64,000 nucleotides of DNA, taken from the NCBI RefSeq assembly GCF_014203325.1, contig NZ_JACHIV010000001.1, positions 6,387,501 through 6,451,500 of the forward strand, read 5' to 3'. A program made the translations under genes and the position numbers. Below the pieces are notes generated by a model. It did not search any database and was not told the DNA's origin. It saw only the letters and a list, made by a program, of their open reading frames with translations. Below are positions 1-64,000 of this stretch, piece after piece. The stretch's first letter is position 1; the number at the start of each line of letters is the position of its first letter. Origin of the DNA: Saccharopolyspora gloriosae. Lineage in GTDB: Bacteria; Actinomycetota; Actinomycetes; Mycobacteriales; Pseudonocardiaceae.

Positions 1-91
1 AGGTCGCACTCACCGGCGCCGTGTGACCTCTGTCTCTAGTCGCCGCGCGAACGCTACGTAGTTCGTCTGATTCTGGAAAGGCCCCGAAAGT

Positions 92-107
92 GGATTGATA
101 TCAATCC
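92..107. promoter_or_regulatory. Perfect 16-bp palindrome, candidate operator
   Basis: GGATTGATATCAATCC is fully self-complementary and AT-rich compared with its surroundings, as expected for a dimeric repressor site. The regulator and the target gene are unknown. Confidence 0.35.
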
Positions 108-153
108 GCTGGGTGATCAGAACGGACGCAGACAGCAGAAGCCCACCACGGAT

Positions 154-169
154 AGTGACCTCTGTCACT
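154..169. promoter_or_regulatory. 16-bp inverted repeat with a second partial copy at 23-34
   Basis: AGTGAC-CTCT-GTCACT has 6-bp arms. The core GTGACCTCTGTC occurs again at 23-34, 132 bp away, where only part of the symmetry is kept. Paired sites of this kind fit an operator with an auxiliary half-site; this is an inference from sequence only. Confidence 0.35.
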
Positions 170-483
170 CGCAACTCCCTCCGGCTTCCCCCAAGCAGGT
201 CAGGCTCGGTCGAGGCCGCCGGGGCGCGCGGTTCGCCCCGTCCGGTTCGCCCGGTACGTCCGAGGGAACCGGATGTCCGAGCACGGCGCCGCCCGAGCGA
301 GCGGGAACGCGGGAAACCCGCTCCGATTCCTCGCGGCAGCGCCGGGGCAGCGCTCCGTGCACAACCGCTGAGCTGCGGTGGAGCCGGTATCTCGCCCTGC
401 TCCGTCCCCCACAAGGGTGGTCGCGGTTCCCGGGCGGGACCTGCGCGGAGCGCGAACCGTCCGCGGACGCCCGCCGAACCCGC

Positions 484-2280
484 TCAGAGGCGGTGCCTGC
501 CACCGGATTCCTTGGTCACCACCGGCTTGCGCACCCGGCCGTCCTGGAACCCCAGGCGGTCCGGCGCGTGCATCCGCAGCATCATCCGCGAGACGCCCTC
601 CGGGACCTGCTGCTTCGTCCCCAAGCTGACCAGCACCATCGCCGCGAACGCCACGGGCACGCTCACCAGCGCGGGCTGGCGGACCAGCTCCCCGAACAGC
701 CCGCCCGGATGCGGCCACACCACGCTCACCGCCAGCGCGGCCAGCACCAGACCGCCCCCGGCCAGCAGGCCCACCGACGCGCCCAGCGCCGTCAGCCGCC
801 GCCACCACACGCCCAGCACCAGCAGCGGGCAGAACGTGGAAGCGGCCATCGCGAACGCCAGCCCGACGCTGCGCGCCAAGTCCTGCTCGGCCACCAGCAG
901 CGCCACACCCGTCGGCACCACCGCCGTGACCAGCAGCAGGACCGGCATGTGCCAGTTCTTGACCCGCTGGAAGTTCGACGCCACCACCCCGGCGACGCTC
1001 ACCACCAGGCCCGAGGACGTCGACACGAACGCCGCGAACGCGCCCGCGGCCGTCAACGCCGTCAGCAAGGCGCCCAGCCAGTTGTCCAGCATCGCGTGCG
1101 GCAGCAGCAGCACCGCGGCGTCCGTCTCACCCGTCACCAGCAACGTCGGCGCGAACAGCCGGGACAGCAGGCCCAGCACAGTCGGGAACAGGTAGAAGGT
1201 GCCGAGCAGGATCAGCACGAACAGCGCCGTGCGGCGGGCGCCGTGCCCGCTCGGGTTCGCGTAGAAGCGCACCAGCACGTGCGGCAGGCCCATCGTGCCG
1301 AGGAAGGTCGCGAGGATCAGCGAGTAGGTGCCGACCAGCGACGCCGGATCGGCGCTCGCCGGGTGCATCCACGAACCGTTCTCCGCCTCCGCACCGGCCA
1401 CCACCGGTACCGCGGTGCCCGCGCCGAACGACAACGAGCTGCCCGCGTCGACCTGGTAGTCACCGGGCGGCACCCACACCTCGGCCGTGCCGTCCGGCTG
1501 CAGCGGACCGCCCGGAGCGCCCGGCTCCGCGGTGACCCGCAGCCACGTCGGCTCGGTCACCTGCAACGTCACCGAGGTCTCGACGGCGACGTCGGTGTCG
1601 CGCTCGAAGACCGGCCCGGGCGCGTTCAACCGCTCCTGCGCGGAACCGCCGAGCAGGAACACGGCGAACAGCACGAACGCCGGGAACGTGATCGCGAACA
1701 GCTTCAGCCAGTACTGGAACGCCTGCACCAGCGTCACCGCGCGCATGCCGCCGCTGAAGACGCTGGCCAGCACCACCGGCAGCAGCGCGACCGCGCCCGC
1801 CCAGGTCGGCAGCTCGGCGATCACGGCGAACGTCAGCCCGGCCGCCTGGAACTGCGGCACCAGGTACAACCAGCCGATCAGCACCACGAACACGGTGGTC
1901 AGCCAGCGCAGCCACGGGAGGTCCAGCCGCACCACGGCGAAGTCGGGCACCGTGTAGGCGCCGGATCGGCGCAGCGGCGCGGCGATGAACAGCATCACCG
2001 CCAAGTACCCGGAGGCGAACCCGATCGGATACCACAGCGCGGTCGAGCCGTCCTTGAGGATCAGCCCGGCGACGCCCAGGAACGAAGCCGCCGAGAGGTA
2101 CTCGCCCGAGATGGCCGCCGCGTTGCGCTCCTCCCGCACCAGCCGCCGCGCGCGGTGCAGGTCCGAGGTGGCGCGCGCATGGCTCGACCCCCACGCGCCG
2201 ATGGCGAACGTCGCCACCACCACGACGGCGATCCCGCCCAGCGTCCAGAAAACGGAGACCTCCGGCACCGCCGAACCCAC
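484..2280 (-). CDS. Sodium:solute symporter, cation acetate symporter type
   Basis: Predicted sodium-coupled carboxylate importer of the SSS family (ActP/MctC-like). The roughly 598-residue product is almost entirely hydrophobic, with about 13 membrane segments. Near residue 55 is the family-typical stretch NAAAISGEYLSAASFLG. A polar loop of about 110 residues (roughly 210-320, VFERDTDVAVE onward) sits between membrane segments, as in other actinobacterial acetate symporters. The ORF is open further upstream, but that part overlaps the preceding gene. The GTG at 2280, two bases past that gene's stop at 2283, is the likely start. It forms an operon with the small membrane protein upstream, and a LytTR regulator and LytS-like kinase nearby probably control it. 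The substrate (acetate, pyruvate or another short acid) cannot be told from sequence. Confidence 0.88.
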   Translation of the reverse strand: MGSAVPEVSVFWTLGGIAVVVVATFAIGAWGSSHARATSDLHRARRLVREERNAAAISGEYLSAASFLGVAGLILKDGSTALWYPIGFASGYLAVMLFIAAPLRRSGAYTVPDFAVVRLDLPWLRWLTTVFVVLIGWLYLVPQFQAAGLTFAVIAELPTWAGAVALLPVVLASVFSGGMRAVTLVQAFQYWLKLFAITFPAFVLFAVFLLGGSAQERLNAPGPVFERDTDVAVETSVTLQVTEPTWLRVTAEPGAPGGPLQPDGTAEVWVPPGDYQVDAGSSLSFGAGTAVPVVAGAEAENGSWMHPASADPASLVGTYSLILATFLGTMGLPHVLVRFYANPSGHGARRTALFVLILLGTFYLFPTVLGLLSRLFAPTLLVTGETDAAVLLLPHAMLDNWLGALLTALTAAGAFAAFVSTSSGLVVSVAGVVASNFQRVKNWHMPVLLLVTAVVPTGVALLVAEQDLARSVGLAFAMAASTFCPLLVLGVWWRRLTALGASVGLLAGGGLVLAALAVSVVWPHPGGLFGELVRQPALVSVPVAFAAMVLVSLGTKQQVPEGVSRMMLRMHAPDRLGFQDGRVRKPVVTKESGGRHRL

Positions 2281-2282
2281 CG

Positions 2283-2681
2283 CTACCGCTCGATCATGTG
2301 CAGGAAATCGCGCTCGTGCCGAGCCGCGGCCCGCGAGTACCAGAAACCGAGCAACGCCATGAACGGATAGGGCAACACCCCGAGCACCAGCCAAGGCAAC
2401 CGGATTCCGGCGATCACCATGTCTCCCAGCGACGGCAGCACGTAGAACAGCAGCGGCAGGCCGAACAGGCCCGCCGCGAGGAGCCCCGTCATCAGCAGCG
2501 CGCTGCGCAGCTGCGCGCGCACCAGATAACGGACCAGCACCTCACCGACGCTGGTCTGCTCCTCCAGCTCCATGATCGTACGGGGCACCGGCGCTCCGTG
2601 GCGCCGATCGGACAGAACCACGCGCTGCCGACGAGGCCGGCGACCGCCGGGGGCGCTCGCCGACTGCTGCTCCGGCGTCAT
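2283..2681 (-). CDS. Small DUF485-like membrane protein, symporter partner
   Basis: A 132-residue protein with a basic N-terminal third, then two hydrophobic segments (about residues 62-82 and 94-115), ending in a charged ARHERDFLHMIER tail. Small two-helix proteins of this type (DUF485 and related) are usually encoded directly before acetate-type SSS symporters and are thought to be accessory subunits. Here the stop lies two bases from the symporter start, so the two are almost certainly cotranscribed and translationally coupled. Assignment to the DUF485 family rests on context and topology rather than a diagnostic motif. Confidence 0.75.
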   Translation of the reverse strand: MTPEQQSASAPGGRRPRRQRVVLSDRRHGAPVPRTIMELEEQTSVGEVLVRYLVRAQLRSALLMTGLLAAGLFGLPLLFYVLPSLGDMVIAGIRLPWLVLGVLPYPFMALLGFWYSRAAARHERDFLHMIER

Positions 2682-2706
2682 GCCCCACCGGCCGGGAGGC
2701 GGCGGC

Positions 2707-3567
2707 TCATCCCTGCGACCCCCAGCCCTGCCGCGGCGCGCGCACCAACCGGTCCTTGAGCTCGCGGGTGTGGCGCCTGCTGACGGGCAGCTCCTTCGGT
2801 TCCCCGCCGCCGAGCAGCACCGAGTAGCCCGACGAGGACATGCGGAGCTCGCTGACCAGGGACATCGACACCAGGTACGAGCGGTGGATCCGGATGAAGT
2901 TGGCGTCGGCCCAGCGTTCCTCCAGCTGCGCCAGCGGAATCCGCACCAGGTGCGAGCCGCCGTCGGTGGTGTGCAGGCGCGCGTAGTCGCCCTGCGCCTC
3001 CACCCAGCGCACCGTCTTGCGGGACACCATCTTCGTCGTCCCGGCCAGCTCCACAGGGATCACCTCGTCCTCGTCGGTGACGGGAAGTTCCGCGGCGGGC
3101 GCGTCCGGCCGGCCACCGGCGGCGCGTTCGGCCTTGGTGCGCTCGATGTTGCGCAGCGCGCGGTCCACGCGGTCGGCGTCGGCCGGTTTCATGATGTAGT
3201 CCAGGGCGCCCACCTCGAACGCCTCCAGCGCGTTCTCCTCGTGGCCGGTGATGAACACCAGCGAGGGCGGCTGCTTGAAGGCGTTGAGGACCCTGGCCAG
3301 CTCCATGCCGCTGAGCCCCGGCATGGACACGTCGGCGAACACCGCGTCCACGACGGACTCCTCGCTGTCCCGGGAGCGCAGCTGGTCGTCGCTGCGCAGC
3401 AGGCGCAACGCCTCGGCCGCGTCGAACGCGAGGAGGACCCGCGCCACCCGCGGGTTTTTCTCCAGCAGGAACTTCATCTCGTCGAGCCCGGCCATCTCGT
3501 CGTCCACAGCCAGCACGACTAAGCCCGAGGCGCCGGGTTGAACATTCGTGTCCGGTTGAATACTCAC
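2707..3567 (-). CDS. LytTR-family response regulator
   Basis: Two-domain transcription regulator of about 286 residues. The N-terminal receiver has the acidic pair in LAVDDE, the phospho-acceptor Asp in VFADVSMPGLSGMEL, the conserved Thr in FITGHEENA, and Lys in YIMKPADADR. The C-terminal LytTR DNA-binding domain shows the typical VRWVEAQGDYARLH and FIRIHRSYLVS stretches. The longest ORF starts at 3636, but GTG at 3567 (product VSIQPDTNVQ) leaves a normal receiver N-terminus and is preferred. It lies 25 bases upstream of the symporter pair on the same strand. It is the expected partner of the LytS-like kinase at 4839-6092, from which an S49 protease gene separates it. Confidence 0.88.
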   Translation of the reverse strand: MSIQPDTNVQPGASGLVVLAVDDEMAGLDEMKFLLEKNPRVARVLLAFDAAEALRLLRSDDQLRSRDSEESVVDAVFADVSMPGLSGMELARVLNAFKQPPSLVFITGHEENALEAFEVGALDYIMKPADADRVDRALRNIERTKAERAAGGRPDAPAAELPVTDEDEVIPVELAGTTKMVSRKTVRWVEAQGDYARLHTTDGGSHLVRIPLAQLEERWADANFIRIHRSYLVSMSLVSELRMSSSGYSVLLGGGEPKELPVSRRHTRELKDRLVRAPRQGWGSQG

Positions 3568-3875
3568 TGTAACGCCAATCCTGCCGCGCCGGGTGGCGCA
3601 CTGTCCACGATCAGATCTCTCGGCTCGGTGCACCACGACGACGATGTCGCGGATCTCCGGCCCGCACGTGCGGCGTCGCCGAGCGATGCCGTGGCAGCCG
3701 CTGCGCAGATCATCGTGGCATCACTCGGCCGAGCGACACAGGGCACGCCGCCGGGCACGGCTGAGTGAGGTGTGTCACGCCGCGGAATCAACGTACGGTG
3801 TTCGACCGGACACGGAGGCGGCGGGGTCGGCGAAACGCGGCAGGCGGCCGTCCGCCGCCGCGCTCCGCCGGGCGC
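3568..3875. other. Intergenic region with a long imperfect inverted repeat
   Basis: This 308-bp gap separates the sppA-like gene from the LytTR regulator. It holds an inverted repeat: CCGAGCGATGCC (3679-3690) against GGCATCACTCGG (3717-3728), 11 of 12 positions complementary with a 26-base spacer. It could be a terminator-type stem or a regulatory site in the promoter of the LytTR-symporter operon. I see no real gene. Confidence 0.4.
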
Positions 3876-4775
3876 TCACAGTCCGAAGCGGGACCACTGC
3901 GCGCGCTGCTCCAGTGCCTCCACCAGCGAGGACGCCGAGGCCCCGAGACCGAGCCGGGCACCGGGACCGCTCGCGCTGAGCCGGGCCAGCAGCGGCTTGC
4001 GCGGTTCGACGTCCACGAGGTGCGCCTTCGGGAACTTCTCCTTCACGATGCCGCGCAGCGTGCCCAGGCCGTCGACGAGGCCGAGCTCCTTGGCCTTGGC
4101 TCCCGTCCACACCTCACCGGTGAACAGCTCCTCGGTGCTGCTGAGCTTGTCGCCGCGCCGCTCCCGGACCCAGTCGGTGAACTGCTCGTGCAGCTCGTTC
4201 TGCAGGCCGTGCAGCCAGCGCACGTCCTCGTCCTTCTCCGGGCTGAACGGGTCCAGCCGGACCTTGTTCTCGCCCGCCGTGTAGACGCGGCGCTCCACGC
4301 CGATGCGCTCCAGCAGCCCGTTGAGCCCGAAGCTCGCGCTGACCACGCCGACCGACCCGACCATCGAGGTGCGGTGCGCGTAGATCTCGTCGGCCGCGCA
4401 CGCCAGCCAGTACCCGCCGGAGGCGGCGACGTCCTCGCAGAACGCCAGCACCGGCACCTCCTTCTCGGCGGCCAGCCCGCGAATCCGGTCCGCGACCAGC
4501 GCGGACTGGGTGGGCGCGCCACCAGGAGAGTTGATCGACAGCACCACCGCGGACAGCCGGTCGTGGTTGAACGCCCTGGTCAGCGCCGACTCGGTGGTCT
4601 GCATCGAGATGGTGCCGCGGTTGACGGGCCCGGGGGTCGGCGTGATCGTGCCGTGCAACTTGACCACCGCCACCACCGGTCCGCGTTCGGCCCGCTCGGC
4701 CAGCTTCGGCGGCAGCTTCGAAGCGAGCTTGCCGGTCAGGACGTCGGTGAACTTCTGCGGTGCGTTGTCGTTCAT
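3876..4775 (-). CDS. S49 family peptidase (SppA-like, cytoplasmic form)
   Basis: A 299-residue member of the signal-peptide-peptidase A family. SINSPGGAPTQSALV marks the crotonase-like oxyanion region. AASGGYWLACAADEI carries the expected nucleophilic Ser, and the following AGENKVRLDPFSP carries the Lys of the Ser/Lys dyad. No signal peptide or membrane anchor is visible, so this looks like the short soluble form common in actinobacteria. ATG 4775 is well placed. It lies between the histidine kinase upstream and the LytTR regulator downstream, all on one strand; whether it takes part in that signalling circuit is unknown. Confidence 0.85.
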   Translation of the reverse strand: MNDNAPQKFTDVLTGKLASKLPPKLAERAERGPVVAVVKLHGTITPTPGPVNRGTISMQTTESALTRAFNHDRLSAVVLSINSPGGAPTQSALVADRIRGLAAEKEVPVLAFCEDVAASGGYWLACAADEIYAHRTSMVGSVGVVSASFGLNGLLERIGVERRVYTAGENKVRLDPFSPEKDEDVRWLHGLQNELHEQFTDWVRERRGDKLSSTEELFTGEVWTGAKAKELGLVDGLGTLRGIVKEKFPKAHLVDVEPRKPLLARLSASGPGARLGLGASASSLVEALEQRAQWSRFGL

Positions 4776-4838
4776 GCCCCGACGTTACCGGCTTCCCCGC
4801 GCCCCCGGCGGGGTTCGCACGACGCCCCAATCGTCCGA

Positions 4839-6092
4839 TCAGCGCCTGGGCTGCGCGGTCGCGCCGGGGGACGGCTCGTCGAACGCGGCCACCGGCAGCG
4901 GCAGCACGCCGGGCGCGAACTTCGGCACCCGCATGATCACCTTCATGCCCGCGTTCTCCGCGGTCTCCACGACCAGGCCGTAGTCGTCGCCGAAGGTCGC
5001 GCGCATCCGGTTGTTGATGTTGCCCAGGCCCACGTGGGCGCCCGTCAGGTGCGCGTTCGCCAACTCGGCGTCCAGCCGGTTCGGGTCCATCCCGATGCCG
5101 TCGTCGTCCACGCTGATCAGCGCCTCCGAGCCGCGGTCCTCGGCGACCACCGACACCGTGCCGCCACCGGGCTTGGTCGCCAGCCCGTGCCGCACCGCGT
5201 TCTCCACCAGCGGCTGCAGCGCCAGGAACGGCACCACCACCGGCAGCACCTCCGGCGCGATCTTGAGCTGCACCTTGAGCCGGTCCGGGCCGAACCGGGC
5301 GCGCTCCAGGATCAGGTAGCGGTCGATGTTGCGGATCTCGTCGGCCAGCGTCGTGTAGAGCCCGGTGGAGCGGAACGAGTAGCGGGTGAAGTCCGCGAAC
5401 TCCATCAACAGGTCGCGGGCCTGCTCCGGGTCGTTGCGGATCTGCGAGGAGATGGTGTTGAGCGCGTTGTAGATGAAGTGCGGGGAGATCTGCGCCCGCA
5501 GCGCGCGCACCTCGGCGTGCGCCAGCTTCTCCTTCGACTCCTGCAGCTCCGCGAGCTCCAGGTGCGTCGACACGTGGTGGGCGACCTCGCTGGCGGCGCG
5601 CAGCAGCCGCTTGCGGTCGCCGCCGCTGATGATGACCAGCACGCCGCGGATCTCCCCGGAGACCTCCAGCGGCACCACGACCCCGTACCGCATCAGGCAG
5701 GGCCGCTGGTCGCACAGCAGGTCGGTGTGGTCGACGTACTCCCGCTTGCCGTCGCGCAGCGCCACTTCGATCTTGCCGCGCAGGTCGGCGTAGTGCTCGT
5801 TGGCGTCGCCGTCCCAGCTCAGCAGCGTCCCGTCGGCGTCGACCACCCCCACCGCCACGCACGAGAGCAGCTCGCGCAGGTGGGGCGCGGTCTTGTCCGC
5901 CGATTCCTGCGTCATGCCCGATCGCAGGAACGGCGCGGCTCCCGTCACGTGGTGCAAGGCCGTCAGCATCGCGTCCTCCACCGAGGTGCTCACCCGGCGC
6001 GAACGGCACAGCAGTACGAACATTCCGAGCACGGCGAGGGCGGCGAGCGCGGTCAGCACGGTCCGCTCGGTCAACAGCTCCGGCACGCCCAC
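4839..6092 (-). CDS. LytS/YehU-type sensor histidine kinase
   Basis: About 417 residues: one N-terminal membrane helix (residues 10-28), a GAF-like sensor region (about 60-190, with paired Cys in DLLCDQRPCLMRYG), and a His_kinase region whose phospho-acceptor lies in RAQISPHFIYNALNTI. ATPase motifs follow: LQPLVENAVRHG (N box) and DDDGIGMD (G1). This architecture normally pairs with LytTR regulators, and one lies 1.3 kb downstream on the same strand. The start is GTG 6092; another in-frame GTG at 6086 is equally possible. The likely role is sensing a carboxylate or redox signal and switching on the symporter operon, inferred from context. Confidence 0.88.
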   Translation of the reverse strand: MGVPELLTERTVLTALAALAVLGMFVLLCRSRRVSTSVEDAMLTALHHVTGAAPFLRSGMTQESADKTAPHLRELLSCVAVGVVDADGTLLSWDGDANEHYADLRGKIEVALRDGKREYVDHTDLLCDQRPCLMRYGVVVPLEVSGEIRGVLVIISGGDRKRLLRAASEVAHHVSTHLELAELQESKEKLAHAEVRALRAQISPHFIYNALNTISSQIRNDPEQARDLLMEFADFTRYSFRSTGLYTTLADEIRNIDRYLILERARFGPDRLKVQLKIAPEVLPVVVPFLALQPLVENAVRHGLATKPGGGTVSVVAEDRGSEALISVDDDGIGMDPNRLDAELANAHLTGAHVGLGNINNRMRATFGDDYGLVVETAENAGMKVIMRVPKFAPGVLPLPVAAFDEPSPGATAQPRR

Positions 6093-6230
6093 CAGTATTC
6101 TTCCCCGACACTCATAGAATCAAGAAGACTACGCTGGGTAGGCCGATCCCCTCGGTGAGCGGTTGCCGCGCCCTCCGTTCGGCCCCCTCCGCTGAGCCGA
6201 ACGAACGCACCCGGACGAGATCGGTCCGGA

Positions 6231-7082
6231 TCACTTCAGCAGCCGCGACATCCGCCGGTCCGCGAGCTTCTTCCCGCCGGTCTGGCAGGTGGGGCAGTAC
6301 TGCAGCGAGCGGTCCGCGAACGAGACCTCCCGCACCAGGTCACCGCACACCGGGCAGGGCAGTCCGGTCCGCCCGTGCACCCGCAGCCCGGAGCGCTTCT
6401 CCGCCTTCAACCGCGCCGCGTCCTGGTGCGCCGAGCGCTCCACCGCGTCGGTGAGCACCTCCCGCAGCGACGCGAACAGCCGTCCCGCCGACTCCTCGTC
6501 GAGCTTGCCCGCGGTGGCGAACGGGGAGAGCCGGGCGCGGTGCAGGATCTCGTCGGAGTACGCGTTGCCGATGCCCGCCAGCCGGGACTGGTCGGTGAGC
6601 ACGGTCTTGATCCGCTCGGTACGCCCGGCGAGCACCGCGGCGAACTCGTCCACGGTCACCGCCAGCGCGTCCGGCCCCAGCCGCGCCACGCCCGGCACCT
6701 CCACCGGGTCGCGCACGATCCACACCGCGAGCTTCTTCTGCGTGCCCGCCTCGGTGAGGTCGAAACCGGGGCCGCCGAGGTGCACCCGCAGCGCGATCGG
6801 CCCGCGCCCCGGCTTCGGCGGGGCGGGCGAGACCGAGTCGGACCAGCGCAGCCACCCGGCGCGCGCGAGGTGCGCCACCAGGTGCACGCCGTCGCAGTCC
6901 AGGTCCAGGTACTTGCCGTGCCGGGCGGCGGCGGTGACCGTCCGGCCGTGCAACGCGGAGTACGGCGGATCGGCGGTCTTGAGCACGCTCAACGACGCCA
7001 CGTCGACCCGCGCCACGGCGCGCCCCACCGCGTGGTCCCGCAGGTGGCGCGCCAACGCCTCGACTTCCGGCAGCTCAGGCAC
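6231..7082 (-). CDS. Formamidopyrimidine-DNA glycosylase / Nei family repair enzyme
   Basis: Base-excision repair glycosylase/AP lyase of 283 residues. It begins with the invariant MPELPEVE, in which Pro2 is the catalytic amine after Met removal and Glu3 the general acid. The Lys in ARHGKYLDLD corresponds to the conserved beta-elimination Lys. A helix-two-turn-helix region (RLAGIGNAYSDEIL) is followed by a C-terminal zinc finger with CPVC and CPTC pairs near residues 245-268. GTG 7082 is the start because family proteins need Met-Pro at positions 1-2. The C-terminal KLADRRMSRLLK tail differs from classical MutM and resembles the actinobacterial Fpg2/Nei-like branch. Substrate range cannot be decided from sequence. 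Confidence 0.9.
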   Translation of the reverse strand: MPELPEVEALARHLRDHAVGRAVARVDVASLSVLKTADPPYSALHGRTVTAAARHGKYLDLDCDGVHLVAHLARAGWLRWSDSVSPAPPKPGRGPIALRVHLGGPGFDLTEAGTQKKLAVWIVRDPVEVPGVARLGPDALAVTVDEFAAVLAGRTERIKTVLTDQSRLAGIGNAYSDEILHRARLSPFATAGKLDEESAGRLFASLREVLTDAVERSAHQDAARLKAEKRSGLRVHGRTGLPCPVCGDLVREVSFADRSLQYCPTCQTGGKKLADRRMSRLLK

Positions 7083-7121
7083 TCCACCAGTCTGCCAAGA
7101 TCCACCGGTGGCGGCGTCCGA

Positions 7122-7559
7122 TCACTCGGTCGGCTGCAACGATCCGTTCATGTCGGGTTCCGCGTAGAGCTCGATCTGACGAGCGATCTTCGCGGTCTCC
7201 TGGCGCACGTTGAGGAAGCCGCGCTGCACGCCGACCCAGCGCTCCGGCTGGTGCTCCTCCTCGTCGCCGGGGGTCTCGGCGATGATCGTCCAAGGACGGT
7301 GCAGCAACCAGCGCACCGGGAAGAACAGCACCACCACGAGCAGCGCGAGGATCAGCCAGATCGGGATGTAGACGCCCGGCGGTGTCCACAGGATGAACGT
7401 CGCCACCAGCACGATCAGCACGCCGAACATCAGGATCGCGGGCCCTGCCCCGCCGTTGACGTCGTGCTCGAAGTCGTCACCCGCGATCGGGTTCGACCAC
7501 TCGAGGCTGGAACGCACGTTCCACAGCCTGCCGTCGGAACCCCGAACCACCCGGTTCAT
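7122..7559 (-). CDS. Conserved actinobacterial two-helix membrane protein (DUF983-like)
   Basis: A 145-residue protein starting MNRVVRGSDGRLW, with two adjacent hydrophobic segments (about residues 40-60 and 64-84) followed by the conserved PWTIIAETPG turn and a soluble tail (WVGVQRGFLNVRQETAKIARQIE). I recognise this pattern as a conserved actinobacterial protein often labelled DUF983-containing, but no function is known. The ORF is open further upstream; ATG 7559 fits the family N-terminus. It sits 39 bp from the glycosylase gene on the same strand and may share its transcript. Confidence 0.7.
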   Translation of the reverse strand: MNRVVRGSDGRLWNVRSSLEWSNPIAGDDFEHDVNGGAGPAILMFGVLIVLVATFILWTPPGVYIPIWLILALLVVVLFFPVRWLLHRPWTIIAETPGDEEEHQPERWVGVQRGFLNVRQETAKIARQIELYAEPDMNGSLQPTE

Positions 7560-7889
7560 CGTCGCCTCCTCGCCCGACGCCGGGCGTTCTCGGATCGGTC
7601 GTCTCAGCCGTGCCGCCACTCGTTCCGGTGCCGAGCACCGTCACCGAGCGTGCCGATACCGTATCGCGCCCGTCATCGGCCTGGAGGGTGAAACTCGGGC
7701 GGCACCCGGTCATTGTCGATCACACCGGCCGAATGGACCAGCCCCGCCCGGAACCGGCCGCCGAACTCGTTTCGCGTGGTGGCACCGCGGCTCCGCGGGC
7801 GCGATCCGCGAATGGCCCGGCCGCGGGCGGCGTCGCTACCGTGGGGCATCGGTCGCCCGCCGCGTGGCGACGATCACCGGGAGGCCTTC

Positions 7890-8297
7890 GTGGATCTCGA
7901 CCAGGCTCGTTCGTTCGTCCGGGAGCACCACCGGGCCGTTCTGAGCACGCTGCGCGCGGACGGGACTCCGCAGTTGAGCCCGGTGCTGGCCGCGGTCGAC
8001 GACGCGGGGCACGTCGTCGTCAGCACCACCGGGGGCAGCGCGAAGGCGCACAACCTCCGGCGCGATCCGCGCGCGTGGGTGTGCGTGCTGCCGGACGAGT
8101 TCTTCGGCGAGTGGATCCAGGTCGAGGGCGCCGCGGAAGTCGTCGAGCAGCCGGCGGCGCTGCCGCTGCTGGAGGACTACTACCGCACCGTCTCCGGTGA
8201 GCACGAGGACTGGGCGGCCTACCGGGAGGCGATGGTTCGGGAGCGCCGAGTGCTGCTGCGCATCGAGCTCGTGCGGGCCGGACCGAGCCGACGGTGA
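7890..8297 (+). CDS. PPOX-class split-barrel flavin/F420-dependent protein
   Basis: A 135-residue protein with the compact split-beta-barrel pattern: an N-terminal helix (DLDQARSFVREHHRAVLSTL), then strands TPQLSPVLAAVDDAGHVVVSTTGGSAKAHNLRRDPRAWVCVL and QVEGAAEVVEQ. This matches the family of PPOX-class F420-dependent oxidoreductases abundant in actinobacteria, which bind F420 or FMN and reduce or bind small molecules. GTG 7890 has GGGAGG five bases upstream. The ORF stays open to 7713, but that part lacks the family pattern. Confidence 0.82.
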   Translation: MDLDQARSFVREHHRAVLSTLRADGTPQLSPVLAAVDDAGHVVVSTTGGSAKAHNLRRDPRAWVCVLPDEFFGEWIQVEGAAEVVEQPAALPLLEDYYRTVSGEHEDWAAYREAMVRERRVLLRIELVRAGPSRR

Positions 8298-8398
8298 CCC
8301 CCCGGCAACGGGGCGCGAACCATGGGTTAAAGTGTTCTCAACAGCGCTTCGAGGGGCGCGGAGATCACTCCGGTGATCGAGCTCCTCAAGGTTCTGAT

Positions 8399-8471
8399 GC
8401 GGATGTAGCGCAGCTGGTAGCGCATCACCTTGCCAAGGTGAGGGTCGCGGGTTCGAGTCCCGTCATCCGCT
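8399..8471 (+). tRNA. tRNA-Gly (anticodon GCC)
   Basis: A complete cloverleaf can be drawn. Acceptor GCGGATG pairs with CATCCGC, the anticodon stem is TCACC/GGTGA with loop TTGCCAA (anticodon GCC at 8432-8434), and the T arm contains GGTTCGAGTCC. The discriminator base is T at 8471 and CCA is not encoded. A strong hairpin terminator follows directly. Confidence 0.97.
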
Positions 8472-8476
8472 CGCAG

Positions 8477-8509
8477 AAAGGCCCCGCCGGGTTCGGCGGG
8501 GCCTTTTTC
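8477..8509 (+). terminator. Intrinsic terminator after tRNA-Gly
   Basis: AAAGGCCCCGCC (8477-8488) pairs with GGCGGGGCCTTT (8495-8506) around a short loop, followed by a T run. It ends the tRNA transcript, and the A/T symmetry may also serve the convergent dodecin gene. Confidence 0.92.
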
Positions 8510-8523
8510 GTCGTCGTGGCCGG

Positions 8524-8733
8524 TCAGCTCTCCAGCTTGAAGCCGACCTTGAGCCCGACCTGGAAGTGGGCCACCTCGCCGTTCTCGACGTGGCCGCGGA
8601 CTTCGGTGACCTCGAACCAGTCGACCTCCCGCAGCGTCTGCGCGGCTCGCCGCACCCCTTTGCGGATCGCGTCGTCGACGCCCTCCGCGGACGAACCGAC
8701 GATCTCGGTGACTCGATAGATGTTGTCTGCCAT
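8524..8733 (-). CDS. Dodecin, flavin-storage protein
   Basis: A 69-residue protein MADNIYRVTEIVGSS... that matches dodecin over its whole length. It is a small strand-helix-strand-strand fold that assembles into a hollow dodecamer binding flavin dimers (FMN, FAD or riboflavin) and buffering free flavin. The Trp in REVDWFEVTEVRG is the residue that stacks on the isoalloxazine rings. The ATG at 8733 gives the standard length; the ORF runs 12 codons further but that part is not family-like. It converges on tRNA-Gly. Confidence 0.93.
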   Translation of the reverse strand: MADNIYRVTEIVGSSAEGVDDAIRKGVRRAAQTLREVDWFEVTEVRGHVENGEVAHFQVGLKVGFKLES

Positions 8734-8919
8734 GCCCCGGATGGTCGGTTCGGACACCTCCGCCCGCAAGCCGAACCCGATCTTGGACTAGACCAATCGG
8801 CCTCAAGGTCTGGACCAGTAGCCCGCTTCGACCGATCTCCATATTGCCCAGAACGGAGCTATTAAGCCAGAAGGGTGAGAAGTAACTTTTGCGGCACCGA
8901 TCCAGAAAGGAGCACTCCC

Positions 8920-9528
8920 ATGCTCAAGAAACGTGTTAAAAGCACGATCGGTATCGCAGCGCTCAGCATTGCCGGATTGGCATTGCCGGTTTTCACATCC
9001 GGTGTCGCGAACAGCCACGGATTCGTCCAGAGCCCCGCGAGCCGCCAGGAGGCCTGCTCCAACGGGACGCTGAACGACTGCGGCGCGATCCAGTGGGAGC
9101 CGCAGAGCGCGGAAGGGCCGAAGGGCTTTCCCGAGGCGGGCCCCGTTGACGGCTCGCTCTGCTCCGCGGGCAAGGAGGGCTTCTCCGAGCTCGACGACCC
9201 GCGCGGTGGCCAGTGGCCCGCGACGGACGTCGCCGCTGGTCAGGACTTCCAGTTCCAGTGGAAGATCACGGCCGCGCACTCCACGACCTCGTTCCGCTAC
9301 TTCGTCACCAAGGACGGCTGGGACCCGAACAAGCCGCTGTCGCGCGACCAGCTCGAGCCGGCCCCGTTCGTCGACGTGGACTACGGCGGCGCCCAGCCGC
9401 CGAACACCTACACCCACGACGGCAAGATGCCCGAAGGCAAGTCCGGCCGGCACGTGATCCTCGGCGTGTGGGACATCGCGGACACCGCGAACGCCTTCTA
9501 CTCCTGCGCGGACGTCAACTTCGGCTGA
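8920..9528 (+). CDS. Secreted lytic polysaccharide monooxygenase, AA10 family
   Basis: A 202-residue secreted copper enzyme. A basic start (MLKKRVKS) and hydrophobic core (IGIAALSIAGLALPVF) form a signal peptide, with cleavage expected in ANS-HGFV so that His becomes residue 1 of the mature protein. This His and the His of TAAHSTTSF form the copper histidine brace. HGFVQSPASRQEAC is the usual N-terminus of chitin/cellulose-active AA10 proteins, and several Cys (SNGTLNDCG, SLCSAG, FYSCADV) fit conserved disulfides. There is only the catalytic domain, with no separate binding module. AGAAAGGAGC lies 7 bases before ATG 8920. The likely role is oxidative cleavage of chitin; substrate and regioselectivity are not decidable here. 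Confidence 0.93.
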   Translation: MLKKRVKSTIGIAALSIAGLALPVFTSGVANSHGFVQSPASRQEACSNGTLNDCGAIQWEPQSAEGPKGFPEAGPVDGSLCSAGKEGFSELDDPRGGQWPATDVAAGQDFQFQWKITAAHSTTSFRYFVTKDGWDPNKPLSRDQLEPAPFVDVDYGGAQPPNTYTHDGKMPEGKSGRHVILGVWDIADTANAFYSCADVNFG

Positions 9529-9549
9529 CCCGCTTTTCCGTCCCCCGGC

Positions 9550-9586
9550 CTTCGTCCCGGCGCGCGATCAGCACGCCGGGACGAAG
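9550..9586 (+). terminator. Hairpin downstream of the LPMO gene
   Basis: CTTCGTCCCGGCG (9550-9562) pairs perfectly with CGCCGGGACGAAG (9574-9586), a 13-bp stem. There is no clean T run. Its place 22 bp after the stop and between convergent genes fits a GC-type terminator. Confidence 0.75.
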
Positions 9587-9694
9587 CTCGTCGGCACCCC
9601 TGATTTCGATCTTGAATCGGACCGGGAAAAAGGGGAAATTCGCGGATAGGTGGGAATGAATTCGAATTAGTCGATCATTCATCCCACGGCGGAA

Positions 9695-10357
9695 CTACTC
9701 GGCGACCAGGCCGACCGGGCAGGAGACCCCGGTGCCGCCGATGCCGCAGTAACCGTTCGGGTTCTTCGCCTCCGACAGGTACTGCTGGTGGTAGCCCTCG
9801 GCGTAGTAGAACTCCCCCAGCGCCGCGATCTCCGTGGTGATCGAGCCGTGGCCCGCCGCGGTCAACGCCGCCTGGTACTGCTCGCGGCTGTCCTCCACCG
9901 CCGCGCGCTGCGCGTCGTCGGCGTAGTAGACGGCCGAGCGGTACTGGCTGCCGCGGTCGTTGCCCTGGCGCAGGCCCTGCGTCGGGTCGTGGCCCTCCCA
10001 GAACACCCGCAGCACCTGGGGCAGCGCGATCACGGCCGGGTCGAAGACGACCAGCACGGCCTCGGTGTGCCCGGTCAGACCGCTGCACACCTCCTCGTAG
10101 GTGGGGTTCGGCGTGTAGCCGCCCGCGTAACCGACGGCGGTGGTCCACACGCCCTCGGTCCGCCAGAAGATCCGCTCCGCGCCCCAGAAGCAGCCCATGC
10201 CCACGACCAGCGACTCGGTGCCCTGCGGGAAGGGCGGGACGATCGTGCGGTCGCCGAACACCGCGTGCCGCTCGGGCACCGGGAGCGGGGTGGAGCGGCC
10301 CGGCAACGCCTCGTCCGGGTCGATCATGCGGATCCTGTCACCGAAGAACAGCGCCAT
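9695..10357 (-). CDS. msrA: Peptide-methionine (S)-S-oxide reductase MsrA
   Basis: Repairs oxidised methionine (S-sulfoxide) in proteins. The 220-residue product has the catalytic [11 protein letters not shown] motif near residue 54 with the nucleophilic Cys. The family stretches [50 protein letters not shown] and AEGYHQQYL follow. Near the C-terminus, [15 protein letters not shown] supplies the two recycling Cys for thioredoxin-linked turnover. ATG 10357 is chosen; upstream codons of the ORF are antisense to the Asp/Arg repeats of the next gene. It may follow the acyltransferase gene on one transcript (22-bp gap). Confidence 0.95.
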
Positions 10358-10379
10358 GCCCCCGATGCTACGCGCGGGA

Positions 10380-12113
10380 TCAGGGGTGGTCGGCCGACCG
10401 GGAGACCCTGCCCAGCGGCCGGGTCTCCTCCTCCGCCATCGGCGGATCCGGGCGGCGCGCGGCGTGCCTGCCGCGACGCGGCGGAGCGGGGACGGCGGGT
10501 CCGCCGAGGTCGCCGGAGCGGCCGTGGCGCGGCGCGGGCTCGACCGGGTCCTCCGTCGGCCAGAGCTCCGCCGGTTCCGACGCGGGCCCGGCCGGGGGGA
10601 AGTTGCGCTCGGTCTCCGCCGCGTCGCCGGGAACCGGCGCCCGCCGGTCGGCGGGGGGCGGGGTGGAGCGTGCCCGCTCGGCGGCGTCCCGGACGGCGGT
10701 GCGCTCCGCTTCCCGGTCGCCGGTTCCGGGGTCGTCGTAGTCCCGGTGCCGGTCGCGGTCGCTGCGGTCACGCCGGTCGTACGCGTCGTCCCGGTCGTAC
10801 TCCTCGTCCAGGTCGTCGTAGTCCCAGTCGTCGCGGTCGCGGTCCCAGTCGTCGCGGTCGCGATCGTCGTCGTCCCAGGCCCGGTCGTCGCGATCCGCGT
10901 CGTCGTCGCGGAACCGGTCGCGGTCACCGCGCGACCGGGACTCCGGTGCGATGTAGTGCCGCAGCCGCATCGTCGGCTCCTCGACGAACACCCACGACAA
11001 CGTGCCCAGCACGTAGGCGATCGGCGCCGCGCACAGCAGCATCAGGTACTGGTTCGCGATGCCCGCCATCGCCAGCAGCTGCTGGACGGGAAAGCCCCAC
11101 ACGTAGACGCCGTAGCTGCCGTTGACGAACAGTCCCGGGACCGTGAGCCGCGCGGGCCAGAAGTGCCCGGCGACCACCACCGCGTAGCTGGCCGCGAACA
11201 CCATCAGGAACGAGGCGGAGATGCTGTTCGGCATGGCCACGAGCACGGCCAGCGCCGCGACGGCGGCGGTCGGCGACAGCGGGATCCGGTACAGGTTCAG
11301 CACGACGCCGAAGGCGAACGCCACCAGGAACGCGACCAGCGATTCCACCGGGACGCTCAGCATCGAGCCCGCGGACTCCGCGCCCGGGTCCTGCTCCAGG
11401 TAGCGGTCCCACACCACGAGCGCGGCCAGCGCCACGACCGCCAGCCACCGCCACCGCTGCTTCGCCGCGCCCGCCAGCAGCAGCACGTACAGACCGCCGT
11501 AGGCGAGCAGCTCCATCGGCAGCGTCCACAGCGAGCCGTTCACCGCGTCCGGCCACGGATTTCCGGTGAACACTCCGGGAAGTTCGTGCTTCAACGTCAG
11601 CAACCCGGCGTTGTTGACGACGTAACCCCAGGTGTCGCGCGCGGCGAAGTACTCCCCCACCGGCAGCGTCGTCACCAGCGGGCCGACGACCAGCGCCAGG
11701 CCCAGCGTGACGGTGAGCATCGGCGGCCACAGCCGCAGCACTCGTTTCGCGGCGAATCGAACGGGGTGCGGATCGCGAATCCAGCTCTCCGCGATCTGAA
11801 AGCCGCTCATCGCGAAAAAACCCATGAGCACGCCCTCATCGGGCTGCACCGGCCATTCCGGCGGGAACAGCTCGCCCGATCCGGCCAGCGGAGAACTGTG
11901 CCCGTAGATCACCAGCAACGCGCCGATCATGCGGATCCACGCGAAACCGTGCGCGGGGTCGGCGAAGCGCTCCGGGTGAGCGTGCTCGACACGCACCGTG
12001 CCCACCCGCTTCACCCCCAGGAAGTCACCCTCGAACCCGCCCTCAACACGGAGTAGCGTATCGGGTGACACCGTGATCTCGGCGCCCGTTTCGGCGACCG
12101 AGGCCGCGCGCAC
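10380..12113 (-). CDS. Acyltransferase-3 family membrane protein with long Asp/Arg-rich C-terminal tail
   Basis: The first about 375 residues form a multi-helix Acyl_transf_3 domain, starting near residue 55 with [27 protein letters not shown], which holds the family's catalytic His. It includes [15 protein letters not shown] and ends in the typical [15 protein letters not shown]. Such proteins O-acylate cell-surface sugars or lipids. About 200 cytoplasmic-type residues follow, rich in Asp and Arg ([16 protein letters not shown] type), then a Pro-rich, basic end. This tail is outside the family. The start is uncertain: GTG 12113 is the longest choice, but in-frame GTGs near residues 33-42 would also keep the whole domain. 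Confidence 0.82.
10680..10925 (-). repeat. Low-complexity Asp/Arg codon repeats inside the acyltransferase gene
   Basis: Short reiterations of GAC, CGC/CGG and TGG codons encode the charged tail (for example [22 protein letters not shown]). Near-identical blocks repeat about every 24 bases around 10,820-10,870. The tract should be prone to length change by slippage. Confidence 0.8.
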
Positions 12114-12229
12114 TGCTCACACCGCCCGGATCGTTATCCGGCCGGTGCATCGCGCGCGCACTGGGGGGTGCAAAATGACGGGCGATCGCACATCGGCAGC
12201 GACTCGTGAAAACCGGAAAGGGCGCATCG

Positions 12230-13432
12230 GTGACCTGGCAAGACGAGCTGCACAATCTCGACGCCGAACTCGCGGCAGGCAGGATCTCCGCCGAGGAGTA
12301 CCGCTCCCGGCGGGACGCGTTGATCGGCAGGTCGCAGGGCGGACCCGCGTCAGGCGACTTCCCGCAGCAGCCCGGAACTCCTTCCGGTGGCTTCCCCCAA
12401 CAGGGGACCCCGCCCGGTGGCCAGCAGAACCCGAGCCCGTTCCCTCCCGCGTTCAACTGGGGCGCCGCCGCCGCGCAAGGCGCGCAGGCCGCCCAGCAAC
12501 CGCAGCAGCCGCAGCCGTCGAACGAGTCCACGCAGGTCGTGCAGAACCCGATGGCGCAGCAGTCGGAGAGCACGCAGGTCGTCAACGTCGGCCAGCAGCA
12601 GCCCCAGCAGTGGGGGCAGCAGCCGCAGCCGCAGTGGAACCAGCAGCCGGGTTGGAACACCGGCGAGAACGCCGGTTCGCCCTGGGGTGACCCGGATCAG
12701 CCGCCGGCACCGGAGCACGGCGACACCAGCTGGATGCGGCAGGGCCCGGAGGTCTTCGAGGTCGGCGACGGCTCCTCGAAGGGCAAGACCATCGCGGGCA
12801 TCTCGCTCGGCGCGGTGCTGCTGGTCGGAGTCATCGTCGCCGGCGTCTTCTACTTCACCTCCGGTGGCGACGAGGCGGCACCGCCGCAGCCGACGGAGCA
12901 GCAGGCGCCGCCGGTGCCGACGCCCGAACCGCTGCCGGAGCCGCCGGCCGCGAAGCCCGCTCCGGTGGCCACCCCCGAGGTGCTGGTCGCCCCGCCGCCC
13001 GGTCAGCCGCACCCGTACAACGGGCCGCTGGACCGCCCGGCGCTGGAGAACAGCCCGAAGGCGGGCGTGCTGCGCGATCCGGTGCGCAACGCCGCACTGC
13101 AGGGCGGCTTGATCGACGGCTTCTTCAGCCGCAGCGACGGCGCGGCGACGTCGGTGCTGCTCACCGTGCGGATGCCGGACCCGACGGCGGCGCAGGCCGT
13201 GGCGCAGGCCTACTTGGACGACCAGCAGGGCCTCAGCGTCAACGAGGACCTCTCCTACCAGGGCGTCGAGGTGATGACGACCGGCGGCGGCGTGTACCGC
13301 ACCGCCTACGTCGCGCACGGCTGGGCGATCATCGTCGACGTCAGCGCGCAGGACAAGGCGGCCGCGGAGACGGCGTTCAAGCAGCTGCTCGACCAGCAGC
13401 TCGCCCAGACCCCGCCCACGATCCGCGACTGA
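12230..13432 (+). CDS. Gln/Pro-rich single-pass membrane protein with N-terminal SHOCT-like motif
   Basis: An unrecognised 400-residue protein. It opens with a short amphipathic module (WQDELHNLDAELAAGRISAEEYRSRRDALIG) resembling SHOCT-type oligomerisation motifs, then a Gln/Pro/Gly-rich linker to about residue 185. A membrane helix (TIAGISLGAVLLVGVIVAGVFYF, about 188-212) follows, then a Pro/Glu/Ala-rich spacer and a folded extracytoplasmic domain (about 270-400, DRPALENSPKAGVLRDPVRNAALQG... to the end). The topology suggests a cytoplasmic N-terminus and an exported C-terminal domain. GTG 12230 is preceded by GGAAAGG at good spacing. It is divergent from the acyltransferase. No function can be assigned. 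Confidence 0.75.
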   Translation: MTWQDELHNLDAELAAGRISAEEYRSRRDALIGRSQGGPASGDFPQQPGTPSGGFPQQGTPPGGQQNPSPFPPAFNWGAAAAQGAQAAQQPQQPQPSNESTQVVQNPMAQQSESTQVVNVGQQQPQQWGQQPQPQWNQQPGWNTGENAGSPWGDPDQPPAPEHGDTSWMRQGPEVFEVGDGSSKGKTIAGISLGAVLLVGVIVAGVFYFTSGGDEAAPPQPTEQQAPPVPTPEPLPEPPAAKPAPVATPEVLVAPPPGQPHPYNGPLDRPALENSPKAGVLRDPVRNAALQGGLIDGFFSRSDGAATSVLLTVRMPDPTAAQAVAQAYLDDQQGLSVNEDLSYQGVEVMTTGGGVYRTAYVAHGWAIIVDVSAQDKAAAETAFKQLLDQQLAQTPPTIRD

Positions 13433-13490
13433 ATTTCCCATCAGCAATTGACTGCTTCCACGGCTTGTTTTGCTGTGGTGGTGCGGTAGC

Positions 13491-13647
13491 GGAACCTCAG
13501 CGGCTTCCTCGCTGCGGGATCTTTTTTCCAAGTGGCTCCGCCACGAGGAAAAAAGCTGTCCTCGCGAGGAAGCCGCTGAGAACCCGCCGGTGAGCGGCTT
13601 TTCGACGTGGGCTATGTGCTTCGCACATACAGGCACGGCTTCGCCGC
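13491..13647 (+). repeat. Nested-palindrome repeat element, copy A
   Basis: This 157-bp element recurs at 22770-22926 with about 10 mismatches and no gaps. Its core is a nested hairpin. The outer 17-bp arms are CTCAGCGGCTTCCTCGC (13496-13512) and their exact complement at 13564-13580. An inner 9-bp pair is CTTTTTTCC/GGAAAAAAG (13521-13529, 13547-13555), and the apical stem is GTGGC-TCC-GCCAC. Two further hairpins follow: TATGTGC-TTC-GCACATA (13613-13629) and CGGC-TTC-GCCG (13636-13646). It lies between convergent genes. The family is unknown to me; options are a nonautonomous mobile or REP-like element, a structured RNA, or a bidirectional terminator. Confidence 0.85.
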
Positions 13648-13889
13648 GAGGCAGACTTCGCTCCGCTCGTCCACGGCACGGCTTCGCCGCTAGGCACGGC
13701 TTTCAGCCGCAAGGCAGGTGTGCTTCGCCGCCCACTGCACAGCTTTGCAGCGAGGCACGGTCTTCGGTCCGTTCGCCGGGTGTGGTTTTGCCCGCCCGCT
13801 GCGCGGTTTTGTCGTGTGGGGGTTGGGAGTTGGGGTTCCGCGGGTCCGCGCAACACCGCAACCACACGCCCACACCGGGGAAGGCTTGG
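13648..13889. repeat. Array of short TTC(G)-loop hairpins beside repeat copy A
   Basis: After copy A the sequence is a run of small stem-loops, mostly CGGC-TTC-GCCG or close relatives, joined by AGGCA-type linkers: GGCACGGCTTCGCCGCTAGGCA, with variants such as CGGCTTTCAGCCG and GCAGCTTTGCAGC-like forms. The same style continues for a shorter distance after copy B. No credible protein is encoded on either strand. Confidence 0.6.
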
Positions 13890-13961
13890 GAACCCGACCC
13901 CCACGCCAAGCCGACCCCGGCTCTAGAACCCGACCCCCACGCCGAGTCGACCCCGGCTTCA
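13890..13961. repeat. Two tandem 36-bp repeats overlapping the glycosyltransferase stop codon
   Basis: Units 13890-13925 and 13926-13961 both read GAACCCGACCCCCACGCC followed by near-identical sequence ending in CGACCCCGGCT. The second unit includes the stop codon (13959-13961) of the large glycosyltransferase gene, so the duplication reaches exactly to the end of that CDS. Confidence 0.8.
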
Positions 13962-16900
13962 GGACCCCGCGCTCAGCTCCAGGAGTTCGGCCAGCGCGGC
14001 ACGGGAGACGTCCGGGCCGAATTGGGCGGCGATGCCCGCCTTTCCGGCCACTGACAGCCGGGACCAGGTCGCGTCGTCGGTGAGCAGCTGCACCGCGGCT
14101 TCCGCGAGGCCGGCCGCGTCGTCGGCGATGAGCACGTCCTGCTCCGGTTTGAGGTGCATGCCCTCCATCGCCAGCGTGGTTCCGACGACCGGCACGCCGA
14201 GTCCGAGGCTTTCCCCGACCTTGCCCTTCACCCCGGCGCCGAAGCGCAGCGGCGCGAGGGTGACGCGGCTGTTCGCGTACAGCGCGTCGAGGTCTTGGAC
14301 CCAGCCGTGCACGTCGACGCCGTCGCCGGCGAGCGCCAGCACTTCGCCGGTCGGGTTGGAGCCGACGACGTGCAGCACCGCGTCGGGGCAGTGCTCGCGC
14401 ACCAGCGGCATGATCTCCCGCGCGGCCCACAGCACCGCGTCCCGGTTCGGCGGGTGGTCGAAGCTGCCGACGAACAGCACGTCGCGGCGTCCGCGCGGGT
14501 GCGCGGTCCCGTCCTGCACGTCGTGCACGTTCGACAGCACCCGGACGTCGGCTTCGGGGACGAGTTCGCCGAGCAGTTCCTGCTCCGCTTCGGACACGAC
14601 GAGGGTGACGTCGCAGGAGCGCACCAGTCCGAGTTCCATCTCGCGGGAGGCGAAGGCCTTGCGGCGCAACGACTTCTCCACGTCGGGTTCTCCCTGTTCC
14701 CCGGCCAGCGCCGCTTGGCGCTGCAACCGCAGGAAGTGGACGTCCACGGTGTCGTAGGCGATCACGGCTTGCGGGGCGCAGGTCCGCAGCTCTTCGACGA
14801 GGCTCCACGCGACCTGCGGGCGGGACAGCACGGCGAGCGTGATCTCGCTGCCCGCTTCGGCCAGGAACGCCTGCTGCAGCTGCGGTTCCGGCAGCACCGT
14901 CACGCCGGCCTGCTGGAGTTCGGTGGTGTAGGGCTCCAGCTTGGCGTGGTTGCCGGGGAAGAACACGACGCGCGCTCCCAGCTGCACGAGCTGTTCGAGC
15001 ACGCGGCGGATCCGCACCGAGCCGGAGTCGAAGTCGGGGCGCGGCACCTGGTGGTCCTTGACCAGCACGAGCGGTCCGTGGTGGCCGCGTTCGCCGCGTT
15101 CCCGCGCGAGCCACAGGTTGCGCGGTGAGGCTTCCGGCAGGTGGTCGGCGAGCGCGTCCCGCCACTTGTCGGCGAACACCTGGCGGTTGAGCTCCTGGTG
15201 CCGTTTGACGCCGGTGGACAGGTCGGTGCCGTTGGAGACGCCTTCGTGGTGCACGACCACGGCTTTCGGCTGCACGACGGTGCGGTATCCGGCGGCGCGC
15301 ACGGCGAACGCGAGGTCGGTGTCCTCGTAGTAGGCGGGCGCGAACCGGGTGTCGAAGCCGCCGACGTCGCGGAACACGTCGGCGCGCACGAGGATCGCCG
15401 CGCCGGAGCAGTAGTCGACGTCGCGCAGCACGTTGTGCTCGGAGGCGTTCGGTTCGCCGTTGCGGCCGAGGTTCCAGCCGGTGCCGTCGGACCAGACGAT
15501 GCCGCCGCACTCCTGCAACCGGCCGTCGGGGTAGACGAGCTTCGAGCCGACGAGCCCGATCCGCTCATCGGAGTCCATTGTGGACATCAGGATGTCCAGC
15601 CAGGACTCGGTGACCTCCGCGTCGTTGTTCAGGAAGAACAGGTGCCGCCCGCGGGCGTGCTCGGCGCCGAGGTTGCAGGCGCCGATGAAGCCGAGGTTGC
15701 GCTCGGCCCGCACCAGCCGCACGCCCTCGCAGGCCGCGAGCCGCACCGCGCTGTCGTCCGGGGACGCGTCGTCGATGACGATCACCTCGAACGGCACCGA
15801 CACCAGGTGCCCGGCCAGGAACCGCAGGCACTGCCGGGTGTAGGGCCACTTGCCGTGCACCGGGACGATCACGCTGACCACCGGGTCGTCGCTGCGCGGC
15901 ACCGAGACCGGCCCCGTTTCCCGCGGCTGCTCGGCCACGACCGCACCCGGCTGCCGACCCAGGGCGAGTTCGTACGCGTCGCGGCGGGCGGTGCCGCGCG
16001 GGGCGACGCGCTCCACGACGGTCCGGTACTTGCGCAGCGCGCGCTGCACCAGCGCGGAGTTCTGCGCGACGAGTTCGGCGTTGCGGCTCTCCAGCTCACC
16101 GGACCGGCGTTCCGCCTCCGCTGCCCGCTGCTCGACGCGCTCCACCGTGTCCCGCAGCCACTCGATGCGCGCGGCGTCGCGCTCCGCGCCGAGCCGGGCC
16201 TCGTCGACCTGGGCTTCGAGGGAACCGAACTCGGCGCGCAGCCGCTGCTGCTCCCGCACCTGCTCGTCGGCGCGGCGCTCCTCGGCCACCCGGAGCTCCT
16301 CCAGCCGCCCCACGGCGGCCTTGAGCTCCTCGGATTCCGCGCGGCTGCGCTCGTAGTGCTCGTTGAGCTTGGCCACGTCGGCGACCGCCTCGTCGCGCTG
16401 GGCGATGATCGGCCGCACCTCGGTCTCCCCCGCCCGGCGGGCGAGGGTGAGGTCGTCGTCGAGCAGGACGGCCGCGGCGGGCAGCTTCGGCAACCTTCGG
16501 TCCGAGGCGACGCCCAGCAGGTAGGTGTGCGGCAGGCCCTGGCGGACCGTCCACGCGCCCGACTCCTCCTGGTGCAGGGTCTGCAACCGGACGCCTTCGA
16601 TGGCGGTGTCGAGGTCCCCCGGGTCGGACGGGGTGAGCACCGAGCCGACGGCGGTGTTCTGCCGGAACACCGCCACGTGCCGGAACGAGCCCTCCAGCAG
16701 CGACTCGAACTGCGGCGCGGTGAGCTCCTTGACGTGGAACGGGTTGTCGTTGCCGTGCTCGTGCTGGTAGACGGCCGTGTCCGGGGTGCTCACGAGCAGC
16801 AGCCCGCCCGGTTCCAGCCGGGCGCGGACCAGCGCGAGCACCGCGTCGTGGTCGGCCACGTGCTCGATGGCCTCGAAGCACACCACCACGTCGAACGGCT

Positions 16901-17213
16901 TCTCGTCGGCCAGCACCTCCGGGTCGGTGATCGAACCGGTGCGGAACGCGATGTCGCGCCCGCCGTAGTGGCGGGTGGCGTGCTCCACCGTCGCCGGGTC
17001 GACATCGAGGCCCACGACCTCGGCGCCCTCCGCGGCCAGCAGCGCGGCCCCGTAGCCCTCGCCGCACGCCAGGTCCAGCACCCGCTTGCCGCGGACGAAC
17101 CGGGCGGCCAGCGCGTAGCGGTGGTAGTGCTCGTAGATGACCTGCACGTCGTCGGCCCAGGGCACGCAACGCTCCCCGGTCCACTCGATCAGCCGGTCGT
17201 TGTCGTCATCCAT
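13959..17213 (-). CDS. Multidomain methyltransferase / coiled-coil / GT2 / GT4-like glycosyltransferase
   Basis: A single 1084-residue polypeptide with four parts. Residues 1-240 are a class I SAM methyltransferase (VLDLACGEGYGAALL near 45-59, then VVGLDVD). Residues 270-400 are a long Glu/Arg-rich coiled coil. Residues 440-700 are a family-2 glycosyltransferase (VVSVIVPVHGKWPYTRQC, FEVIVIDDASPDDS, FFLNNDAEVTESW and YYEDTDLAFAVRAAG). Residues 710-1084 are a GT4-like domain ending in VHGWVQDLDALYANSRV and the donor-site region GAGVKGKVGESLGLGVPVVGT. No membrane segment is visible. ATG 17213 starts the methyltransferase; GAGGAC lies upstream. Such fusions occur in O-antigen-like and capsule loci. 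UDP-glucose dehydrogenase lies 3 kb away, which fits surface polysaccharide synthesis. Sugar and acceptor are unknown. Confidence 0.88.
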   Translation of the reverse strand: MDDDNDRLIEWTGERCVPWADDVQVIYEHYHRYALAARFVRGKRVLDLACGEGYGAALLAAEGAEVVGLDVDPATVEHATRHYGGRDIAFRTGSITDPEVLADEKPFDVVVCFEAIEHVADHDAVLALVRARLEPGGLLLVSTPDTAVYQHEHGNDNPFHVKELTAPQFESLLEGSFRHVAVFRQNTAVGSVLTPSDPGDLDTAIEGVRLQTLHQEESGAWTVRQGLPHTYLLGVASDRRLPKLPAAAVLLDDDLTLARRAGETEVRPIIAQRDEAVADVAKLNEHYERSRAESEELKAAVGRLEELRVAEERRADEQVREQQRLRAEFGSLEAQVDEARLGAERDAARIEWLRDTVERVEQRAAEAERRSGELESRNAELVAQNSALVQRALRKYRTVVERVAPRGTARRDAYELALGRQPGAVVAEQPRETGPVSVPRSDDPVVSVIVPVHGKWPYTRQCLRFLAGHLVSVPFEVIVIDDASPDDSAVRLAACEGVRLVRAERNLGFIGACNLGAEHARGRHLFFLNNDAEVTESWLDILMSTMDSDERIGLVGSKLVYPDGRLQECGGIVWSDGTGWNLGRNGEPNASEHNVLRDVDYCSGAAILVRADVFRDVGGFDTRFAPAYYEDTDLAFAVRAAGYRTVVQPKAVVVHHEGVSNGTDLSTGVKRHQELNRQVFADKWRDALADHLPEASPRNLWLARERGERGHHGPLVLVKDHQVPRPDFDSGSVRIRRVLEQLVQLGARVVFFPGNHAKLEPYTTELQQAGVTVLPEPQLQQAFLAEAGSEITLAVLSRPQVAWSLVEELRTCAPQAVIAYDTVDVHFLRLQRQAALAGEQGEPDVEKSLRRKAFASREMELGLVRSCDVTLVVSEAEQELLGELVPEADVRVLSNVHDVQDGTAHPRGRRDVLFVGSFDHPPNRDAVLWAAREIMPLVREHCPDAVLHVVGSNPTGEVLALAGDGVDVHGWVQDLDALYANSRVTLAPLRFGAGVKGKVGESLGLGVPVVGTTLAMEGMHLKPEQDVLIADDAAGLAEAAVQLLTDDATWSRLSVAGKAGIAAQFGPDVSRAALAELLELSAGS

Positions 17214-17389
17214 CGCGTCTGTCCTCGACCCCAGTGCCCGTCGTTGCTGTTCACGCGGGTGGCGGGCCTCGGCGGCGCGCGAACGCGCACCGGCCGGAGC
17301 GGAACCTGCCCGGACCCACCCGTTCGTGGTGCAGGCTAGCCCGTCGGCACCCCGGCCAGGTGCGGGATGCGGGCAACCCGGCGCACCCC

Positions 17390-17409
17390 GCATGAGAAAG
17401 TTCTCATGC
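17390..17409. promoter_or_regulatory. Palindrome and direct repeats upstream of the two-component system, candidate autoregulatory site
   Basis: GCATGAGAAAGTTCTCATGC has perfect 9-bp arms around AG. The right half continues as TTCTCATGCCGGTTTCATCCCC, giving two TTC/TTTCAT half-sites 11 bp apart, a spacing typical of OmpR-family regulator binding. It lies 44-63 bp before the start at 17453. Binding by the regulator at 19178 is an inference. Confidence 0.5.
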
Positions 17410-17452
17410 CGGTTTCATCCCCGTTCCAGGTCGCGGCGGCGAAGATGAAGTC

Positions 17453-17722
17453 ATGAGGCCGGTGACCAGATTGCCGCTGCTCATCGCCGCGCTGGCCCTG
17501 CCGATCGCCGTGGTGCTGTTCAGCTACGCCGTGACCAACGGACCCCGCAACCCGCAGGTACCCGCCGAAGTCCACGTGGGCGACGTGTCGGGCCCCGGTC
17601 AGCCGGGCGGGAGTCCGACGCTCGTGCCCGCGACGACCACGTCGCCGCCCGCCGACCTGCCGCCGCCGGAACCGGAAGATGACGACGACGAACCCGACGA
17701 CGACCTCGACGATGACGACTGA
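17453..17722 (+). CDS. Small secreted protein with a poly-acidic C-terminus, cotranscribed with a sensor kinase
   Basis: An 89-residue protein with an N-terminal hydrophobic segment (LPLLIAALALPIAVVLFSYAV, residues 7-27) that could be a signal peptide or membrane anchor. A Pro/Thr-rich stretch follows, and the last 15 residues are almost all Asp and Glu. ATG 17453 is the only sensible start. Its 3' end overlaps the kinase start by 11 bp, so the two should be translationally coupled. I do not recognise the family. The acidic tail suggests metal or cationic-peptide binding outside the membrane, perhaps presenting a signal to the kinase; that is inference. Confidence 0.65.
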   Translation: MRPVTRLPLLIAALALPIAVVLFSYAVTNGPRNPQVPAEVHVGDVSGPGQPGGSPTLVPATTTSPPADLPPPEPEDDDDEPDDDLDDDD

Positions 17723-19181
17723 GCCGCGGCGCAGCGGCACCCGCGTCCCGGCTCGCGCGCAGATCATGGGCTGGATGTTGCTCGTGCTGGTCGTGGTGCT
17801 GACCGGGATCGTGCTGCTGGTGTGGCGGTTCCTGCACAACGACGCGATGAACAAGGTGACCGCCTCGTTGGAGCAGGAGGGCGGCGAGTTCGTCAACTTC
17901 GCGCAGGTCGGGAGGCACCCGGTCACCGGTGCGCTGATCGCCGAGCCGGGGGCGTTGTTCGACACCTACCTCCGGCAGCAGTACCCGGACTCGTGGGAGG
18001 TCATGATCGGCGCGTGGGAGACCCCCACCGGCCTGAAGTGGCACATGCAGTCCCAGGACAAGGAGATCCGGGAGGTCGTGCACGACCCGCGCCTGCTGGA
18101 CCGGATCGTCGCGGACCCGAACGGGCACGGGACGGCGCAGACCGCATCCGGGCCGCTGCGCTGGATCAAGATCCAGGCCCACACCGACGGCGGGCAGCAG
18201 GCCTGGTTCATCACCGGTCACTTCACCTCCGCCGACGTCGCCGAGGTGCACGGGGTGGTGCGCATCCTGGTGCTGGTCAGCGCGTTCGGCGTGCTGCTGG
18301 CGGCGGCGTCCTCGTGGGTCGTGGCCGGGGCGATCCTCGCGCCGGTACGCACCGTGCGGCAGGCCGCCGCGGAGATCAGCGAGCACGACCTGACCCGGCG
18401 CATCCCGGTGGAGGGCCGCGACGACATCGCCGCGCTCGCCTACCAGTTCAACGCGATGCTGGACCGGCTGGAATCCGCGTTCAGCACGCAGCGCCAGTTC
18501 GTCGACGACGCCAGCCACGAGCTGCGCACTCCGATCACGATCGTGCGCGGGCACCTCGAACTGCTCGGCGACGATCCGGACGAGCGCGACGAGGTGGTGC
18601 GGCTGTGCACCGACGAGCTGGACCGGATGACGCGCATCGTCGAGGACCTGCTGATGCTGGCCAAGGCCGACCGCCCGGACTTCGTGCACCCCGCCGAGGT
18701 GTCGCTCGCGGAGCTGACCAGCGACATCGACGCGAAGGTGCGCTCCATCGCGGACCGGCGGTGGGTGCTGGAGAGCATCGGCGAGGGCGACGTGGTCGTG
18801 GACGCGCAGCGGCTCACCCAGGCCGTGGTGCAGCTCGCGCAGAACGCGGTGCAGCACACGGAGGACGGCGCGGAGATCCGCATCGGGTCCACGCTGAGCC
18901 TGGGGCGGCTGACGCTGTGGGTCACCGACCGCGGGCCGGGGGTGGATCCCGCCGAGGTGGAGCAGATCTTCGCCCGGTTCGCGCACGGCAGCGGGCCCGG
19001 ACGCGGCGGTGCGGGGCTCGGGCTGGCGATCGTCGCGGCCATCGCCGAAGCGCACCACGGGCGGGTGCGAGTGCTGTCCGAGCCCGGCGCCGGCGCCACG
19101 TTCGGCCTGGACCTGCCCGCTCGACCGGGTGCCGCGCTCGGCCCCGCCGCGCCCGCGACCGCTGAGGAGGTCCCCGCATGA
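17712..19181 (+). CDS. OmpR-type sensor histidine kinase
   Basis: About 489 residues: a membrane helix (IMGWMLLVLVVVLTGIVLLVWRF), an extracytoplasmic sensor loop of about 130 residues, a second helix (ILVLVSAFGVLLAAASSWVVAGAI), and a HAMP linker. HisKA follows with phospho-acceptor His in FVDDASHELRTPITIVRGH. The ATPase boxes are AQNAVQHTEDGA (N), DRGPGVD (G1) and GAGLGLAIVAAI (G2). The ORF is open to 17679; ATG 17712 (TTEPRRSG) gives a normal cytoplasmic leader and overlaps the acidic small protein. It overlaps the response regulator by ATGA. Confidence 0.93.
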   Translation: MTTEPRRSGTRVPARAQIMGWMLLVLVVVLTGIVLLVWRFLHNDAMNKVTASLEQEGGEFVNFAQVGRHPVTGALIAEPGALFDTYLRQQYPDSWEVMIGAWETPTGLKWHMQSQDKEIREVVHDPRLLDRIVADPNGHGTAQTASGPLRWIKIQAHTDGGQQAWFITGHFTSADVAEVHGVVRILVLVSAFGVLLAAASSWVVAGAILAPVRTVRQAAAEISEHDLTRRIPVEGRDDIAALAYQFNAMLDRLESAFSTQRQFVDDASHELRTPITIVRGHLELLGDDPDERDEVVRLCTDELDRMTRIVEDLLMLAKADRPDFVHPAEVSLAELTSDIDAKVRSIADRRWVLESIGEGDVVVDAQRLTQAVVQLAQNAVQHTEDGAEIRIGSTLSLGRLTLWVTDRGPGVDPAEVEQIFARFAHGSGPGRGGAGLGLAIVAAIAEAHHGRVRVLSEPGAGATFGLDLPARPGAALGPAAPATAEEVPA

Positions 19182-19840
19182 GCAAGATCCTGATCGTGGA
19201 GGACGAGGCGCGCATCGCCGCGTTCCTGGAGAAGGGGTTGCGCGCCAACGGTTTCGGCACCGCGGTGGCCGGTGACGGCGCCACCGCGCAGGAACTGCTG
19301 CTCAGCGGGGACTACGACCTCGCCGTGCTCGACCTCGGCTTGCCCGGCAAGGACGGTTTCGCCGTGCTGCAGGCCGTGCGCGCGCAGCGGGTCACGTTGC
19401 CGGTGATCATCCTGACGGCGCGGGACTCGGTGCACGACACGGTCGCCGGGCTGGAGGGCGGCGCGGACGACTACATGACCAAGCCGTTCCGGTTCGAGGA
19501 GCTGCTGGCCCGGGTCCGGCTGCGGCTGCGGTCCTCGGACCGCACGCCTGAGGTGACGGTGCTGCGGGAGGGGCAGCTGTCGCTGGACCTGCGGACGCGG
19601 CGCGCGCAGCTGCCGGAGGCGACGGTGGACCTCACCGCACGCGAGTTCGCGATGCTGGAGCTGTTCCTGCGCCACTCCGGGCAGGTGCTGTCCCGGGAGC
19701 AGATCCTGTCGCACGTGTGGGGCTACGACTTCGACCCCGGTTCGAACGTGGTGGACGTGTACGTGCGGGCGCTGCGCCGCAAGATCGGCAGTGAGCGCAT
19801 CCGCACGGTCCGCGGCATGGGCTACCGCCTCGGCGCCTAG
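19178..19840 (+). CDS. OmpR/PhoB-family response regulator
   Basis: A 220-residue regulator. The receiver (1-115) has EDE at the acidic pocket, phospho-acceptor Asp in LAVLDLGLPG, Thr in IILTARD, and Lys in YMTKPFRFEEL. The winged-helix DNA-binding domain (about 125-220) has the typical VDLTAREFAMLELFLRHSGQVLSREQIL and VVDVYVRALRRKIG stretches ending in VRGMGYRL. It is translationally coupled to the kinase (ATGA overlap). The palindrome at 17390-17409 is a candidate target. Confidence 0.95.
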   Translation: MSKILIVEDEARIAAFLEKGLRANGFGTAVAGDGATAQELLLSGDYDLAVLDLGLPGKDGFAVLQAVRAQRVTLPVIILTARDSVHDTVAGLEGGADDYMTKPFRFEELLARVRLRLRSSDRTPEVTVLREGQLSLDLRTRRAQLPEATVDLTAREFAMLELFLRHSGQVLSREQILSHVWGYDFDPGSNVVDVYVRALRRKIGSERIRTVRGMGYRLGA

Positions 19841-20021
19841 GGACTGTGCACGACGGTCTCGTCGGCTCCCTGGCCGCGGGTTCAGGGGCACCGGATTCCT
19901 GAGCCGCCGCAGCTGAGTTCGAGGACCGCCGCGAGCGCCAGTCCCGGATCCGGTGGTCCGGAATCACCCTGGGTCGCGGACGCGTCCGGCCGACGCGCCG
20001 ACTCCCCCGGCACGGGCACCC

Positions 20022-20136
20022 GAGTTGTGCACACCTGTGGACAACTCCGTCCACACCTGTGCACAACTCGGTCCGCAGTGGGGACCGCACACTCCCCGGA
20101 CCTTGGGCAACGGAGTTGTCCACAAGCTGTGGAAGA
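20022..20136. promoter_or_regulatory. Cluster of DnaA-box-like sequences arranged as a palindrome
   Basis: TTGTGCACA (20025-20033), TGTGGACAA (20036-20044), TGTGCACAA (20058-20066), TTGTCCACA (20116-20124) and a weaker TGTGGAAGA (20128-20136). The actinobacterial consensus is TTGTCCACA, so two are exact and two differ by one base. GAGTTGTGCACA (20022-20033) and TGTGCACAACTC (20058-20069) are exact inverted copies. It is not oriC by gene context; a DnaA-binding or titration site is plausible. Confidence 0.6.
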
Positions 20137-20227
20137 ACTGTTTGCGCAGGCCCGTCCGGGAGCGGACCGAACCGGGTCGTCCCCGCGACCGCGCGGCGGT
20201 CACCCGTCGAGCGCTCCCGGCACCGGC

Positions 20228-20251
20228 CGACGACCGACCGGTCGGTCGTCG
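20228..20251. promoter_or_regulatory. Perfect 24-bp palindrome
   Basis: The 24 bases centred on ACCGGT (arms CGACGACCGACC) are completely self-complementary. Between two convergent genes it could be a bidirectional terminator stem without a loop or a protein site. No T run follows. Confidence 0.4.
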
Positions 20252-20403
20252 TGCCCGCACCGGTGGTCCACAGGCCCGGACCGGCCCGGGAGCAGCCTCC
20301 ACCCCGCCGGACGTCGCAACCCCCGGCTCACCCGATCCAGGCCCGGCCGCTGCCCCACAGTGATCAGGGCTACGGCTCGTCCGATCGGCACCGGGACGCG
20401 CCG

Positions 20404-21714
20404 TCAGCCCACGGGGAGCCGGCCCACGCCGCGCCAGGAGATCCCCGCTCGGCGCAGCACGTCCGGGTCCAAGTGGTTGCGGGTGTCCACCACGACCGGC
20501 CCGGCCAGCAACCCCGCCACCCGCGGCCAGTCCAACGCCCGGAACTGCTGCCACTCGGTGAGCACCACGAGCCCGGCCGACCCCTTGGCCGCCTCGTACG
20601 GGTCGTCCACCAGCGACACCACACCCCGCAGCGGAGCCTCGTCACCGCGCAGCCCCGGGTCGCACGCCACGAGCTCGGCGCCGCGCGCGGCCAGCAGCTC
20701 GGCCACCGCCAGCGCGGGCGAATCCCGCAGGTCGTCCGTACCGGCCTTGAACGTCAACCCCAGCAGCCCGAGCCGGACACCGTCGAGCGAACCGGCCACG
20801 CCGACCCCGCACGCGTCGGCGACCTTCGCCACCATCTGCTCCCGCTGCCGCGTGTTCGAGTCGATCGTCGCGCCCAGCAGCTCGAAGTCGAACCCCACCG
20901 ACTGCGCCACCTGCAGCAGCGCCGCGGTGTCCTTCGGCAGGCAAGACCCGCCCCAGCCCGGACCGGGCTGCAGGAAGGACTGCCCGATCCGCCGGTCGTA
21001 GCCCATGCCCTCGGTGACGTCGGAGATGTTCGCCCCCAGCCGCTCGCACAGCTCGGCGACCGCGTTCACGTACGACAACTTCGTGGCGAGGAAGCAGTTC
21101 GCCGCGTACTTGACCATCTCCGCGCTCGGCGCGTCCGTGAGCACCGTCGGCGCGCCCAGCCGCGCGTAGAGCGCCGCGACCCGCTCGGCCGCGTCCTGCG
21201 ACGCCGAACCCACCACGATCCGGTCCGGGTTCAGGAAGTCGTGCACCGCCGAGCCCTCGCGCAGGAACTCGGGATTCGACACCACGGCCACATCGGGCCG
21301 GCCGACGAGTTCCGCTACCCGCGCCGACGTGCCCACCGGCACCGTCGACTTGCACACCAGCACGCAGCCGGTCGGCAGCACCTCGGCCACCTCGGCGACG
21401 ACCGACTCGACCGCCGCCAGGTCCGCGCCGCCGCCCGAACCCATCGGCGTCGGCACGCACAGGAAGACCACCTCGGCGTCTGCCACGGCATCCGCCGAGC
21501 CCAGCACGAACTCCAGCCTGCCCGCCGCGATGCCCTCCCCGACGAGCTCGCCGAGGCCGGGTTCGAAGATGCCGACCTCGCCGCGCGCGAGCCGCGCGAC
21601 CTTCGCCGCGTCCACGTCGCTGCACACCACGCGGTGGCCCAGCGACGCCAGGCACGCACCCGTCGTCAGTCCCACGTACCCCGTCCCGACGACCACGATC
21701 CGACGAGCGAACAC
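20404..21714 (-). CDS. ugd: UDP-glucose 6-dehydrogenase family protein
   Basis: Oxidises UDP-glucose to UDP-glucuronate in two NAD-dependent steps for surface polysaccharide synthesis. The 436-residue product begins with the Rossmann motif VVGTGYVGLTTGACLASLGH. The catalytic Cys lies in GPGWGGSCLPKDT near residue 258, and the C-terminal nucleotide-sugar domain has LGLTFKAGTDDLRDSPAL. GTG 21714 has GGAGG 9 bases upstream; the longer ORF start lacks support. A GDP-mannose dehydrogenase cannot be excluded from motifs alone, but the length and active-site pattern fit UDP-glucose dehydrogenase. The nearby glycosyltransferase fusion may use sugars derived from it. Confidence 0.92.
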   Translation of the reverse strand: MFARRIVVVGTGYVGLTTGACLASLGHRVVCSDVDAAKVARLARGEVGIFEPGLGELVGEGIAAGRLEFVLGSADAVADAEVVFLCVPTPMGSGGGADLAAVESVVAEVAEVLPTGCVLVCKSTVPVGTSARVAELVGRPDVAVVSNPEFLREGSAVHDFLNPDRIVVGSASQDAAERVAALYARLGAPTVLTDAPSAEMVKYAANCFLATKLSYVNAVAELCERLGANISDVTEGMGYDRRIGQSFLQPGPGWGGSCLPKDTAALLQVAQSVGFDFELLGATIDSNTRQREQMVAKVADACGVGVAGSLDGVRLGLLGLTFKAGTDDLRDSPALAVAELLAARGAELVACDPGLRGDEAPLRGVVSLVDDPYEAAKGSAGLVVLTEWQQFRALDWPRVAGLLAGPVVVDTRNHLDPDVLRRAGISWRGVGRLPVG

Positions 21715-21900
21715 GGTGCACCTACCTCCGTCGACAGCGTGCGGACCGACCGGGAAATCCCAGGCCGGAAAGCTGACCTCGCGGAAATCGTGGCACATCG
21801 CGGATGCCGGGAGCGGCGCTTTGGGAACTGTTCACGCGCTGCTGCTCAGGTGGTGACGCACCGGTGTGCGGCCGTTCAAGCACCCGGCACCGGTCCCGAT

Positions 21901-21928
21901 CAGTACTGCACAAGCGAGCTCAGTACTG
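21901..21928. promoter_or_regulatory. Two CAGTACTG palindromes 20 bp apart, candidate operator
   Basis: CAGTACTG occurs at 21901-21908 and 21921-21928; the longer unit GAGCTCAGTACTG is partly duplicated. Two 8-bp palindromes two helical turns apart, 40-70 bp before the SDR start, fit binding by a dimeric regulator on one DNA face. Confidence 0.45.
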
Positions 21929-21968
21929 CTTAACTACGGGCGAACCGATCCCGCACTGGAGGAGCCTC

Positions 21969-22727
21969 ATGCAGATCACCGGCACCGCGGCCATCGTCAC
22001 CGGAGCCGCATCCGGGCTCGGCGCGGCCACCGCCCGCGCCCTCGCCGAACGCGGGGCGCACGTGTTCGGCGTCGACCTGCCGGACGCGGTGACCAGCGCG
22101 GCGCCCGTCGACGGCGTGACCTACTGCGGCGCCGACGTCACCGACGCCGACCAGGTGCAGACCGCCGTGGACCAAGCCGCGGGCGGCAGCGCGCCGCTGC
22201 GCGTCGTCGTCAACTGCGCCGGGATCGGGCCGTCCGCGCGCATCAGCGGCAAGCAAGGACCGCACGACCTCGACCTGTTCCGCAAAGTCCTCGAAGTCAA
22301 CCTGCTCGGCACGTTCAACGTGCTGCGGCTGGCGGCGCCCGCGATCCGCGAGACCGAACCCGACCGGGAAGGCCAGCGCGGCGTCGTGATCAACACGGCC
22401 TCGGTCGCCGCCTACGACGGCCAGATCGGGCAAGCCGCCTACGCCGCCTCCAAAGGCGGAGTCGCCAGCCTGACGCTGCCCGCCGCCCGCGACCTGTCGT
22501 CGGCCGGGATCCGGGTGATGACCATCGCGCCGGGCATCGTGGACACCCCGATGCTCGCGACCGTCAGCGAGGAGTACCGCGAAGGCCTCGCCGCGGGCGT
22601 CCCCTTCCCGAAGCGCCTCGCCGTCCCCGGCGACTACGCCCTGCTCGCCGTGAACATCGTCGAACACGACTACCTCAACGGCGAAGTAATCCGCATGGAC
22701 GGAGCCCTTCGCATGGCTCCTAAGTGA
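21969..22727 (+). CDS. Short-chain dehydrogenase/reductase (type II 3-hydroxyacyl-CoA dehydrogenase-like)
   Basis: A 252-residue classical SDR. The cofactor motif is TGAASGLGAATA, with an acidic residue after strand 2 (VFGVDLPD) indicating NAD preference. NCAGIG follows strand 4, and the catalytic set is Ser in INTASVAA plus YAASK. The C-terminal APGIVDTPML and PKRLAVPGDYALLAVNIVEHDYLNGEVIRMDGALRM match the HSD17B10-like subgroup, which oxidises 3-hydroxyacyl-CoA in fatty-acid or isoleucine breakdown. ATG 21969 has GGAGGAG upstream. It is divergent from ugd and convergent with the TM0106-type nuclease. Confidence 0.9.
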   Translation: MQITGTAAIVTGAASGLGAATARALAERGAHVFGVDLPDAVTSAAPVDGVTYCGADVTDADQVQTAVDQAAGGSAPLRVVVNCAGIGPSARISGKQGPHDLDLFRKVLEVNLLGTFNVLRLAAPAIRETEPDREGQRGVVINTASVAAYDGQIGQAAYAASKGGVASLTLPAARDLSSAGIRVMTIAPGIVDTPMLATVSEEYREGLAAGVPFPKRLAVPGDYALLAVNIVEHDYLNGEVIRMDGALRMAPK

Positions 22728-22769
22728 TCTGTTCTATTTCCGGTCGTTCTGCTTGGGTGGTCGGGTGGC

Positions 22770-22926
22770 GGAACCTCAGTGGCTTCCTCGCTGCGGGATC
22801 TTTTTTCCAAGTGGCTCCGCCACGAGGAAAAAAGCTGTCCTCGCGAGGAAGCCACTGAGAACCCGCGGGTCGTCACCTTCTTGACGTGGGCTATGTGCTT
22901 CGCACATACAGGCACGGCTTCGCCGC
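22770..22926 (+). repeat. Nested-palindrome repeat element, copy B
   Basis: Same length and orientation as copy A (13491-13647). The outer arms are CTCAGTGGCTTCCTCGC (22775-22791) and its exact complement (22843-22859). Relative to copy A the sixth position of the left arm is T instead of C and its partner in the right arm is A instead of G, a compensatory change that preserves pairing. The inner T6/A6 stem, the apical GTGGC-TCC-GCCAC and the TATGTGC-TTC-GCACATA hairpin are unchanged. Most mismatches fall in the roughly 20-bp segment 22866-22882. It again lies between convergent genes, 43 bp after the SDR stop. Confidence 0.85.
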
Positions 22927-22980
22927 AAGGCAGGCCGGCTTCGCCGCCCACTGCCCGGCCTTCGGCCTCTGGTGGGTGTG

Positions 22981-24618
22981 TCAGAGGTCTTCGGTGAACG
23001 GGATGGATCGGGCTTCGGGGGAGGTCATCCAGCGGCGGATGGTCCAGGTGGCTCGGACGTCGTCCTCGTTGTACTGGAGGAGCCGGCTGCGCTGGGACGG
23101 TTCCTGCTCCTGGCCGTCCAGGCCTACCGCGTCGCGGTACCAGCGCATCGAGTTCTCGCCGCTGGCCTCCGGGTCCCGCCAGGCGAACCCGGCGCTGGGG
23201 GCGATCACCTTCAGCCCCTTGCCGTGCGGGCACAGGAACTGGTCGCGGACCGCCGCGAACAGGTCGACCCACTCGTCGGAGCCGATGAACCGGCGCACCT
23301 CGGACACCTCGGGGATGCCGGGCTTGCCGGCGAAGCGCTCCGCCGACGAGAGCATCCAGCGGTTCTCCGCGAGCTCGTTGTAGCAGTAGGCGCGGAACGT
23401 GAGCCCGCGCGCGTGCGCGCGCTCCCGGACCGCGACGAACCAGCACCAGAACTCGGCGAACGACCGCGCCTCGTCGTCGGAGGGCAGCGGATCCCAGGTG
23501 ACGAAGGCGCGGTAGCCCTGCTCCTCGTCGACGTCCGCTCCGGACAGCCAGCAGCCCCACATGTAGGCGCCGGAGTCGGCGTAGCTCTCCATGTCCACGT
23601 CGATCTCGACGTCGGCGCGCGGCACCCGCAGCTCCCGCACGCGGCGCACCAGCGGGAGGTCGCGCAGCCACGCCTTCGCCAGCAGCACCGCCTCGTCGGC
23701 GCGGGCCGCGCCCAGCGAAGTCGCCCGGCCCTGCTCCGGTGTCATCGCGGCCAGGTCGTCGACGGTGCGCACCTGCGCGGCCCGCAGCACCGCCGCGTCC
23801 TCACCGCGCACCACCAGGCTCACGTCGCGCGCGTCCCGCAGCTCCGCCGAGCACGTCGGCCACCACGGGCAGCCCTTGCACTCGGTGACCCGGGACGGCT
23901 GCGCGAGCGGTTCGGCGCCGGTGGCGGCGGCGGTCGCCACGGCCACCCGGTCGGCGAACCGCGCGTCGTACTCGGCGAGCGCGGTGCGCCCGCCCGGCCA
24001 GTTCGGCGCCAGCAGGTCGTGCCAGACGACCAGGTCGCCCTCGACGCCGATGACCCCGCCGACGGGCGTGCCCGGCGCCGCCATCCCGCACGCTTCGAGC
24101 AGCCGCACCAGGTGCGCCAGCCGCAGCTGGTCCCGCGGCTGGGCCCGGACCTTGCGCCGCCCGTTGCGCTTCGCCGACTCCGGCAGCGGGCTCTCCAGCG
24201 GCGAAGTGCGCGCCCCGCTGCCGGGGTCGGTCGTCTTGTGCCGCACCACCAGCACCGGCGTGTAACCGGAGCCGTTGCGCACCAGCAGGTCGATGCCGCC
24301 GAACCGGCCCGCCTCGGGGTTCGCGGGCAGCTGCGCGCCGGAGATGAACCGCACGCCGTCCCGCATCGCCTCCAGCGTCTCCCGCTCGCGCCGGCGCAGG
24401 CTCGCCTCGCGCGGGATGCGCGCCCACGATTCGCCCAGCAGCTCGCCGAGCCGGTCGGCGATCGCGCGGCGGTGGTCGGCGGCGTCGGCGACGCGCTGCT
24501 CGATGCCCGGATCCATCGGGGCTTTCGGCAGGTCACGGGATTGCGGATCGTTCTCGAGATGCACCCTCCTGCGACAGCGCGTCACTACGCCCGCGTCCAG
24601 CAGCACCTCGTTCTCCAC
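22981..24618 (-). CDS. TM0106-family RecB-like putative nuclease
   Basis: About 545 residues. The N-terminal half has a PD-(D/E)XK-like region (GGIDLLVRNGSGYTPVLVVRHKTTD around residues 105-130) and a Cys set (CKGCPWWPTC, with an upstream partner possible) of the kind that binds zinc or an iron-sulfur cluster. The C-terminal half is an RNase H-like exonuclease domain (VEIDVDMESYAD, FVTWDPLPSDDEARSFAEFWCW, RAYCYNELAENRWM and the final YNEDDVRATWTIRRWM). This matches the TM0106 family of predicted nucleases, whose cellular role is undefined. GTG 24618 opens the reading frame MENEVLLDAGVVTRCRRRVH, a plausible family start. Confidence 0.82.
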   Translation of the reverse strand: MENEVLLDAGVVTRCRRRVHLENDPQSRDLPKAPMDPGIEQRVADAADHRRAIADRLGELLGESWARIPREASLRRRERETLEAMRDGVRFISGAQLPANPEAGRFGGIDLLVRNGSGYTPVLVVRHKTTDPGSGARTSPLESPLPESAKRNGRRKVRAQPRDQLRLAHLVRLLEACGMAAPGTPVGGVIGVEGDLVVWHDLLAPNWPGGRTALAEYDARFADRVAVATAAATGAEPLAQPSRVTECKGCPWWPTCSAELRDARDVSLVVRGEDAAVLRAAQVRTVDDLAAMTPEQGRATSLGAARADEAVLLAKAWLRDLPLVRRVRELRVPRADVEIDVDMESYADSGAYMWGCWLSGADVDEEQGYRAFVTWDPLPSDDEARSFAEFWCWFVAVRERAHARGLTFRAYCYNELAENRWMLSSAERFAGKPGIPEVSEVRRFIGSDEWVDLFAAVRDQFLCPHGKGLKVIAPSAGFAWRDPEASGENSMRWYRDAVGLDGQEQEPSQRSRLLQYNEDDVRATWTIRRWMTSPEARSIPFTEDL

Positions 24619-24862
24619 GTCCCGCAGCGTAGGCCGTACCCCTGACGATCGCGCCCATCACCCCGGTGACGGAGGACAACCGACGGCTACGCACCGTGCA
24701 CGACCGGTCGATCACTCCCTCGCTCGGTCAACCGGCACCGGCCGCGCGAACTCCTTACAGTGATCCCCGAGCGAGGTGAACGCCCTGGCCGCGGCATCCG
24801 GGACCGGATCGGCGACGGCCGCAGGCACGGCGCGAACCGTGCCGCGACAGCAGGAGGCGGCG

Positions 24863-25615
24863 ATGACGCGAGGCACCGGCGAACCGGCCACCGCAGCACT
24901 GACCACGGAGATCCTGAGCACCGAACCGCTCAACGCCCGGACCGACGACTCCGGCGACGACGTGCGTTCGGCCGCGAAGCAGGTCAAGAAGGTGGCGAAG
25001 CTGGAGGCCAAGGCCGCCCACGAGCAGACCAAGACCGCCAAGGAGGGGACCAAGGCGGTCAAGCAGGAGGCCAAGGCGACCACCAAGACCGCCAAGCAGG
25101 AGGCGAAGTCCGCCGAGAAGGCCGCCAAGCGCGACGAGAAGGCCCGCAAGAAGGGCGAGCACGGCAGGTTCACGCCCGGCGACGCCCGCAAGGCCGTCGG
25201 CGTGGCCAAGATCCTCGGTCCGGCGCTGGCGCCCTACGCGTGGCAGGCGTTCACCGCCGCGCGGGACGGTTACGACCGGGCCCGCGCGCGGCGGCTCGGA
25301 GTGGCCATGGACGACCTGGGGCGGTTCACCGGGCGCGGTGCCGCGCTGCACGCCCGCATCGCCGGGGACGCCGAGGCGCTGCGCGAACTGCGGACCCGCA
25401 CCGCGGGCCGCACCGCCGCCGAGACCTCGCTCGTCGAGAAGTTCGCCGACGAGGCCGAGGGCAGGCTCGGCCAGCTGGGCAGCGCGGTGCGAGCGGCCGA
25501 ACGCATGCCGACGCCGCGCCGCCGCGCCGCGCACCGCGCCGTCGTCGGCGAACTCGACCGCATCGAGGACGACCTGCTGCACCGCCTCGGCATCCCGAGC
25601 ACCGAGCAGCAGTAG
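24863..25615 (+). CDS. Lys/Ala-rich coiled-coil protein (DUF6474-like)
   Basis: A 250-residue protein. After a short acidic leader, residues 40-115 are a highly charged Lys/Ala/Glu helix of repeats (AAKQVKKVAKLEAKAAHEQTK style). The conserved GRFTPGDARKAVGVAKILGPALAPYAWQAFTAARDGYDRARARRLGV follows, then a helical domain to the end. I recognise this as the actinobacterial family annotated DUF6474; function is unknown. ATG 24863 follows CAGGAGG at 5-base spacing. DNA or envelope association is possible for such basic coiled coils but not shown here. Confidence 0.8.
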   Translation: MTRGTGEPATAALTTEILSTEPLNARTDDSGDDVRSAAKQVKKVAKLEAKAAHEQTKTAKEGTKAVKQEAKATTKTAKQEAKSAEKAAKRDEKARKKGEHGRFTPGDARKAVGVAKILGPALAPYAWQAFTAARDGYDRARARRLGVAMDDLGRFTGRGAALHARIAGDAEALRELRTRTAGRTAAETSLVEKFADEAEGRLGQLGSAVRAAERMPTPRRRAAHRAVVGELDRIEDDLLHRLGIPSTEQQ

Positions 25616-25628
25616 CACCGACGCACGA

Positions 25629-25665
25629 GAACGGGCCGGTCACCACGCAGGTGACCGGCCCGTTC
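25629..25665. terminator. Bidirectional intrinsic terminator
   Basis: GAACGGGCCGGTCACC (25629-25644) and GGTGACCGGCCCGTTC (25650-25665) form a perfect 16-bp stem with a 5-base loop in the 58-bp gap between convergent genes. Confidence 0.9.
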
Positions 25666-25673
25666 ACGTCGGA

Positions 25674-26684
25674 TCAAGCGGCGTCGGGCGCCGTCACGAA
25701 ACCGTGCTCGACCATCCAGGCCCGGGCGACGTCGGCCGGGTCGCGCCCGTCCACGTCGACACCGGCGTTGAGGTCCAGCAGCTGCTGGTTGTCCAGCTTC
25801 GCCGAGATCGGCGCGAACACGGACTCCAGCTGCGGGTACCGCTCCAGCATCTCCACCCGCGTCGTCATCGCCAGGTTGTAGCGCGGGAAGAACTGCTTGT
25901 CGTCCTCCAGCACCTTCAGGTCCAGCGACTGGATCCGGCCGTCGGTGGTGAACACCTCGCCGAGGTTGCACGCCTTGCCGGTGGCCGTGGCCGAGTAGAT
26001 GGGACCGGTGCTCAGCGTCTCCACCTTGCTCTGGTCCACCTGGAACCCGTAGGCCTCCGCCACGCCCGGCAGCCCGTCGTTGCGGCTGGCGAACTCGCTC
26101 TCCACGCAGAAGCTCAGCTCCTGCGGGTTCTGCTGGGCCACCCGCTTGAGGTCCGAGAGCTTCTCCACTCCCAGCCGGGCCGCGTTCTCCTGGTTCAGCG
26201 CGAACGCGTAGGTGTTGTCCGCCTTGAGCGACAACGCGAACCAGGTGACGCCGTTGGCCTCGATGTCGAGCTTGCGCACGGCGTCGTACTGGGCCCGCGC
26301 GTCCGGGATCGGATCGGTCTTGCCGTTGTAGCTGATCCAGGACGAGCCGGTGTACTCCCACAACAGGTCGATCTGCTTGCTGACCAGCGCGTTGCGGGCG
26401 CTGGCGGAACCCGTGATGTTGCTGAGGTCCCGCACCTCGGCACCGGCGGCGGACATCGCGAACTCCGCGATGTAGGCCAGCACGATCTGCTCGGTGAAGT
26501 CCTTGGAGCCGACCGTGAACGGCACGCCCTCCAGCTCCGGCACCGGCTTGATCGAACCGGGCCCGACCCGCAGCGGCACCGAGGAGCCCGAACTGAGCCC
26601 GCAGCCGGTGAGCGCGGCACCGGCCGCGGCGGCCGAGAAGAGCTTCAACGCGCCCCGGCGGGACAGCTGTGTTCCTCGCTTCAT
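25674..26684 (-). CDS. Glycine betaine/choline ABC transporter substrate-binding lipoprotein
   Basis: A 336-residue extracytoplasmic solute receptor of the OpuCC/OsmF/ProX group. The twin-Arg/basic leader (SRRGALKLFSAAAAGAALTGC) ends in a lipobox with the acylated Cys near residue 28. The mature protein starts with FTVGSKDFTEQIVLAYI, typical of quaternary-amine binding proteins, and contains LLWEYTGSSWISY and FVCVESEF-like segments contributing aromatic ligand contacts. ATG 26684 overlaps the upstream permease stop by ATGA. It is the last gene of the BCCT-OpuC operon. Confidence 0.92.
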   Translation of the reverse strand: MKRGTQLSRRGALKLFSAAAAGAALTGCGLSSGSSVPLRVGPGSIKPVPELEGVPFTVGSKDFTEQIVLAYIAEFAMSAAGAEVRDLSNITGSASARNALVSKQIDLLWEYTGSSWISYNGKTDPIPDARAQYDAVRKLDIEANGVTWFALSLKADNTYAFALNQENAARLGVEKLSDLKRVAQQNPQELSFCVESEFASRNDGLPGVAEAYGFQVDQSKVETLSTGPIYSATATGKACNLGEVFTTDGRIQSLDLKVLEDDKQFFPRYNLAMTTRVEMLERYPQLESVFAPISAKLDNQQLLDLNAGVDVDGRDPADVARAWMVEHGFVTAPDAA

Positions 26685-27448
26685 CGCAGCCCCTTCGGTG
26701 ACAGGTAGCGCTCCGCCAGCCCGCCGCACCAGTCGACGAGCAGCGCCAGGGCCATGGCCAGCACCGCGCCGACGGACAGCACGGTCCAGTTGCTCAGCTT
26801 GTAGCCGGTGTCGATGAGCTCGCCGAGCCCGCCGGCGCCGACGAACCAGGCCAGCGTGGCGGTCCCGACCGCCAGCACCAGCGCGGTCCGCAGCCCGGCC
26901 AGGATGAACGGCACCGCCAACGGCAGTTCGATGCGCGTGAGCACGGAGAACCCGGACATGCCGATGCCGCGTCCCGCGTCGATCAGCGACCGGTCCACCT
27001 GCTGCAGACCCACCAGCGTGTTGCGCAGCACCGGCAGCAGCGCGTACACCGCGATCGGCAGCGTCGCGATCCAGAAGCCGGTGGTGCCGTTGGTGAGCAG
27101 GAAGAACAGCACCAGCAGACCCACCGACGGCGCCGCCTGGCCCATGTTGGCCAGACCGATGATCAGCGGGCTGACCCGCCGCGCCCAGGACCGGCTCAGC
27201 AGCATGCCCAGCGGCACCGCGACCAGCACCACGATCACCGCCACCGCCACGCTCATCAGCAGGTGCTGCCAGGTGAGCGTGAGCAGGGTCGAGGCGTTGA
27301 CGTTGCGGCTGACGACGACGTCGTCGCCGCGGCTGAACGCGACCGCGAGCACCACCACGACCAGCACCAGCGCGACCAGGGGCTGCGCGAACAGCCGCAG
27401 CCGTTCCGCCGTGCGGGACCCCGAATCCGCGGAGTAGGAACCGCTCAT
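26681..27448 (-). CDS. Glycine betaine/quaternary amine ABC transporter permease
   Basis: A 255-residue inner-membrane permease with about six helices. The EAA loop region lies in QQVDRSLIDAGRGIGMSGFSVLTRIELPLAVPFILAGLRTA, where it contacts the ATPase. One of two permeases in this operon; the longer of the pair, with a hydrophobic segment (FAQPLVALVLVVVVLAVAF) before the transport domain. It is coupled by 4-base overlaps to the ATPase before it and the binding protein after it. Confidence 0.93.
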   Translation of the reverse strand: MSGSYSADSGSRTAERLRLFAQPLVALVLVVVVLAVAFSRGDDVVVSRNVNASTLLTLTWQHLLMSVAVAVIVVLVAVPLGMLLSRSWARRVSPLIIGLANMGQAAPSVGLLVLFFLLTNGTTGFWIATLPIAVYALLPVLRNTLVGLQQVDRSLIDAGRGIGMSGFSVLTRIELPLAVPFILAGLRTALVLAVGTATLAWFVGAGGLGELIDTGYKLSNWTVLSVGAVLAMALALLVDWCGGLAERYLSPKGLR

Positions 27449-28656
27449 GACGGGTCCCCCGCGGCCGAGGGCTCGTCCGCGTGGTCGTCGGCGTGCTCCT
27501 CGCGCAGGTCCTTGATCGTCGTCATCACGGTGTCGATGTCGACGACGCCGATGTACTCGCCGCGGGACCCGGTGACCACGGCGACGCCGTCGTCGTCGGT
27601 GAGGATCGCTTCCAGCGCGTCCTGCAGCGTCGAGGCGGGCGAGACGCTGTCCTCCACCGCACGACCCGCGCGGGCCAGCGAGGAGACCGCGCCGGCCTCG
27701 CGAGCGGTCGTCCAGCGCAACGGCCGCTTGCGGCCGTCCAGCACCAGGCCGATCGCACCGCGCCGGGTCCCGAGCCGTTCCTGCAGCGCGCTCGGCTGCT
27801 CGTCCACACCGGCGGTCGGCACCTGGCCGAGTTCGATCTCCCGCACCCGGCGCAGCGTGAGCTGCTTGAGCGCGGCACCGGCGCCGACGAATCCGGCCAC
27901 GGTGTCGTCGGCCGGGTTGGCGAGGATCGCCTCGGGCGTGTCGTACTGCAGGATCTCGGAGCGCTGCCCGAGCACCGCGATGCGGTCGCCGAGCTTGACG
28001 GCCTCGTCGAAGTCGTGCGTGACGAACACGATCGTCTTGCCCAGGTCGGCCTGCAGGCGCATCAGCTCGTCCTGCAGCACGCCGCGGGTGATCGGGTCCA
28101 CCGCGCCGAACGGCTCGTCCATCAGCAGCACCGGCGGGTCCGCGGCCAGCGCGCGGGCGACGCCGACGCGCTGCTGCTGACCACCGGAGAGCTGCCGCGG
28201 GTAGCGGCCCCGGTACTCGGCGGGGTCCAGGCCGACGAGGTCGAGCATCTCCTCGACGCGTTCCACGGTCCGCTGCTTGGTCCAGCCGACCAGGCCGGGC
28301 ACCATGCCCACGTTCTCGCCCACCGTCATGTGGGGGAACAGCCCGGCCTGCTGGATCGAGTAGCCGATCTCGCGGCGCAACTTGTCCGGGTCGAGGCCAA
28401 GGACGTCCTGGCCACCGATGGTGATCCGGCCCGAGGTGGGCTCGATCAACCGGTTGATCATGCGCATGGTGGTGGTCTTGCCGCTGCCCGAAGGCCCGAC
28501 GAGCACGACCGTCTCACCGGCGGGAATGGTCATCGTGACCGATTCGACCGCGGCCAGCTTCTGGCCCGGGTACCGCTTGGAGACCTCCTCCAGGCGAATT
28601 TCGACACCGTGTCCGCCCGCGCGGTCGGCGGTGTCGGGCTTGTTGTTCTCAGCCAC
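27445..28656 (-). CDS. Glycine betaine/quaternary amine ABC transporter ATPase with CBS domains
   Basis: A 403-residue ATPase of the OpuCA/ProV type. Walker A is GPSGSGKTTTMR, the Q-loop is YSIQQAGLFPHM, the signature is LSGGQQQRVGVARAL, Walker B is VLLMDEPFGAVD, and the switch His is in FVTHDFDEA. The C-terminal 140 residues contain CBS-type repeats (SVSPASTLQDALEAILTDDDGVAVVTGSRGEYIGVVD). These often sense ionic strength or c-di-AMP in osmolyte importers. GTG 28656 overlaps the preceding permease by 8 bp. Confidence 0.94.
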   Translation of the reverse strand: MAENNKPDTADRAGGHGVEIRLEEVSKRYPGQKLAAVESVTMTIPAGETVVLVGPSGSGKTTTMRMINRLIEPTSGRITIGGQDVLGLDPDKLRREIGYSIQQAGLFPHMTVGENVGMVPGLVGWTKQRTVERVEEMLDLVGLDPAEYRGRYPRQLSGGQQQRVGVARALAADPPVLLMDEPFGAVDPITRGVLQDELMRLQADLGKTIVFVTHDFDEAVKLGDRIAVLGQRSEILQYDTPEAILANPADDTVAGFVGAGAALKQLTLRRVREIELGQVPTAGVDEQPSALQERLGTRRGAIGLVLDGRKRPLRWTTAREAGAVSSLARAGRAVEDSVSPASTLQDALEAILTDDDGVAVVTGSRGEYIGVVDIDTVMTTIKDLREEHADDHADEPSAAGDPS

Positions 28657-29296
28657 GAATACCTCTCGAAGTCGTCAGGCGCCCGACCAGCACGAACACC
28701 GCGTCCAGCAGCAGCGCCAGCACGATCACGCCGAGCGTGCCCGCCAGCGCCATGTTCAGCGCGTTCGCGCTGCCCAGCCCGGACAGGCCGCTGAAGATCA
28801 GGTTCCCGAGGCCGGGTCCCTTGGCGTAGGCCGCGATGGCCGCGATGCCCATCAGCATCTGGGTGCTCACCCGCATGCCTGCGAGGATGCCGGGCCACGC
28901 CAGCGCCAGTTCGATCTTGGTCAGCACCCGGAACCGGTTCATGCCGATGCCGCGGGCGGCATCCAAGATCGGCTGGTCGACTGTAGACAACCCAACGATG
29001 GTGTTGCGGATGATCGGCAGCAGCGCGTACAGCACCAGCGTCACCACCGACGGCGCCACGCCCAGCCCCAGCAGGGGGATGAGCAGGCCGAACAGCGCGA
29101 ACGAAGGAACCGTCAGCACTGCGCTGGACAAAGCGGTGGCCACCGCCGCCCCGGCGGGGCTGCGGTAGACCGCAACCCCGACCAGGACGCCGACGATGGT
29201 CGCCAGCACGATGCACTGCAGCACCATGCTGGCGTGCTGGTAGGAGTCCACCAGCAACTGCTGCCACCTGGAAGCGACGTAATCCAGGAAACTCAC
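28649..29296 (-). CDS. Glycine betaine/quaternary amine ABC transporter permease
   Basis: A 215-residue permease with the canonical five to six helices. It starts MSFLDYVASRWQQLLVDSYQHASMVLQ, has the EAA loop STVDQPILDAARGIGMNRFRVLTKIELALAWPGILAGMR, and ends LLDAVFVLVGRLTTSRGI. Its GTG start overlaps the BCCT carrier stop (GTGA), and its stop overlaps the ATPase start. With the second permease it should form the heterodimeric channel. Confidence 0.93.
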   Translation of the reverse strand: MSFLDYVASRWQQLLVDSYQHASMVLQCIVLATIVGVLVGVAVYRSPAGAAVATALSSAVLTVPSFALFGLLIPLLGLGVAPSVVTLVLYALLPIIRNTIVGLSTVDQPILDAARGIGMNRFRVLTKIELALAWPGILAGMRVSTQMLMGIAAIAAYAKGPGLGNLIFSGLSGLGSANALNMALAGTLGVIVLALLLDAVFVLVGRLTTSRGIRG

Positions 29297-31035
29297 GAAG
29301 TGGTCGCTCCCGGCGTCGCCTTGTCCTTGCCCTCAGCGTCGTCGTCGGTTTCCTCAGCGGGAGTCGTGACGAGCTGGAATTCGCCGTCGTGCTCCTCGGT
29401 ACCGGCGATGACGGCCTGCTCGAGGACCTCGGCACCCTTTTCGTCGCGCAACGTCATCTGGTCGCTGCGCAGGTCCTTGGTGAGGGCCACGCACAGCAGC
29501 ACCATGACGATCGCGAACGGCAGCGCGCCGATGAACGTCAAGTTCTGGATGCCCGTCAAGGCATCCTCCTCGCCGCCGCCGATCACCAACATGATCGCGG
29601 CGACCGCACCGGTGGCGGCACCCCAGAAGATGACCACCCAGCGGCTCGGCTCGATCGAACCGCGCTGCGAGAGCGTGCCCATGACCACCGAGGCTGCGTC
29701 CGCACCGGACACGAAGAAGATCGCGACCAGGATCATCACCAGCACCGAGGTGATGACGGCCAGCGGCAGGTGCTCGAGGACGGTGAAGGTCTGCGCCTCC
29801 GCACCGCCGTCGGCGATGGCGGGGTCGACCTTCGCGGTGCTGATCGCGGCACCGCCGAAGATCGCGAACCAGACGAGGCTGACCACGCTGGGCACCAGCA
29901 GCACGCCGCCGATGAACTGGCGGATCGTGCGGCCACGGCTGATCCGGGCGATGAACATGCCGACGAAGGGCGTCCAGGAGATCCACCACGCCCAGTAGAA
30001 GACCGTCCAGGTACCCAGCCACTCGTGCATGTCCGCACCGCCGGTGGCACCGGCGCGCGAGGCCATCTCACCGAAGTCGCTCATGTACGAACCGAGCGAG
30101 GTCGGCAGCAGGTTCAGGATCAGCACCGTCGGGCCGGCCACGAACACGAAGAACGCCAGCAGCGCGGCGAGCACCATGTTGATGTTCGACAGCCACTGGA
30201 TGCCCTTGGACACACCGGACACCGCCGAAGCGATGAAGCAGATGGTCAGGATGACGATGATCACCACGAGCAGCGTGGTGCTGGTGCTGCCGATCCAGCC
30301 CGCGGCCTCCATGCCCGCCTGGATCTGCAGCGTGCCCAGACCGAGCGAGGCGGCGGAGCCGAACAGCGTGGCGAACAGCGCCAGGATGTCGATCAGCTTG
30401 CCGATCGGCCCCTCGGCGTTGCGCTTGCCGATCAGCGGCAGGAACACGGCGCTGATCAGCTGCTTGCGGCCGCGCCGGAAGCTGCTGTAGGCGATCGCGA
30501 GACCGACCACCGCGTAGATCGCCCACGGGTGCAGGGTCCAGTGGAACAGCGAAGTCGCCATCGCCGTGCCCACTGCCTCGTCCGTACCGGCCTCGACGGT
30601 TCCCGGCGGCGGCGAAGTGAAGTGCGACAGCGGCTCGCTGATGCCGTAGAACATGAGCCCGATGCCCATGCCCGCGCTGAACATCATCGCGATCCAGGAC
30701 ACCGTCCTGAACTCCGGCTTCTCGCCGTCCTCGCCCAGCGGGATGCGTCCGTAGCGGCTGAACGCCAGGAACAGCGCGAAGATGACGAACCCGGTGGCCG
30801 CGAGCACGAAGCCCCAGCCGATGTTGGTGACCAGCCAGTCCAGCGCGGCCTTGGAGGTGTTGAGCAATGACTCCTGGCTCAGCGTTCCCCAGGCCACCAG
30901 GACGAACATGATGGCGGCGGTGACACCGAAGACGACCCAGTCGGTCCTCGGTTTACCGATGAACTCCGGTTGACCCGGTAGTTCCGTTGGGTGGCCCGAT
31001 GAGCCACCTTCTCGTTGATCTGCTTCAGTCGACAC
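29293..31035 (-). CDS. BCCT-family betaine/carnitine/choline transporter
   Basis: A 580-residue secondary transporter with about 12 helices. The Gly-rich sodium-site helix appears as MMFSAGMGIGLMFYGISEP. The substrate aromatic box appears in WTVFYWAWWISWTPFVGMFIARISRGRTIR, the signature of the BCCT family. A charged C-terminal extension (about residues 525-580, rich in Glu and Asp) resembles the osmosensing tails of BetP-like carriers. GTG 31035 is the probable start with only a weak ribosome site. It is the first gene of an operon continuing into an OpuC-type ABC importer, so two unrelated transport mechanisms for the same class of osmolyte share one transcript. Confidence 0.95.
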   Translation of the reverse strand: MSTEADQREGGSSGHPTELPGQPEFIGKPRTDWVVFGVTAAIMFVLVAWGTLSQESLLNTSKAALDWLVTNIGWGFVLAATGFVIFALFLAFSRYGRIPLGEDGEKPEFRTVSWIAMMFSAGMGIGLMFYGISEPLSHFTSPPPGTVEAGTDEAVGTAMATSLFHWTLHPWAIYAVVGLAIAYSSFRRGRKQLISAVFLPLIGKRNAEGPIGKLIDILALFATLFGSAASLGLGTLQIQAGMEAAGWIGSTSTTLLVVIIVILTICFIASAVSGVSKGIQWLSNINMVLAALLAFFVFVAGPTVLILNLLPTSLGSYMSDFGEMASRAGATGGADMHEWLGTWTVFYWAWWISWTPFVGMFIARISRGRTIRQFIGGVLLVPSVVSLVWFAIFGGAAISTAKVDPAIADGGAEAQTFTVLEHLPLAVITSVLVMILVAIFFVSGADAASVVMGTLSQRGSIEPSRWVVIFWGAATGAVAAIMLVIGGGEEDALTGIQNLTFIGALPFAIVMVLLCVALTKDLRSDQMTLRDEKGAEVLEQAVIAGTEEHDGEFQLVTTPAEETDDDAEGKDKATPGATTS

Positions 31036-31225
31036 AGGTTCCGGCGCCCTACTCGCGACGCCCCCTCCTCTCCGTACCTCACGTCACGACGGCCCGGAAC
31101 ACCTGTTCACCTGTCACTATCTGCTCGTGCAGGGGTGATTCCCGGCCGTCTGCAACCCATAAACCGTGACCCATTCGGCGGATCAAGGCAAGCTCACCTG
31201 CGCACAGCGTGGCCGAACCGACACC

Positions 31226-31231
31226 TAGACT
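31226..31231 (+). promoter_or_regulatory. Candidate -10 element for a leaderless transcript
   Basis: TAGACT lies 8 bases before the GTG at 31240. A start of transcription at or near the GTG would give a leaderless mRNA, which is common in actinobacteria. No ribosome site is visible in the intervening bases, which supports the idea; no clear -35 is seen. Confidence 0.4.
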
Positions 31232-31239
31232 GGACTTCC

Positions 31240-31809
31240 GTGGCGATCCGTTCCGCTCCTGCGCAAGGCGCTGGTCGCGCCCTGCGCGGCCTCGGCTTGA
31301 CCGCCACCTCATCGTCACTATCGGTAGCCGCGCATGCGGCAGCCGGTGGTTCCACACCTGACCTCGGAACCACCATCGTGATCACCACCTTGTTGTCCGC
31401 CGCGGGTGTCGCGCTCGCCGATCGCAAGCGCGGGTTGAGCAGCATTGTAGGGGCAGTCGGCGCCGGACAGGTGGCCCTTCATTTATTTCTGCAGCTAGCA
31501 GGCTCACACCACGGCTCCATCGGGCAACCGGGGCTGCCCTTGGATCCCACGGCGATGACCCTGGGTCATGTGCTGACCGGGCTCCTGGTAGCGGTCCTGC
31601 TGCACCGCGCCGAGGATGCACTCTTTGTAATCGTTTCAACCGTACGACTGACTCTTACTAGTAGGACGCCCGAACCGCTACCGCCTGTGACGACACGCCC
31701 GGCGGTCTGCATCCCGGCCGAGTCGGTGCTCCTGATCGAACAGCTGATCCAGCGGCGGATCCACGGACTGCGGGGCCCTCCGGCGCAGTCGCCCCGGCCG
31801 CTCGGGTGA
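31240..31809 (+). CDS. Small membrane protein at the head of a copper-associated gene group
   Basis: A 189-residue protein with three or four hydrophobic stretches (GTTIVITTLLSAAGVAL, SIVGAVGAGQVALHLFLQLAG, AMTLGHVLTGLLVAVLLH) and several membrane-proximal His (HLFLQLAGSHH, GHVL, LHRAED). The C-terminal 60 residues are soluble. This resembles membrane proteins found beside YcnI and CopC in actinobacteria, where intramembrane His suggest copper handling; the assignment is mainly contextual. GTG 31240 is chosen because a -10 element lies immediately upstream; the ORF extends much further but antisense to the BCCT start. YcnI follows after 115 bp. Confidence 0.68.
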   Translation: MAIRSAPAQGAGRALRGLGLTATSSSLSVAAHAAAGGSTPDLGTTIVITTLLSAAGVALADRKRGLSSIVGAVGAGQVALHLFLQLAGSHHGSIGQPGLPLDPTAMTLGHVLTGLLVAVLLHRAEDALFVIVSTVRLTLTSRTPEPLPPVTTRPAVCIPAESVLLIEQLIQRRIHGLRGPPAQSPRPLG

Positions 31810-31924
31810 CACCGAATTGGCGGCCGGATCGTTGCTCCCCCGTATCCGCGGTGCCCGATTCGCGCTTTTCGTTGTCCGCGTGTCGAATCGCACCGATCAC
31901 GCCTTTCAGGAGTCACAGATCTCC

Positions 31925-32674
31925 ATGTCGACATCTCGATCCGCCCTCCGATCCACCGCGGTCACCGCGGTGCTCGGATTCACCGCCCTCGCCGGCGCGG
32001 GCAGCGCCGCCGCGCACGTCAGCGCCGAACCGGAGCAGGCCGAGCAGGGCGGCCACGCCAAGATCGCGTTCCGGGTGCCCAACGAGCGCCCCGACGCGGG
32101 AACCGTCCGCGTGCACGTCTCGCTCCCGCTGGAGCACCCGCTGAGCTCGGTGCGCACCAAACCGCTGCCCGGCTGGACCGCGCAGGTGGAGAAGGTGCGG
32201 CTGGAGCGCCCGGTGGAGGTCGCGGGCGCCCAGGTCACCGAAGCCGTCGCCGGCATCACCTGGACCGCGCGCCCCGGCACCCGCATCGCCCCGGACCAGT
32301 TCGAGGAGTTCGAGGCGACCCTCGGCACCTTCCCGACCGGCACCGACGAACTGCTGCTACCCACCGAGCAGACCTACGACAGCGGTGAGGTCGTGCGCTG
32401 GGACCAGCCACCGGCGCCCGACGGCTCCGAACCGGAGCACCCGGCCCCGGCGCTGGCCCTGGTCGCGAGCGAAGGCGGCGGCCACGGCCACGGCACCTCC
32501 GCCGGCGGGGACGGCGAGCACGGCGGCGCGGAGCACGGCGAACCCGCCGCCGGCGGCGGAGACGACACGGCTCGCGTGCTCGGCGGCGCCGGACTGGCCG
32601 TCGGGGCGCTCGGACTCGGACTCGGAGCGGGCGCGCTGGTGCTCGCCCGCCGCGGCACCAGGGGGAACGCATGA
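31925..32674 (+). CDS. YcnI/DUF1775 copper-associated exported protein
   Basis: A 249-residue exported protein. A signal peptide (residues 1-30, TAVLGFTALAGAGSAAA) is followed directly by His (AAAHVSAEPEQAEQGG), so His becomes the mature N-terminus, the copper ligand of the YcnI family. The about 135-residue beta-sandwich domain contains the conserved VPNERPDAGTVRVHVSLP and AGITWTA segments. A Gly/His/Glu-rich linker (GGGHGHGTSAGGDGEHGG) and a C-terminal membrane helix follow. ATG 31925 is the start. The stop overlaps copC by ATGA, so the two are coupled. The His-rich linker could bind additional copper. Confidence 0.9.
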   Translation: MSTSRSALRSTAVTAVLGFTALAGAGSAAAHVSAEPEQAEQGGHAKIAFRVPNERPDAGTVRVHVSLPLEHPLSSVRTKPLPGWTAQVEKVRLERPVEVAGAQVTEAVAGITWTARPGTRIAPDQFEEFEATLGTFPTGTDELLLPTEQTYDSGEVVRWDQPPAPDGSEPEHPAPALALVASEGGGHGHGTSAGGDGEHGGAEHGEPAAGGGDDTARVLGGAGLAVGALGLGLGAGALVLARRGTRGNA

Positions 32675-33192
32675 GGCGGCTGCTCACGATCACCGCGTTG
32701 ACGCTCACGGCGCTGCTCGGCGCGGCCGGACCGGCGCTGGCGCACAACACCCTGGTCGGCAGCGACCCGGCGGAGGGCGCCCGGCTGGCGACCGGGCCGA
32801 ACGAGGTCCGGCTCACCTTCGACCAGCCGGTGCGCGCGGGCGAGGGCTACAACACGCTCAACGTCGTCGGCCCGGACGGCACCTACTGGACCGAAGGCGA
32901 GGTGCGGGTCGAGGGCACCTCGGTGGTCGCGCCGGTGCTGCCGCTCGGGCCCGCCGGGACCTACACCGTCGGCTACCGGGTGCTGTCCAACGACGGCCAC
33001 CCCGTGCCCGGCAAGGTCACCTTCACGCTGACCGAACCGGGCGGCGGCACTCCGGCGCCGCCGCCTGCCGCGGACCAGGCCGAGTCCGACTCCGCGGGCG
33101 GCATGCCGATCTGGCCGTGGATCGCGGGCGCGGTCGTGCTGGTCGGGCTGGGGCTCGTGCTGGCCCTGCGGTTGGGCAGGCCGAAGAGCTGA
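32671..33192 (+). CDS. CopC-domain copper-binding protein, membrane-anchored
   Basis: A 173-residue protein. A signal peptide (LLTITALTLTALLGAAGPALA) is followed by HNTLVGSDPAEGARL, where the mature N-terminal His is a Cu(II) ligand. The CopC beta-barrel continues to about residue 120 with NEVRLTFDQPV, TYTVGYRVLSNDGHPVPGKVTFTL (second His ligand in DGHPV). A Pro-rich spacer and one C-terminal membrane helix (IWPWIAGAVVLVGLGLVLALRLG) anchor it outside the cell. No CopD domain is present in the protein or the window. Coupled to YcnI. Confidence 0.92.
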   Translation: MRRLLTITALTLTALLGAAGPALAHNTLVGSDPAEGARLATGPNEVRLTFDQPVRAGEGYNTLNVVGPDGTYWTEGEVRVEGTSVVAPVLPLGPAGTYTVGYRVLSNDGHPVPGKVTFTLTEPGGGTPAPPPAADQAESDSAGGMPIWPWIAGAVVLVGLGLVLALRLGRPKS

Positions 33193-33396
33193 CCGCTCGG
33201 CGGAGGCGGGTCGCTGCCGCGGCGGCCCGCCCCGTCGTCGGCACGAGCGCGGCGTGGCACGTTCGGCGGTACACCGGGAACCGGCGCGAACTAGAGTCGA
33301 TCGGTGTCGCCGAACGGCGCCCGACCGGTCTTCAGCCGGAACGAACTCAGCGGTCGTTTTTCCGCAGTGCGAAAACGGGGGCCTGTCGCCGAACGG

Positions 33397-33711
33397 TCAT
33401 TCGCGCTCGGTGAGCTGCTGGACGGTGGGCGCCGACAGCGCCTCCAACCGACCCAGCGCGCCCTTGCCGCGCCGCTCCAACTCGCGCCGGCCGATCCAGC
33501 CGTAGGAGTAGTGCCGGTAGGCCTGGCTCAGCAGCACCAGTTCGGCGAGGTGGTCGACCGCGCGCCGCTGGGCCTCCCCCGTCAGCTGGGGGACGAGGCG
33601 GACTTCGGTGTTCACCACCTCGTCGAGCACCCGAGCCGAGTGCACGGCCTTCCGCCCGCGCCACGTGAGCTTGCGCCGCATTCGCGCGGCGTTCCTGGTA
33701 ATCACGTCCAT
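33397..33711 (-). CDS. Conserved-looking small helical protein of unknown function
   Basis: A 104-residue basic, helical protein (MDVITRNAARMRRKLTWRGRKAVHSARVLDEVV...). It has no signal peptide, membrane segment or known motif; aromatic residues cluster in QAYRHYSYGWIGRREL. ATG 33711 follows a GGGGGG stretch and is preferred over the GTG at 33735. It has typical GC-rich third positions and so looks like a real gene. No function is suggested by its neighbours, CopC (convergent) and an aminoglycoside phosphotransferase-fold gene. Confidence 0.6.
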   Translation of the reverse strand: MDVITRNAARMRRKLTWRGRKAVHSARVLDEVVNTEVRLVPQLTGEAQRRAVDHLAELVLLSQAYRHYSYGWIGRRELERRGKGALGRLEALSAPTVQQLTERE

Positions 33712-33835
33712 CCGGGCCCCCCGTGCCGCAGACACTCACACTTACGCATTACTGGTGACCTAGCTCGTCACCAAGAATCACCGATGTGGCCCCTACACGT
33801 CGATGAACTTCGCCCGATCGTACGCATAAACCCAC

Positions 33836-34744
33836 TCACTTGTACGGCTCCCATCGTGCCGCCGTGTCGCCCTCGCGCATCGAGCGCAACCGGCTCCGCA
33901 GCTGATCGCGCACTCCGGGATTGCTGCGCAGGATCGGCAGCACGCTGACCGTGATCTTCAGTTCGCGCAGGTCGCGCAGCACCTGGAAGCCGGACCACGC
34001 CGTCACGTCGAAGCCGTAGACCTCCGAGAGCCGGTGGTACCGCTCGGCGGGGGCACCCAGCCGGAGCATCCCCACCGCCATCGGCGTCAGGTCCCACTCC
34101 GGTTGCCCCACGCACAGCGAGTCCAGATCGCACAGCAGCGGACCGTCCGGACCCGAGATCAGGTTCCCCAGGTGCGCGTCCCCGTGCACCACCGACGGCG
34201 GCAACGGGAAGTCCAGCGCTTCCAGCCGGCCCTCGACGTCGTCGCAGCGCTGCTCCAGGAACGCCCGGTCCGCCGCGTCCAGGTCCTCCGCGTCGGCCAG
34301 CCGCCTGCGCACGTCGGGCATCGGCCGCCACTCGGGCAGCGTCGAGGGCAGCGGCAGGTCGTGCACCTGCCGCAGCAACCGGCCCAGATCGGCCCCGTCC
34401 GGAGCGGGGCCCGCCTCCGGGACCGCCTGCCACAACGTCGCCAGGTGCCCGCCGGTGCGCACCGGCTGCGGCACCCCCGGCAGCAGCCGCACCGCGGGGA
34501 CCTCGTGCTCCGCCAGCAGCCGCCCGGCCTCCACCACGTTCACCGCGCGGTACGAGAACGAGGGCGCGAGCACGATCCGGACGATCACCGGGTGCTCCCG
34601 CAGCAGGAACACGCCGTTGTTGACGAACCGCACCAGCCGAGCGCCGCGGGAGTCCAAGCCCGCGGCCGCACAGATCTCGGCCAGTGCCAAAGCCAGTTTC
34701 GGCCGCGTGTAGCGGCCCTCCGCGGAGCGCGTCCGCGAAGTCAT
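33836..34744 (-). CDS. Aminoglycoside phosphotransferase-fold (APH) kinase
   Basis: A 302-residue protein of the APH/ChoK superfamily. The catalytic loop is VVHGDAHLGNLI (Asp in HGD) near residue 195, followed by the metal-binding LLCDLDSLCVGQPEWDL. The N-terminal lobe carries VNNGVFLLREHPVIVRIVLAPS with the ATP-binding strand. ATG 34744, preceded by AGGACC, is the likely start; the longer ORF overlaps the next gene. It lies 88 bp after the NsdA-like regulator on the same strand and is probably cotranscribed. The substrate (sugar, choline, antibiotic or protein) cannot be inferred. Confidence 0.82.
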   Translation of the reverse strand: MTSRTRSAEGRYTRPKLALALAEICAAAGLDSRGARLVRFVNNGVFLLREHPVIVRIVLAPSFSYRAVNVVEAGRLLAEHEVPAVRLLPGVPQPVRTGGHLATLWQAVPEAGPAPDGADLGRLLRQVHDLPLPSTLPEWRPMPDVRRRLADAEDLDAADRAFLEQRCDDVEGRLEALDFPLPPSVVHGDAHLGNLISGPDGPLLCDLDSLCVGQPEWDLTPMAVGMLRLGAPAERYHRLSEVYGFDVTAWSGFQVLRDLRELKITVSVLPILRSNPGVRDQLRSRLRSMREGDTAARWEPYK

Positions 34745-34832
34745 CGAGGTCCTGCCCGGTCGTGCCGGTGCAGCGCACCGGGGAAACCCGGCCGCCGGGA
34801 CCGCGATCCGCGCTGTCCGCCTCGCACTCGAC

Positions 34833-36203
34833 TCACGCCTCGCGGAAGCGGCGGATCTCTTCGGACAGGTCGCGGGCATCGGAGTTCATCCGGTGCCGCC
34901 CGGCCTCCAGCTCCAGCGGCTTGAGGCGGTCGGAGACGCGCGCCGACTTGACCTTCTCGCCGATCTGCAGCGCCGACCGCCCGACCTTGATGCCCTCCTG
35001 CAGGTCACCGGCCCGGATGTGGTTGGTGGCCTGCAAGCTGAGCCCGAAGACGTGGGTGCGCTGCATGTCCGCGCCGTACGCCTCGTTGCACTTGATCGTC
35101 TCGGCGACCGCGAGCGGCGCGTAGCGATCCGGGTCGAACACGGCCAGCGCGTCGTGCGCCGAGCCGATCATCCCGTGCAGGTCGTTCTCGTTGAAGAACC
35201 GCACCCAGTCCGGCGCCTCGGCCACGTTCGCCCTGGCGAACTCGTCCTTGGTGCGCCCGACCATCTTCTGCACCTGTTCGGGCTTGTTGAGCATCCCGTA
35301 GGCCCAGGCCTCGTTCGCGCACAGCACGGCCACCGTTAACGAGGAACCGGACTCCTGCGCGGCGATCTGCCCCAGCTGGAACAGCTTCAGCGCCTCGTTC
35401 GGCTCCTGGTAGTGCAGGTAGACGCGGCCCATCCGGTACAGCACGCTGGCCACGAGGCTGTCGTCGTCGGCCTGCTTGGCGAACTCCAGCGCCTTGCCGA
35501 AGTGGCCGCGCGCAGGGTCGAGCAGACCGGTGTCGAAGGAGGTCCAGCCGGCCAGGCTGTGCATGTCCGCCAACGACACGTAGAGCTTTCGCTTGACCTG
35601 ATCGGACGCGTTCGCGTCGAGCAGTTGCTGCGCCCAGGAAAGCTGGGCGACCACGGCGTCGCGGCAGGTGCCGCCGCCGTAGCGATAGTCCAGGTCACGC
35701 AGCGCCTTGGTGGCCGCCTGGATCTGCTGCACGTCGGTCATGCCGATGCGCATCGGAGCAGGCGTCTGCACGTTGCTCGGCACCCAAGTGCTCTCCTCCG
35801 CCCCGAAGACCGCGGCACCCATGGTCACCGCCGCCGCGTGGGACAGGAACTTCCGACGCTTCACCGACTCGTCCTCCTCAGCCTGGGGGCCGCTGTTCGT
35901 CTTCGCGACCCTCATTGCCGTCGCCCCGTCGTAGGCGAGGCCCATGTACCCCCTCGGTATCCCGAGGCCGTCGGCGATTCGGGCCAGCACGTCATAAGCC
36001 ATGACCTGGCGGCCCTTCAGGATCTCCGAGACCTCGGACTGCGACTGGCCCGTCGATGCCGCGATCTGGCGCTGCGAAACCCCGATCCGGCGCAGTTGCC
36101 GGTAGATCTCGCTGACGTTCCGCGCCGCCAACGCGTCCCGCATCTCACGGCCGTCCCAGACGTCTCGTGTAACGGGCGAGCCGTTCGAACCGATGGTGTT
36201 CAT
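34833..36203 (-). CDS. XRE-type HTH regulator with TPR-like domain, NsdA-like
   Basis: A 456-residue regulator. The HTH (about residues 30-75: IYRQLRRIGVSQRQIAASTGQSQSEVSEILKGRQVMAYDVLARIADGLGIPRGYMGLAYDG) is the very conserved segment of Streptomyces NsdA-type proteins, negative regulators of development and antibiotic production. A linker with a hydrophobic patch (KRRKFLSHAAAVTMGAAVFG) and a helical TPR-like domain (about 190-430) follow, for example SLADMHSLAGWTSFDTG and VLYRMGRVYLHYQEPNEALKLF. ATG 36203 follows a GGGGG ribosome site. Inverted repeats in the divergent promoter are candidate operators. Confidence 0.87.
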   Translation of the reverse strand: MNTIGSNGSPVTRDVWDGREMRDALAARNVSEIYRQLRRIGVSQRQIAASTGQSQSEVSEILKGRQVMAYDVLARIADGLGIPRGYMGLAYDGATAMRVAKTNSGPQAEEDESVKRRKFLSHAAAVTMGAAVFGAEESTWVPSNVQTPAPMRIGMTDVQQIQAATKALRDLDYRYGGGTCRDAVVAQLSWAQQLLDANASDQVKRKLYVSLADMHSLAGWTSFDTGLLDPARGHFGKALEFAKQADDDSLVASVLYRMGRVYLHYQEPNEALKLFQLGQIAAQESGSSLTVAVLCANEAWAYGMLNKPEQVQKMVGRTKDEFARANVAEAPDWVRFFNENDLHGMIGSAHDALAVFDPDRYAPLAVAETIKCNEAYGADMQRTHVFGLSLQATNHIRAGDLQEGIKVGRSALQIGEKVKSARVSDRLKPLELEAGRHRMNSDARDLSEEIRRFREA

Positions 36204-36217
36204 TTAGACCCCCTCAC

Positions 36218-36273
36218 ACTCTGCACGGGCGTCGGTCGCAGAGTAAGGGCACTTCGACAAGCCGGTGAAGTGC
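36218..36273. promoter_or_regulatory. Two adjacent inverted repeats in a divergent promoter region
   Basis: ACTCTGC (36218-36224) pairs with GCAGAGT (36238-36244), and GCACTTC (36249-36255) pairs with GAAGTGC (36267-36273). They are in the 220-bp gap between the NsdA-like regulator and the small-gene pair and could be operators for the HTH protein or part of an RNA leader. Confidence 0.45.
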
Positions 36274-36423
36274 GTATCGGCAGAGGTGATCGGCAGGGGT
36301 GAAGTCCGCCGACCGTTCGTCGTCGCCGTTGAGCCGGTCATCGCCTACCGGCTACCGCCCGCGATCGACGCGTTCCAATCTAGTCATCGGTAGCAACCGA
36401 GTACGGAGAGGAACCCGATCGGC

Positions 36424-36708
36424 ATGGGCGGCATCGAGGAGTCCGGATCCCGGACCGGCGTGGAGGTCACCGCGCAAGCGGCGGTGCCCGGCCAGGCCGG
36501 GCCGAAGCCGGAATCCGCCGACCGACGCCGGTGGTGGCGGGTGCTGTGTCGCGACGTCGTGCACGTCCGCCGCTACCTCACCGTGCTGGTCAACCGGGAC
36601 AGGGTGGTTCTCGTCGGACCGCCCGGCCGCACCGTGGTGCTGTCGACCGATGGAGTCGGCGAGTTGAGCAACGCATTACGGCGGGCCGCTGATCAGGCGA
36701 GAGAGTGA
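36424..36708 (+). CDS. Small unrecognised protein, divergent from the NsdA-like regulator
   Basis: A 94-residue soluble protein. The first 35 residues are polar; the rest (VHVRRYLTVLVNRDRVVLVGPPGRTVVLSTDGVGELSNALRRAADQ) predicts beta strands ending in a helix. Pairs of small proteins beside XRE regulators are a common actinomycete arrangement (compare whiJ/abaA-type loci), though this one lacks the DUF397 pattern. ATG 36424 is preceded by GAGAGGA at slightly long distance. The next gene starts 13 bp after the stop, so both are likely on one transcript. Confidence 0.6.
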   Translation: MGGIEESGSRTGVEVTAQAAVPGQAGPKPESADRRRWWRVLCRDVVHVRRYLTVLVNRDRVVLVGPPGRTVVLSTDGVGELSNALRRAADQARE

Positions 36709-36721
36709 CGGTGAGGTTGCG

Positions 36722-37060
36722 GTGGACGAGATATTGGGTCAGGTGCTGCGCAACGCGGTGTGGGAGCGGCTCGACGTGCTGAGCGAGCTGGCGAACCGCG
36801 CGGACGCCCCGTCCCTGCTGTCCGTGGCGCGTTCCGAACTCCCCCGGCTCACCGAGGGATGGCGAACGCTGCTGGCCGCGCACGACACCGACGACAAGGG
36901 CAACTGCATCGAGTGCTCGTCCCGTTGGCGACCGCGGAGCGCACCGTGCTCCGTGTGGCGCTCGGCTTACGAGCACCTGGTCGCGGGCGCCCTCGCCCCC
37001 CGTCCCGCACGGCACCAGCGCCCGGCGCACGAGCTGCGCCCGGCCGCGCCGGTGCCGTAG
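36722..37060 (+). CDS. Small protein with a Cys-rich putative metal-binding motif
   Basis: A 112-residue protein. An N-terminal helical part (LGQVLRNAVWERLDVLSELANRADAPSLLSVARSELPRLTEGWRTLL) is followed by NCIECSSRWRPRSAPCSVWRSAYEHL, in which C-x2-C-x9-C plus a His could bind zinc. GTG 36722 has GGTGAGG upstream. It resembles small proteins I associate with Pseudonocardiales genomes near XRE regulators. No enzymatic motif; a regulatory or protein-binding role is only a guess. Confidence 0.65.
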   Translation: MDEILGQVLRNAVWERLDVLSELANRADAPSLLSVARSELPRLTEGWRTLLAAHDTDDKGNCIECSSRWRPRSAPCSVWRSAYEHLVAGALAPRPARHQRPAHELRPAAPVP

Positions 37061-37431
37061 ACCGGCGGTCTCGTTCTCGTCCGGGTCAGCATCACTCCCT
37101 CCCCGAACCGGACGGGTCGAGAACCGCCCCGGTGGCCGGCGAACCGTCGCCGTGCACCCCCGACCACGGCAGTGGTCGCCGGCCACCACGAACTTCCAAT
37201 TCCACAGTGGACGTGCGGCGGGTCCCGGCGAGCTCCGGAGACCGCCGCCGCGCGCAGTCTTCCGCGGGCCGGTGCTGTAGAACTCCCCTCCCCCGACCGG
37301 TATCGGTCCGCGGATTCCAACGACCTCGGTCCCCTTCTCCCCGAAGGGGGGCCGGGGTGGACGAGGGGTCCCGGTGCTCGTTTCCCCGGATGAGCACCGG
37401 GACCTTTCTTGTCACCAGGCCCGGCGGCCGA
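37061..37431. other. Convergent intergenic region with several hairpins
   Basis: No gene is supported in these 371 bp. Besides the strong terminator at 37367-37408, small stems occur at GACCG-GTAT-CGGTC (about 37297-37310) and CCCCTTC/GAAGGGG (about 37331-37350). The rest shows nothing specific. Confidence 0.55.
37367..37408. terminator. Intrinsic terminator between convergent genes
   Basis: GGTCCCGGTGCTC (37367-37379) pairs perfectly with GAGCACCGGGACC (37392-37404), followed by TTTC on the plus strand. It should end transcripts of the small gene pair and possibly also those of the opposing 1053-residue gene. Confidence 0.88.
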
Positions 37432-40400
37432 TCACTTCCGCCGCAGCCGCGCGGTGGCGGCGAACTCCGGGTCCAGCCGCATGCCGCCGCCCGCACCGAG
37501 CCGGGTGTGCTCGGCGGGCACCACGAACCACGGTTGCCGCGGTCCGATCAGCGGCGAGTACACCGGCACGAATCCCCTGTCCTGCAACGAGACCGCGAAG
37601 TCGGCGCCGAGCTGCCCGCGGCGGTCCAGCGCGCCGGTGCCCTGCCACGGCAGCAGCCCGGACCCGCCGAGGTAGGTGAACCCGCAGCGCCCCGGCCGGG
37701 CCGCGCTCACCGTGAGCCGCACCCGGTTCGGGAACAGCAGCTCCTCGTAGCCGAGCTCTTCGTCCACCCGCATCGTCGCCAGGTAGCGCACCACGGTGTG
37801 CCAGGCGCGGCGCAGCACCTCCACCCTCGACCGCCGCAGCATCGGCGGCACCGCCGTGCCGTCGAGGTCGTAGACGTCGGCGTACACCGCCCGCGCCCAC
37901 GCGACCCGCTCGATCCCGGCGGGCACCGACAGCGGAACCGAATACACCACCGACATCAGCATTTCGCGGAACATCTCGACCGACGGCGCCACCGCCGGAT
38001 CGGCCCCCGCCGCCCGCTGATCCACTCGGGCTAGGGTGCGCAGCGGTCGCTCGGCGATGTCCAGCCCGCGCAACGCGTCGGTGAGCAGCCGCCGGTGCCG
38101 CGCCGCGCGCTCCGCCCGCTCGGCGGGCAGGTCCACGTCCAGCCGCCGGGCCGCGACCGCGTCCACCTCTTCGATGACCGCGGTCTCGCCGAGCCCGGCC
38201 AGATCGGCGTACTCGCGCAGGATCGAGCTGTAGGTCCCGGTGATCGACAGCGGCCGGGGCCGGAAGTGCCTGCCATCGGTGAGGATGCGGAACCGCAGGC
38301 CCGGTGGGTGCACGGCGGTCGCAGCGCGCTGCATCTCGCGCAGTCGCACCACACCGCCGAACTCGGCGAGGTCCGGCAGCGGTCCGGACGCCTTCAACCC
38401 GTTCAAGCACTGCTTGATGGGGAAGCCGAGCAGCACCACGTCGATCGGCCGGTCCTCGCGCAGGAACGGCTCGACGTCGCGGCGCAGGTGCTCGACCTGG
38501 TAGTTCGACCGGGCCCCCTTGAGGAACTGCTTGCGGCTGAGCACGTGGTGCAGGGCGTGCACGACGCGGTCGAGCCGCTCGGACTCGGGCACCGGCCCGG
38601 TGAGCCCGAACCGGTCGCGGGCGGCGCGGGCCAACCGGTCCGCGGCCCGGTCCGCGTCGGCGAGCACGGTGTGCGCGAGCTCCAGCGCCTCGTCGCGGTT
38701 CAGCCGCACCGCCCAGCGCCGCGCCGATCGGTTCGCGCGCAACGCGCCGATCTGCAGTTCCTCCAACGAATGCGCGTGCGAGAGCAGCCCCGGGCCCGAC
38801 CCGCCGCTGCGCGGCCGCGGCTCGGTCTCGAAGGTGGCGATCGCCGGAGCGCGGTCCGGCACCGGCTGCCCCGGGCGTCGTTCGACGACGAGGCCCGGCA
38901 CCTCGACCGCGATCGCCAGCGCGGCCGGGTACTCCTTGGTGAGCGCGATCCGGTTGGCGTGCATGTCGTCGAACACGGCGATCACGTCGAGCTCGCCGAA
39001 TTCCCGCAGCCGCGCCACCTTCAGCTCCGGGATGGGCCGGGTCCGGTCGTCGGGCATGCACAGCAGCGGCGCGTCGGGGACTCCGGCCGCTTCGAGCACG
39101 GCCGCGGTGTGGTCGCGGACCCGTTCCCTCCTGCCGGTGCAGAACACGACCTGCCCGCCCGCGTCCCGCACGTCCCACACGAACCGGGCGAGCCCGGCGT
39201 TGACCTCGTCGGTGCGCAACCGGTTCCAGGGCCGGGCGAAGGCCCGGAAGAACTCGGCGTGCACCGCCCGCCAGTCCACCTCCGGGTACTTCTCGTGCAG
39301 GCCGGTGAGTTCGAGGAACGTGTGCCAGGTCGAGTCGGCGTAGGTCGGCAGCACCGGCAGCGAATCCGGGTCGGCGAGCTCCGGAATGCCGTTCGGCGCC
39401 CCGGCCCGGGGCCCGGATACCGCGCGGGTCGCTTCGACGGTGCGGCGCAGCGGGATGATCCCGCACAGGTCGAGGTCGATGACCACGGCCGGTTGCGGCA
39501 GCTCGCGGTTCCAACGGCGGCGCCGGGTCCGGTCCTGCACGGTGTCGAGCACGTGGCGCAGGATCGTGTGCTGGTCGGCGTCGACGTGGTGGACGTGGGG
39601 CCGCAGCTCGGTGCGGGCGAGCAGCCGGGCGGTGGGCCGGTCGAGGTGGCGCAGCTCCTCGGCGAGCACCCGGTCGATCGCGGCGCGCACCGAGTCGCCG
39701 CGGGGCGGCGAGTATCCGATCCGGCGGAAACCGTCGGCGAGGTCCGCGAACACCGCGAGCAGGGTGCGGGCGGCCTCGCGGGCGGTGTGCTCGTCGGGGG
39801 CGGGTGCGGCGGTGGCGGTGATGACGCGGCCGGTCGCCTCCAGCTCGGTGGACAGCTCGAAGGCGAGCGCGTCCGGTGCCGCGAACAGCGCGGTGCGCCG
39901 CACTTCCAACGCGTGCCGGAACGCCCGCAGCGGTGGTCGCACGAAGTGCTCCACGAAGAACCGGAGTTCGTGCTCCCGGTGCGCGAAGCGGTTGTCGATG
40001 ACCAGCCGCAGCAGACCGGGCGCGCCGTCCGGTCCCGGAGCCAGCAGGGCGTCCGGGCGCACCGCGACGGTGCCACCGGGATGTTCCGGGTGCGGCGGGG
40101 CCGGCAGCGCGCCGGTACCGCGCGCGACCGCTCCGCCCGGAGCTCGCCGCGCGGACTCGGGCACCAGCGTGGCGCAGTGCATCCGCAGCAGCGGATCGTC
40201 GAGCACCGTCCGCGTCAGCGGGTCCTCGCCCGCCGCGGCGCCGGACCCGGCCGGGTCGGCGGCGCCGAGGGTGCCGGTGAGCCGCGCCAGCCAGCCGGGG
40301 TCGTAGCGTCGTCGCCTGCGCCGCAGCCGGACCAGCAGGCGGTAGAGCTCGGCCCAGGTCGGTTCGGCGCCGAGCGGCACTCCGCTGCCCGCGCCTTCGC

Positions 40401-40593
40401 CGACCAGCCGGAACGCGCCCGAGCGCCACCGCACCCGCAGGTCGTAGCCGCCGTCGCGCAGCAAGCGGTCCGCCTCCGGAACCGACAGCGGGGCCCACAG
40501 GTCCTGCGCGGGCCGGTCCGTCCACATCGGATCGGGTGGTACCTGGTCGAAGGTGGTCGAGGCCGGTCGGGTGACCGGCGTGCGCGCGGTCAC
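37432..40593 (-). CDS. HAD-phosphatase / isocyanide synthase (DIT1/PvcA) fusion protein
   Basis: A 1053-residue cytoplasmic protein with three regions. Residues 1-360 are unrecognised and Arg/Ala-rich. Residues 366-570 carry all four HAD motifs: D373-L-D375 in VVIDLDLCG, T486 in FCTGR, K525 in ELKVARL, and D542-D543 in VFDDMHANR. Residues 690-1040 match the isonitrile synthase fold: GFPIKQCLNGLKASGPLPDLAE (721-744), PPGLRFRILTDGRHF (763-777), and a C-terminal RVRLTVS...LLPWQGTG, comparable to the RLSIHP and TPWH stretches of PvcA. Such enzymes convert an amino-acid amine to an isocyanide with ribulose-5-phosphate, so a fused phosphatase is intriguing. No partner dioxygenase or NRPS is adjacent. 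The start is GTG 40593; ribosome site weak. Confidence 0.78.
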   Translation of the reverse strand: MTARTPVTRPASTTFDQVPPDPMWTDRPAQDLWAPLSVPEADRLLRDGGYDLRVRWRSGAFRLVGEGAGSGVPLGAEPTWAELYRLLVRLRRRRRRYDPGWLARLTGTLGAADPAGSGAAAGEDPLTRTVLDDPLLRMHCATLVPESARRAPGGAVARGTGALPAPPHPEHPGGTVAVRPDALLAPGPDGAPGLLRLVIDNRFAHREHELRFFVEHFVRPPLRAFRHALEVRRTALFAAPDALAFELSTELEATGRVITATAAPAPDEHTAREAARTLLAVFADLADGFRRIGYSPPRGDSVRAAIDRVLAEELRHLDRPTARLLARTELRPHVHHVDADQHTILRHVLDTVQDRTRRRRWNRELPQPAVVIDLDLCGIIPLRRTVEATRAVSGPRAGAPNGIPELADPDSLPVLPTYADSTWHTFLELTGLHEKYPEVDWRAVHAEFFRAFARPWNRLRTDEVNAGLARFVWDVRDAGGQVVFCTGRRERVRDHTAAVLEAAGVPDAPLLCMPDDRTRPIPELKVARLREFGELDVIAVFDDMHANRIALTKEYPAALAIAVEVPGLVVERRPGQPVPDRAPAIATFETEPRPRSGGSGPGLLSHAHSLEELQIGALRANRSARRWAVRLNRDEALELAHTVLADADRAADRLARAARDRFGLTGPVPESERLDRVVHALHHVLSRKQFLKGARSNYQVEHLRRDVEPFLREDRPIDVVLLGFPIKQCLNGLKASGPLPDLAEFGGVVRLREMQRAATAVHPPGLRFRILTDGRHFRPRPLSITGTYSSILREYADLAGLGETAVIEEVDAVAARRLDVDLPAERAERAARHRRLLTDALRGLDIAERPLRTLARVDQRAAGADPAVAPSVEMFREMLMSVVYSVPLSVPAGIERVAWARAVYADVYDLDGTAVPPMLRRSRVEVLRRAWHTVVRYLATMRVDEELGYEELLFPNRVRLTVSAARPGRCGFTYLGGSGLLPWQGTGALDRRGQLGADFAVSLQDRGFVPVYSPLIGPRQPWFVVPAEHTRLGAGGGMRLDPEFAATARLRRK

Positions 40594-40923
40594 CGGGCGG
40601 TCGGGCGAGGTGCCGGAACCTGGCCCGCGCGGCTGCCGGGCGGAGCGGGGTGGACGTGCGCGGCCGGTCTGGCGGTGGCGGGACGGGCGGCGGCGGGGCT
40701 CGGCACGAGCCGAATCCGTCCGGCGGCCCGTCCCGGCGCGAAGTCGCGGGGAGTTCGGATGCGGGGAGAACGAGGCGCGACGCCGCAGTAGCTCACGATC
40801 ACCTTTCCGTCACAGCTCGAATCGATTCGCCTCACGCTAGATAGTGACTATGTGCGTCGGCAACGTGACCGAATGCATACGCCATGCAGTAACTCCGCCC
40901 CGATCGCAGTGACTTGGAACACT

Positions 40924-41199
40924 ATGAGGGTGATCGGGGTGCGCAAGCCACCCCTTCCACCGAGCGGGACCGCCCCGCGCAGCGGCACCCCTTCGGTGGA
41001 CACCGGGCCCGGCGAGTCCACTGCCTGCACCGACGCCGCGAGCGGCACACTGGAGCGGATCGACCGAGTGCGCCGTACCGTCGTCGGGCACCACCCCGAT
41101 CCCCCACGACGCCCGGCACTCGGGCCGGAAGCCCGGTTCCCGCTCGGCTCCTCCGCCGTCCGCGAACCGGTGAACGACGAACATGATCTCGATGATTGA
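40924..41199 (+). CDS. Possible small Pro-rich protein, unrecognised
   Basis: A 91-codon ORF (MRVIGVRKPPLPPSGTAPRSG... ending NDEHDLDD) with roughly 80% G/C at third positions, which is the main reason to list it. No signal peptide, membrane helix or known motif; strongly Pro/Arg/Asp-rich and probably disordered. The ribosome site is weak (GGAA 6 bases before ATG). It may be a shadow of GC-rich intergenic DNA instead. Confidence 0.35.
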   Translation: MRVIGVRKPPLPPSGTAPRSGTPSVDTGPGESTACTDAASGTLERIDRVRRTVVGHHPDPPRRPALGPEARFPLGSSAVREPVNDEHDLDD

Positions 41200-41234
41200 G
41201 ATGATCTCGGACGCAACCGCCTGGGATGATCTCG
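41183..41234 (+). promoter_or_regulatory. Three ATGATCTCG direct repeats upstream of the TetR gene
   Basis: ATGATCTCG occurs at 41183-41191, 41201-41209 and 41226-41234. The first two also form an inverted pair, ATCTC-GATGATT-GAGAT (41186-41202). They lie 97-148 bp before the TTG start and are a likely autoregulatory operator. Confidence 0.5.
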
Positions 41235-41330
41235 CGGCGAGGCCGTCTCGGAAGCTCGGGACCGTCCGCGGCGGAGCACCGCCCCGGACGCTCCGCCGGC
41301 ACGGCCCGCACGAGTGATCAAGGAGTCGCC

Positions 41331-41975
41331 TTGCCCGCCGAAGTCGCCCCCCTCCGCCGCAAGCCGGTCCAGCAGCGCAGCACCCAGCGCGTGGAGAAGA
41401 TGCTGGAATCCTGCGCCCAGCTCATCGACGAACTCGGCTACGAAGGGGTCACCACCACCCTGATCGCCGAACGCGCCGGTGTCGCCGTCGGATCGCTGTA
41501 CCAGTTCTTCCCCGACAAGCGAGCCGTCGTGCAGGAACTCACCCGGCGCAACCTGAACCGCTTCGTCGACGTCATCGGCGAACGCTTCGCCACCAGCGAC
41601 CTCGCGAACTGGTGGGACGCCGTGGACACGGTGATCGACGTCTACATCACCATGCACCGCGACGTGCCCGCGTTCAGCAGGCTGCACTTCGGCGACGTGG
41701 TGGACCTGCGGCTGCTCGACGAGAGCAAGGACAACAACGCCGTGATCGCCGAGAAGCTCATCGCGCTGCTCAGCGAGCGGTTCACGCTGGACGAGCAGCA
41801 CCTGCTGCTGCCGCTGTCGGTGGCCGTGGAAGCCGCCGACGCGGTGCTGAACCTGGCGTTCCGGCGCGATCCCTCGGGCGACTCCGAACTCGTCGCCGAG
41901 ACCAAGGAGCTCGTGCGCGGCTACCTGGCGAACCGGATGCCGGATCAACCGAACGACTTGGCTTCGCCCCGGTAG
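41331..41975 (+). CDS. TetR-family transcriptional regulator
   Basis: A 214-residue regulator. The N-terminal HTH is RVEKMLESCAQLIDELGYEGVTTTLIAERAGVAVGSLYQFFPDKRAVVQEL, the standard TetR DNA-binding domain. The helical C-terminal half (residues 75-200) binds an unknown ligand. TTG 41331 is chosen because AAGGAG lies 5 bases upstream; the longer frame to 41226 runs through the operator repeats. Its last 31 bases overlap the convergent PLP-enzyme gene. It could control that neighbour, the divergent HAD/isocyanide-synthase gene, or both. Confidence 0.88.
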   Translation: MPAEVAPLRRKPVQQRSTQRVEKMLESCAQLIDELGYEGVTTTLIAERAGVAVGSLYQFFPDKRAVVQELTRRNLNRFVDVIGERFATSDLANWWDAVDTVIDVYITMHRDVPAFSRLHFGDVVDLRLLDESKDNNAVIAEKLIALLSERFTLDEQHLLLPLSVAVEAADAVLNLAFRRDPSGDSELVAETKELVRGYLANRMPDQPNDLASPR

Positions 41976-43198
41976 GTCGGCACCGTGGCGACCACCTGAT
42001 CGCCCTCGACCAGGTGGTAGTGGTCGAACCGCTCGGCGAGCTCGCCCGCCTTGGCGTGGCGCAGCCACACCCGGTCGCCGAGCCGCAGGTCGCGCGCGGC
42101 AGCGCCGGACACCGGGGTCTGCACCTCGCCGGCGCCTTCGGCCGCGGTCAACCGCAGCCCGCGCGGCAGGTGCACGCCCGGCGCTCGACTGGGCCCGGTG
42201 GGGCCGGAGGCGATGTAGCCGCCGCTGAACAGCGTCGCGAACGAACCGCCGGGACGGCGCACCACCGGCAGCGCGTAGAGCACGGCGGGCCGCGGCCGGA
42301 ACGCCCGGTACGCGTCGAACAAGGTGGGGCCGATGAGTCCGGAGCCCGCGGCGATCTCGGTGACGCTACCGTCGGCGCCGGTGCTCTCGATGCTGCCGGT
42401 GCCGCCGCCGTTGACGAACTCCAGCGGCGCCACCGCGCGCACCGCGGCCACCGCCTCCGCGCGGCGCTCGGCCAGCTCGGCCGCCGACCGGCGCTGCATC
42501 CAGCGCAGCACCGCGGCCAGCAGCGGCTTGCCGGGCGGGGCGTCGCCGAGGCCCGCGATCTGCCCTTCGTAGGCCATGATCCCGACCAGCCGGAACCCGT
42601 CGCGGCCCACGATCCGCTCGGCGAACCGGCGGGCCTGGGCCGGGGTGTGCACGGGTGAGCGGCGCGGGCCGACGTGCGCGAGCCCGCCCGGCACCGGATG
42701 CCAGGCCGCGTCCAGCTCCAGGCAGACCCGCAGCGGTTCGCGGTCCGGGCCGACGACGGCGTCGATGTGGTCCAGGTGCGCCGCGGAGTCGACCAGGATC
42801 GTGATGGCGGCGGCAGCGGCCGGGTCGGCGGCGAGTTCGCGCAGGCCGCGCCGGTCGATCGTCGGGTAGGCGACGAGGATGTCGTCGGACGCGCCTTCGC
42901 GGTGCAGCCAGAGCGCCTCCGGCAGGCTGTAGGCCATCAGCCCGGCGAAGCCCGGCGTGTCCAAAGTGCGGCGGAGCAGTTCCCGGCAGCGCACGGACTT
43001 GGAGGCCACCCGGATCGGGGTGCCCGCGGCGCGGCGGCTCAGGTCGGCGGCGTTGTGGCGGAACGCTTCGAGGTCGACCACGGCGAACGGCGGGTCGAGA
43101 TCGCGGGTCGCCCGGTCCAGGCGGTCGCGTTCGGCGCTGTCGGACGCCGCGGGCTCGGGCAACGGGTCTCCTGCGGAGGGCGCGGGTGTGGGGGGCAC
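41945..43198 (-). CDS. PLP-dependent amino-acid aldolase/deaminase of the alanine-racemase fold
   Basis: About 417 residues with the fold-type III (alanine racemase-like) barrel. PPFAVVDLEAFRHNAADLSRRAAGTPIRVASKSVRC carries the PLP-binding Lys in ASKS. The pattern GIMAYEGQIAGLGD and VNGGGTGSIEST (phosphate-binding Gly-rich loop) follows, with a C-terminal beta domain typical of D-threonine aldolase/D-serine dehydratase relatives. M. tuberculosis has a related gene (Rv1769) near gulonolactone oxidase Rv1771, the same neighbourhood as here. The exact substrate is unknown. The first 25 residues are low-complexity; the start could be one of several codons. Confidence 0.82.
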   Translation of the reverse strand: MPPTPAPSAGDPLPEPAASDSAERDRLDRATRDLDPPFAVVDLEAFRHNAADLSRRAAGTPIRVASKSVRCRELLRRTLDTPGFAGLMAYSLPEALWLHREGASDDILVAYPTIDRRGLRELAADPAAAAAITILVDSAAHLDHIDAVVGPDREPLRVCLELDAAWHPVPGGLAHVGPRRSPVHTPAQARRFAERIVGRDGFRLVGIMAYEGQIAGLGDAPPGKPLLAAVLRWMQRRSAAELAERRAEAVAAVRAVAPLEFVNGGGTGSIESTGADGSVTEIAAGSGLIGPTLFDAYRAFRPRPAVLYALPVVRRPGGSFATLFSGGYIASGPTGPSRAPGVHLPRGLRLTAAEGAGEVQTPVSGAAARDLRLGDRVWLRHAKAGELAERFDHYHLVEGDQVVATVPTYRGEAKSFG

Positions 43199-43337
43199 TC
43201 ACCCACGGTAGGCGGAGCGGGGTTGTTATGTGAATCTCATTCACATACTTTCTTGCGGCACCGCCCCGAACCGGACCGCCCGGCCACCGCCGGACGACGC
43301 ACCCGGCCCGGCCACGCGCCTCAGGAGGTCTGTGATC

Positions 43338-44648
43338 ATGCCGCGACCAGGCTGGACGAACTGGGCGGGAACCGTCGCCCGCACCCCCGCGGGCACCGCG
43401 CGCCCTCGCGACCCGGCCGAGGCCGCCATCCAGCTGCGCGCCGCCGCCCGCGGTGGCCGCACCGTGCGACCGCTCGGCAGCGGGCACTCGTTCACCGGCG
43501 TCGGCGCCCCCGCCGACGGCGCGCTGGCCCTGGACCTGGCGCACTGGTCCGGCATCGAACGCGTCGACCCGCCCTGCGTCACGGTCCGCGCGGGCACCCC
43601 GCTGCACCGGCTCAACCGGGAGCTCGGCGAACTCGGGCTCGCGCTGCCCAACCTCGGCGACATCGACCGGCAGACCGTGGCAGGCGCGATCTCCACCGGC
43701 ACCCACGGCACCGGCGCCGAGCTCGGCGGGCTCGCCACCCAGGTCACCGAGCTGGAGCTGCTGCTCGCGGACGGCACCACGCGGCGCTGCTCGGAAACCC
43801 ACGACAAGCAGCTGTTCGACGCGGCCCGCGTGAGCCTCGGCGCGCTCGGCGTGCTGACCCGCGTGACCCTGCGCTGCGTGCCCGCGTTCCACCTCGTCGC
43901 CGACGAACGGCCGGAACCGCTCGACGACGTGCTGGCGCGGTTCGACGAGCTCGCCGACGGCAACGACCACTTCGAGTTCTACTGGTTCCCGCACAGCACC
44001 CGGACCCTGGTCAAGCGCAACAACCGGCTGCCCGCCGGGCAGGAACCGAGCCCGCTGAGCCCGCTGCGGGAGTTCTTCGAGTACGAGCTGATGGAGAACC
44101 GGGCGTTCGGCGCGCTGTGCCGCCTCGGCCGCGCCCGGCCCGAACTGGTCCGCCCGCTCAACCGGTTCTGTGCGGCGACCTGGTCCGCCCGGCACTACAG
44201 CGACCTGGGCCACCGGGTGTTCGTCACCCGGCGACGGGTGCGGTTCGCGGAGTCCGAGTACGCGGTGCCGCGCGCCGAGCTGCCCGCCGTGCTCGCGGAA
44301 CTGCGGGCGGCGGCCGAGCGGCTGGCCGACCCGGTGATGTTCCCGGTGGAGGTCCGGGTCGCCGCCGCCGACGACATCTGGCTGTCCACGGCGCACCGGC
44401 GCGCGTCCGCGTACATCGCGGTGCACCAGTTCACCGGGATGCCGCACCGCGCCTGGTTCGACGCCTTCTCGTCCATAGTGGACTCCGTCGGCGGCAGGCC
44501 GCACTGGGGCAAGATGCACCGGCTCACCGCCGACGAACTGCGCGAGCGCTACCCGCGATTCGACGACTTCCGCGCCATGCGGGCGGAACTCGACCCCGGC
44601 GGCCTGTTCGCCAACCCGTACCTGGACCGGGTCCTCGGGCCCGTGTGA
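43338..44648 (+). CDS. FAD-linked L-gulono-1,4-lactone oxidase/dehydrogenase-like protein
   Basis: A 436-residue flavoprotein of the VAO/aldonolactone oxidase group. The FAD domain has TVRPLGSGHSFTGVGAP, whose His is the position for covalent FAD attachment in relatives, then VTVRAGTPLHRLNREL and DRQTVAGAISTGTHGTGA. The C-terminal ALO domain ends with the characteristic HWGKMHRL and YPRFDDFRAMRAELDPGGLFANPYLDRVLG, matching M. tuberculosis Rv1771. ATG 43338 follows AGGAGG at 9 bases. It is divergent from the PLP enzyme. Mycobacterial relatives use L-gulonolactone with cytochrome c rather than oxygen; whether that applies here is unknown. Confidence 0.9.
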   Translation: MPRPGWTNWAGTVARTPAGTARPRDPAEAAIQLRAAARGGRTVRPLGSGHSFTGVGAPADGALALDLAHWSGIERVDPPCVTVRAGTPLHRLNRELGELGLALPNLGDIDRQTVAGAISTGTHGTGAELGGLATQVTELELLLADGTTRRCSETHDKQLFDAARVSLGALGVLTRVTLRCVPAFHLVADERPEPLDDVLARFDELADGNDHFEFYWFPHSTRTLVKRNNRLPAGQEPSPLSPLREFFEYELMENRAFGALCRLGRARPELVRPLNRFCAATWSARHYSDLGHRVFVTRRRVRFAESEYAVPRAELPAVLAELRAAAERLADPVMFPVEVRVAAADDIWLSTAHRRASAYIAVHQFTGMPHRAWFDAFSSIVDSVGGRPHWGKMHRLTADELRERYPRFDDFRAMRAELDPGGLFANPYLDRVLGPV

Positions 44649-44651
44649 GCG

Positions 44652-45308
44652 TCAGGCGACCGCCGCGCCGACCGCCTCGACGACCGGCGTCGGCCCGTTG
44701 ATCAAGGTGAGGGTGCGGCCCGCGGACTTCGGCTCGTCGAGCAGCGCCACCAGCACCGCGGCGACGTCGGCGCGGGTGATCTCGTCCCGGCGGGTCTGCT
44801 CGGCCAGTTCGACCCGGCCCGTCGGCCGGTCATCGGTGAGGACGCCGGGGCGCAGGATCGTCCACTCCAGGTCCCGGCCGCGCAGGTCCACTTCGGCGGC
44901 CCGCTTGGCGTCGAGGTACGCGCCGAACACCTCGCCCACGTCCGGCGGGTTCGGCGCGTCCAGGCCGATCGCGCTCACCTGCAGGAAGCGCCGCACCCCT
45001 GCCCGCTGCGCGGCGTCGGCGAGCAGCACCGAACCCGCGCGGTCCACGGTGTCCTTGCGCGCCACGCCGCTGCCGGGACCCGCGCCCGCGGCGAACACCA
45101 CGGCGTCGGCACCGGACAAGTGCTCGGCCACCCCGGCGGGGTCGGCGGATTCCAGGTCCAGCACCACCGGTTCCGCGCCGTCCGCGCGCAGGTCGTCGGC
45201 GTGCTCCGGATCGCGGATCAACCCGACCGCGGTGTCCCCGCGCTCGGCGAGCAACCGCCCGAGATGGCGCGCGATCTTCCCATGTCCTCCGGCTACCACG
45301 ACTCGCAT
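44652..45308 (-). CDS. NAD(P)-binding atypical SDR (NmrA-like)
   Basis: A 218-residue single-domain Rossmann protein. The cofactor loop is VVAGGHGKIARHLGRLLAERGD, and VVFAAGAGPGSG, FLQVSAIGLDAP and YLDAKRAAEVDLRGRDLEWTILRPGVLTD follow. YLDAK replaces the classical YxxxK, as in NmrA/YwnB-like proteins that sense redox or reduce isoalloxazines. ATG 45308 is the start. It converges on the gulonolactone oxidase gene with 3 bp between stops. Confidence 0.85.
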   Translation of the reverse strand: MRVVVAGGHGKIARHLGRLLAERGDTAVGLIRDPEHADDLRADGAEPVVLDLESADPAGVAEHLSGADAVVFAAGAGPGSGVARKDTVDRAGSVLLADAAQRAGVRRFLQVSAIGLDAPNPPDVGEVFGAYLDAKRAAEVDLRGRDLEWTILRPGVLTDDRPTGRVELAEQTRRDEITRADVAAVLVALLDEPKSAGRTLTLINGPTPVVEAVGAAVA

Positions 45309-45410
45309 GAACCCACCCTAGGCCCGGTGGCCGCCTGAACGCTCCCACCAGGCGGCCACCGAGCCGGCTCCCGCCGCGGCCGACCGCGTCGGCGCCGCGA
45401 CCGCGCTGCC

Positions 45411-45487
45411 GGGATCGGCTTCGCGGCGGGCTCGCCGGGGTCGGTTGCGCGACGGGCTAGCCGGGTCAGCTCCGCGACGGGGCGGGC
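45411..45487. repeat. Three degenerate tandem 26-bp repeats at a gene 3' end
   Basis: Units start at 45411, 45437 and 45463, all of the form GGG(A/G)TC-G-(3)-CGCG(A/G)CGGGC-(4). The third unit contains the stop codon (45466-45468) of the next gene, an arrangement like the tandem repeat at 13890-13961. Confidence 0.6.
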
Positions 45488-46095
45488 GCTTCCGCCGCGA
45501 GCAACTGCTGGTAGACGACCTCGTTCACCCAGCGGGACACCGCGGTGTGCTCGATCGGCGGCGCGTCCGCGAAGGAACGGCCTTCGAGCTCCACCTGCAC
45601 GTCGTCCGCCTCCGCGCTGAGCACCGCGACGCCGAACTGCCGCGCCCGGATCAGGCAGGTGGACATGAAGTCCTTCGCGAGCGTGACGCTCTTCGGCACG
45701 ATGATCGCGGTGCTGGTGAACCGGGCGAACGGCACCGCCGCGGTCAGCGCGGTCCGCCAGTGCCGGGCGGGAGCGAGCATGCCGACGAGGTGCGCGCTCG
45801 GCGGCGGCACCCGCCCGTCCATCTCGGGCCACACCCACGTGGAGATCTCAGCGCGGTCCAGCACCGGCTCGCTGCCGAAGCACAGCCGCTCGGCGTGCGC
45901 GTCCGGGACGAGCTCCGCCACCGGCACCACGTGCCTGCCGAGCATCTTGACCGGCGGCAGCACGGTTCCCGACCAGCCGAGGGCGTCCGCCGACAGCGCG
46001 GTGAGCCTGCCGATGGAGGCCGGTAAATCGAGCGGAGATCGTGCGTGGGTAGAGCTGATCCGGACCTCGTTGTCGACCGTGGCACGTCCCGGCAT
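45466..46095 (-). CDS. Unrecognised conserved-looking soluble protein
   Basis: A 209-residue protein (MPGRATVDNEVRISSTHARSPLDLPASIGRLTALSADALGW...). No signal peptide or membrane helix; alternating strands and helices, with VVPVAELVPDAHAERLCFGSEPVLDRAEISTWVWPEMDGRVPPPSAHLVGML in the middle and a polar end. The reading frame has GC-rich third positions, so it is a real gene, but I know no family or motif. The ORF extends to 46161; ATG 46095 gives a cleaner N-terminus. It lies 157 bp upstream of the SDR gene on the same strand. Confidence 0.68.
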   Translation of the reverse strand: MPGRATVDNEVRISSTHARSPLDLPASIGRLTALSADALGWSGTVLPPVKMLGRHVVPVAELVPDAHAERLCFGSEPVLDRAEISTWVWPEMDGRVPPPSAHLVGMLAPARHWRTALTAAVPFARFTSTAIIVPKSVTLAKDFMSTCLIRARQFGVAVLSAEADDVQVELEGRSFADAPPIEHTAVSRWVNEVVYQQLLAAEAPAPSRS

Positions 46096-46350
46096 TCCGG
46101 TCACGGCTCCCCGCCTCCCTCGATGCACTGGCTGCAACAAAAAGCGCTCAACGCCCGGCATTCGTTCTTCCCAGGCAGTCCGACTAAAACAGGTCGGGAG
46201 CGATTCCTCTGCGCTGACGCGGTGGTCCTGCGACCGGCGGCGGCGAGCGGTCGGTGACCGGTCGGTGAGCGGTTGGACGACTTCAGCCCGGCGGTGCGGC
46301 CAATCAGGTGACGCTCAGAAGGGGATGGTTCCGGGGTTCGCGAGCGCGGC

Positions 46351-47133
46351 TCATCCCGCGTCGGATCGCGCGAGATCGTGCTCGGCCAACCGCCTGCGGA
46401 TCGCCTCCGCCGCCGGCAGCAACGGCTTGACCAGCTTGGAATGCTCCGCCCGGACGCTGCGGGCGACCAGGCCGAGCGCCGCGACGACCGTTCCGGTGCC
46501 GTCCCGCACCGGAACCGCCACGGAACAATTACCGAGCGTCATCTCTTCGGACGTTCGCGCGAACCCCCGGCTGCGCACCGCCTGCAATTCGCGGGCCAGC
46601 CTGCCGGGTTCGGTGATCGTGTAGGGCGTGTGCCGGGACAGCCCGCGCTCGCAGTACTCCTGCACGACCTGCGCCGGGGCGTGCGCGAGCAGCACCCGGC
46701 CCACTCCGGTCGGATGCAGCGGCAACCGGCCACCCGTTCGGGAAACGATCGGTACCGAACGAGGGACGGTCAGCTTCTCCACGTACACGGCATCCCAGTG
46801 ATCCCGCACCGCAAGATGCACGTTCTCCCGCGTGTTCTCGCACAACTCCTGCATGAACGGCAGCGCCGCCTCCCGCAGCGCCGTGTGCGCCGGGGCGAGC
46901 AGCCCGATCTCCCACAACCGCAGGCCGATCGCGTAGCGCCCGTCGTCGTCGCGGTGCAGCGCTCCCCACGCCTCCAGCTCGCCCACGAGGCGGTGCGCGG
47001 TCGCCAGCGGAATCGCGGCGCGGCGCGCGATCGCGGTCAGCGTGAGCCTCGTGTGGTCGACGTCGAACGCGGTGAGCACGCTCAACGCCCGCCCCGTCAC
47101 CGATCGCCCGGAATCCCGGCTGTTGCCCGCCAT
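46351..47133 (-). CDS. IclR-family transcriptional regulator
   Basis: A 260-residue regulator. The winged HTH (SVTGRALSVLTAFDVDHTRLTLTAIARRAAIPLATAHRLVGELEAWGAL) is followed by the IclR effector domain with MQELCENTRENVHLAVRDH, SRTGGRLPLHPTGVGRVLLAHAP and GNCSVAVPVRDGTGTVVAALGL. GGGAGG lies 5 bases before ATG 47133. The enol-lactonase gene is next upstream on the same strand; PcaR/PobR-type IclR proteins often control beta-ketoadipate genes, so it may act on that gene, perhaps with 3-oxoadipate as effector (inference). Confidence 0.92.
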   Translation of the reverse strand: MAGNSRDSGRSVTGRALSVLTAFDVDHTRLTLTAIARRAAIPLATAHRLVGELEAWGALHRDDDGRYAIGLRLWEIGLLAPAHTALREAALPFMQELCENTRENVHLAVRDHWDAVYVEKLTVPRSVPIVSRTGGRLPLHPTGVGRVLLAHAPAQVVQEYCERGLSRHTPYTITEPGRLARELQAVRSRGFARTSEEMTLGNCSVAVPVRDGTGTVVAALGLVARSVRAEHSKLVKPLLPAAEAIRRRLAEHDLARSDAG

Positions 47134-47294
47134 CACGACCTCCCGGCCGGCTGCCCCTGCGGCCTACCCGGGACCGCACCGTCCGGGCCCAGCCCAGCAC
47201 AGTCCCGCTCCCCCGCCAAGGGCCGAGCGCCGGAGCGGCCCCGCGGGCACCGGTCTCCGATCCGCGTCGGGCGGCGCCCGCCGTTCCCCGGCCG

Positions 47295-48083
47295 CTACCG
47301 GGACCACGTCGAACGGTCGGCGAGCAGCAGGGCGTTCACCTCCGCCGCGCGTTCCACGTTGGCGAGGTGCGCTGCGTGGTCGACGACCTCCAGCCGGGCG
47401 TTGCCGCCGATGCCGTCAGCGATGGCGGCGCCGTGCTCCGGCGGGGTGGCCGGGTCCTCCGCCCCGGAGATCACCAGCGTCGGCGCGCTGATCGACGACA
47501 GCGCCCCGCGCAGGTCCGCGTGCGCGAGGACCTCGCAGCACCAGGCGTAGGCCTCGTCGTCGGTGCCCGCGATCATCGCCGCGTAGCTCGCGACCTCCTC
47601 CGCGTGGCGCTCCCGGAAGTACGGGGTGAACCAGCGCTCGACGGTCGGCGCCACCAGTTCGTTCGTGCCGTTCTCCCGGGCCGCCCGCGCCCGGTCGAGC
47701 TCCGCGTCCCGCCGGTCCAGCCAGGCCGAGGTGCCGCACACGGTCAGCGCGTCGATCCGCTCCGGGGCGTGCGCGCCGAGCCACAACCCGATCACGCCGC
47801 CCAGCGAGGCTCCCGCGAACGAGGCCGACGACACCTCCAGGTGGTCCAGCAGCGCCAGCACGTCGCCCGCCAGGTCCTGCACCGAGTACGGCCCCGGCAG
47901 CACCGGCGATCCGCCGTGGCCGCGCTGGTCGTAGCGCACGACCAGGTAGTGCTCGGTGAGCGCCGCCAGCTGCGGCCGCCACATCTCGGCCGTGCCGCCG
48001 AGCGCGTTCGACAGCACGAGCACCGGCGCGTCCCGGTCACCGTCCACCAGCCGGTTCAGGCCCAGTTCCTCCCAGGTGGTCAC
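47295..48083 (-). CDS. pcaD: 3-Oxoadipate enol-lactonase-like alpha/beta hydrolase
   Basis: A 262-residue hydrolase. Nucleophile elbow GASLGG (Ser) near residue 92, acid Asp in ISGAEDPATPP, and His in VVDHAAHLANVE complete the triad. The N-terminus (LNRLVDGDRDAPVLVLSNALGGTAEMWRPQLAAL) and VRYDQRGHGGSPVLPGPYS match PcaD, which opens 3-oxoadipate enol-lactone in the beta-ketoadipate path. GTG 48083 has GGAAGGAGG upstream. No other pca genes are present in the window, so another lactone or ester substrate remains possible. Confidence 0.82.
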   Translation of the reverse strand: MTTWEELGLNRLVDGDRDAPVLVLSNALGGTAEMWRPQLAALTEHYLVVRYDQRGHGGSPVLPGPYSVQDLAGDVLALLDHLEVSSASFAGASLGGVIGLWLGAHAPERIDALTVCGTSAWLDRRDAELDRARAARENGTNELVAPTVERWFTPYFRERHAEEVASYAAMIAGTDDEAYAWCCEVLAHADLRGALSSISAPTLVISGAEDPATPPEHGAAIADGIGGNARLEVVDHAAHLANVERAAEVNALLLADRSTWSR

Positions 48084-48246
48084 GAGGCCCCTCCTTCCGC
48101 CGCCGCGGGGCTCGGGGTTCCCCGCTCCGGGCGGATCCACGCCGCCGATCACTATCCGAGACGGGCCGGTTCACTCCACCGATACCTATTGATCCTTCAA
48201 CGTCCCGATTAGCGTGGCCCGCACCGCGAGCGGCAGGGGAGGCACG

Positions 48247-48480
48247 ATGCGGGAAACGGTGTATTGGCTGGTAGGACCAGGTGCGAAGGTCCGGCACGCG
48301 GTGGAGTTCGCCCCCGGCACCTTCCCCGGCGGGCAGCTGCTGCCGACCGTCTGCCACCGCTGGATCAAGGTGCCGTTCGCCGGCCGCGGCGCGGCCATCG
48401 ACGCGATCACCGACCGCTGCCACGACTGCACCGACTCGGTCCGCCCCCACCAGCCCTGCGAAGTCACCTGGAACGCGTGA
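48247..48480 (+). CDS. Small Cys/His protein of unknown function
   Basis: A 77-residue protein (MRETVYWLVGPGAKVRHAVEFAPGTFPGG...). The second half holds TVCHRWIKV and DRCHDCTDSVRPHQPCEV, giving C-H, C-H-x-C and C positions suitable for one zinc site. ATG 48247 has GGGGAGG in good position; the longer GTG start is less likely. Divergent from pcaD. No family is recognised. Confidence 0.62.
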   Translation: MRETVYWLVGPGAKVRHAVEFAPGTFPGGQLLPTVCHRWIKVPFAGRGAAIDAITDRCHDCTDSVRPHQPCEVTWNA

Positions 48481-48787
48481 CGCGGACGGCGACCTGTCAG
48501 CAACGCCACACCACTCCGGCTCGGTCACCGACCTGCGGTGCAGGAGGCCCCGGTGCGGGCTTTCGTCCCAGTCGACGCCGCCGATCGGCCCAGCTCGACG
48601 ATCGGCCGTCTCCCGGGCCGCGGCGCGCCACGCCCGGCCGCGCGAACTTCGCTCTCCGCGAACCATGACGAGCCCCACCGCGAAGATCGGACATTCGCCG
48701 CGAACCGGCGTTCCACCGCCCGAGCGAGCGGCGATGCCCCGGACATGACGAAGGGCCCCACCGGATTCCGGTGGGGCCCTTCGGGAG
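48481..48787. other. Intergenic region between a small gene and tRNA-Leu
   Basis: I support no gene in these 307 bp; short ORFs on both strands look accidental. The right part contains the tRNA-Leu terminator (48750-48782). The left part has only weak GC-rich stems. Confidence 0.5.
48750..48782 (-). terminator. Intrinsic terminator after tRNA-Leu
   Basis: GAAGGGCCCCACCGG (48750-48764) and CCGGTGGGGCCCTTC (48768-48782) form a perfect 15-bp stem with a 3-base loop, just past the 3' end of the minus-strand tRNA. Confidence 0.9.
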
Positions 48788-48870
48788 TGGGCGAGGAGGG
48801 AGTTGAACCCTCACGTCCTTACGGACACACGGACCTGAACCGTGCGCGTCTGCCATTCCGCCACTCGCCC
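48788..48870 (-). tRNA. tRNA-Leu (anticodon CAG)
   Basis: On the minus strand the acceptor GGGCGAG pairs with CTCGCCC. The anticodon stem GCACGG/CCGTGT has loop TTCAGGT (anticodon CAG, complement at 48835-48837). A long variable arm and the T arm AGGGTTCAACTCCCT complete a class II tRNA; discriminator A, no encoded CCA. M. tuberculosis also has a tRNA-Leu gene next to fhaA, so the position is conserved. Confidence 0.97.
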
Positions 48871-49091
48871 GTGGCTGATCAAAGCGTATCTTGCCCTGCT
48901 CCGACCGTCTGCACCGGGGGTCCGTTCCACCTGGCTGGTGTTCCGCGCCCCGTCGTGCTGGCTGGGAAAGATTAGCACCCGCCGACAGGCCTCCCGCGGC
49001 GGGGGTGGCACGAGTTGGGAACTGGTCGGTGTCCCGCCCCGTCGGCCCAGATACGATGGGCGTCGGAGTCGTACGCGTGGAGGGGATCGTC

Positions 49092-50393
49092 GTGGGCCTC
49101 GTGCAGCGCTTCGAGCGCAAGCTCGAAGGCATGGTCGGCAATGGCTTCGCGCGTGTGTTCGGCGGGAAGGTGGTTCCGCAAGAGGTCGCGCAGGACTTGC
49201 AGCGTGAGGCTGAAGTCCAGCTGCGCGAGCTCGCGGGGGGCCGGCTACTGGCGTGCAACCACTACGTTGTGCTCCTGAGCCCGTCCGATCACGAGCGGCT
49301 CACAGGTGATGAGGCCCGGGTGACCGACCTCCTCACCGACTGCGTTCAGGAGCACCTCACCGAGCAGGGGTGGGACACATATGGTGACGTCGTAGTCTCC
49401 CTGGAGCGCTCTGAGACGCTGCACACGGGACAGTTTCGTATCAAGTCGTCCGTCGACCCCGACATCAACCGACGGACGGCAACACCTCGTACCGCAGGAG
49501 ACCGACCCATGAGCCAGCCACCGGGCCACTATCCCCAGGGAGATCCGTACGGCCAGCAGCAAGGGCAGTACGGCTACGACCAGGGCTACGGCCAAGGCCA
49601 GTACGGGCAGGACCCCAACTACGGCTACGGCCAGCAGCCCGGTTACGACCAGGGTTACGGCCAGCAGCAGCCGGGCTACGGCCAGCAGCCGCCGCAGCCG
49701 GGCTACGACCAGGGCTACGGCCAGCAGCCGGGTTACGGCCAGCAGCCCGGTTACGACCAGGGTTACGGCCAGCCGCCGCAGCCCGGTTACGACCAGGGCT
49801 ACGGCCAGCCGCCGCAGCCGGGTTACGGCCAGCCGCAGCAGCCCGGTGGGGGCTACCCGCCGAGCACGCCCGGCGGCTTCCCGCAGCAGCCCGGCTACGA
49901 CCAGGGCTACGGCCAGCCGCAGGGTTACGACCCCGGTTACGGCCAGCAGCCCGGTTACGACCAGGGCCAGGGCTATGGCCAGCAGCAGCCCGGTTTCGAC
50001 CAGGGCTATGCTCAGCCGCCGCAGCCGGGATTCGATCAGGGCTTCGGTCAGCCCGGCGGGGCCTACCCGCCGAGCGCTCCGGGCGGATATCCGGACGCAC
50101 GCCAGCAGACGGCGATGCTCCAGCTCGACGACGGGTCCAACCGGTCGTACACGCTGCAGCACGGTTCGAACGTGATCGGTCGCGGTCAGGAAGGCCAGTT
50201 CCGGCTTCCCGACACCGGTGTGTCCCGCAAGCACATCGAGATCACCTGGGACGGCATGTCGGCGATGCTGGCGGATCTCGGTTCGACGAACGGCACCACG
50301 GTCAACGGCACTCCGGTGCAGACTTGGCAGCTGGCGGATGGCGACGTGATCCGTGTCGGCCATTCGTCGTTGGTGTTCCGCAGCCAGGGCTGA
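49092..50393 (+). CDS. fhaA: FHA-domain protein FhaA
   Basis: A 433-residue scaffold that binds phosphothreonine on kinase substrates and takes part in peptidoglycan control. Residues 1-115 ([35 protein letters not shown]...) form the FhaA N-terminal domain (DUF3662). Residues 145-330 are a long Gly/Tyr/Gln/Pro repeat linker. The C-terminal FHA domain (about 340-433) has [25 protein letters not shown] and [14 protein letters not shown], with the GR, SRKH and NG signature residues. GTG 49092 follows GGAGG. It is the first gene of the fhaA-fhaB-pstP-rodA-pbpA-pknA-pknB run, downstream of a -10-like TACGAT (about 49052). Confidence 0.95.
49560..50080 (+). repeat. Tandem (QGYGQ/PGYDQ) coding repeats in fhaA
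   Basis: Roughly 20 imperfect copies of a 15-27-bp unit encoding [14 protein letters not shown]-type sequence. The [10 protein letters not shown] core is repeated almost exactly, so the tract is likely variable in length between strains. It is a disordered Tyr/Gln/Gly linker. Confidence 0.9.
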
Positions 50394-50432
50394 GCCCCGG
50401 CTCACAAGACGGAGTAGGAGCGTTCACAACAA

Positions 50433-50897
50433 GTGCCAGAGCTGGTGATTCAGCTGACCAGAGCAGGGTTCCTCGCCCTGCTCTGGTTGTTCGTGCTGGC
50501 CGCGCTTCGCGTGGTTCGTTCCGATCTGTATTCCGCCTCCGGCATGCGGGTGTCGATGCCGGGGGCGGGTAAGACGTCGAGCAAGCAGGCCCGCGGCAAG
50601 AGCAAGGCGCCACGCCAGATGGTCGTGACGCACGGTCCCCTCGCGGGCACCCGCATTTCGCTCGAAGGTCGGCCGATCATGATCGGCCGAGCCGACGACT
50701 CCACGTTGGTGCTGGACGACGACTTCGCGTCGACCCGGCACGCACGGTTGTCGCTCCGCGGCACCGACTGGTACGTGGAGGATCTAGGCTCCACTAACGG
50801 CACATACCTCGATCGGGCGAAGGTCACGGGAGCCACCAAGGTCCCGCTCGGCGTTCCGATCAAAATCGGCAAGACGGTGATCGAGCTGCGCTCATGA
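50433..50897 (+). CDS. fhaB: FHA-domain membrane protein FhaB (FipA)
   Basis: A 154-residue protein. One N-terminal membrane helix (FLALLWLFVLAALRVV, residues 11-26) and a short linker precede an FHA domain with GRPIMIGRADDSTLVLDDDFASTRHARLSLRG and [13 protein letters not shown]. In mycobacteria this protein links PknA/PknB signalling to FtsZ and FtsQ at the septum. GTG 50433 starts just before the helix. It ends in an ATGA overlap with pstP. Confidence 0.94.
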   Translation: MPELVIQLTRAGFLALLWLFVLAALRVVRSDLYSASGMRVSMPGAGKTSSKQARGKSKAPRQMVVTHGPLAGTRISLEGRPIMIGRADDSTLVLDDDFASTRHARLSLRGTDWYVEDLGSTNGTYLDRAKVTGATKVPLGVPIKIGKTVIELRS

Positions 50898-52315
50898 CCC
50901 TCGTCCTTCACTACGCTGCCCGCAGCGACCGCGGCCTGGTGCGCTCGAACAACCAGGACTCGGTCTACGCCGGCCCACGACTTCTCGCCCTCGCGGACGG
51001 CATGGGAGGCCATGCCGCCGGTGAGGTCGCCAGCAAGGTCGTCATCGCGGCGCTGGCGCCGCTCGACGACGACGAACCCGGTGACGACCTGCTCGGGCAC
51101 CTGCGTCAAGCAGTGCTGTCCGGAAACGGTGCGATCTCCGAGCTCGTATCCCAGGACCCCGACCTCGACGGTATGGGGACGACGCTGACCGCGGTCTTGT
51201 TCGCGGGCAGCAAGCTGGGGCTGGTGCACATCGGTGACTCGCGCGCCTACATGGTCCGCGACGGCGAGCTTTCCCAGATAACCCACGACGACACCTTCGT
51301 CCAATCGCTGATCGACGAAGGTCGGATCACCGAGGAGGAGGCCGCCAACCATCCGCAGCGCTCACTGCTGCTGAAGGCGTTGACCGGCCATGAGGTCGAG
51401 CCCAGCCTCGCGGTGCGCGAGGCGCGGGCGGGCGACCGCTACCTGCTCTGCTCCGACGGCCTGACGGGCCCGGTCAGCGAGGAGACGATGGCCGACGCGC
51501 TGCGGATCCCCGATCCGCAGGCCTGCGCCGACCGCATGATCGAGATGGCGTTGCGCGGCGGTGGGCCGGACAACGTCACCGTGATCATCGCGGACGTCGT
51601 GGACGTCGAATTCGGCGAGGACGCTCCGATCGTCGGGGGCGCCGCGGGAAACGGAGAGGAGGACCCGCAGCCCGACTCTTCGGCGGCCCGCGCGAGCGCG
51701 GCCACCATGCCGAAGCCTCAACAGCAGCGGTACGACACAGCCCCCCCTCCTGACCGGGGCACGCACCGGCGAGGCTGGCTGCGTGCACTCTTCGTCCTAG
51801 CCGGTGTGCTCATCGTGCTCGTGGGAGCGGGCTTGGTGGGCCGCTGGTGGCTGCTCCAGCAGTACTACATCGGGGTCAACGACGCCGATGACGTCGTGAT
51901 CTTCCAAGGCCTCCAGGGCAGCGTCGTCGGTGTGTCGCTGCGCTGGCAGGTCGAGGACTCCTGCCCGCAGGGATCCGCACCGGACTGCCAGCCGATCGGC
52001 ATCAACGATCTGCAGGAGGCCCGGCGGACCGATGTGCGCAGCGGGATCACCGACGTCAACGGGCTGGACTCCGCGCGCGACGCGATGCGGCGGCTGCGGA
52101 TGACCGCGCTGCTGCCGCAGTGCGAAGAGCCGGAGCCGACCCCGCCGGCGAACACTCCCCCGCACGACCAGAACCCGCCGGCGAACACGCCGCCGCCGGG
52201 GCAGACCTCGGTTCCGGGTGAACCGCCCGCACCGGGCGCTCCCCCGTCGCCGACCGACACTCCGCTCGCGTCGGCGGAGCAGACACCCGGTGTCACTTGC
52301 CGGACGGTGAGCTGA
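50894..52315 (+). CDS. pstP: Membrane-anchored PP2C-type Ser/Thr phosphatase PstP
   Basis: A 473-residue phosphatase that reverses PknA/PknB phosphorylation. The PP2C domain (1-235) shows metal-binding RSNNQDS, ALADGMGGHAAGE, GTTLTAVLFAGSKLGLVHIGDSRAY, and LLCSDGLT plus GGPDNVTVIIADV. After a linker, one membrane helix (ALFVLAGVLIVLVGAGLVGRWWL, about 295-317) leads to an extracytoplasmic domain of about 100 residues and a Pro-rich end. Shares a TGATG junction with rodA. Confidence 0.95.
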   Translation: MTLVLHYAARSDRGLVRSNNQDSVYAGPRLLALADGMGGHAAGEVASKVVIAALAPLDDDEPGDDLLGHLRQAVLSGNGAISELVSQDPDLDGMGTTLTAVLFAGSKLGLVHIGDSRAYMVRDGELSQITHDDTFVQSLIDEGRITEEEAANHPQRSLLLKALTGHEVEPSLAVREARAGDRYLLCSDGLTGPVSEETMADALRIPDPQACADRMIEMALRGGGPDNVTVIIADVVDVEFGEDAPIVGGAAGNGEEDPQPDSSAARASAATMPKPQQQRYDTAPPPDRGTHRRGWLRALFVLAGVLIVLVGAGLVGRWWLLQQYYIGVNDADDVVIFQGLQGSVVGVSLRWQVEDSCPQGSAPDCQPIGINDLQEARRTDVRSGITDVNGLDSARDAMRRLRMTALLPQCEEPEPTPPANTPPHDQNPPANTPPPGQTSVPGEPPAPGAPPSPTDTPLASAEQTPGVTCRTVS

Positions 52316-53721
52316 TGTCGCTGCCGGGTACCTCCGAAGGCACCGGTTCGAGCGCCGTTTCGCAGGTGAACACGCGCCGCGGAACCGAACTGGTGCTGCT
52401 GGTGATCTCCGCCGTGATCGTGACCTTCGCGATCATGCTGGTGGAGATCAGCCAGGAGAACACGATCACGCGCCAGCTGTTCTACTACGGCGCCGCCTAC
52501 CTGGCGCTGTTCGGCGCGGCGCACTTCGCGGTGCGCAAGTGGGCTCCGTACGCCGACCCGTTGATCTTGCCCCTGGTGGCGCTGCTCAACGGGCTCGGAC
52601 TGGTGATGATCCACCGGATCGACATCGCCAAGGACACCGAGTACGCGGTGCGGCAGATCGCCTGGCTGGCGCTGAGCCTGGTGCTGTTCGCGCTGGTCCT
52701 GGCGTTCATCAAGGACCACCGCACGCTGGCGAAGTACAGCTTCACCTGCGGGTTCGTCGGGCTGGTGCTGCTGGCGCTGCCGGGCCTGCTGCCGAGTGCG
52801 ATCTCCGAGGTCAACGGCGCGAAGCTGTGGATCAAGTTCGGGCCGCTGGGGCAGGTCCAGCCCAGCGAGTTCGCCAAGATCCTGCTGATGATCTTCTTCG
52901 CGTCGTTCCTGGTGTCCAAGCGCGAGCTGTTCACCACCGCGGGCCGCAAGTTCCTCAACGTGGAGCTGCCGCGACCGCGGGACCTGATGCCGATGCTGGT
53001 GGCCTGGGTCGCCGCGATCGGCATCGGCGTGCTGGAGAAGGACCTGGGCACGTCGCTGCTGTTCTTCGGCATCGTGCTGGTGATGCTCTACATCGCCACC
53101 GAGCGCGCGATCTGGGTGGTGCTCGGGCTGTCCCTGTTCGCGCTGGGCGCCTTCCTGGCGTTCCAGACCGTGACCCGCGTGCAGTCGCGGGTGAACGTGT
53201 GGCTGGACCCGCTGCACCACGAGGACGGCTACCAGCTCAAGCAGGCGCTGTACGGGCTGGGCAGCGGCGGGATCGGCGGATCCGGCCTGGGCAACGGCAG
53301 TCCCGAGACGGTGCCGTTCTCCAACAGCGACTTCATCATCACTTCGATGGGTGAAGAGCTCGGGCTGATCGGCCTGATCGCGATCTTCATGATGTACCTG
53401 CTGCTGATGATGCGCGGCCTGCGCAGCGCGCTCGCGGTGCGGGACTCCTTCGGCAAGCTGTTCGGCGGCGGGCTCTCGTTCACCATCGCGCTGCAGCTGT
53501 TCGTGGTCGCGGGCGGTGTCACCGGCCTGATCCCGCTGACGGGTCTGACCGCGCCGTTCCTCGCCTACGGCGGTTCGTCGCTGCTGGCCAACTACATCCT
53601 GATCGCGATGCTGCTGCGCATCTCCGACGCGGCCCGCAGGCCGCAGACGCCGGCGAAGCCGAAACCGCAGCAGGCCCCGATCGCCGAAGCACACACCGAA
53701 TTGGTGGAACGTCCCCGATGA
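52315..53721 (+). CDS. rodA: SEDS-family peptidoglycan polymerase RodA (FtsW/RodA)
   Basis: A 468-residue membrane glycosyltransferase that polymerises lipid II. About ten to twelve helices include HRTLAKYSFTCGFVGLVLLALPGLLP and ISEVNGAKLWIKFGPLGQVQPSEFAKILL, which has the conserved QPSE. The catalytic-loop Asp is in GVLEKDLGTSLLFFG, and the C-terminal SEDS pattern is FSNSDFIITSMGEELGLIG and FLAYGGSSLLANY. ATG 52315 shares its A with the pstP TGA; GGTGAG precedes it. It pairs with PbpA downstream as polymerase-transpeptidase unit. Confidence 0.95.
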   Translation: MSLPGTSEGTGSSAVSQVNTRRGTELVLLVISAVIVTFAIMLVEISQENTITRQLFYYGAAYLALFGAAHFAVRKWAPYADPLILPLVALLNGLGLVMIHRIDIAKDTEYAVRQIAWLALSLVLFALVLAFIKDHRTLAKYSFTCGFVGLVLLALPGLLPSAISEVNGAKLWIKFGPLGQVQPSEFAKILLMIFFASFLVSKRELFTTAGRKFLNVELPRPRDLMPMLVAWVAAIGIGVLEKDLGTSLLFFGIVLVMLYIATERAIWVVLGLSLFALGAFLAFQTVTRVQSRVNVWLDPLHHEDGYQLKQALYGLGSGGIGGSGLGNGSPETVPFSNSDFIITSMGEELGLIGLIAIFMMYLLLMMRGLRSALAVRDSFGKLFGGGLSFTIALQLFVVAGGVTGLIPLTGLTAPFLAYGGSSLLANYILIAMLLRISDAARRPQTPAKPKPQQAPIAEAHTELVERPR

Positions 53722-55169
53722 ACAAGCCGCTACGACGAGTCGCCCTGGCCATGATGGCCATGGTGCTGTTGCTGATGGCCAACGTGACCTACGTGCAGGT
53801 CATCCAGGCGGATGACCTGCGCAACGGTCCCGGCAACGGCCGCACGCAGCGCGCCGAGTACGCCAAGCAGCGCGGTCAGATCATCGCGGGCGGGCAGTCG
53901 CTGGCGAACTCGGTGGAGACCGGCGACGAGCTGAAGTTCCAGCGGACCTATCCGAACGGGCCGCTGTACGCCCCCGTCACCGGGTTCGACTCGCCGACCT
54001 ACGGCGCCAACGGCATCGAGCGGGCGATGGACACCATCCTCAACGGCTCCGACGACAGCCTCGCCTTCAACCGGCTCTCGGACATGATCACCGGCCGGGC
54101 ACCGGCGGGCGGCGACGTGGAGCTGACGATCAACCCGGCCATGCAGAAGGTCGCCTACGACGAGCTGACCGCGAAGGGCTTCCAGGGGTCCGTGGTCGCC
54201 CTGAATCCGAAGACCGGCGAGATCCTGAGCATGGTCAACTCGCCGTCGTACGACCCGAACCCGCTGGCCTCGCACGACAACAACGCCGCGGCCGAGAGCT
54301 GGCAGCAGATGGAGAACGCCGAGGGGTCGCCGATGAGCAACCGCTCGGTCTCCGAGATCTACCCGCCCGGCTCGACCTTCAAGCTCATCACCACGGCTGC
54401 CGCGCTCGACAGCGGCTACCAGCCGAACAGCCAGGTCACCGACGCGGCCTCGATCACGCTGCCGAACACGAGCACGCCGCTGCCGAACTACGGCGGCAAG
54501 ACGTGCAAGGGCAGCACCCTCACCGAGGCGCTCGCGCACTCCTGCAACACCGCCTTCGCCGAGATCGCGGGCAAGGTCGGCGCGGACAAGATGCGCGAGA
54601 CGGCCGCGAAGTTCGGCTTCAGCACCGACCTGCAGATCCCGATGACGGTCGCGAAGTCCGACCTCGGCCCGATGTCCGACCAGGCCTCGCTGTACCAGAG
54701 CGGCATCGGCCAGCGCGACGTCCGCGTCACCCCGATGCAGAACGCGATGATGGCCGCCGCGATCGCCAACGACGGCAAGCTGATGAAGCCGCAGCTGGTC
54801 AAGAGCACGCGGGCCCCCGACATGGAGGTCATCGACGAGCTCAAGCCGGAAGAGATGAGCCAGGCCGTCTCCGCGAACGCGGCCAACCAGATCAGCGAGA
54901 TGATGTTGAAGTCGGAGCAGAACACCAAGGGCTCCGGCAAGATCTCGGGAATCGACATCGCCTCCAAGACCGGCACCGCCCAGCACGGCGACGCGGCCGA
55001 CAAGCCGCACGGCTGGTACGTCGCGTTCGCGCCCGCCGAGGACCCGAAGATCGCGGTCGCCGTCATCGTCGAGAACGGCGGCGACGAGGGCGCAGAGGCC
55101 ACCGGCGGCTCCATCTCGGCCCCCATCGGCCGCGAGGTCATCCGGGCGGGTCTCCAGGGAGGTGGCTGA
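53718..55169 (+). CDS. pbpA: Class B penicillin-binding protein PbpA
   Basis: A 483-residue transpeptidase. One N-terminal membrane helix (ALAMMAMVLLLMANVTYVQVIQ, about 9-30) and a short dimerisation region precede the transpeptidase domain. Its motifs are SEIYPPGSTFKLITTAAAL (catalytic Ser in STFK), SCN in HSCNTAFAEIA, and KTGTAQ near residue 417. It crosslinks peptidoglycan with RodA; in mycobacteria PbpA is phosphorylated by PknB and needed for septation. ATGA overlap with rodA; pknA starts 3 bp after the stop. Confidence 0.95.
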   Translation: MNKPLRRVALAMMAMVLLLMANVTYVQVIQADDLRNGPGNGRTQRAEYAKQRGQIIAGGQSLANSVETGDELKFQRTYPNGPLYAPVTGFDSPTYGANGIERAMDTILNGSDDSLAFNRLSDMITGRAPAGGDVELTINPAMQKVAYDELTAKGFQGSVVALNPKTGEILSMVNSPSYDPNPLASHDNNAAAESWQQMENAEGSPMSNRSVSEIYPPGSTFKLITTAAALDSGYQPNSQVTDAASITLPNTSTPLPNYGGKTCKGSTLTEALAHSCNTAFAEIAGKVGADKMRETAAKFGFSTDLQIPMTVAKSDLGPMSDQASLYQSGIGQRDVRVTPMQNAMMAAAIANDGKLMKPQLVKSTRAPDMEVIDELKPEEMSQAVSANAANQISEMMLKSEQNTKGSGKISGIDIASKTGTAQHGDAADKPHGWYVAFAPAEDPKIAVAVIVENGGDEGAEATGGSISAPIGREVIRAGLQGGG

Positions 55170-55172
55170 TCC

Positions 55173-56870
55173 GTGCTGACCTCCGGCCAGTTGCTCGCCG
55201 ACCGGTACCGGCTGGGTCGGCGCATCGCCGTGGGCGGAATGGGCGAGGTGTGGGAGGCCGTCGACGTCCGGCTGGACCGGACGGTCGCGGTGAAGGTGCT
55301 CAAGCCGGAACTGTGCGGTGACGCGGAGTTCCTGCACCGCTTCCGCACCGAGGCCCGCACCACCGCCTCGTTGAACCATCCCGGCATCGCCGCCGTGCAC
55401 GACTACGGCGAGACCGCCGCCATCCCGGACGGCCCCGAGGACACGGCCTACCTGGTCATGGAACTGGTCGAAGGCGAGCCGCTGGCGGCCGTGCTGGCCC
55501 GCGAGGGCCGGATCGCCGTCGAGCACACCCTGGACATGCTGGAGCAGGCGGGCAACGCGCTGCAGGCCGCGCACGAACGCGGCCTGGTGCACCGCGACGT
55601 CAAACCCGGCAACATCCTGATCACCCCGACCGGGACGGTGAAGCTCACCGACTTCGGCATCGCCAAGGCGGCGGACGCGGCACCCGTGACCCGCTCCGGC
55701 ATGGTGATGGGCACCGCGCACTACATCGCGCCGGAACAGGCGCTGGGCAGCGAAGCGAGCCCGTCCAGCGACGTGTACTCGCTGGCAGTGGTGGGTTACG
55801 AATGTCTCAAGGGGCATCGTCCGTTCCTGTCCGACAACGCGGTTACCGTCGCGATGATGCACATCCGCGAAGTGGCGCCGCCCCTTCCGCCGGACGTGCC
55901 GCCGGGCGCTCGCGCACTGGTCGAGGCGACGCTCGTGAAGGATCCGCGCAGGCGCTACGGGACCGGCGGCGAGTTCGCGAAGGCGGTCGCCGCGGTCCGC
56001 GCGGGATTACCGCTCCCGACGCCGGCGACGATGGTGGTCCACCAGCAACCGGCACCGAGGAATGTGGGGGCACCCGCGGGCGGCGTGCCCCCGCTGCATG
56101 TCGGGCCGCCGTCCCCGCCGCCGCAGCCCCCGCAGGCGGGGCCGATGGGCAACACCTACCCGCCGGGAGTGATCCCGCCGCAGGGCAGGATGCCGCAGCA
56201 GCACCCGCACCAGTCAGGACCGCCCACCTCGGGCATCCCGGTTCCCGCGCCGTACCCGGCCGCCCCCGCGGGCAGGCCCCGGGTCTGGCTGTGGGTCGTG
56301 CTCGCGCTGGTGGGCCTGGTGGTGCTCGTGGTGCTCGGGGTCGTCGTGTGGGCCTTGTCGCCCACGCCGGGGCCGGGTGCCACGGGGTCGGTGCTGCTCG
56401 GCATCGGCTTCGCGGGGTGGCGGCGGCGCCCGCTGCTCGGCGGACGGCGTCCGGGCGATGCGCCGACGGGAGTACCGGCAGACGCCGCAACCGGTTCTGC
56501 GACTATGGGAGTCACTCGCGTGGACCTGTGGCGGTGCGCCGGGAAGCTGACGCTTCTGGATTCTTCGGAACAGATCCGACAGACTGCGCTACGGCGATTC
56601 GAACAGGATTGCGCGCGCCACGACGGAGCCGCGTCCCGACGGTCGCAACGGCACCGGCCCACGCACTGCCGGGGCGCTGGTCCCGGTAGCGCGCGGATCG
56701 GTGCCGAGACGCGTGCCGTGGCGGCGGGAACCGGGACCGGCGGTTCCGGTGCACCGGAACCGGGAACACACCACGCAGGTCGTCGCCACCGCACGGCGGC
56801 GATCGGCAGCACACTGCGGGTCGGCATGATGGGACGATCATTGACGAGGATCGGGACGACGCATCGATGA
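55173..56870 (+). CDS. pknA: Ser/Thr protein kinase PknA with an atypical C-terminal extension
   Basis: A 565-residue receptor-like kinase. Kinase domain 1-275: [10 protein letters not shown] (Gly-rich loop), VAVKVLKP (Lys), [10 protein letters not shown] (catalytic loop), TDFGIAK (DFG), and [10 protein letters not shown] (activation end). A Pro-rich juxtamembrane stretch leads to one membrane helix ([26 protein letters not shown], about 369-393). M. tuberculosis PknA stops soon after the helix (431 residues). Here about 170 more residues follow, Arg/Cys/His-rich with less GC-biased third positions from about 56430, looking like former noncoding or frame-shifted sequence. Yet the stop forms an ATGA overlap with pknB, so the frame may be used. 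Confidence 0.9.
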
Positions 56871-58843
56871 GCTCACCGCGACTTCTCAACAACCGCTACG
56901 AAATCGGGGACACGCTCGGTTATGGCGGTATGTCGGAGGTGCACGGCGGCCGGGACATCCGGCTGGGGCGCGACGTGGCGGTCAAGGTACTGCGTGCCGA
57001 CCTCGCCCGTGATCCGACGTTCCAGCTGCGGTTCCGCCGCGAGGCGCAGAACGCCGCCGCGCTGAACCACCCGGCGATCGTCGCCGTCTACGACACCGGC
57101 GAGACGGACACCGAAGACGACCAGCTCCCGTACATCGTCATGGAGTACGTGGACGGCCGGACGCTGCGCGACATCGTCAAGTCCGAGGGTCCGCTGCCGC
57201 CGCGCCGCGCGATGGAGGTCATGGCGGACGCGTCGGCGGCGCTGGACTTCAGCCACCGGCACGGCATCGTGCACCGCGACGTGAAGCCCGCCAACATCAT
57301 GATCACCCGCTCCGGCGCGGTGAAGGTGATGGACTTCGGCATCGCGCGGGCGCTCGCCGACGGCCAGGCCGCGGTCACCCAGACCGCCGCGGTGATCGGC
57401 ACCGCCCAGTACCTGTCGCCGGAGCAGGCCCGCGGTGAGTCCGTGGACGCCCGCTCCGACGTGTACGCGGCGGGCTGCGTGCTGTTCGAGCTGCTGACCT
57501 CGGAGCCGCCGTTCACCGGTGACTCGCCGGTCGCGGTCGCCTACCAGCACGTGCGGGAGGACCCGCGCAAGCCGTCCGACGTGAACTCGACCGTGCCGGC
57601 TTCGCTGGACGCGGTGGTGCTCAAGGCGCTGAGCAAGAACCCGGCGAACCGCTACCAGTCGGCCGCGGAGATGCGCGCCGACCTGGTGCGCGTGCTGTCC
57701 GGGCAGCGGCCGAAGGCTCCGATGATCATGTCGGAGGAGGACCGCACCGCGATGATGGCGCCGCCCGCGGCGACCGAGGTGTTCAGCCCGGGCAGGCACC
57801 GCTCGCCGGACCGCCACACCGGCACCACCTCCGCCGTGGCGATCGACGACGACGACGGCAGGCGCCGCCGGAGCTGGCTGATCGCGCTGGTCACCCTGGC
57901 CTGCGTCGGCGTGTTCATCCTGGTGGCGTGGCTGGCGACCGCCATGTTCGCCGGTCCGGAGCAGCCGCAGAAGACGCCCGTTCCTCAGCTGGAGGGCATG
58001 ACGACGAGCGCGGCCAGGTCCCAGCTGACCGAGTCGCAATGGCTCTTCGACGTCACCCAGTGCGAATCGACCGCGGAGAAGGTCGGCACGGTCGTCAAGG
58101 TGACGCCGCCTCCCGGCACCCAGGTGGTGAAGAAGAACCAGCGGCTCACCGTCTGCGAAGGCGGCGGTCCCGCGTTCGTCCCCGTCCCGGACCTGTACGG
58201 CAAGGACAAGAGCGAAGCCTCCACGATGCTGCGCGACCTCGGGCTCGTGCTCGGCCTGGACGACCAGGAGACCGAGGTCGAGGACAGCAACCTGGTCGGC
58301 AAGATCGTCGACTGGGACAGCAAGGGCGACAGCGCCGCCCGCGGCACCACGATCAACGTGACCGTCGGCAAGGAGATCGCGAAGTCCCAGGTCCCGGACG
58401 TGCGCAGCCTGTCCTACGACCAGGCCAAGAGCAATCTCGAAGCGGCCGGGTTCAAGGTCAAGCGCGAGGAGCGCGACTCGGACCAGGAGGCGAACACCGT
58501 CCTGGAGCAGTCCCCGGCGGCGGGCGAGAGCGTCCGGAAGGGCTCCGAGATCACCCTGGTCGTCTCGAACGGCGCGCAGCTCACCATGCCGTCGCTGACC
58601 GGCAAGTCGAAGGACGAGGCCGAGAAGGCGCTCAAGCAGATGGGTTGGAACGGCTCCATCCAGGAGCAGGAGACCGAGACCGACGACCTCAGCAAGGACG
58701 ACAAGGTCATCGGCAGCTCGCCCGCGGAAGGCCAGAAGATCGGCAAGAACCAGACGGTGACCTTGCAGATCGGCAAGTACGACTCGAACCCGAGCACGAG
58801 CAACCCGCCCACCTCGGACGGGCTGTTCCCGCCGTTCGGCTGA
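56867..58843 (+). CDS. pknB: Ser/Thr protein kinase PknB with four PASTA domains
   Basis: A 658-residue essential-type kinase sensing muropeptides and lipid II. Kinase domain 1-280 with [37 protein letters not shown], and activation-loop Thr in [20 protein letters not shown]. An acidic/basic juxtamembrane stretch is followed by a helix ([25 protein letters not shown], about 336-360), then four PASTA repeats (about 370-435, 436-505, 506-572, 573-640) and a Ser/Pro-rich end. It completes the fhaA-pknB operon. A parS-like site lies 144 bp downstream. Confidence 0.96.
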
Positions 58844-58986
58844 CGGCCGCATCGTCGGAGTGCCCGGAGGCGCTTCGCGGTTCCGGCGCGGTTCGCCCTC
58901 GACCCGAGGGGCCCGAACCCGCCGCCGCGAGCCCTCCGGGCATTCTCACGTGCGGGGGTTGCGCACCGCGCGCACTCTGCCTCGCG

Positions 58987-59000
58987 GTTTCACGTGGAAC
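58987..59000. promoter_or_regulatory. parS-like ParB-binding site
   Basis: GTTTCACGTGGAAC differs in one base from the bacterial consensus GTTTCACGTGAAAC. Including flanks, GGTTTCACGTGGAACC is nearly palindromic. It lies in the convergent gap between pknB and trpG, close to the inferred oriC, where actinobacterial parS sites cluster. I saw no second copy in the window. Confidence 0.75.
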
Positions 59001-59018
59001 CGGCGTTCTCCCTGCTCG

Positions 59019-59048
59019 GCGCAGCGTTGACGATCAAGAACGCTGCGC
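59019..59048 (-). terminator. Hairpin at the trpG 3' end
   Basis: GCGCAGCGTT (59019-59028) pairs with AACGCTGCGC (59039-59048); the stem includes the last codons and stop of the minus-strand amidotransferase gene. Lacks a T run; a moderate terminator candidate. Confidence 0.55.
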
Positions 59049-59678
59049 GGCGGCGGCCAGCGAGCGCATGCCGCGCTCCAGCTCGTCCACCAGCTCCGCG
59101 CGGACCGGGTGCCCGGCGGCGGCCATCCAGTTCGCCAGCATCCGGTGCCCGCCGTCGGTGAGCACCGACTCCGGGTGGAACTGCACGCCCTCGATGGGCA
59201 GCTCCCGGTGGCGCATGCCCATCACGATGCCGCTACCGGTGTGCGCGGTGACCTCGAAGTCCGCGGGCACGCTCACCGCGCGCACGATCAGCGAGTGGTA
59301 GCGGGTGGCCACGAACGGCTGCGGCAACCCGGCGAACACACCCGCCCCGGAGTGCTCGATCAGCGAGGTCTTGCCGTGCAGCAGTTCCGGGGCGCGCTCG
59401 ACGACACCGCCCCAGGCCGCGCCGATCGCCTGGTGCCCCAGGCACACGCCGAACAGCGGGCGCCGGTCCCGGGCGCAGGTCTCCACGAGCTCCATCGACC
59501 GCCCCGCCCGATCCGGCGTGCCGGGCCCCGGGCTGAGCAGGATGCCATCGGCGGCGGCCACGTCCTCGTCGGTGACGGCGTCGTTGCGCCGCACCACGCA
59601 GTCCGCGCCCAGCTGGGCGAGGTACTGCACGAGGTTGTAGACGAAGCTGTCGTAGTTGTCGACGACGAGTACGCGCAC
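59034..59678 (-). CDS. trpG: Class I glutamine amidotransferase TrpG/PabA
   Basis: A 214-residue glutaminase subunit that supplies ammonia for anthranilate (TrpE) or aminodeoxychorismate (PabB) synthesis. VDNYDSFVYNLVQYL is the typical start, LLSPGPGTPDRAG forms the oxyanion loop, the nucleophilic Cys is in FGVCLGHQAIG, and the His-Glu pair is in VQFHPESVLT. No TrpE or PabB gene is adjacent; in M. tuberculosis the orthologue (Rv0013) is next to pknB in the same way, supporting the name. Dual use in tryptophan and folate pathways is likely. Confidence 0.93.
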   Translation of the reverse strand: MRVLVVDNYDSFVYNLVQYLAQLGADCVVRRNDAVTDEDVAAADGILLSPGPGTPDRAGRSMELVETCARDRRPLFGVCLGHQAIGAAWGGVVERAPELLHGKTSLIEHSGAGVFAGLPQPFVATRYHSLIVRAVSVPADFEVTAHTGSGIVMGMRHRELPIEGVQFHPESVLTDGGHRMLANWMAAAGHPVRAELVDELERGMRSLAAAAQRS

Positions 59679-59701
59679 GCCGCCAGCCTACCGGCGCGGC
59701 A

Positions 59702-59857
59702 TCACACCGTGGTGACGTCGTTGAACGGCAACAGAGGTTCCAGCCACGGGAACACCACGAACAGCAGCAACGCCACCACCATCAGCACCAGCACCACCGC
59801 TTCGACGATCTTCACCGGTGCGGGTCCCGGGAGGTGCCGCCAGATCCAGCCGTACAT
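59702..59857 (-). CDS. Small conserved membrane protein between sortase and trpG
   Basis: A 51-residue single-helix protein (MYGWIWRHLPGPAPVKIVEAVVLVLMVVALLLFVVFPWLEPLLPFNDVTTV). The MYGWIWR start and the FPWLEPLLPFNDV end are conserved in many actinobacteria at this locus. Its ATG overlaps the sortase stop (TGATG), so it is translationally coupled to it. Function unknown; it may be a sortase or division-linked accessory. Confidence 0.85.
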   Translation of the reverse strand: MYGWIWRHLPGPAPVKIVEAVVLVLMVVALLLFVVFPWLEPLLPFNDVTTV

Positions 59858-60696
59858 CAGGACTCCTCCAGCTCGGGTGGCCGCAGCTCCCGGTGCACCG
59901 GGTCCTTCGGGTACTGCTTGACCAGCACGCCGTGCACGATCAGCCGCTGAGCCGCGGAGAACCGCGGGTGGCAGGTGGTGAGCGTGATCAGCCGGGTCTG
60001 CTGGTCGGACGGGAGCGCGTCGCGCGGTCGGCCCGGCACCGGGTAGATCACCTCGCCCTGCTCGGGACGCACGATCTGCTGCCCGGACACGCCCCGGTAC
60101 GGTCCGCCGATCGGGGCGACTCCCGCGCACCGCGGATCGGCGGCCGGGTCCCAGTCCGCGACCTGCTCGCGCATCGGCAGCACGCGGTAGACGTACCAGT
60201 CGGTGCCGGTCTCCACGACCAGCGCATCGCACGCGGCGAGCCGGTCGAGGTCGCCGAACGGGGCGCCCTTGCCGATGCGGTGCCCCGCGATCGCGAGGTT
60301 GCCCTGCTCCCCGGGCAACGCGGTGCCCGCGTAGTGGCCGGGGCCCGCGGCGAGGGTCTTCGCGTCGGTGCCCTCCAGCACGGTGTAGCGGAAGTCCGGG
60401 CCGAACGCCGGGATGTAAAGCTCGGCGAACCCCTCCCCCTCCGTCGCCGGTGCCGGCGGCGCTTCGGGTGCGCGCTGGTCCCACCGCGCGTGCAGTCGAT
60501 CACTCGCCTCGGCCTGCCGGTGGGCGCTGAACCAGTCGGTGACGTACACGGCGTAGAAGACGAACAGCAGCAGCACCAGCCCGAGGGTGATCAACACCTC
60601 GCCGCCGATCCGAATGCCGCCGCGCAGCCGATCACCTCGACGATCCGGCGGTGGGGCCGCCACTACCTCGGACGTTTCCAACGGTATCCCTCTCAT
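59857..60696 (-). CDS. Class E sortase
   Basis: A 279-residue membrane-anchored transpeptidase that attaches LAxTG-type proteins to the cell wall. One N-terminal helix (IRIGGEVLITLGLVLLLFVFYAVYV, about 25-50) is followed by the sortase barrel with IPAFGPDFRYTVLEGTDAKTLAAGPGHY, catalytic His in NLAIAGHRIGKGAPF, catalytic Cys in LITLTTCHPRFSAAQRLIVHG, and the Arg in the same strand. ATG 60696 is chosen; the longer ORF has no family features. Divergent from crgA. Confidence 0.92.
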   Translation of the reverse strand: MRGIPLETSEVVAAPPPDRRGDRLRGGIRIGGEVLITLGLVLLLFVFYAVYVTDWFSAHRQAEASDRLHARWDQRAPEAPPAPATEGEGFAELYIPAFGPDFRYTVLEGTDAKTLAAGPGHYAGTALPGEQGNLAIAGHRIGKGAPFGDLDRLAACDALVVETGTDWYVYRVLPMREQVADWDPAADPRCAGVAPIGGPYRGVSGQQIVRPEQGEVIYPVPGRPRDALPSDQQTRLITLTTCHPRFSAAQRLIVHGVLVKQYPKDPVHRELRPPELEES

Positions 60697-60944
60697 CACG
60701 ACCTGTGCCGCACCGGCGAAGGGGTGTTCGGTCAGGCGCGCGATTACGTTAACGTGTGAGTGGAGAACGAGACGCGTCGTGATCGGTTCCGCTGGCGTGG
60801 CCAGGCCCGCTCCGATACGTCGGCCGGGCCGTCCCGGAGCGGCGGACCGGGGGTCGCCGCCGGTCGGTTCCGGAACCCCCGGCGCGTTCACCGCCGCCGA
60901 GCAGGCTCGGACGCTGCCGGCCCGCACCACCTGGCGAGGACATC

Positions 60945-61214
60945 ATGCCGAAGTCAAAGGTCCGCAAGAAGGACTCCTCTTCCACTCCGGTCGCGGATCG
61001 CCGCACGCCGGTGAAGGCGAAGTCGGTCGGCCCGTCGCACCCGATCTACGTGGTCGTGATGCTCGGCGTGATGCTGATCGGCTTGCTGTGGCTGGTCGTG
61101 AACTACCTGGCGGGCGAGCAGATCCCGTTCATGGCGGAGCTGGGCGCGTGGAACTTCGCGGTCGGTTTCTCGTTCATCATCGTCGGCCTGCTGATGACGA
61201 TGCGCTGGCGCTGA
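60945..61214 (+). CDS. crgA: Cell division protein CrgA
   Basis: An 89-residue two-helix membrane protein: a basic N-terminus (MPKSKVRKK), then helices [21 protein letters not shown] and [20 protein letters not shown] separated by [13 protein letters not shown]. This is CrgA, which recruits cell-wall and division proteins (FtsZ, FtsQ, FtsI, CwsA) to the septum. ATG 60945 has GAGG upstream. It occupies its usual place near oriC. Confidence 0.95.
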
Positions 61215-61326
61215 GCCGTTCCGAATTCCGGAACCCGCGCGCGCGTCGTCCCACTTCCGTGTTCGTGATGTTCACGCGCACGTTGGACCCGGGTCACCGA
61301 ACAACACGCGTGTAAGTCATCCCCAG

Positions 61327-61348
61327 TGTGGACAACTCCTGTGGACAA
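61327..61348. promoter_or_regulatory. Two consecutive DnaA-box sequences
   Basis: TGTGGACAA at 61327-61335 and again at 61340-61348, 13 bp apart and both the exact complement of TTGTCCACA. The shared context TGTGGACAACTCC also occurs at 20036. They lie 40-61 bp upstream of the PH-domain gene, so DnaA might regulate it. Confidence 0.6.
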
Positions 61349-61387
61349 CTCCGTTCGGTGCAGGTTCGAGACACCACCGAGGTGGCC

Positions 61388-61792
61388 GTGAACACCTTCC
61401 GCGAGTGGTCGACTCCGCTCGGTCTGATCAGCTGCGGGTGGGCGCTCGCCGCGTGCAGCGCCGTCTGGTGGTGGCTCGCCGAGGCGCCCGCCGACCGGCT
61501 GTTCGTCGGCGTGCTCACCGTCGTGCTGGCCGTCGCCTCCGGCTGCGGCAGCGTGCTGCGGCCGCGGCTGCGCGCCGACCCGTCGGGCATCGCGCTGCGC
61601 GGGTTCACCGGCACCCGCCACCACCCGTGGTCGCAGGTCCGGTTCGAGGTGCGCTCCCGCCAGCGCCTCGGCCTCACGTCGTCGACGCTGGAGCTGGACA
61701 CCGAGTCGGGTGAGCTCGTCGTTCTGGGCAAGCTGGACCTGGGCGAGGATCCGCAGGACGTCGCCGAGGCTCTGGAGGAACTGCGGGGCTGA
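61388..61792 (+). CDS. PH-domain membrane protein (Rv0010c-like)
   Basis: A 134-residue protein. Two membrane helices (LGLISCGWALAACSAVWWWLA and LFVGVLTVVLAVASGCGSVL) are followed by a bacterial PH-like domain (LRADPSGIALRGFTGTRHHPWSQVRFEVRSRQRLGLTSSTLELD...). Its size and position beside crgA and ppiA match Rv0010c of M. tuberculosis. GTG 61388 follows GAGG at 5 bases; GTG 61358 is an alternative. Function unknown. Confidence 0.83.
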   Translation: MNTFREWSTPLGLISCGWALAACSAVWWWLAEAPADRLFVGVLTVVLAVASGCGSVLRPRLRADPSGIALRGFTGTRHHPWSQVRFEVRSRQRLGLTSSTLELDTESGELVVLGKLDLGEDPQDVAEALEELRG

Positions 61793-61813
61793 AGCGCCGT
61801 GGGCGCTCGGACG

Positions 61814-62722
61814 TCACTGCGGGATGCACCGCATGGGAGTGCAGATCCACTCCCCCAGCTGCACGTCGCGGACGACCAGCAGCACCAGCAACAGCACCAG
61901 CAGCCCGCCGAGCGCACCGGCCTGCACGACCGTCCGCCGCTCCCGCGGCGCGTACACCATGGCCGCCGTCGCCGCGCCGCCCAGCACGAGCCCGCCGAGG
62001 TGGCCGAGCAGCGAGATGCCGGGCAGCGACACGCTCAGCACGATGTTCAGCGCGATCACGATGAGGACCGGGCGCAGGCTCACCTTCAGCCGCAGCGCGG
62101 CCACGGCGATGCCGCCCATCAGCCCGTACACCGCACCGGAGGCGCCCGCGACGGAGCTGTCGAGCCCGTCGAACAGGAACACCGCGGTGCTTCCGCCCAG
62201 CAGGGCGAGCAGGTAGACGGCCGTGAAGCGCAGCCGCCCCAGCACCGTCTCCAGGTCCCGCCCGATGACCCACAGGGCCACCATGTTCAGCAGCAGGTGG
62301 ATCGGGCCGAAGTGCAGGAATCCCGAGGTGAACAGGCGGATCCACTGCCCGCCCGCCACGCCGACCGGCCACAGCGAGAACTGGTTGAACAGGTCCGAGC
62401 TCAGGTAGTTCTGGAAGTGGCCGGACTGGATCGCCGTCACGGCGTAGGCCAGCACGTTGAGCGCGATCAGCACCGGCACCACGATCGGCTTGCCGCCGAT
62501 CCGGGCGCCCGCGACGGTCACGGCCTCGCGGCCACCGCGGCTGCTCTGCGCCAGGCAGTCCACGCAGTGGTAACCGACGGAGGCTTCGCGCAAGCACTCC
62601 GGGCAGGCGGGGCGTTCGCACCGGGTGCAGCGCAGCCCGGTCGGGCGGTCGGGGTGCCTGGCGCAGACCCGCTGCTGCGCGGCTTCCTCCGGACCGGCGG
62701 GTTGACCGGGGGGAACGCTCAT
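61814..62722 (-). CDS. Rhomboid-family intramembrane serine protease
   Basis: A 302-residue protein. The N-terminal 65 residues hold a B-box-like zinc motif (CARHPDRPTGLRCTRCERPACPECLREASVGYHCVDC). The six-helix rhomboid core follows, with the HFGPIHLLLNM loop (catalytic-site His/Asn) and the Ser in SVAGASGAVYGLMGG; the catalytic His is in LLGHLGGLVLGG. It cleaves membrane proteins within the bilayer. Its start is 1 bp past the ppiA stop, so the two are coupled on the minus strand. Confidence 0.93.
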   Translation of the reverse strand: MSVPPGQPAGPEEAAQQRVCARHPDRPTGLRCTRCERPACPECLREASVGYHCVDCLAQSSRGGREAVTVAGARIGGKPIVVPVLIALNVLAYAVTAIQSGHFQNYLSSDLFNQFSLWPVGVAGGQWIRLFTSGFLHFGPIHLLLNMVALWVIGRDLETVLGRLRFTAVYLLALLGGSTAVFLFDGLDSSVAGASGAVYGLMGGIAVAALRLKVSLRPVLIVIALNIVLSVSLPGISLLGHLGGLVLGGAATAAMVYAPRERRTVVQAGALGGLLVLLLVLLVVRDVQLGEWICTPMRCIPQ

Positions 62723-62723
62723 G

Positions 62724-63278
62724 TCACTCGCCGAGCTCCACGGAGACCTTCTCGATCACGACGTCGGTCAGCGGACGGTCCTGCGCGCCGGTCGCGGTGT
62801 GCGCGATGGCGTCCACGACCTCGCGGGACTCCTGGTCGGCGACCTCGCCGAAGATCGTGTGCTTGTAGTTCAGGTGCGGCGTGCGCGCCACGGTGATGAA
62901 GAACTGCGAACCGTTCATGTTCGGCCGGCCGGGGTTGGCCATGCCCAGCACGTAGGGCTTGTCGAACTGCAGCTCCGGGTGGAACTCGTCGACGAACTCG
63001 TAGCCGGGGCCGCCGCGGCCGGTGCCGGTCGGGTCGCCGGTCTGGATCATGAAGCCGTCGATGACCCGGTGGAAGATCACGCCGTCGAAGAACGGGCCGG
63101 AGCGCTCCCCGCGCGCGTTCGGGTTCGTGTACTCCTTGGTCCCCTCGGCGAGGCCCACGAAGTTGCCGACGGTTTTCGGCGCCTGGTTCGGGAAGAGTTC
63201 GACCCGGATGTCGCCCTGCGAGGTGTGCAGGGTCGCGGTCACGGTCTTCCCGACGAGCGATCCGTTGTCTTCAGCCAC
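62724..63278 (-). CDS. ppiA: Cyclophilin-type peptidyl-prolyl cis-trans isomerase PpiA
   Basis: A 184-residue cytoplasmic cyclophilin. The domain has VELFPNQAPKTVGNFVGLAEG, VIFHRVIDGFMIQTGDPTGTGRGGPGYEF (catalytic Arg in FHRV), NGSQFFITVARTPHLNYKHTIFGEV, and the FFIT strand for substrate binding. GTG 63278 has GGCAGGA upstream; ATG 63287 would add three residues. Next to the cwsA-like gene and rhomboid; orthologous place to Rv0009. Confidence 0.94.
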   Translation of the reverse strand: MAEDNGSLVGKTVTATLHTSQGDIRVELFPNQAPKTVGNFVGLAEGTKEYTNPNARGERSGPFFDGVIFHRVIDGFMIQTGDPTGTGRGGPGYEFVDEFHPELQFDKPYVLGMANPGRPNMNGSQFFITVARTPHLNYKHTIFGEVADQESREVVDAIAHTATGAQDRPLTDVVIEKVSVELGE

Positions 63279-63404
63279 GCAACCCATCCTGCCATCGGAA
63301 AGCGGGAACCACGTGCCTGGGTGCAGTATTGGTGGTGATCGTCGAATGCCGGTTACCGTCGGCACGGCAGGACGACCGGTGAACGCCGGCCAAGGAGGCA
63401 CACG

Positions 63405-63956
63405 ATGGACGAGGTGGAGGCGATGGCCCGAACTGGTGAGAACGTGGGCAGGGCGGTCGGCACGGGGGTGCGCACCGCGCGCGAAGGTGCCGTCCGAGCG
63501 GGCAAGGCGGGTCGCAGCGCGACCAAGCAGTACATCGCCCGCGCGGAGCAGGAGCTCACCGAGCGCGGGCTCGCGCCGGAGCACCTGCCGGAGCTGCTCG
63601 CCCAGAAGGCCACCGGGCTCTCCCGCGAGGACCTCGCCGCGCGCAGCCGCAAGGCGCGCAAGCAGTGGGAGAAGACCCGCAAGGACTGGGACAAGAAGAC
63701 CGCGAAGTCGCGCAAGCGGCTGGCGAAGAACGCGGAGCAGGCCCGCAAGGAGCTCGCGGCCCGGATCGACCCGACTCCGAAGCCGCGGCGCAAGTGGCCG
63801 TGGGTGCTGCTGGTGCTGGCCGCGCTCGCCGGGGTGGCAGTGGTCGCGCTGTCGCGCCGCCCGGAGGAGCTGCCGATCGCCGAGGCGGAGGACTTCCCGA
63901 CGCACGAGGACGGGCTGTCCCGCAACCCCGGTGCGCGTCCCGACGCGGATCGCTGA
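63405..63956 (+). CDS. CwsA-like cell-wall protein
   Basis: A 183-residue protein. A basic, helical cytoplasmic part (residues 1-125, with KARKQWEKTRKDWDKKTAKSRKRLAKNAEQARKEL) precedes one membrane helix (KWPWVLLVLAALAGVAVVAL, about 127-147) and a short acidic outer tail. The position divergent from ppiA, near crgA, equals Rv0008c (CwsA), which interacts with CrgA and Wag31 to shape poles and septa. Sequence similarity by eye is limited, so the call rests mainly on synteny and topology. ATG 63405 follows AAGGAGG. Confidence 0.72.
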   Translation: MDEVEAMARTGENVGRAVGTGVRTAREGAVRAGKAGRSATKQYIARAEQELTERGLAPEHLPELLAQKATGLSREDLAARSRKARKQWEKTRKDWDKKTAKSRKRLAKNAEQARKELAARIDPTPKPRRKWPWVLLVLAALAGVAVVALSRRPEELPIAEAEDFPTHEDGLSRNPGARPDADR

Positions 63957-63964
63957 GCACGAAC

Positions 63965-64000
63965 CGACGCGGCGGCGCCCTCCTGGGTGCCGCCGCGTCG
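63965..64000 (+). terminator. Intrinsic terminator at the right edge
   Basis: CGACGCGGCGGC (63965-63976) pairs with GCCGCCGCGTCG (63989-64000) just after the cwsA-like stop; any T run would lie beyond the window. Confidence 0.75.

What the first reader, a model, noticed from the sequence alone, without database searches (positions are those of the whole stretch)
13491..22926. Repeat family with a nested hairpin kept by a compensatory base change
Two 157-bp copies (13491-13647, 22770-22926), about 94% identical, same orientation, each between convergent genes. The 17-bp outer stem is perfect in both although one pair changed from C-G to T-A, and nearly all other differences lie in one unpaired segment of about 20 bp. 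The internal T6/A6 stem, apical stem and a second TATGTGC hairpin are invariant. This pattern indicates selection on structure: a structured RNA, a REP/MITE-like element or an unusual terminator.
Basis: seen in the sequence. Interest (0 to 1): 0.78.

Follow-up and report, generated by a model that had tools for sequence, protein, structure and literature searches.

The report
Giant hairpin repeats after stop codons
The two copies belong to a family of several hundred hairpin-forming DNA repeats that sit just after the ends of genes in Saccharopolyspora-type bacteria; their shape is preserved while part of their sequence changes freely, so they behave like an unusually large version of the small mobile palindromes known from other bacteria.

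Summary
The two copies (cores 13489-13587 and 22768-22866) are 2 of at least 268 in this 6.83-Mb Saccharopolyspora-type genome (reversed-pattern control 0). Covariance-model matches occur in 78 of 297 genomes and 15 of 46 genera sampled from its taxonomic family. The conserved unit is a ~99-bp hairpin with an asymmetric internal loop and a hypervariable 7-bp stem block. Pairing is kept through double-sided changes: 15 of 35 pairs within two genomes, 17 of 27 across genera. In 891.5 kb, 58 copies lie between convergent (39) or tandem (19) genes, none divergent. 35 of 58 start 29-46 nt after a same-strand stop codon, against about 4 at random. One subtype is a ~240-bp element with 16-bp terminal inverted repeats and TGA/TCA direct repeats at 6 of 15 elements. 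At orthologous sites the block is often replaced wholesale on both arms: cores are swapped between loci. Best reading: a giant REP/MITE-like mobile palindrome without a RAYT transposase in this genome. No excess of G-U pairs favours an RNA-only role. Termination and the mobilising enzyme are inferred.

The parts
13461..13488 (+). copy 1 leader (A-type, CGGCTTGTTTTGCTGTGGTGGTGCGGTA), about 28 nt after the TGA stop (13430-13432) of the upstream gene, up to the hairpin
13489..13587 (+). copy 1 core hairpin GCGG...CCGC, the unit conserved across genera
13496..13512 (+). copy 1 outer stem, left arm (variable 7-bp block 13501-13507)
13513..13520 (+). copy 1 internal loop, left side TGCGGGAT (near-invariant in the family)
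13521..13555 (+). copy 1 inner stem C-T6-CC / GG-A6-G with apical GTGGC-TCC-GCCAC
13556..13563 (+). copy 1 internal loop, right side CTGTCCTC (near-invariant in the family)
13564..13580 (+). copy 1 outer stem, right arm (variable block 13569-13575)
13588..13612 (+). copy 1 segment between core and second hairpin; holds 8 of the 10 differences between the copies
13613..13629 (+). copy 1 second hairpin TATGTGC-TTC-GCACATA (A-type tail)
13631..13767 (+). copy 1 tail array of short triloop hairpins (GGCACGGCTTCGCCGC type), variable between copies; right end not defined
22740..22767 (+). copy 2 leader, after the TGA stop 22725-22727
22768..22866 (+). copy 2 core hairpin
22775..22791 (+). copy 2 outer stem, left arm (block TGGCTTC)
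22843..22859 (+). copy 2 outer stem, right arm (block GAAGCCA)
22892..22908 (+). copy 2 second hairpin TATGTGC-TTC-GCACATA
22910..22976 (+). copy 2 tail array, reaching almost to the stop (22981) of the convergent gene

Best explanation
A non-autonomous, REP/MITE-like palindromic mobile DNA family of the bacterial family Pseudonocardiaceae. SHOWN: a ~99-bp hairpin core with near-invariant loop nucleotides and a freely varying but mostly paired stem block; hundreds of copies; placement just downstream of stop codons, mostly sense-oriented, in convergent or tandem gaps; presence or absence at orthologous sites; a full-length ~240-bp subtype with terminal inverted repeats and, at some copies, TGA/TCA direct repeats; replacement of the variable block at fixed sites by blocks also found elsewhere in the same genome. 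INFERRED: the folded single strand is recognised through loop and stem by an unidentified enzyme that spread the element; cores are homogenised and swapped by gene conversion between copies; insertions survive mainly at 3' ends, where the long hairpin serves, or at least does no harm, as transcript end or bidirectional terminator between convergent genes.
For: Copy number: 268 in the own genome; with a slightly shorter pattern 163, 100, 80, 42, 22, 18 and 3 in seven relatives; controls 0. Structure. Context: 39 of 58 convergent against 14% of the remaining intergenic length, 0 divergent against 33%; upstream neighbour sense in 52 of 58. Turnover: 9 of 13 placed copies have no same-orientation copy in G001 (93-95% identical in long matches); in G002 10 of 22 have none and 5 only an opposite one. 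Clean insertion at G000 6,481,198: relative ..GGCTGAGACC.., here ..GGCTGA[element]TGAACC... The 3 bases lying 3 nt outside the 16-bp terminal repeats are identical on both sides in 5 of 14 elements (about 0.2 expected), each time TGA or TCA, and again at the site. Core swap: 45 of 70 block bases differ between 5 ortholog pairs, against 3 of 90 loop bases and 33 of 150 leader bases; the two G001 blocks occur at other NFXS83 loci. GTGG or GTAG abuts the hairpin in 61 of 75, reminiscent of GTAG REPs (PMC3733652).
Against: No mobilising enzyme was found: Y1_Tnp is absent from G000-G003 and G018, and no terminal-repeat pair marks an autonomous partner (the one pair 0.8 kb apart is two separate short elements). 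Only one empty site is clean; at most sites the gap sequence is too diverged or wholly replaced to show an insertion. 9 of 14 elements lack the direct repeat (5 of these have TGA/TCA on one side only), and its offset was chosen after looking. A-type copies, to which both window copies belong, have no defined right end. Tails without a core (6 of 61 in G000) mostly have ragged ends that fit deletion, not excision. Block type and tail type are not independent. No match on plasmids or phages.
Confidence: 0.62

Rival explanations
1. A structured RNA element: the transcribed hairpin acts as terminator, 3'-end stabiliser or processing site, and selection on RNA keeps the stem.
For: Tight distance after stop codons, sense orientation, none divergent among 58; covariation around a conserved internal loop in several genera, with model matches in 15 genera; at the copy-1 site two relatives have an ordinary terminator-like hairpin instead.
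Against: G-T cells 19 against A-C 36 in the variable block: no wobble excess on the sense strand. No U-tract follows the core. Rfam: nothing above its cut-offs at these sites in the window; at a lax threshold copy 1 gives three matches far below their cut-offs. Presence/absence and terminal repeats point to mobile DNA.
Confidence: 0.3
2. The perfect stems are mainly a by-product of replication: template switching in quasipalindromes turns imperfect arms into perfect ones, without selection on structure.
For: Two G002 copies have the hairpin centre inverted, a sign of strand switching; such mutation is reported in E. coli and yeast (titles and abstract starts of PMC7202029 and PMC3820800).
Against: The asymmetric loop (TGCGGGAT opposite CTGTCCTC) should be corrected too, yet it is kept across genera. 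Caveat: the pattern searches presuppose parts of the loop; the HMM route and covariance model do not require it exactly but favour it.
Confidence: 0.2
3. Only gene conversion between old, immobile copies: the family spread once and is now exchanged and lost in place.
For: Wholesale block swaps with little-changed leaders at two G001 sites; hybrid left/right blocks; ragged core deletions.
Against: Opposite-orientation copy at the copy-1 site in G003, clean insertion, lineage-specific abundant blocks (TTGGTCT common in the G002 list, absent from the 57 G000 copies).
Confidence: 0.2

Closest known systems
GTAG-tagged REP elements (Di Nocera 2013, PMC3733652: outline with abstract, section 5 and passages read)
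   Same: High-copy intergenic palindromes, mainly between convergent and unidirectional genes; subfamilies with alternative complementary stem residues; a GTAG-like tag beside the stem (here GTGG/GTAG); a GTGG variant is reported there too.
   Different: Those are 20-40 bp with 6-13 bp stems; this core is ~99 bp with a conserved asymmetric loop, leader and tail. G-T pairs are said to be frequent there; here they are in no excess. No RAYT in the own genome. The paper does not use the word actinobacteria. [quoted passage not shown]
MITEs (definition recalled)
   Same: ~240-bp B-type with 16-bp terminal inverted repeats, no coding, 3-bp TGA/TCA direct repeats at some copies.
   Different: No autonomous partner found; A-type copies have no right terminal repeat; strong structural conservation of the interior.
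I-shaped (U-tract-free) or bidirectional terminators (recalled)
   Same: Strong hairpin just past the stop codon, between convergent genes, in a high-GC genome.
   Different: Repetitive, sequence-conserved loop, terminal repeats on one subtype; termination not tested.
Integron attC sites (recalled, analogy only)
   Same: Structure conserved over sequence; follows a gene in sense orientation.
   Different: Dispersed, not in cassette arrays; integrase not searched for.

Membership tests
REP (GTAG super-family) | high-copy extragenic palindrome | tested here: met
   268 copies; 58 of 58 in 891.5 kb overlap no called gene
REP (GTAG super-family) | GTAG-like tag next to the stem | tested here: inconclusive
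   GTGG 40 and GTAG 21 of 75 parsed; its last G is itself paired
REP (GTAG super-family) | short unit of 20-40 bp | tested here: not met
   core ~99 bp
REP (GTAG super-family) | cognate RAYT (Y1 transposase) in the genome | tested here: not met
   PF01797 0 in own genome; found in 8 of 22 carriers, absent in G000-G003 and G018; no core beside the 3 loci examined, ~3.4 kb each
MITE | terminal inverted repeats | tested here: inconclusive
   16-bp repeats in B-type elements; none seen for A-type, to which both window copies belong
MITE | target-site duplication | tested here: inconclusive
   TGA/TCA at 5 of 14 elements plus one site with an empty counterpart
MITE | autonomous partner with the same ends | tested here: not met
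   68 terminal-repeat sites at up to 2 mismatches: no pair enclosing a 0.35-4 kb element except one 0.8-kb span made of two short elements; more diverged ends would be missed
Rfam RNA family | match at gathering score | tested here: not met
   only tRNAs in the window
Intrinsic terminator | causes transcript 3' ends | not testable with these tools
   no RNA data
Intrinsic terminator | U-tract directly after the hairpin | tested here: not met
   sequence after the outer stem is AACCCGC..GGTG in both tail types

The most novel reading that the evidence does not exclude
A new class of structure-encoded mobile element: a large hairpin recognised by its shape and a near-invariant internal loop, targeted to TGA stop codons by a still unknown, non-RAYT enzyme, replacing resident terminators and carrying a hypervariable paired block that is swapped between loci as a cassette, possibly keeping hundreds of copies from recombining with each other.
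Probability: 0.22. Interest if true: 0.8.

Novelty: new variant of a known kind. Interest (0 to 1): 0.6.

Why it matters
Hundreds of structured elements at gene ends could set transcript ends across the genomes of a group that includes antibiotic producers (recalled). They offer a natural experiment in which one hairpin has been resampled many times (30 different perfect 7-bp blocks in 162 copies), so that selection on structure, template switching and gene conversion can be told apart. If mobile, they imply an undescribed transposition system with a preference for stop codons. I found no Rfam family above cut-off at these sites, and literature searches listed no paper whose title or abstract start describes the family; of those listings I opened passages of one paper only (PMC3610266).

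Tried and rejected
RAYT mobilisation: rejected for the own genome. Autonomous partner through the B-type terminal repeat: none found. U-tract terminators at gene ends: uninformative, 3 of 39 convergent gaps with and 3 of 77 without the element. Hairpin strength in the first 100 nt after the stop: convergent gaps without the element median -27.0 (shuffled -20.0), divergent control -19.6, element sites -20.6 (shuffled -18.3) kcal/mol; this does not show that elements take over the terminator, and the 45-nt fold window is too short for the 99-nt core. Independence of block and tail type: rejected, 5 of 12 repeated blocks seen with both tails against 9.6 expected; against free exchange between A- and B-type copies. 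Plasmids and phages: no match. PMC3610266 (passages) reports 190 putative intergenic ncRNAs in S. erythraea, not compared. PMC8266576 was seen in outline and abstract only. A3 mixes both strands of each palindrome and was not used for counts. A4 holds 34 of the 36 rows printed; L140:4086 and L125:7402 were left out as poorly alignable. Two of seven ortholog pairs did not parse and are left out of the sums. Several pairings counted as same-orientation are weak (630270, 819566 in G001; 512855, 570244 in G002), and two of the 22 G002 placements (581289, 582655) had inconsistent flanks and count among the 10 without a copy.
Full report
WHAT IS THERE. The two copies are as described. Searching the own genome (G000, 6,825,909 bp, one contig; window = 6,387,501-6,451,500) with a pattern that fixes only the constant parts gives 268 copies (140 forward, 128 reverse) at up to 3 mismatches and none for the reversed pattern. 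BLAST had 429 candidates at first look, of which 40 were scored. In 891.5 kb read directly there are 58; simple scaling gives about 440 if that region is typical, but 268 is the firm minimum. Relatives, with a slightly shorter pattern: G002 163, G003 100, G001 80 (draft), G018 42, G004 22, G005 18, G017 3; controls 0. Contig lengths identify G001 as Saccharopolyspora sp. NFXS83 and G004 as Saccharopolyspora sp. HNM0986; that G017 is S. erythraea is my recall of its genome length. With a covariance model, 78 of 297 genomes and 15 of 46 genera sampled from the family match at E <= 0.001 (at most 13 candidates per genome were scored, so these are not copy numbers; 219 genomes had no match).

ANATOMY. 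Leader (A-type GGTCGTTTTGCT..GGTGGTCGGGTGGC; B-type ends GGGGTCGGGTGGC), then the core GCGG-AAC-CTCAG-N7-CTCGC-TGCGGGAT-inner stem and apex-CTGTCCTC-GCGAG-N7'-CTGAG-AAC-CCGC, then either an A-tail (GACGTGGGC, a TATGTGC or TATTCGC triloop hairpin, and an array of short triloop hairpins) or a B-tail (TCAGCGGC-TTC-GCCGCTGA hairpin). Of the 58 copies 33 are A, 23 B and 2 unassigned; both window copies are A. Fourteen B-type elements have both ends CCTGTCTTTGATCTTG / complement at up to 3 mismatches: 8 of 14 hold the core and measure 224-244 bp, the other 6 (63-152 bp) lack most or all of it. The bases 3 nt outside the ends are the same 3-mer on both sides in 5 of 14, always TGA or TCA; the insertion is a sixth case.

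STRUCTURE IS KEPT. In 162 copies the 7-bp block is perfectly paired in 111, with 30 different perfect blocks; 51 have at least one non-Watson-Crick cell. In 72 cores of G000 and G002 (68 distinct) 97.4% of cells pair, and 216 cells carry changes on both sides (shuffled mean 60.8, 0 of 500 reach it). In 34 cores from several genera 96.1% pair, 17 of 27 pairs have double changes and 164 cells carry them (shuffled 52.8, 0 of 500; the count of further pair types is less decisive, 21 of 500). Even the nominal constant CTCGC/GCGAG becomes CTGGC/GCCAG in L243, L244, L247 and L250. Shuffles do not remove relatedness; in the slid controls, which keep it, the best has 51 such cells. Imperfect block cells are A-C 36, G-T 19, other 21. 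An A-C mismatch on this strand would be G-U on the other, so the sense strand is not favoured; part of the 36 looks like one mismatch shared by descent in HNM0986 and Actinopolyspora loci.

WHERE IT SITS. Of 58 copies, 39 are convergent, 19 tandem, 0 divergent, and none overlaps a called gene (own simple gene finder). Convergent gaps hold 13.7% and divergent 32.7% of the intergenic length after taking off 240 bp per element. In 52 of 58 the upstream neighbour is on the same strand, and in 35 of 58 the core starts 29-46 nt from its stop (random placement in the same gaps: mean 4.1, maximum 14 in 2000 runs). Among the 76 of 85 copies in further loci (mostly other genomes) that had two called neighbours: 32 convergent, 40 tandem, 4 divergent, 61 sense, 1 overlapping a called gene by more than 20 bp. 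The window copies start 58 and 42 nt after their TGA.

HISTORY OF SITES. Copy-1 site: G001 and G002 carry a single strong hairpin between the same genes (-48.5 and -49.5 kcal/mol), G003 a short hairpin (by eye) plus an element in opposite orientation, and G004 and G005 no element (whether they have a comparable hairpin was not settled). Copy-2 site: G001 has two elements head to head; G002, G003 and G004 have an alcohol-dehydrogenase-like gene there (my reading of the sequence), absent in G000 and G001 (G005 not printed). Of 13 G000 copies placed in G001, 4 have a same-orientation counterpart; of 22 placed in G002, 7 in the same and 5 only in the opposite orientation (caveats in Tried and rejected). 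At one site (G000 6,367,147) G001 lacks just the core while leader and tail remain. In five parsed ortholog pairs the two block arms differ at 45 of 70 bases, loop constants at 3 of 90, leaders at 33 of 150. At G000 6,524,308 the leader is 30/30 identical to G001 yet GTGGTCT/AGACCAC has become TGAGCCT/AGGCTCA, a block found at another locus of the same relative (L164). This points to exchange of whole cores rather than slow pair-by-pair compensation at each locus.

INTERPRETATION. High copy number, turnover, terminal repeats with short direct repeats on one subtype, and lineage-specific blocks make this mobile DNA of the REP/MITE kind. The sharply kept asymmetric loop suggests a recogniser. 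Placement after stop codons fits tolerance or use as transcript ends. Against simple REP membership: size, and no RAYT in the own genome. Against simple MITE membership: no partner, and no right end on A-type. Function as terminator and the enzyme remain inferences.

Noticed in passing
window 22728-22980 and G002-G004 equivalents: Three relatives carry an alcohol-dehydrogenase-like gene (read by eye) between the same two flanking genes; in G000 and G001 the gene is gone and hairpin elements occupy the gap.
   Followed up: partly
window 13631-13810 and A-type tails: Arrays of short triloop hairpins (GGCACGGCTTCGCCGC, GGCCTTCGGCC, GGCGTGGCTTCGCCCGCC) of variable length; on the bottom strand some contain GCGAAGC, recalled as an extra-stable DNA mini-hairpin.
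   Followed up: no
G002:C1:925186 and 3714283: The hairpin centre is inverted relative to other copies, a sign of strand switching inside the palindrome.
   Followed up: no
G000 5,977,650-5,977,850: A core-free B-type element flanked on both sides by AAACCTCA, which resembles the start of the core (GGAACCTCA); possibly one repeat inserted into another.
   Followed up: no
leader and post-core segment, many loci: A G-rich direct repeat (GGCGGTGCGGGT.GC or GGTGGTCGGGT.GC type) stands on both sides of the core.
   Followed up: no
window 8399-8471 and 48788-48870: Two tRNA genes.
   Followed up: no
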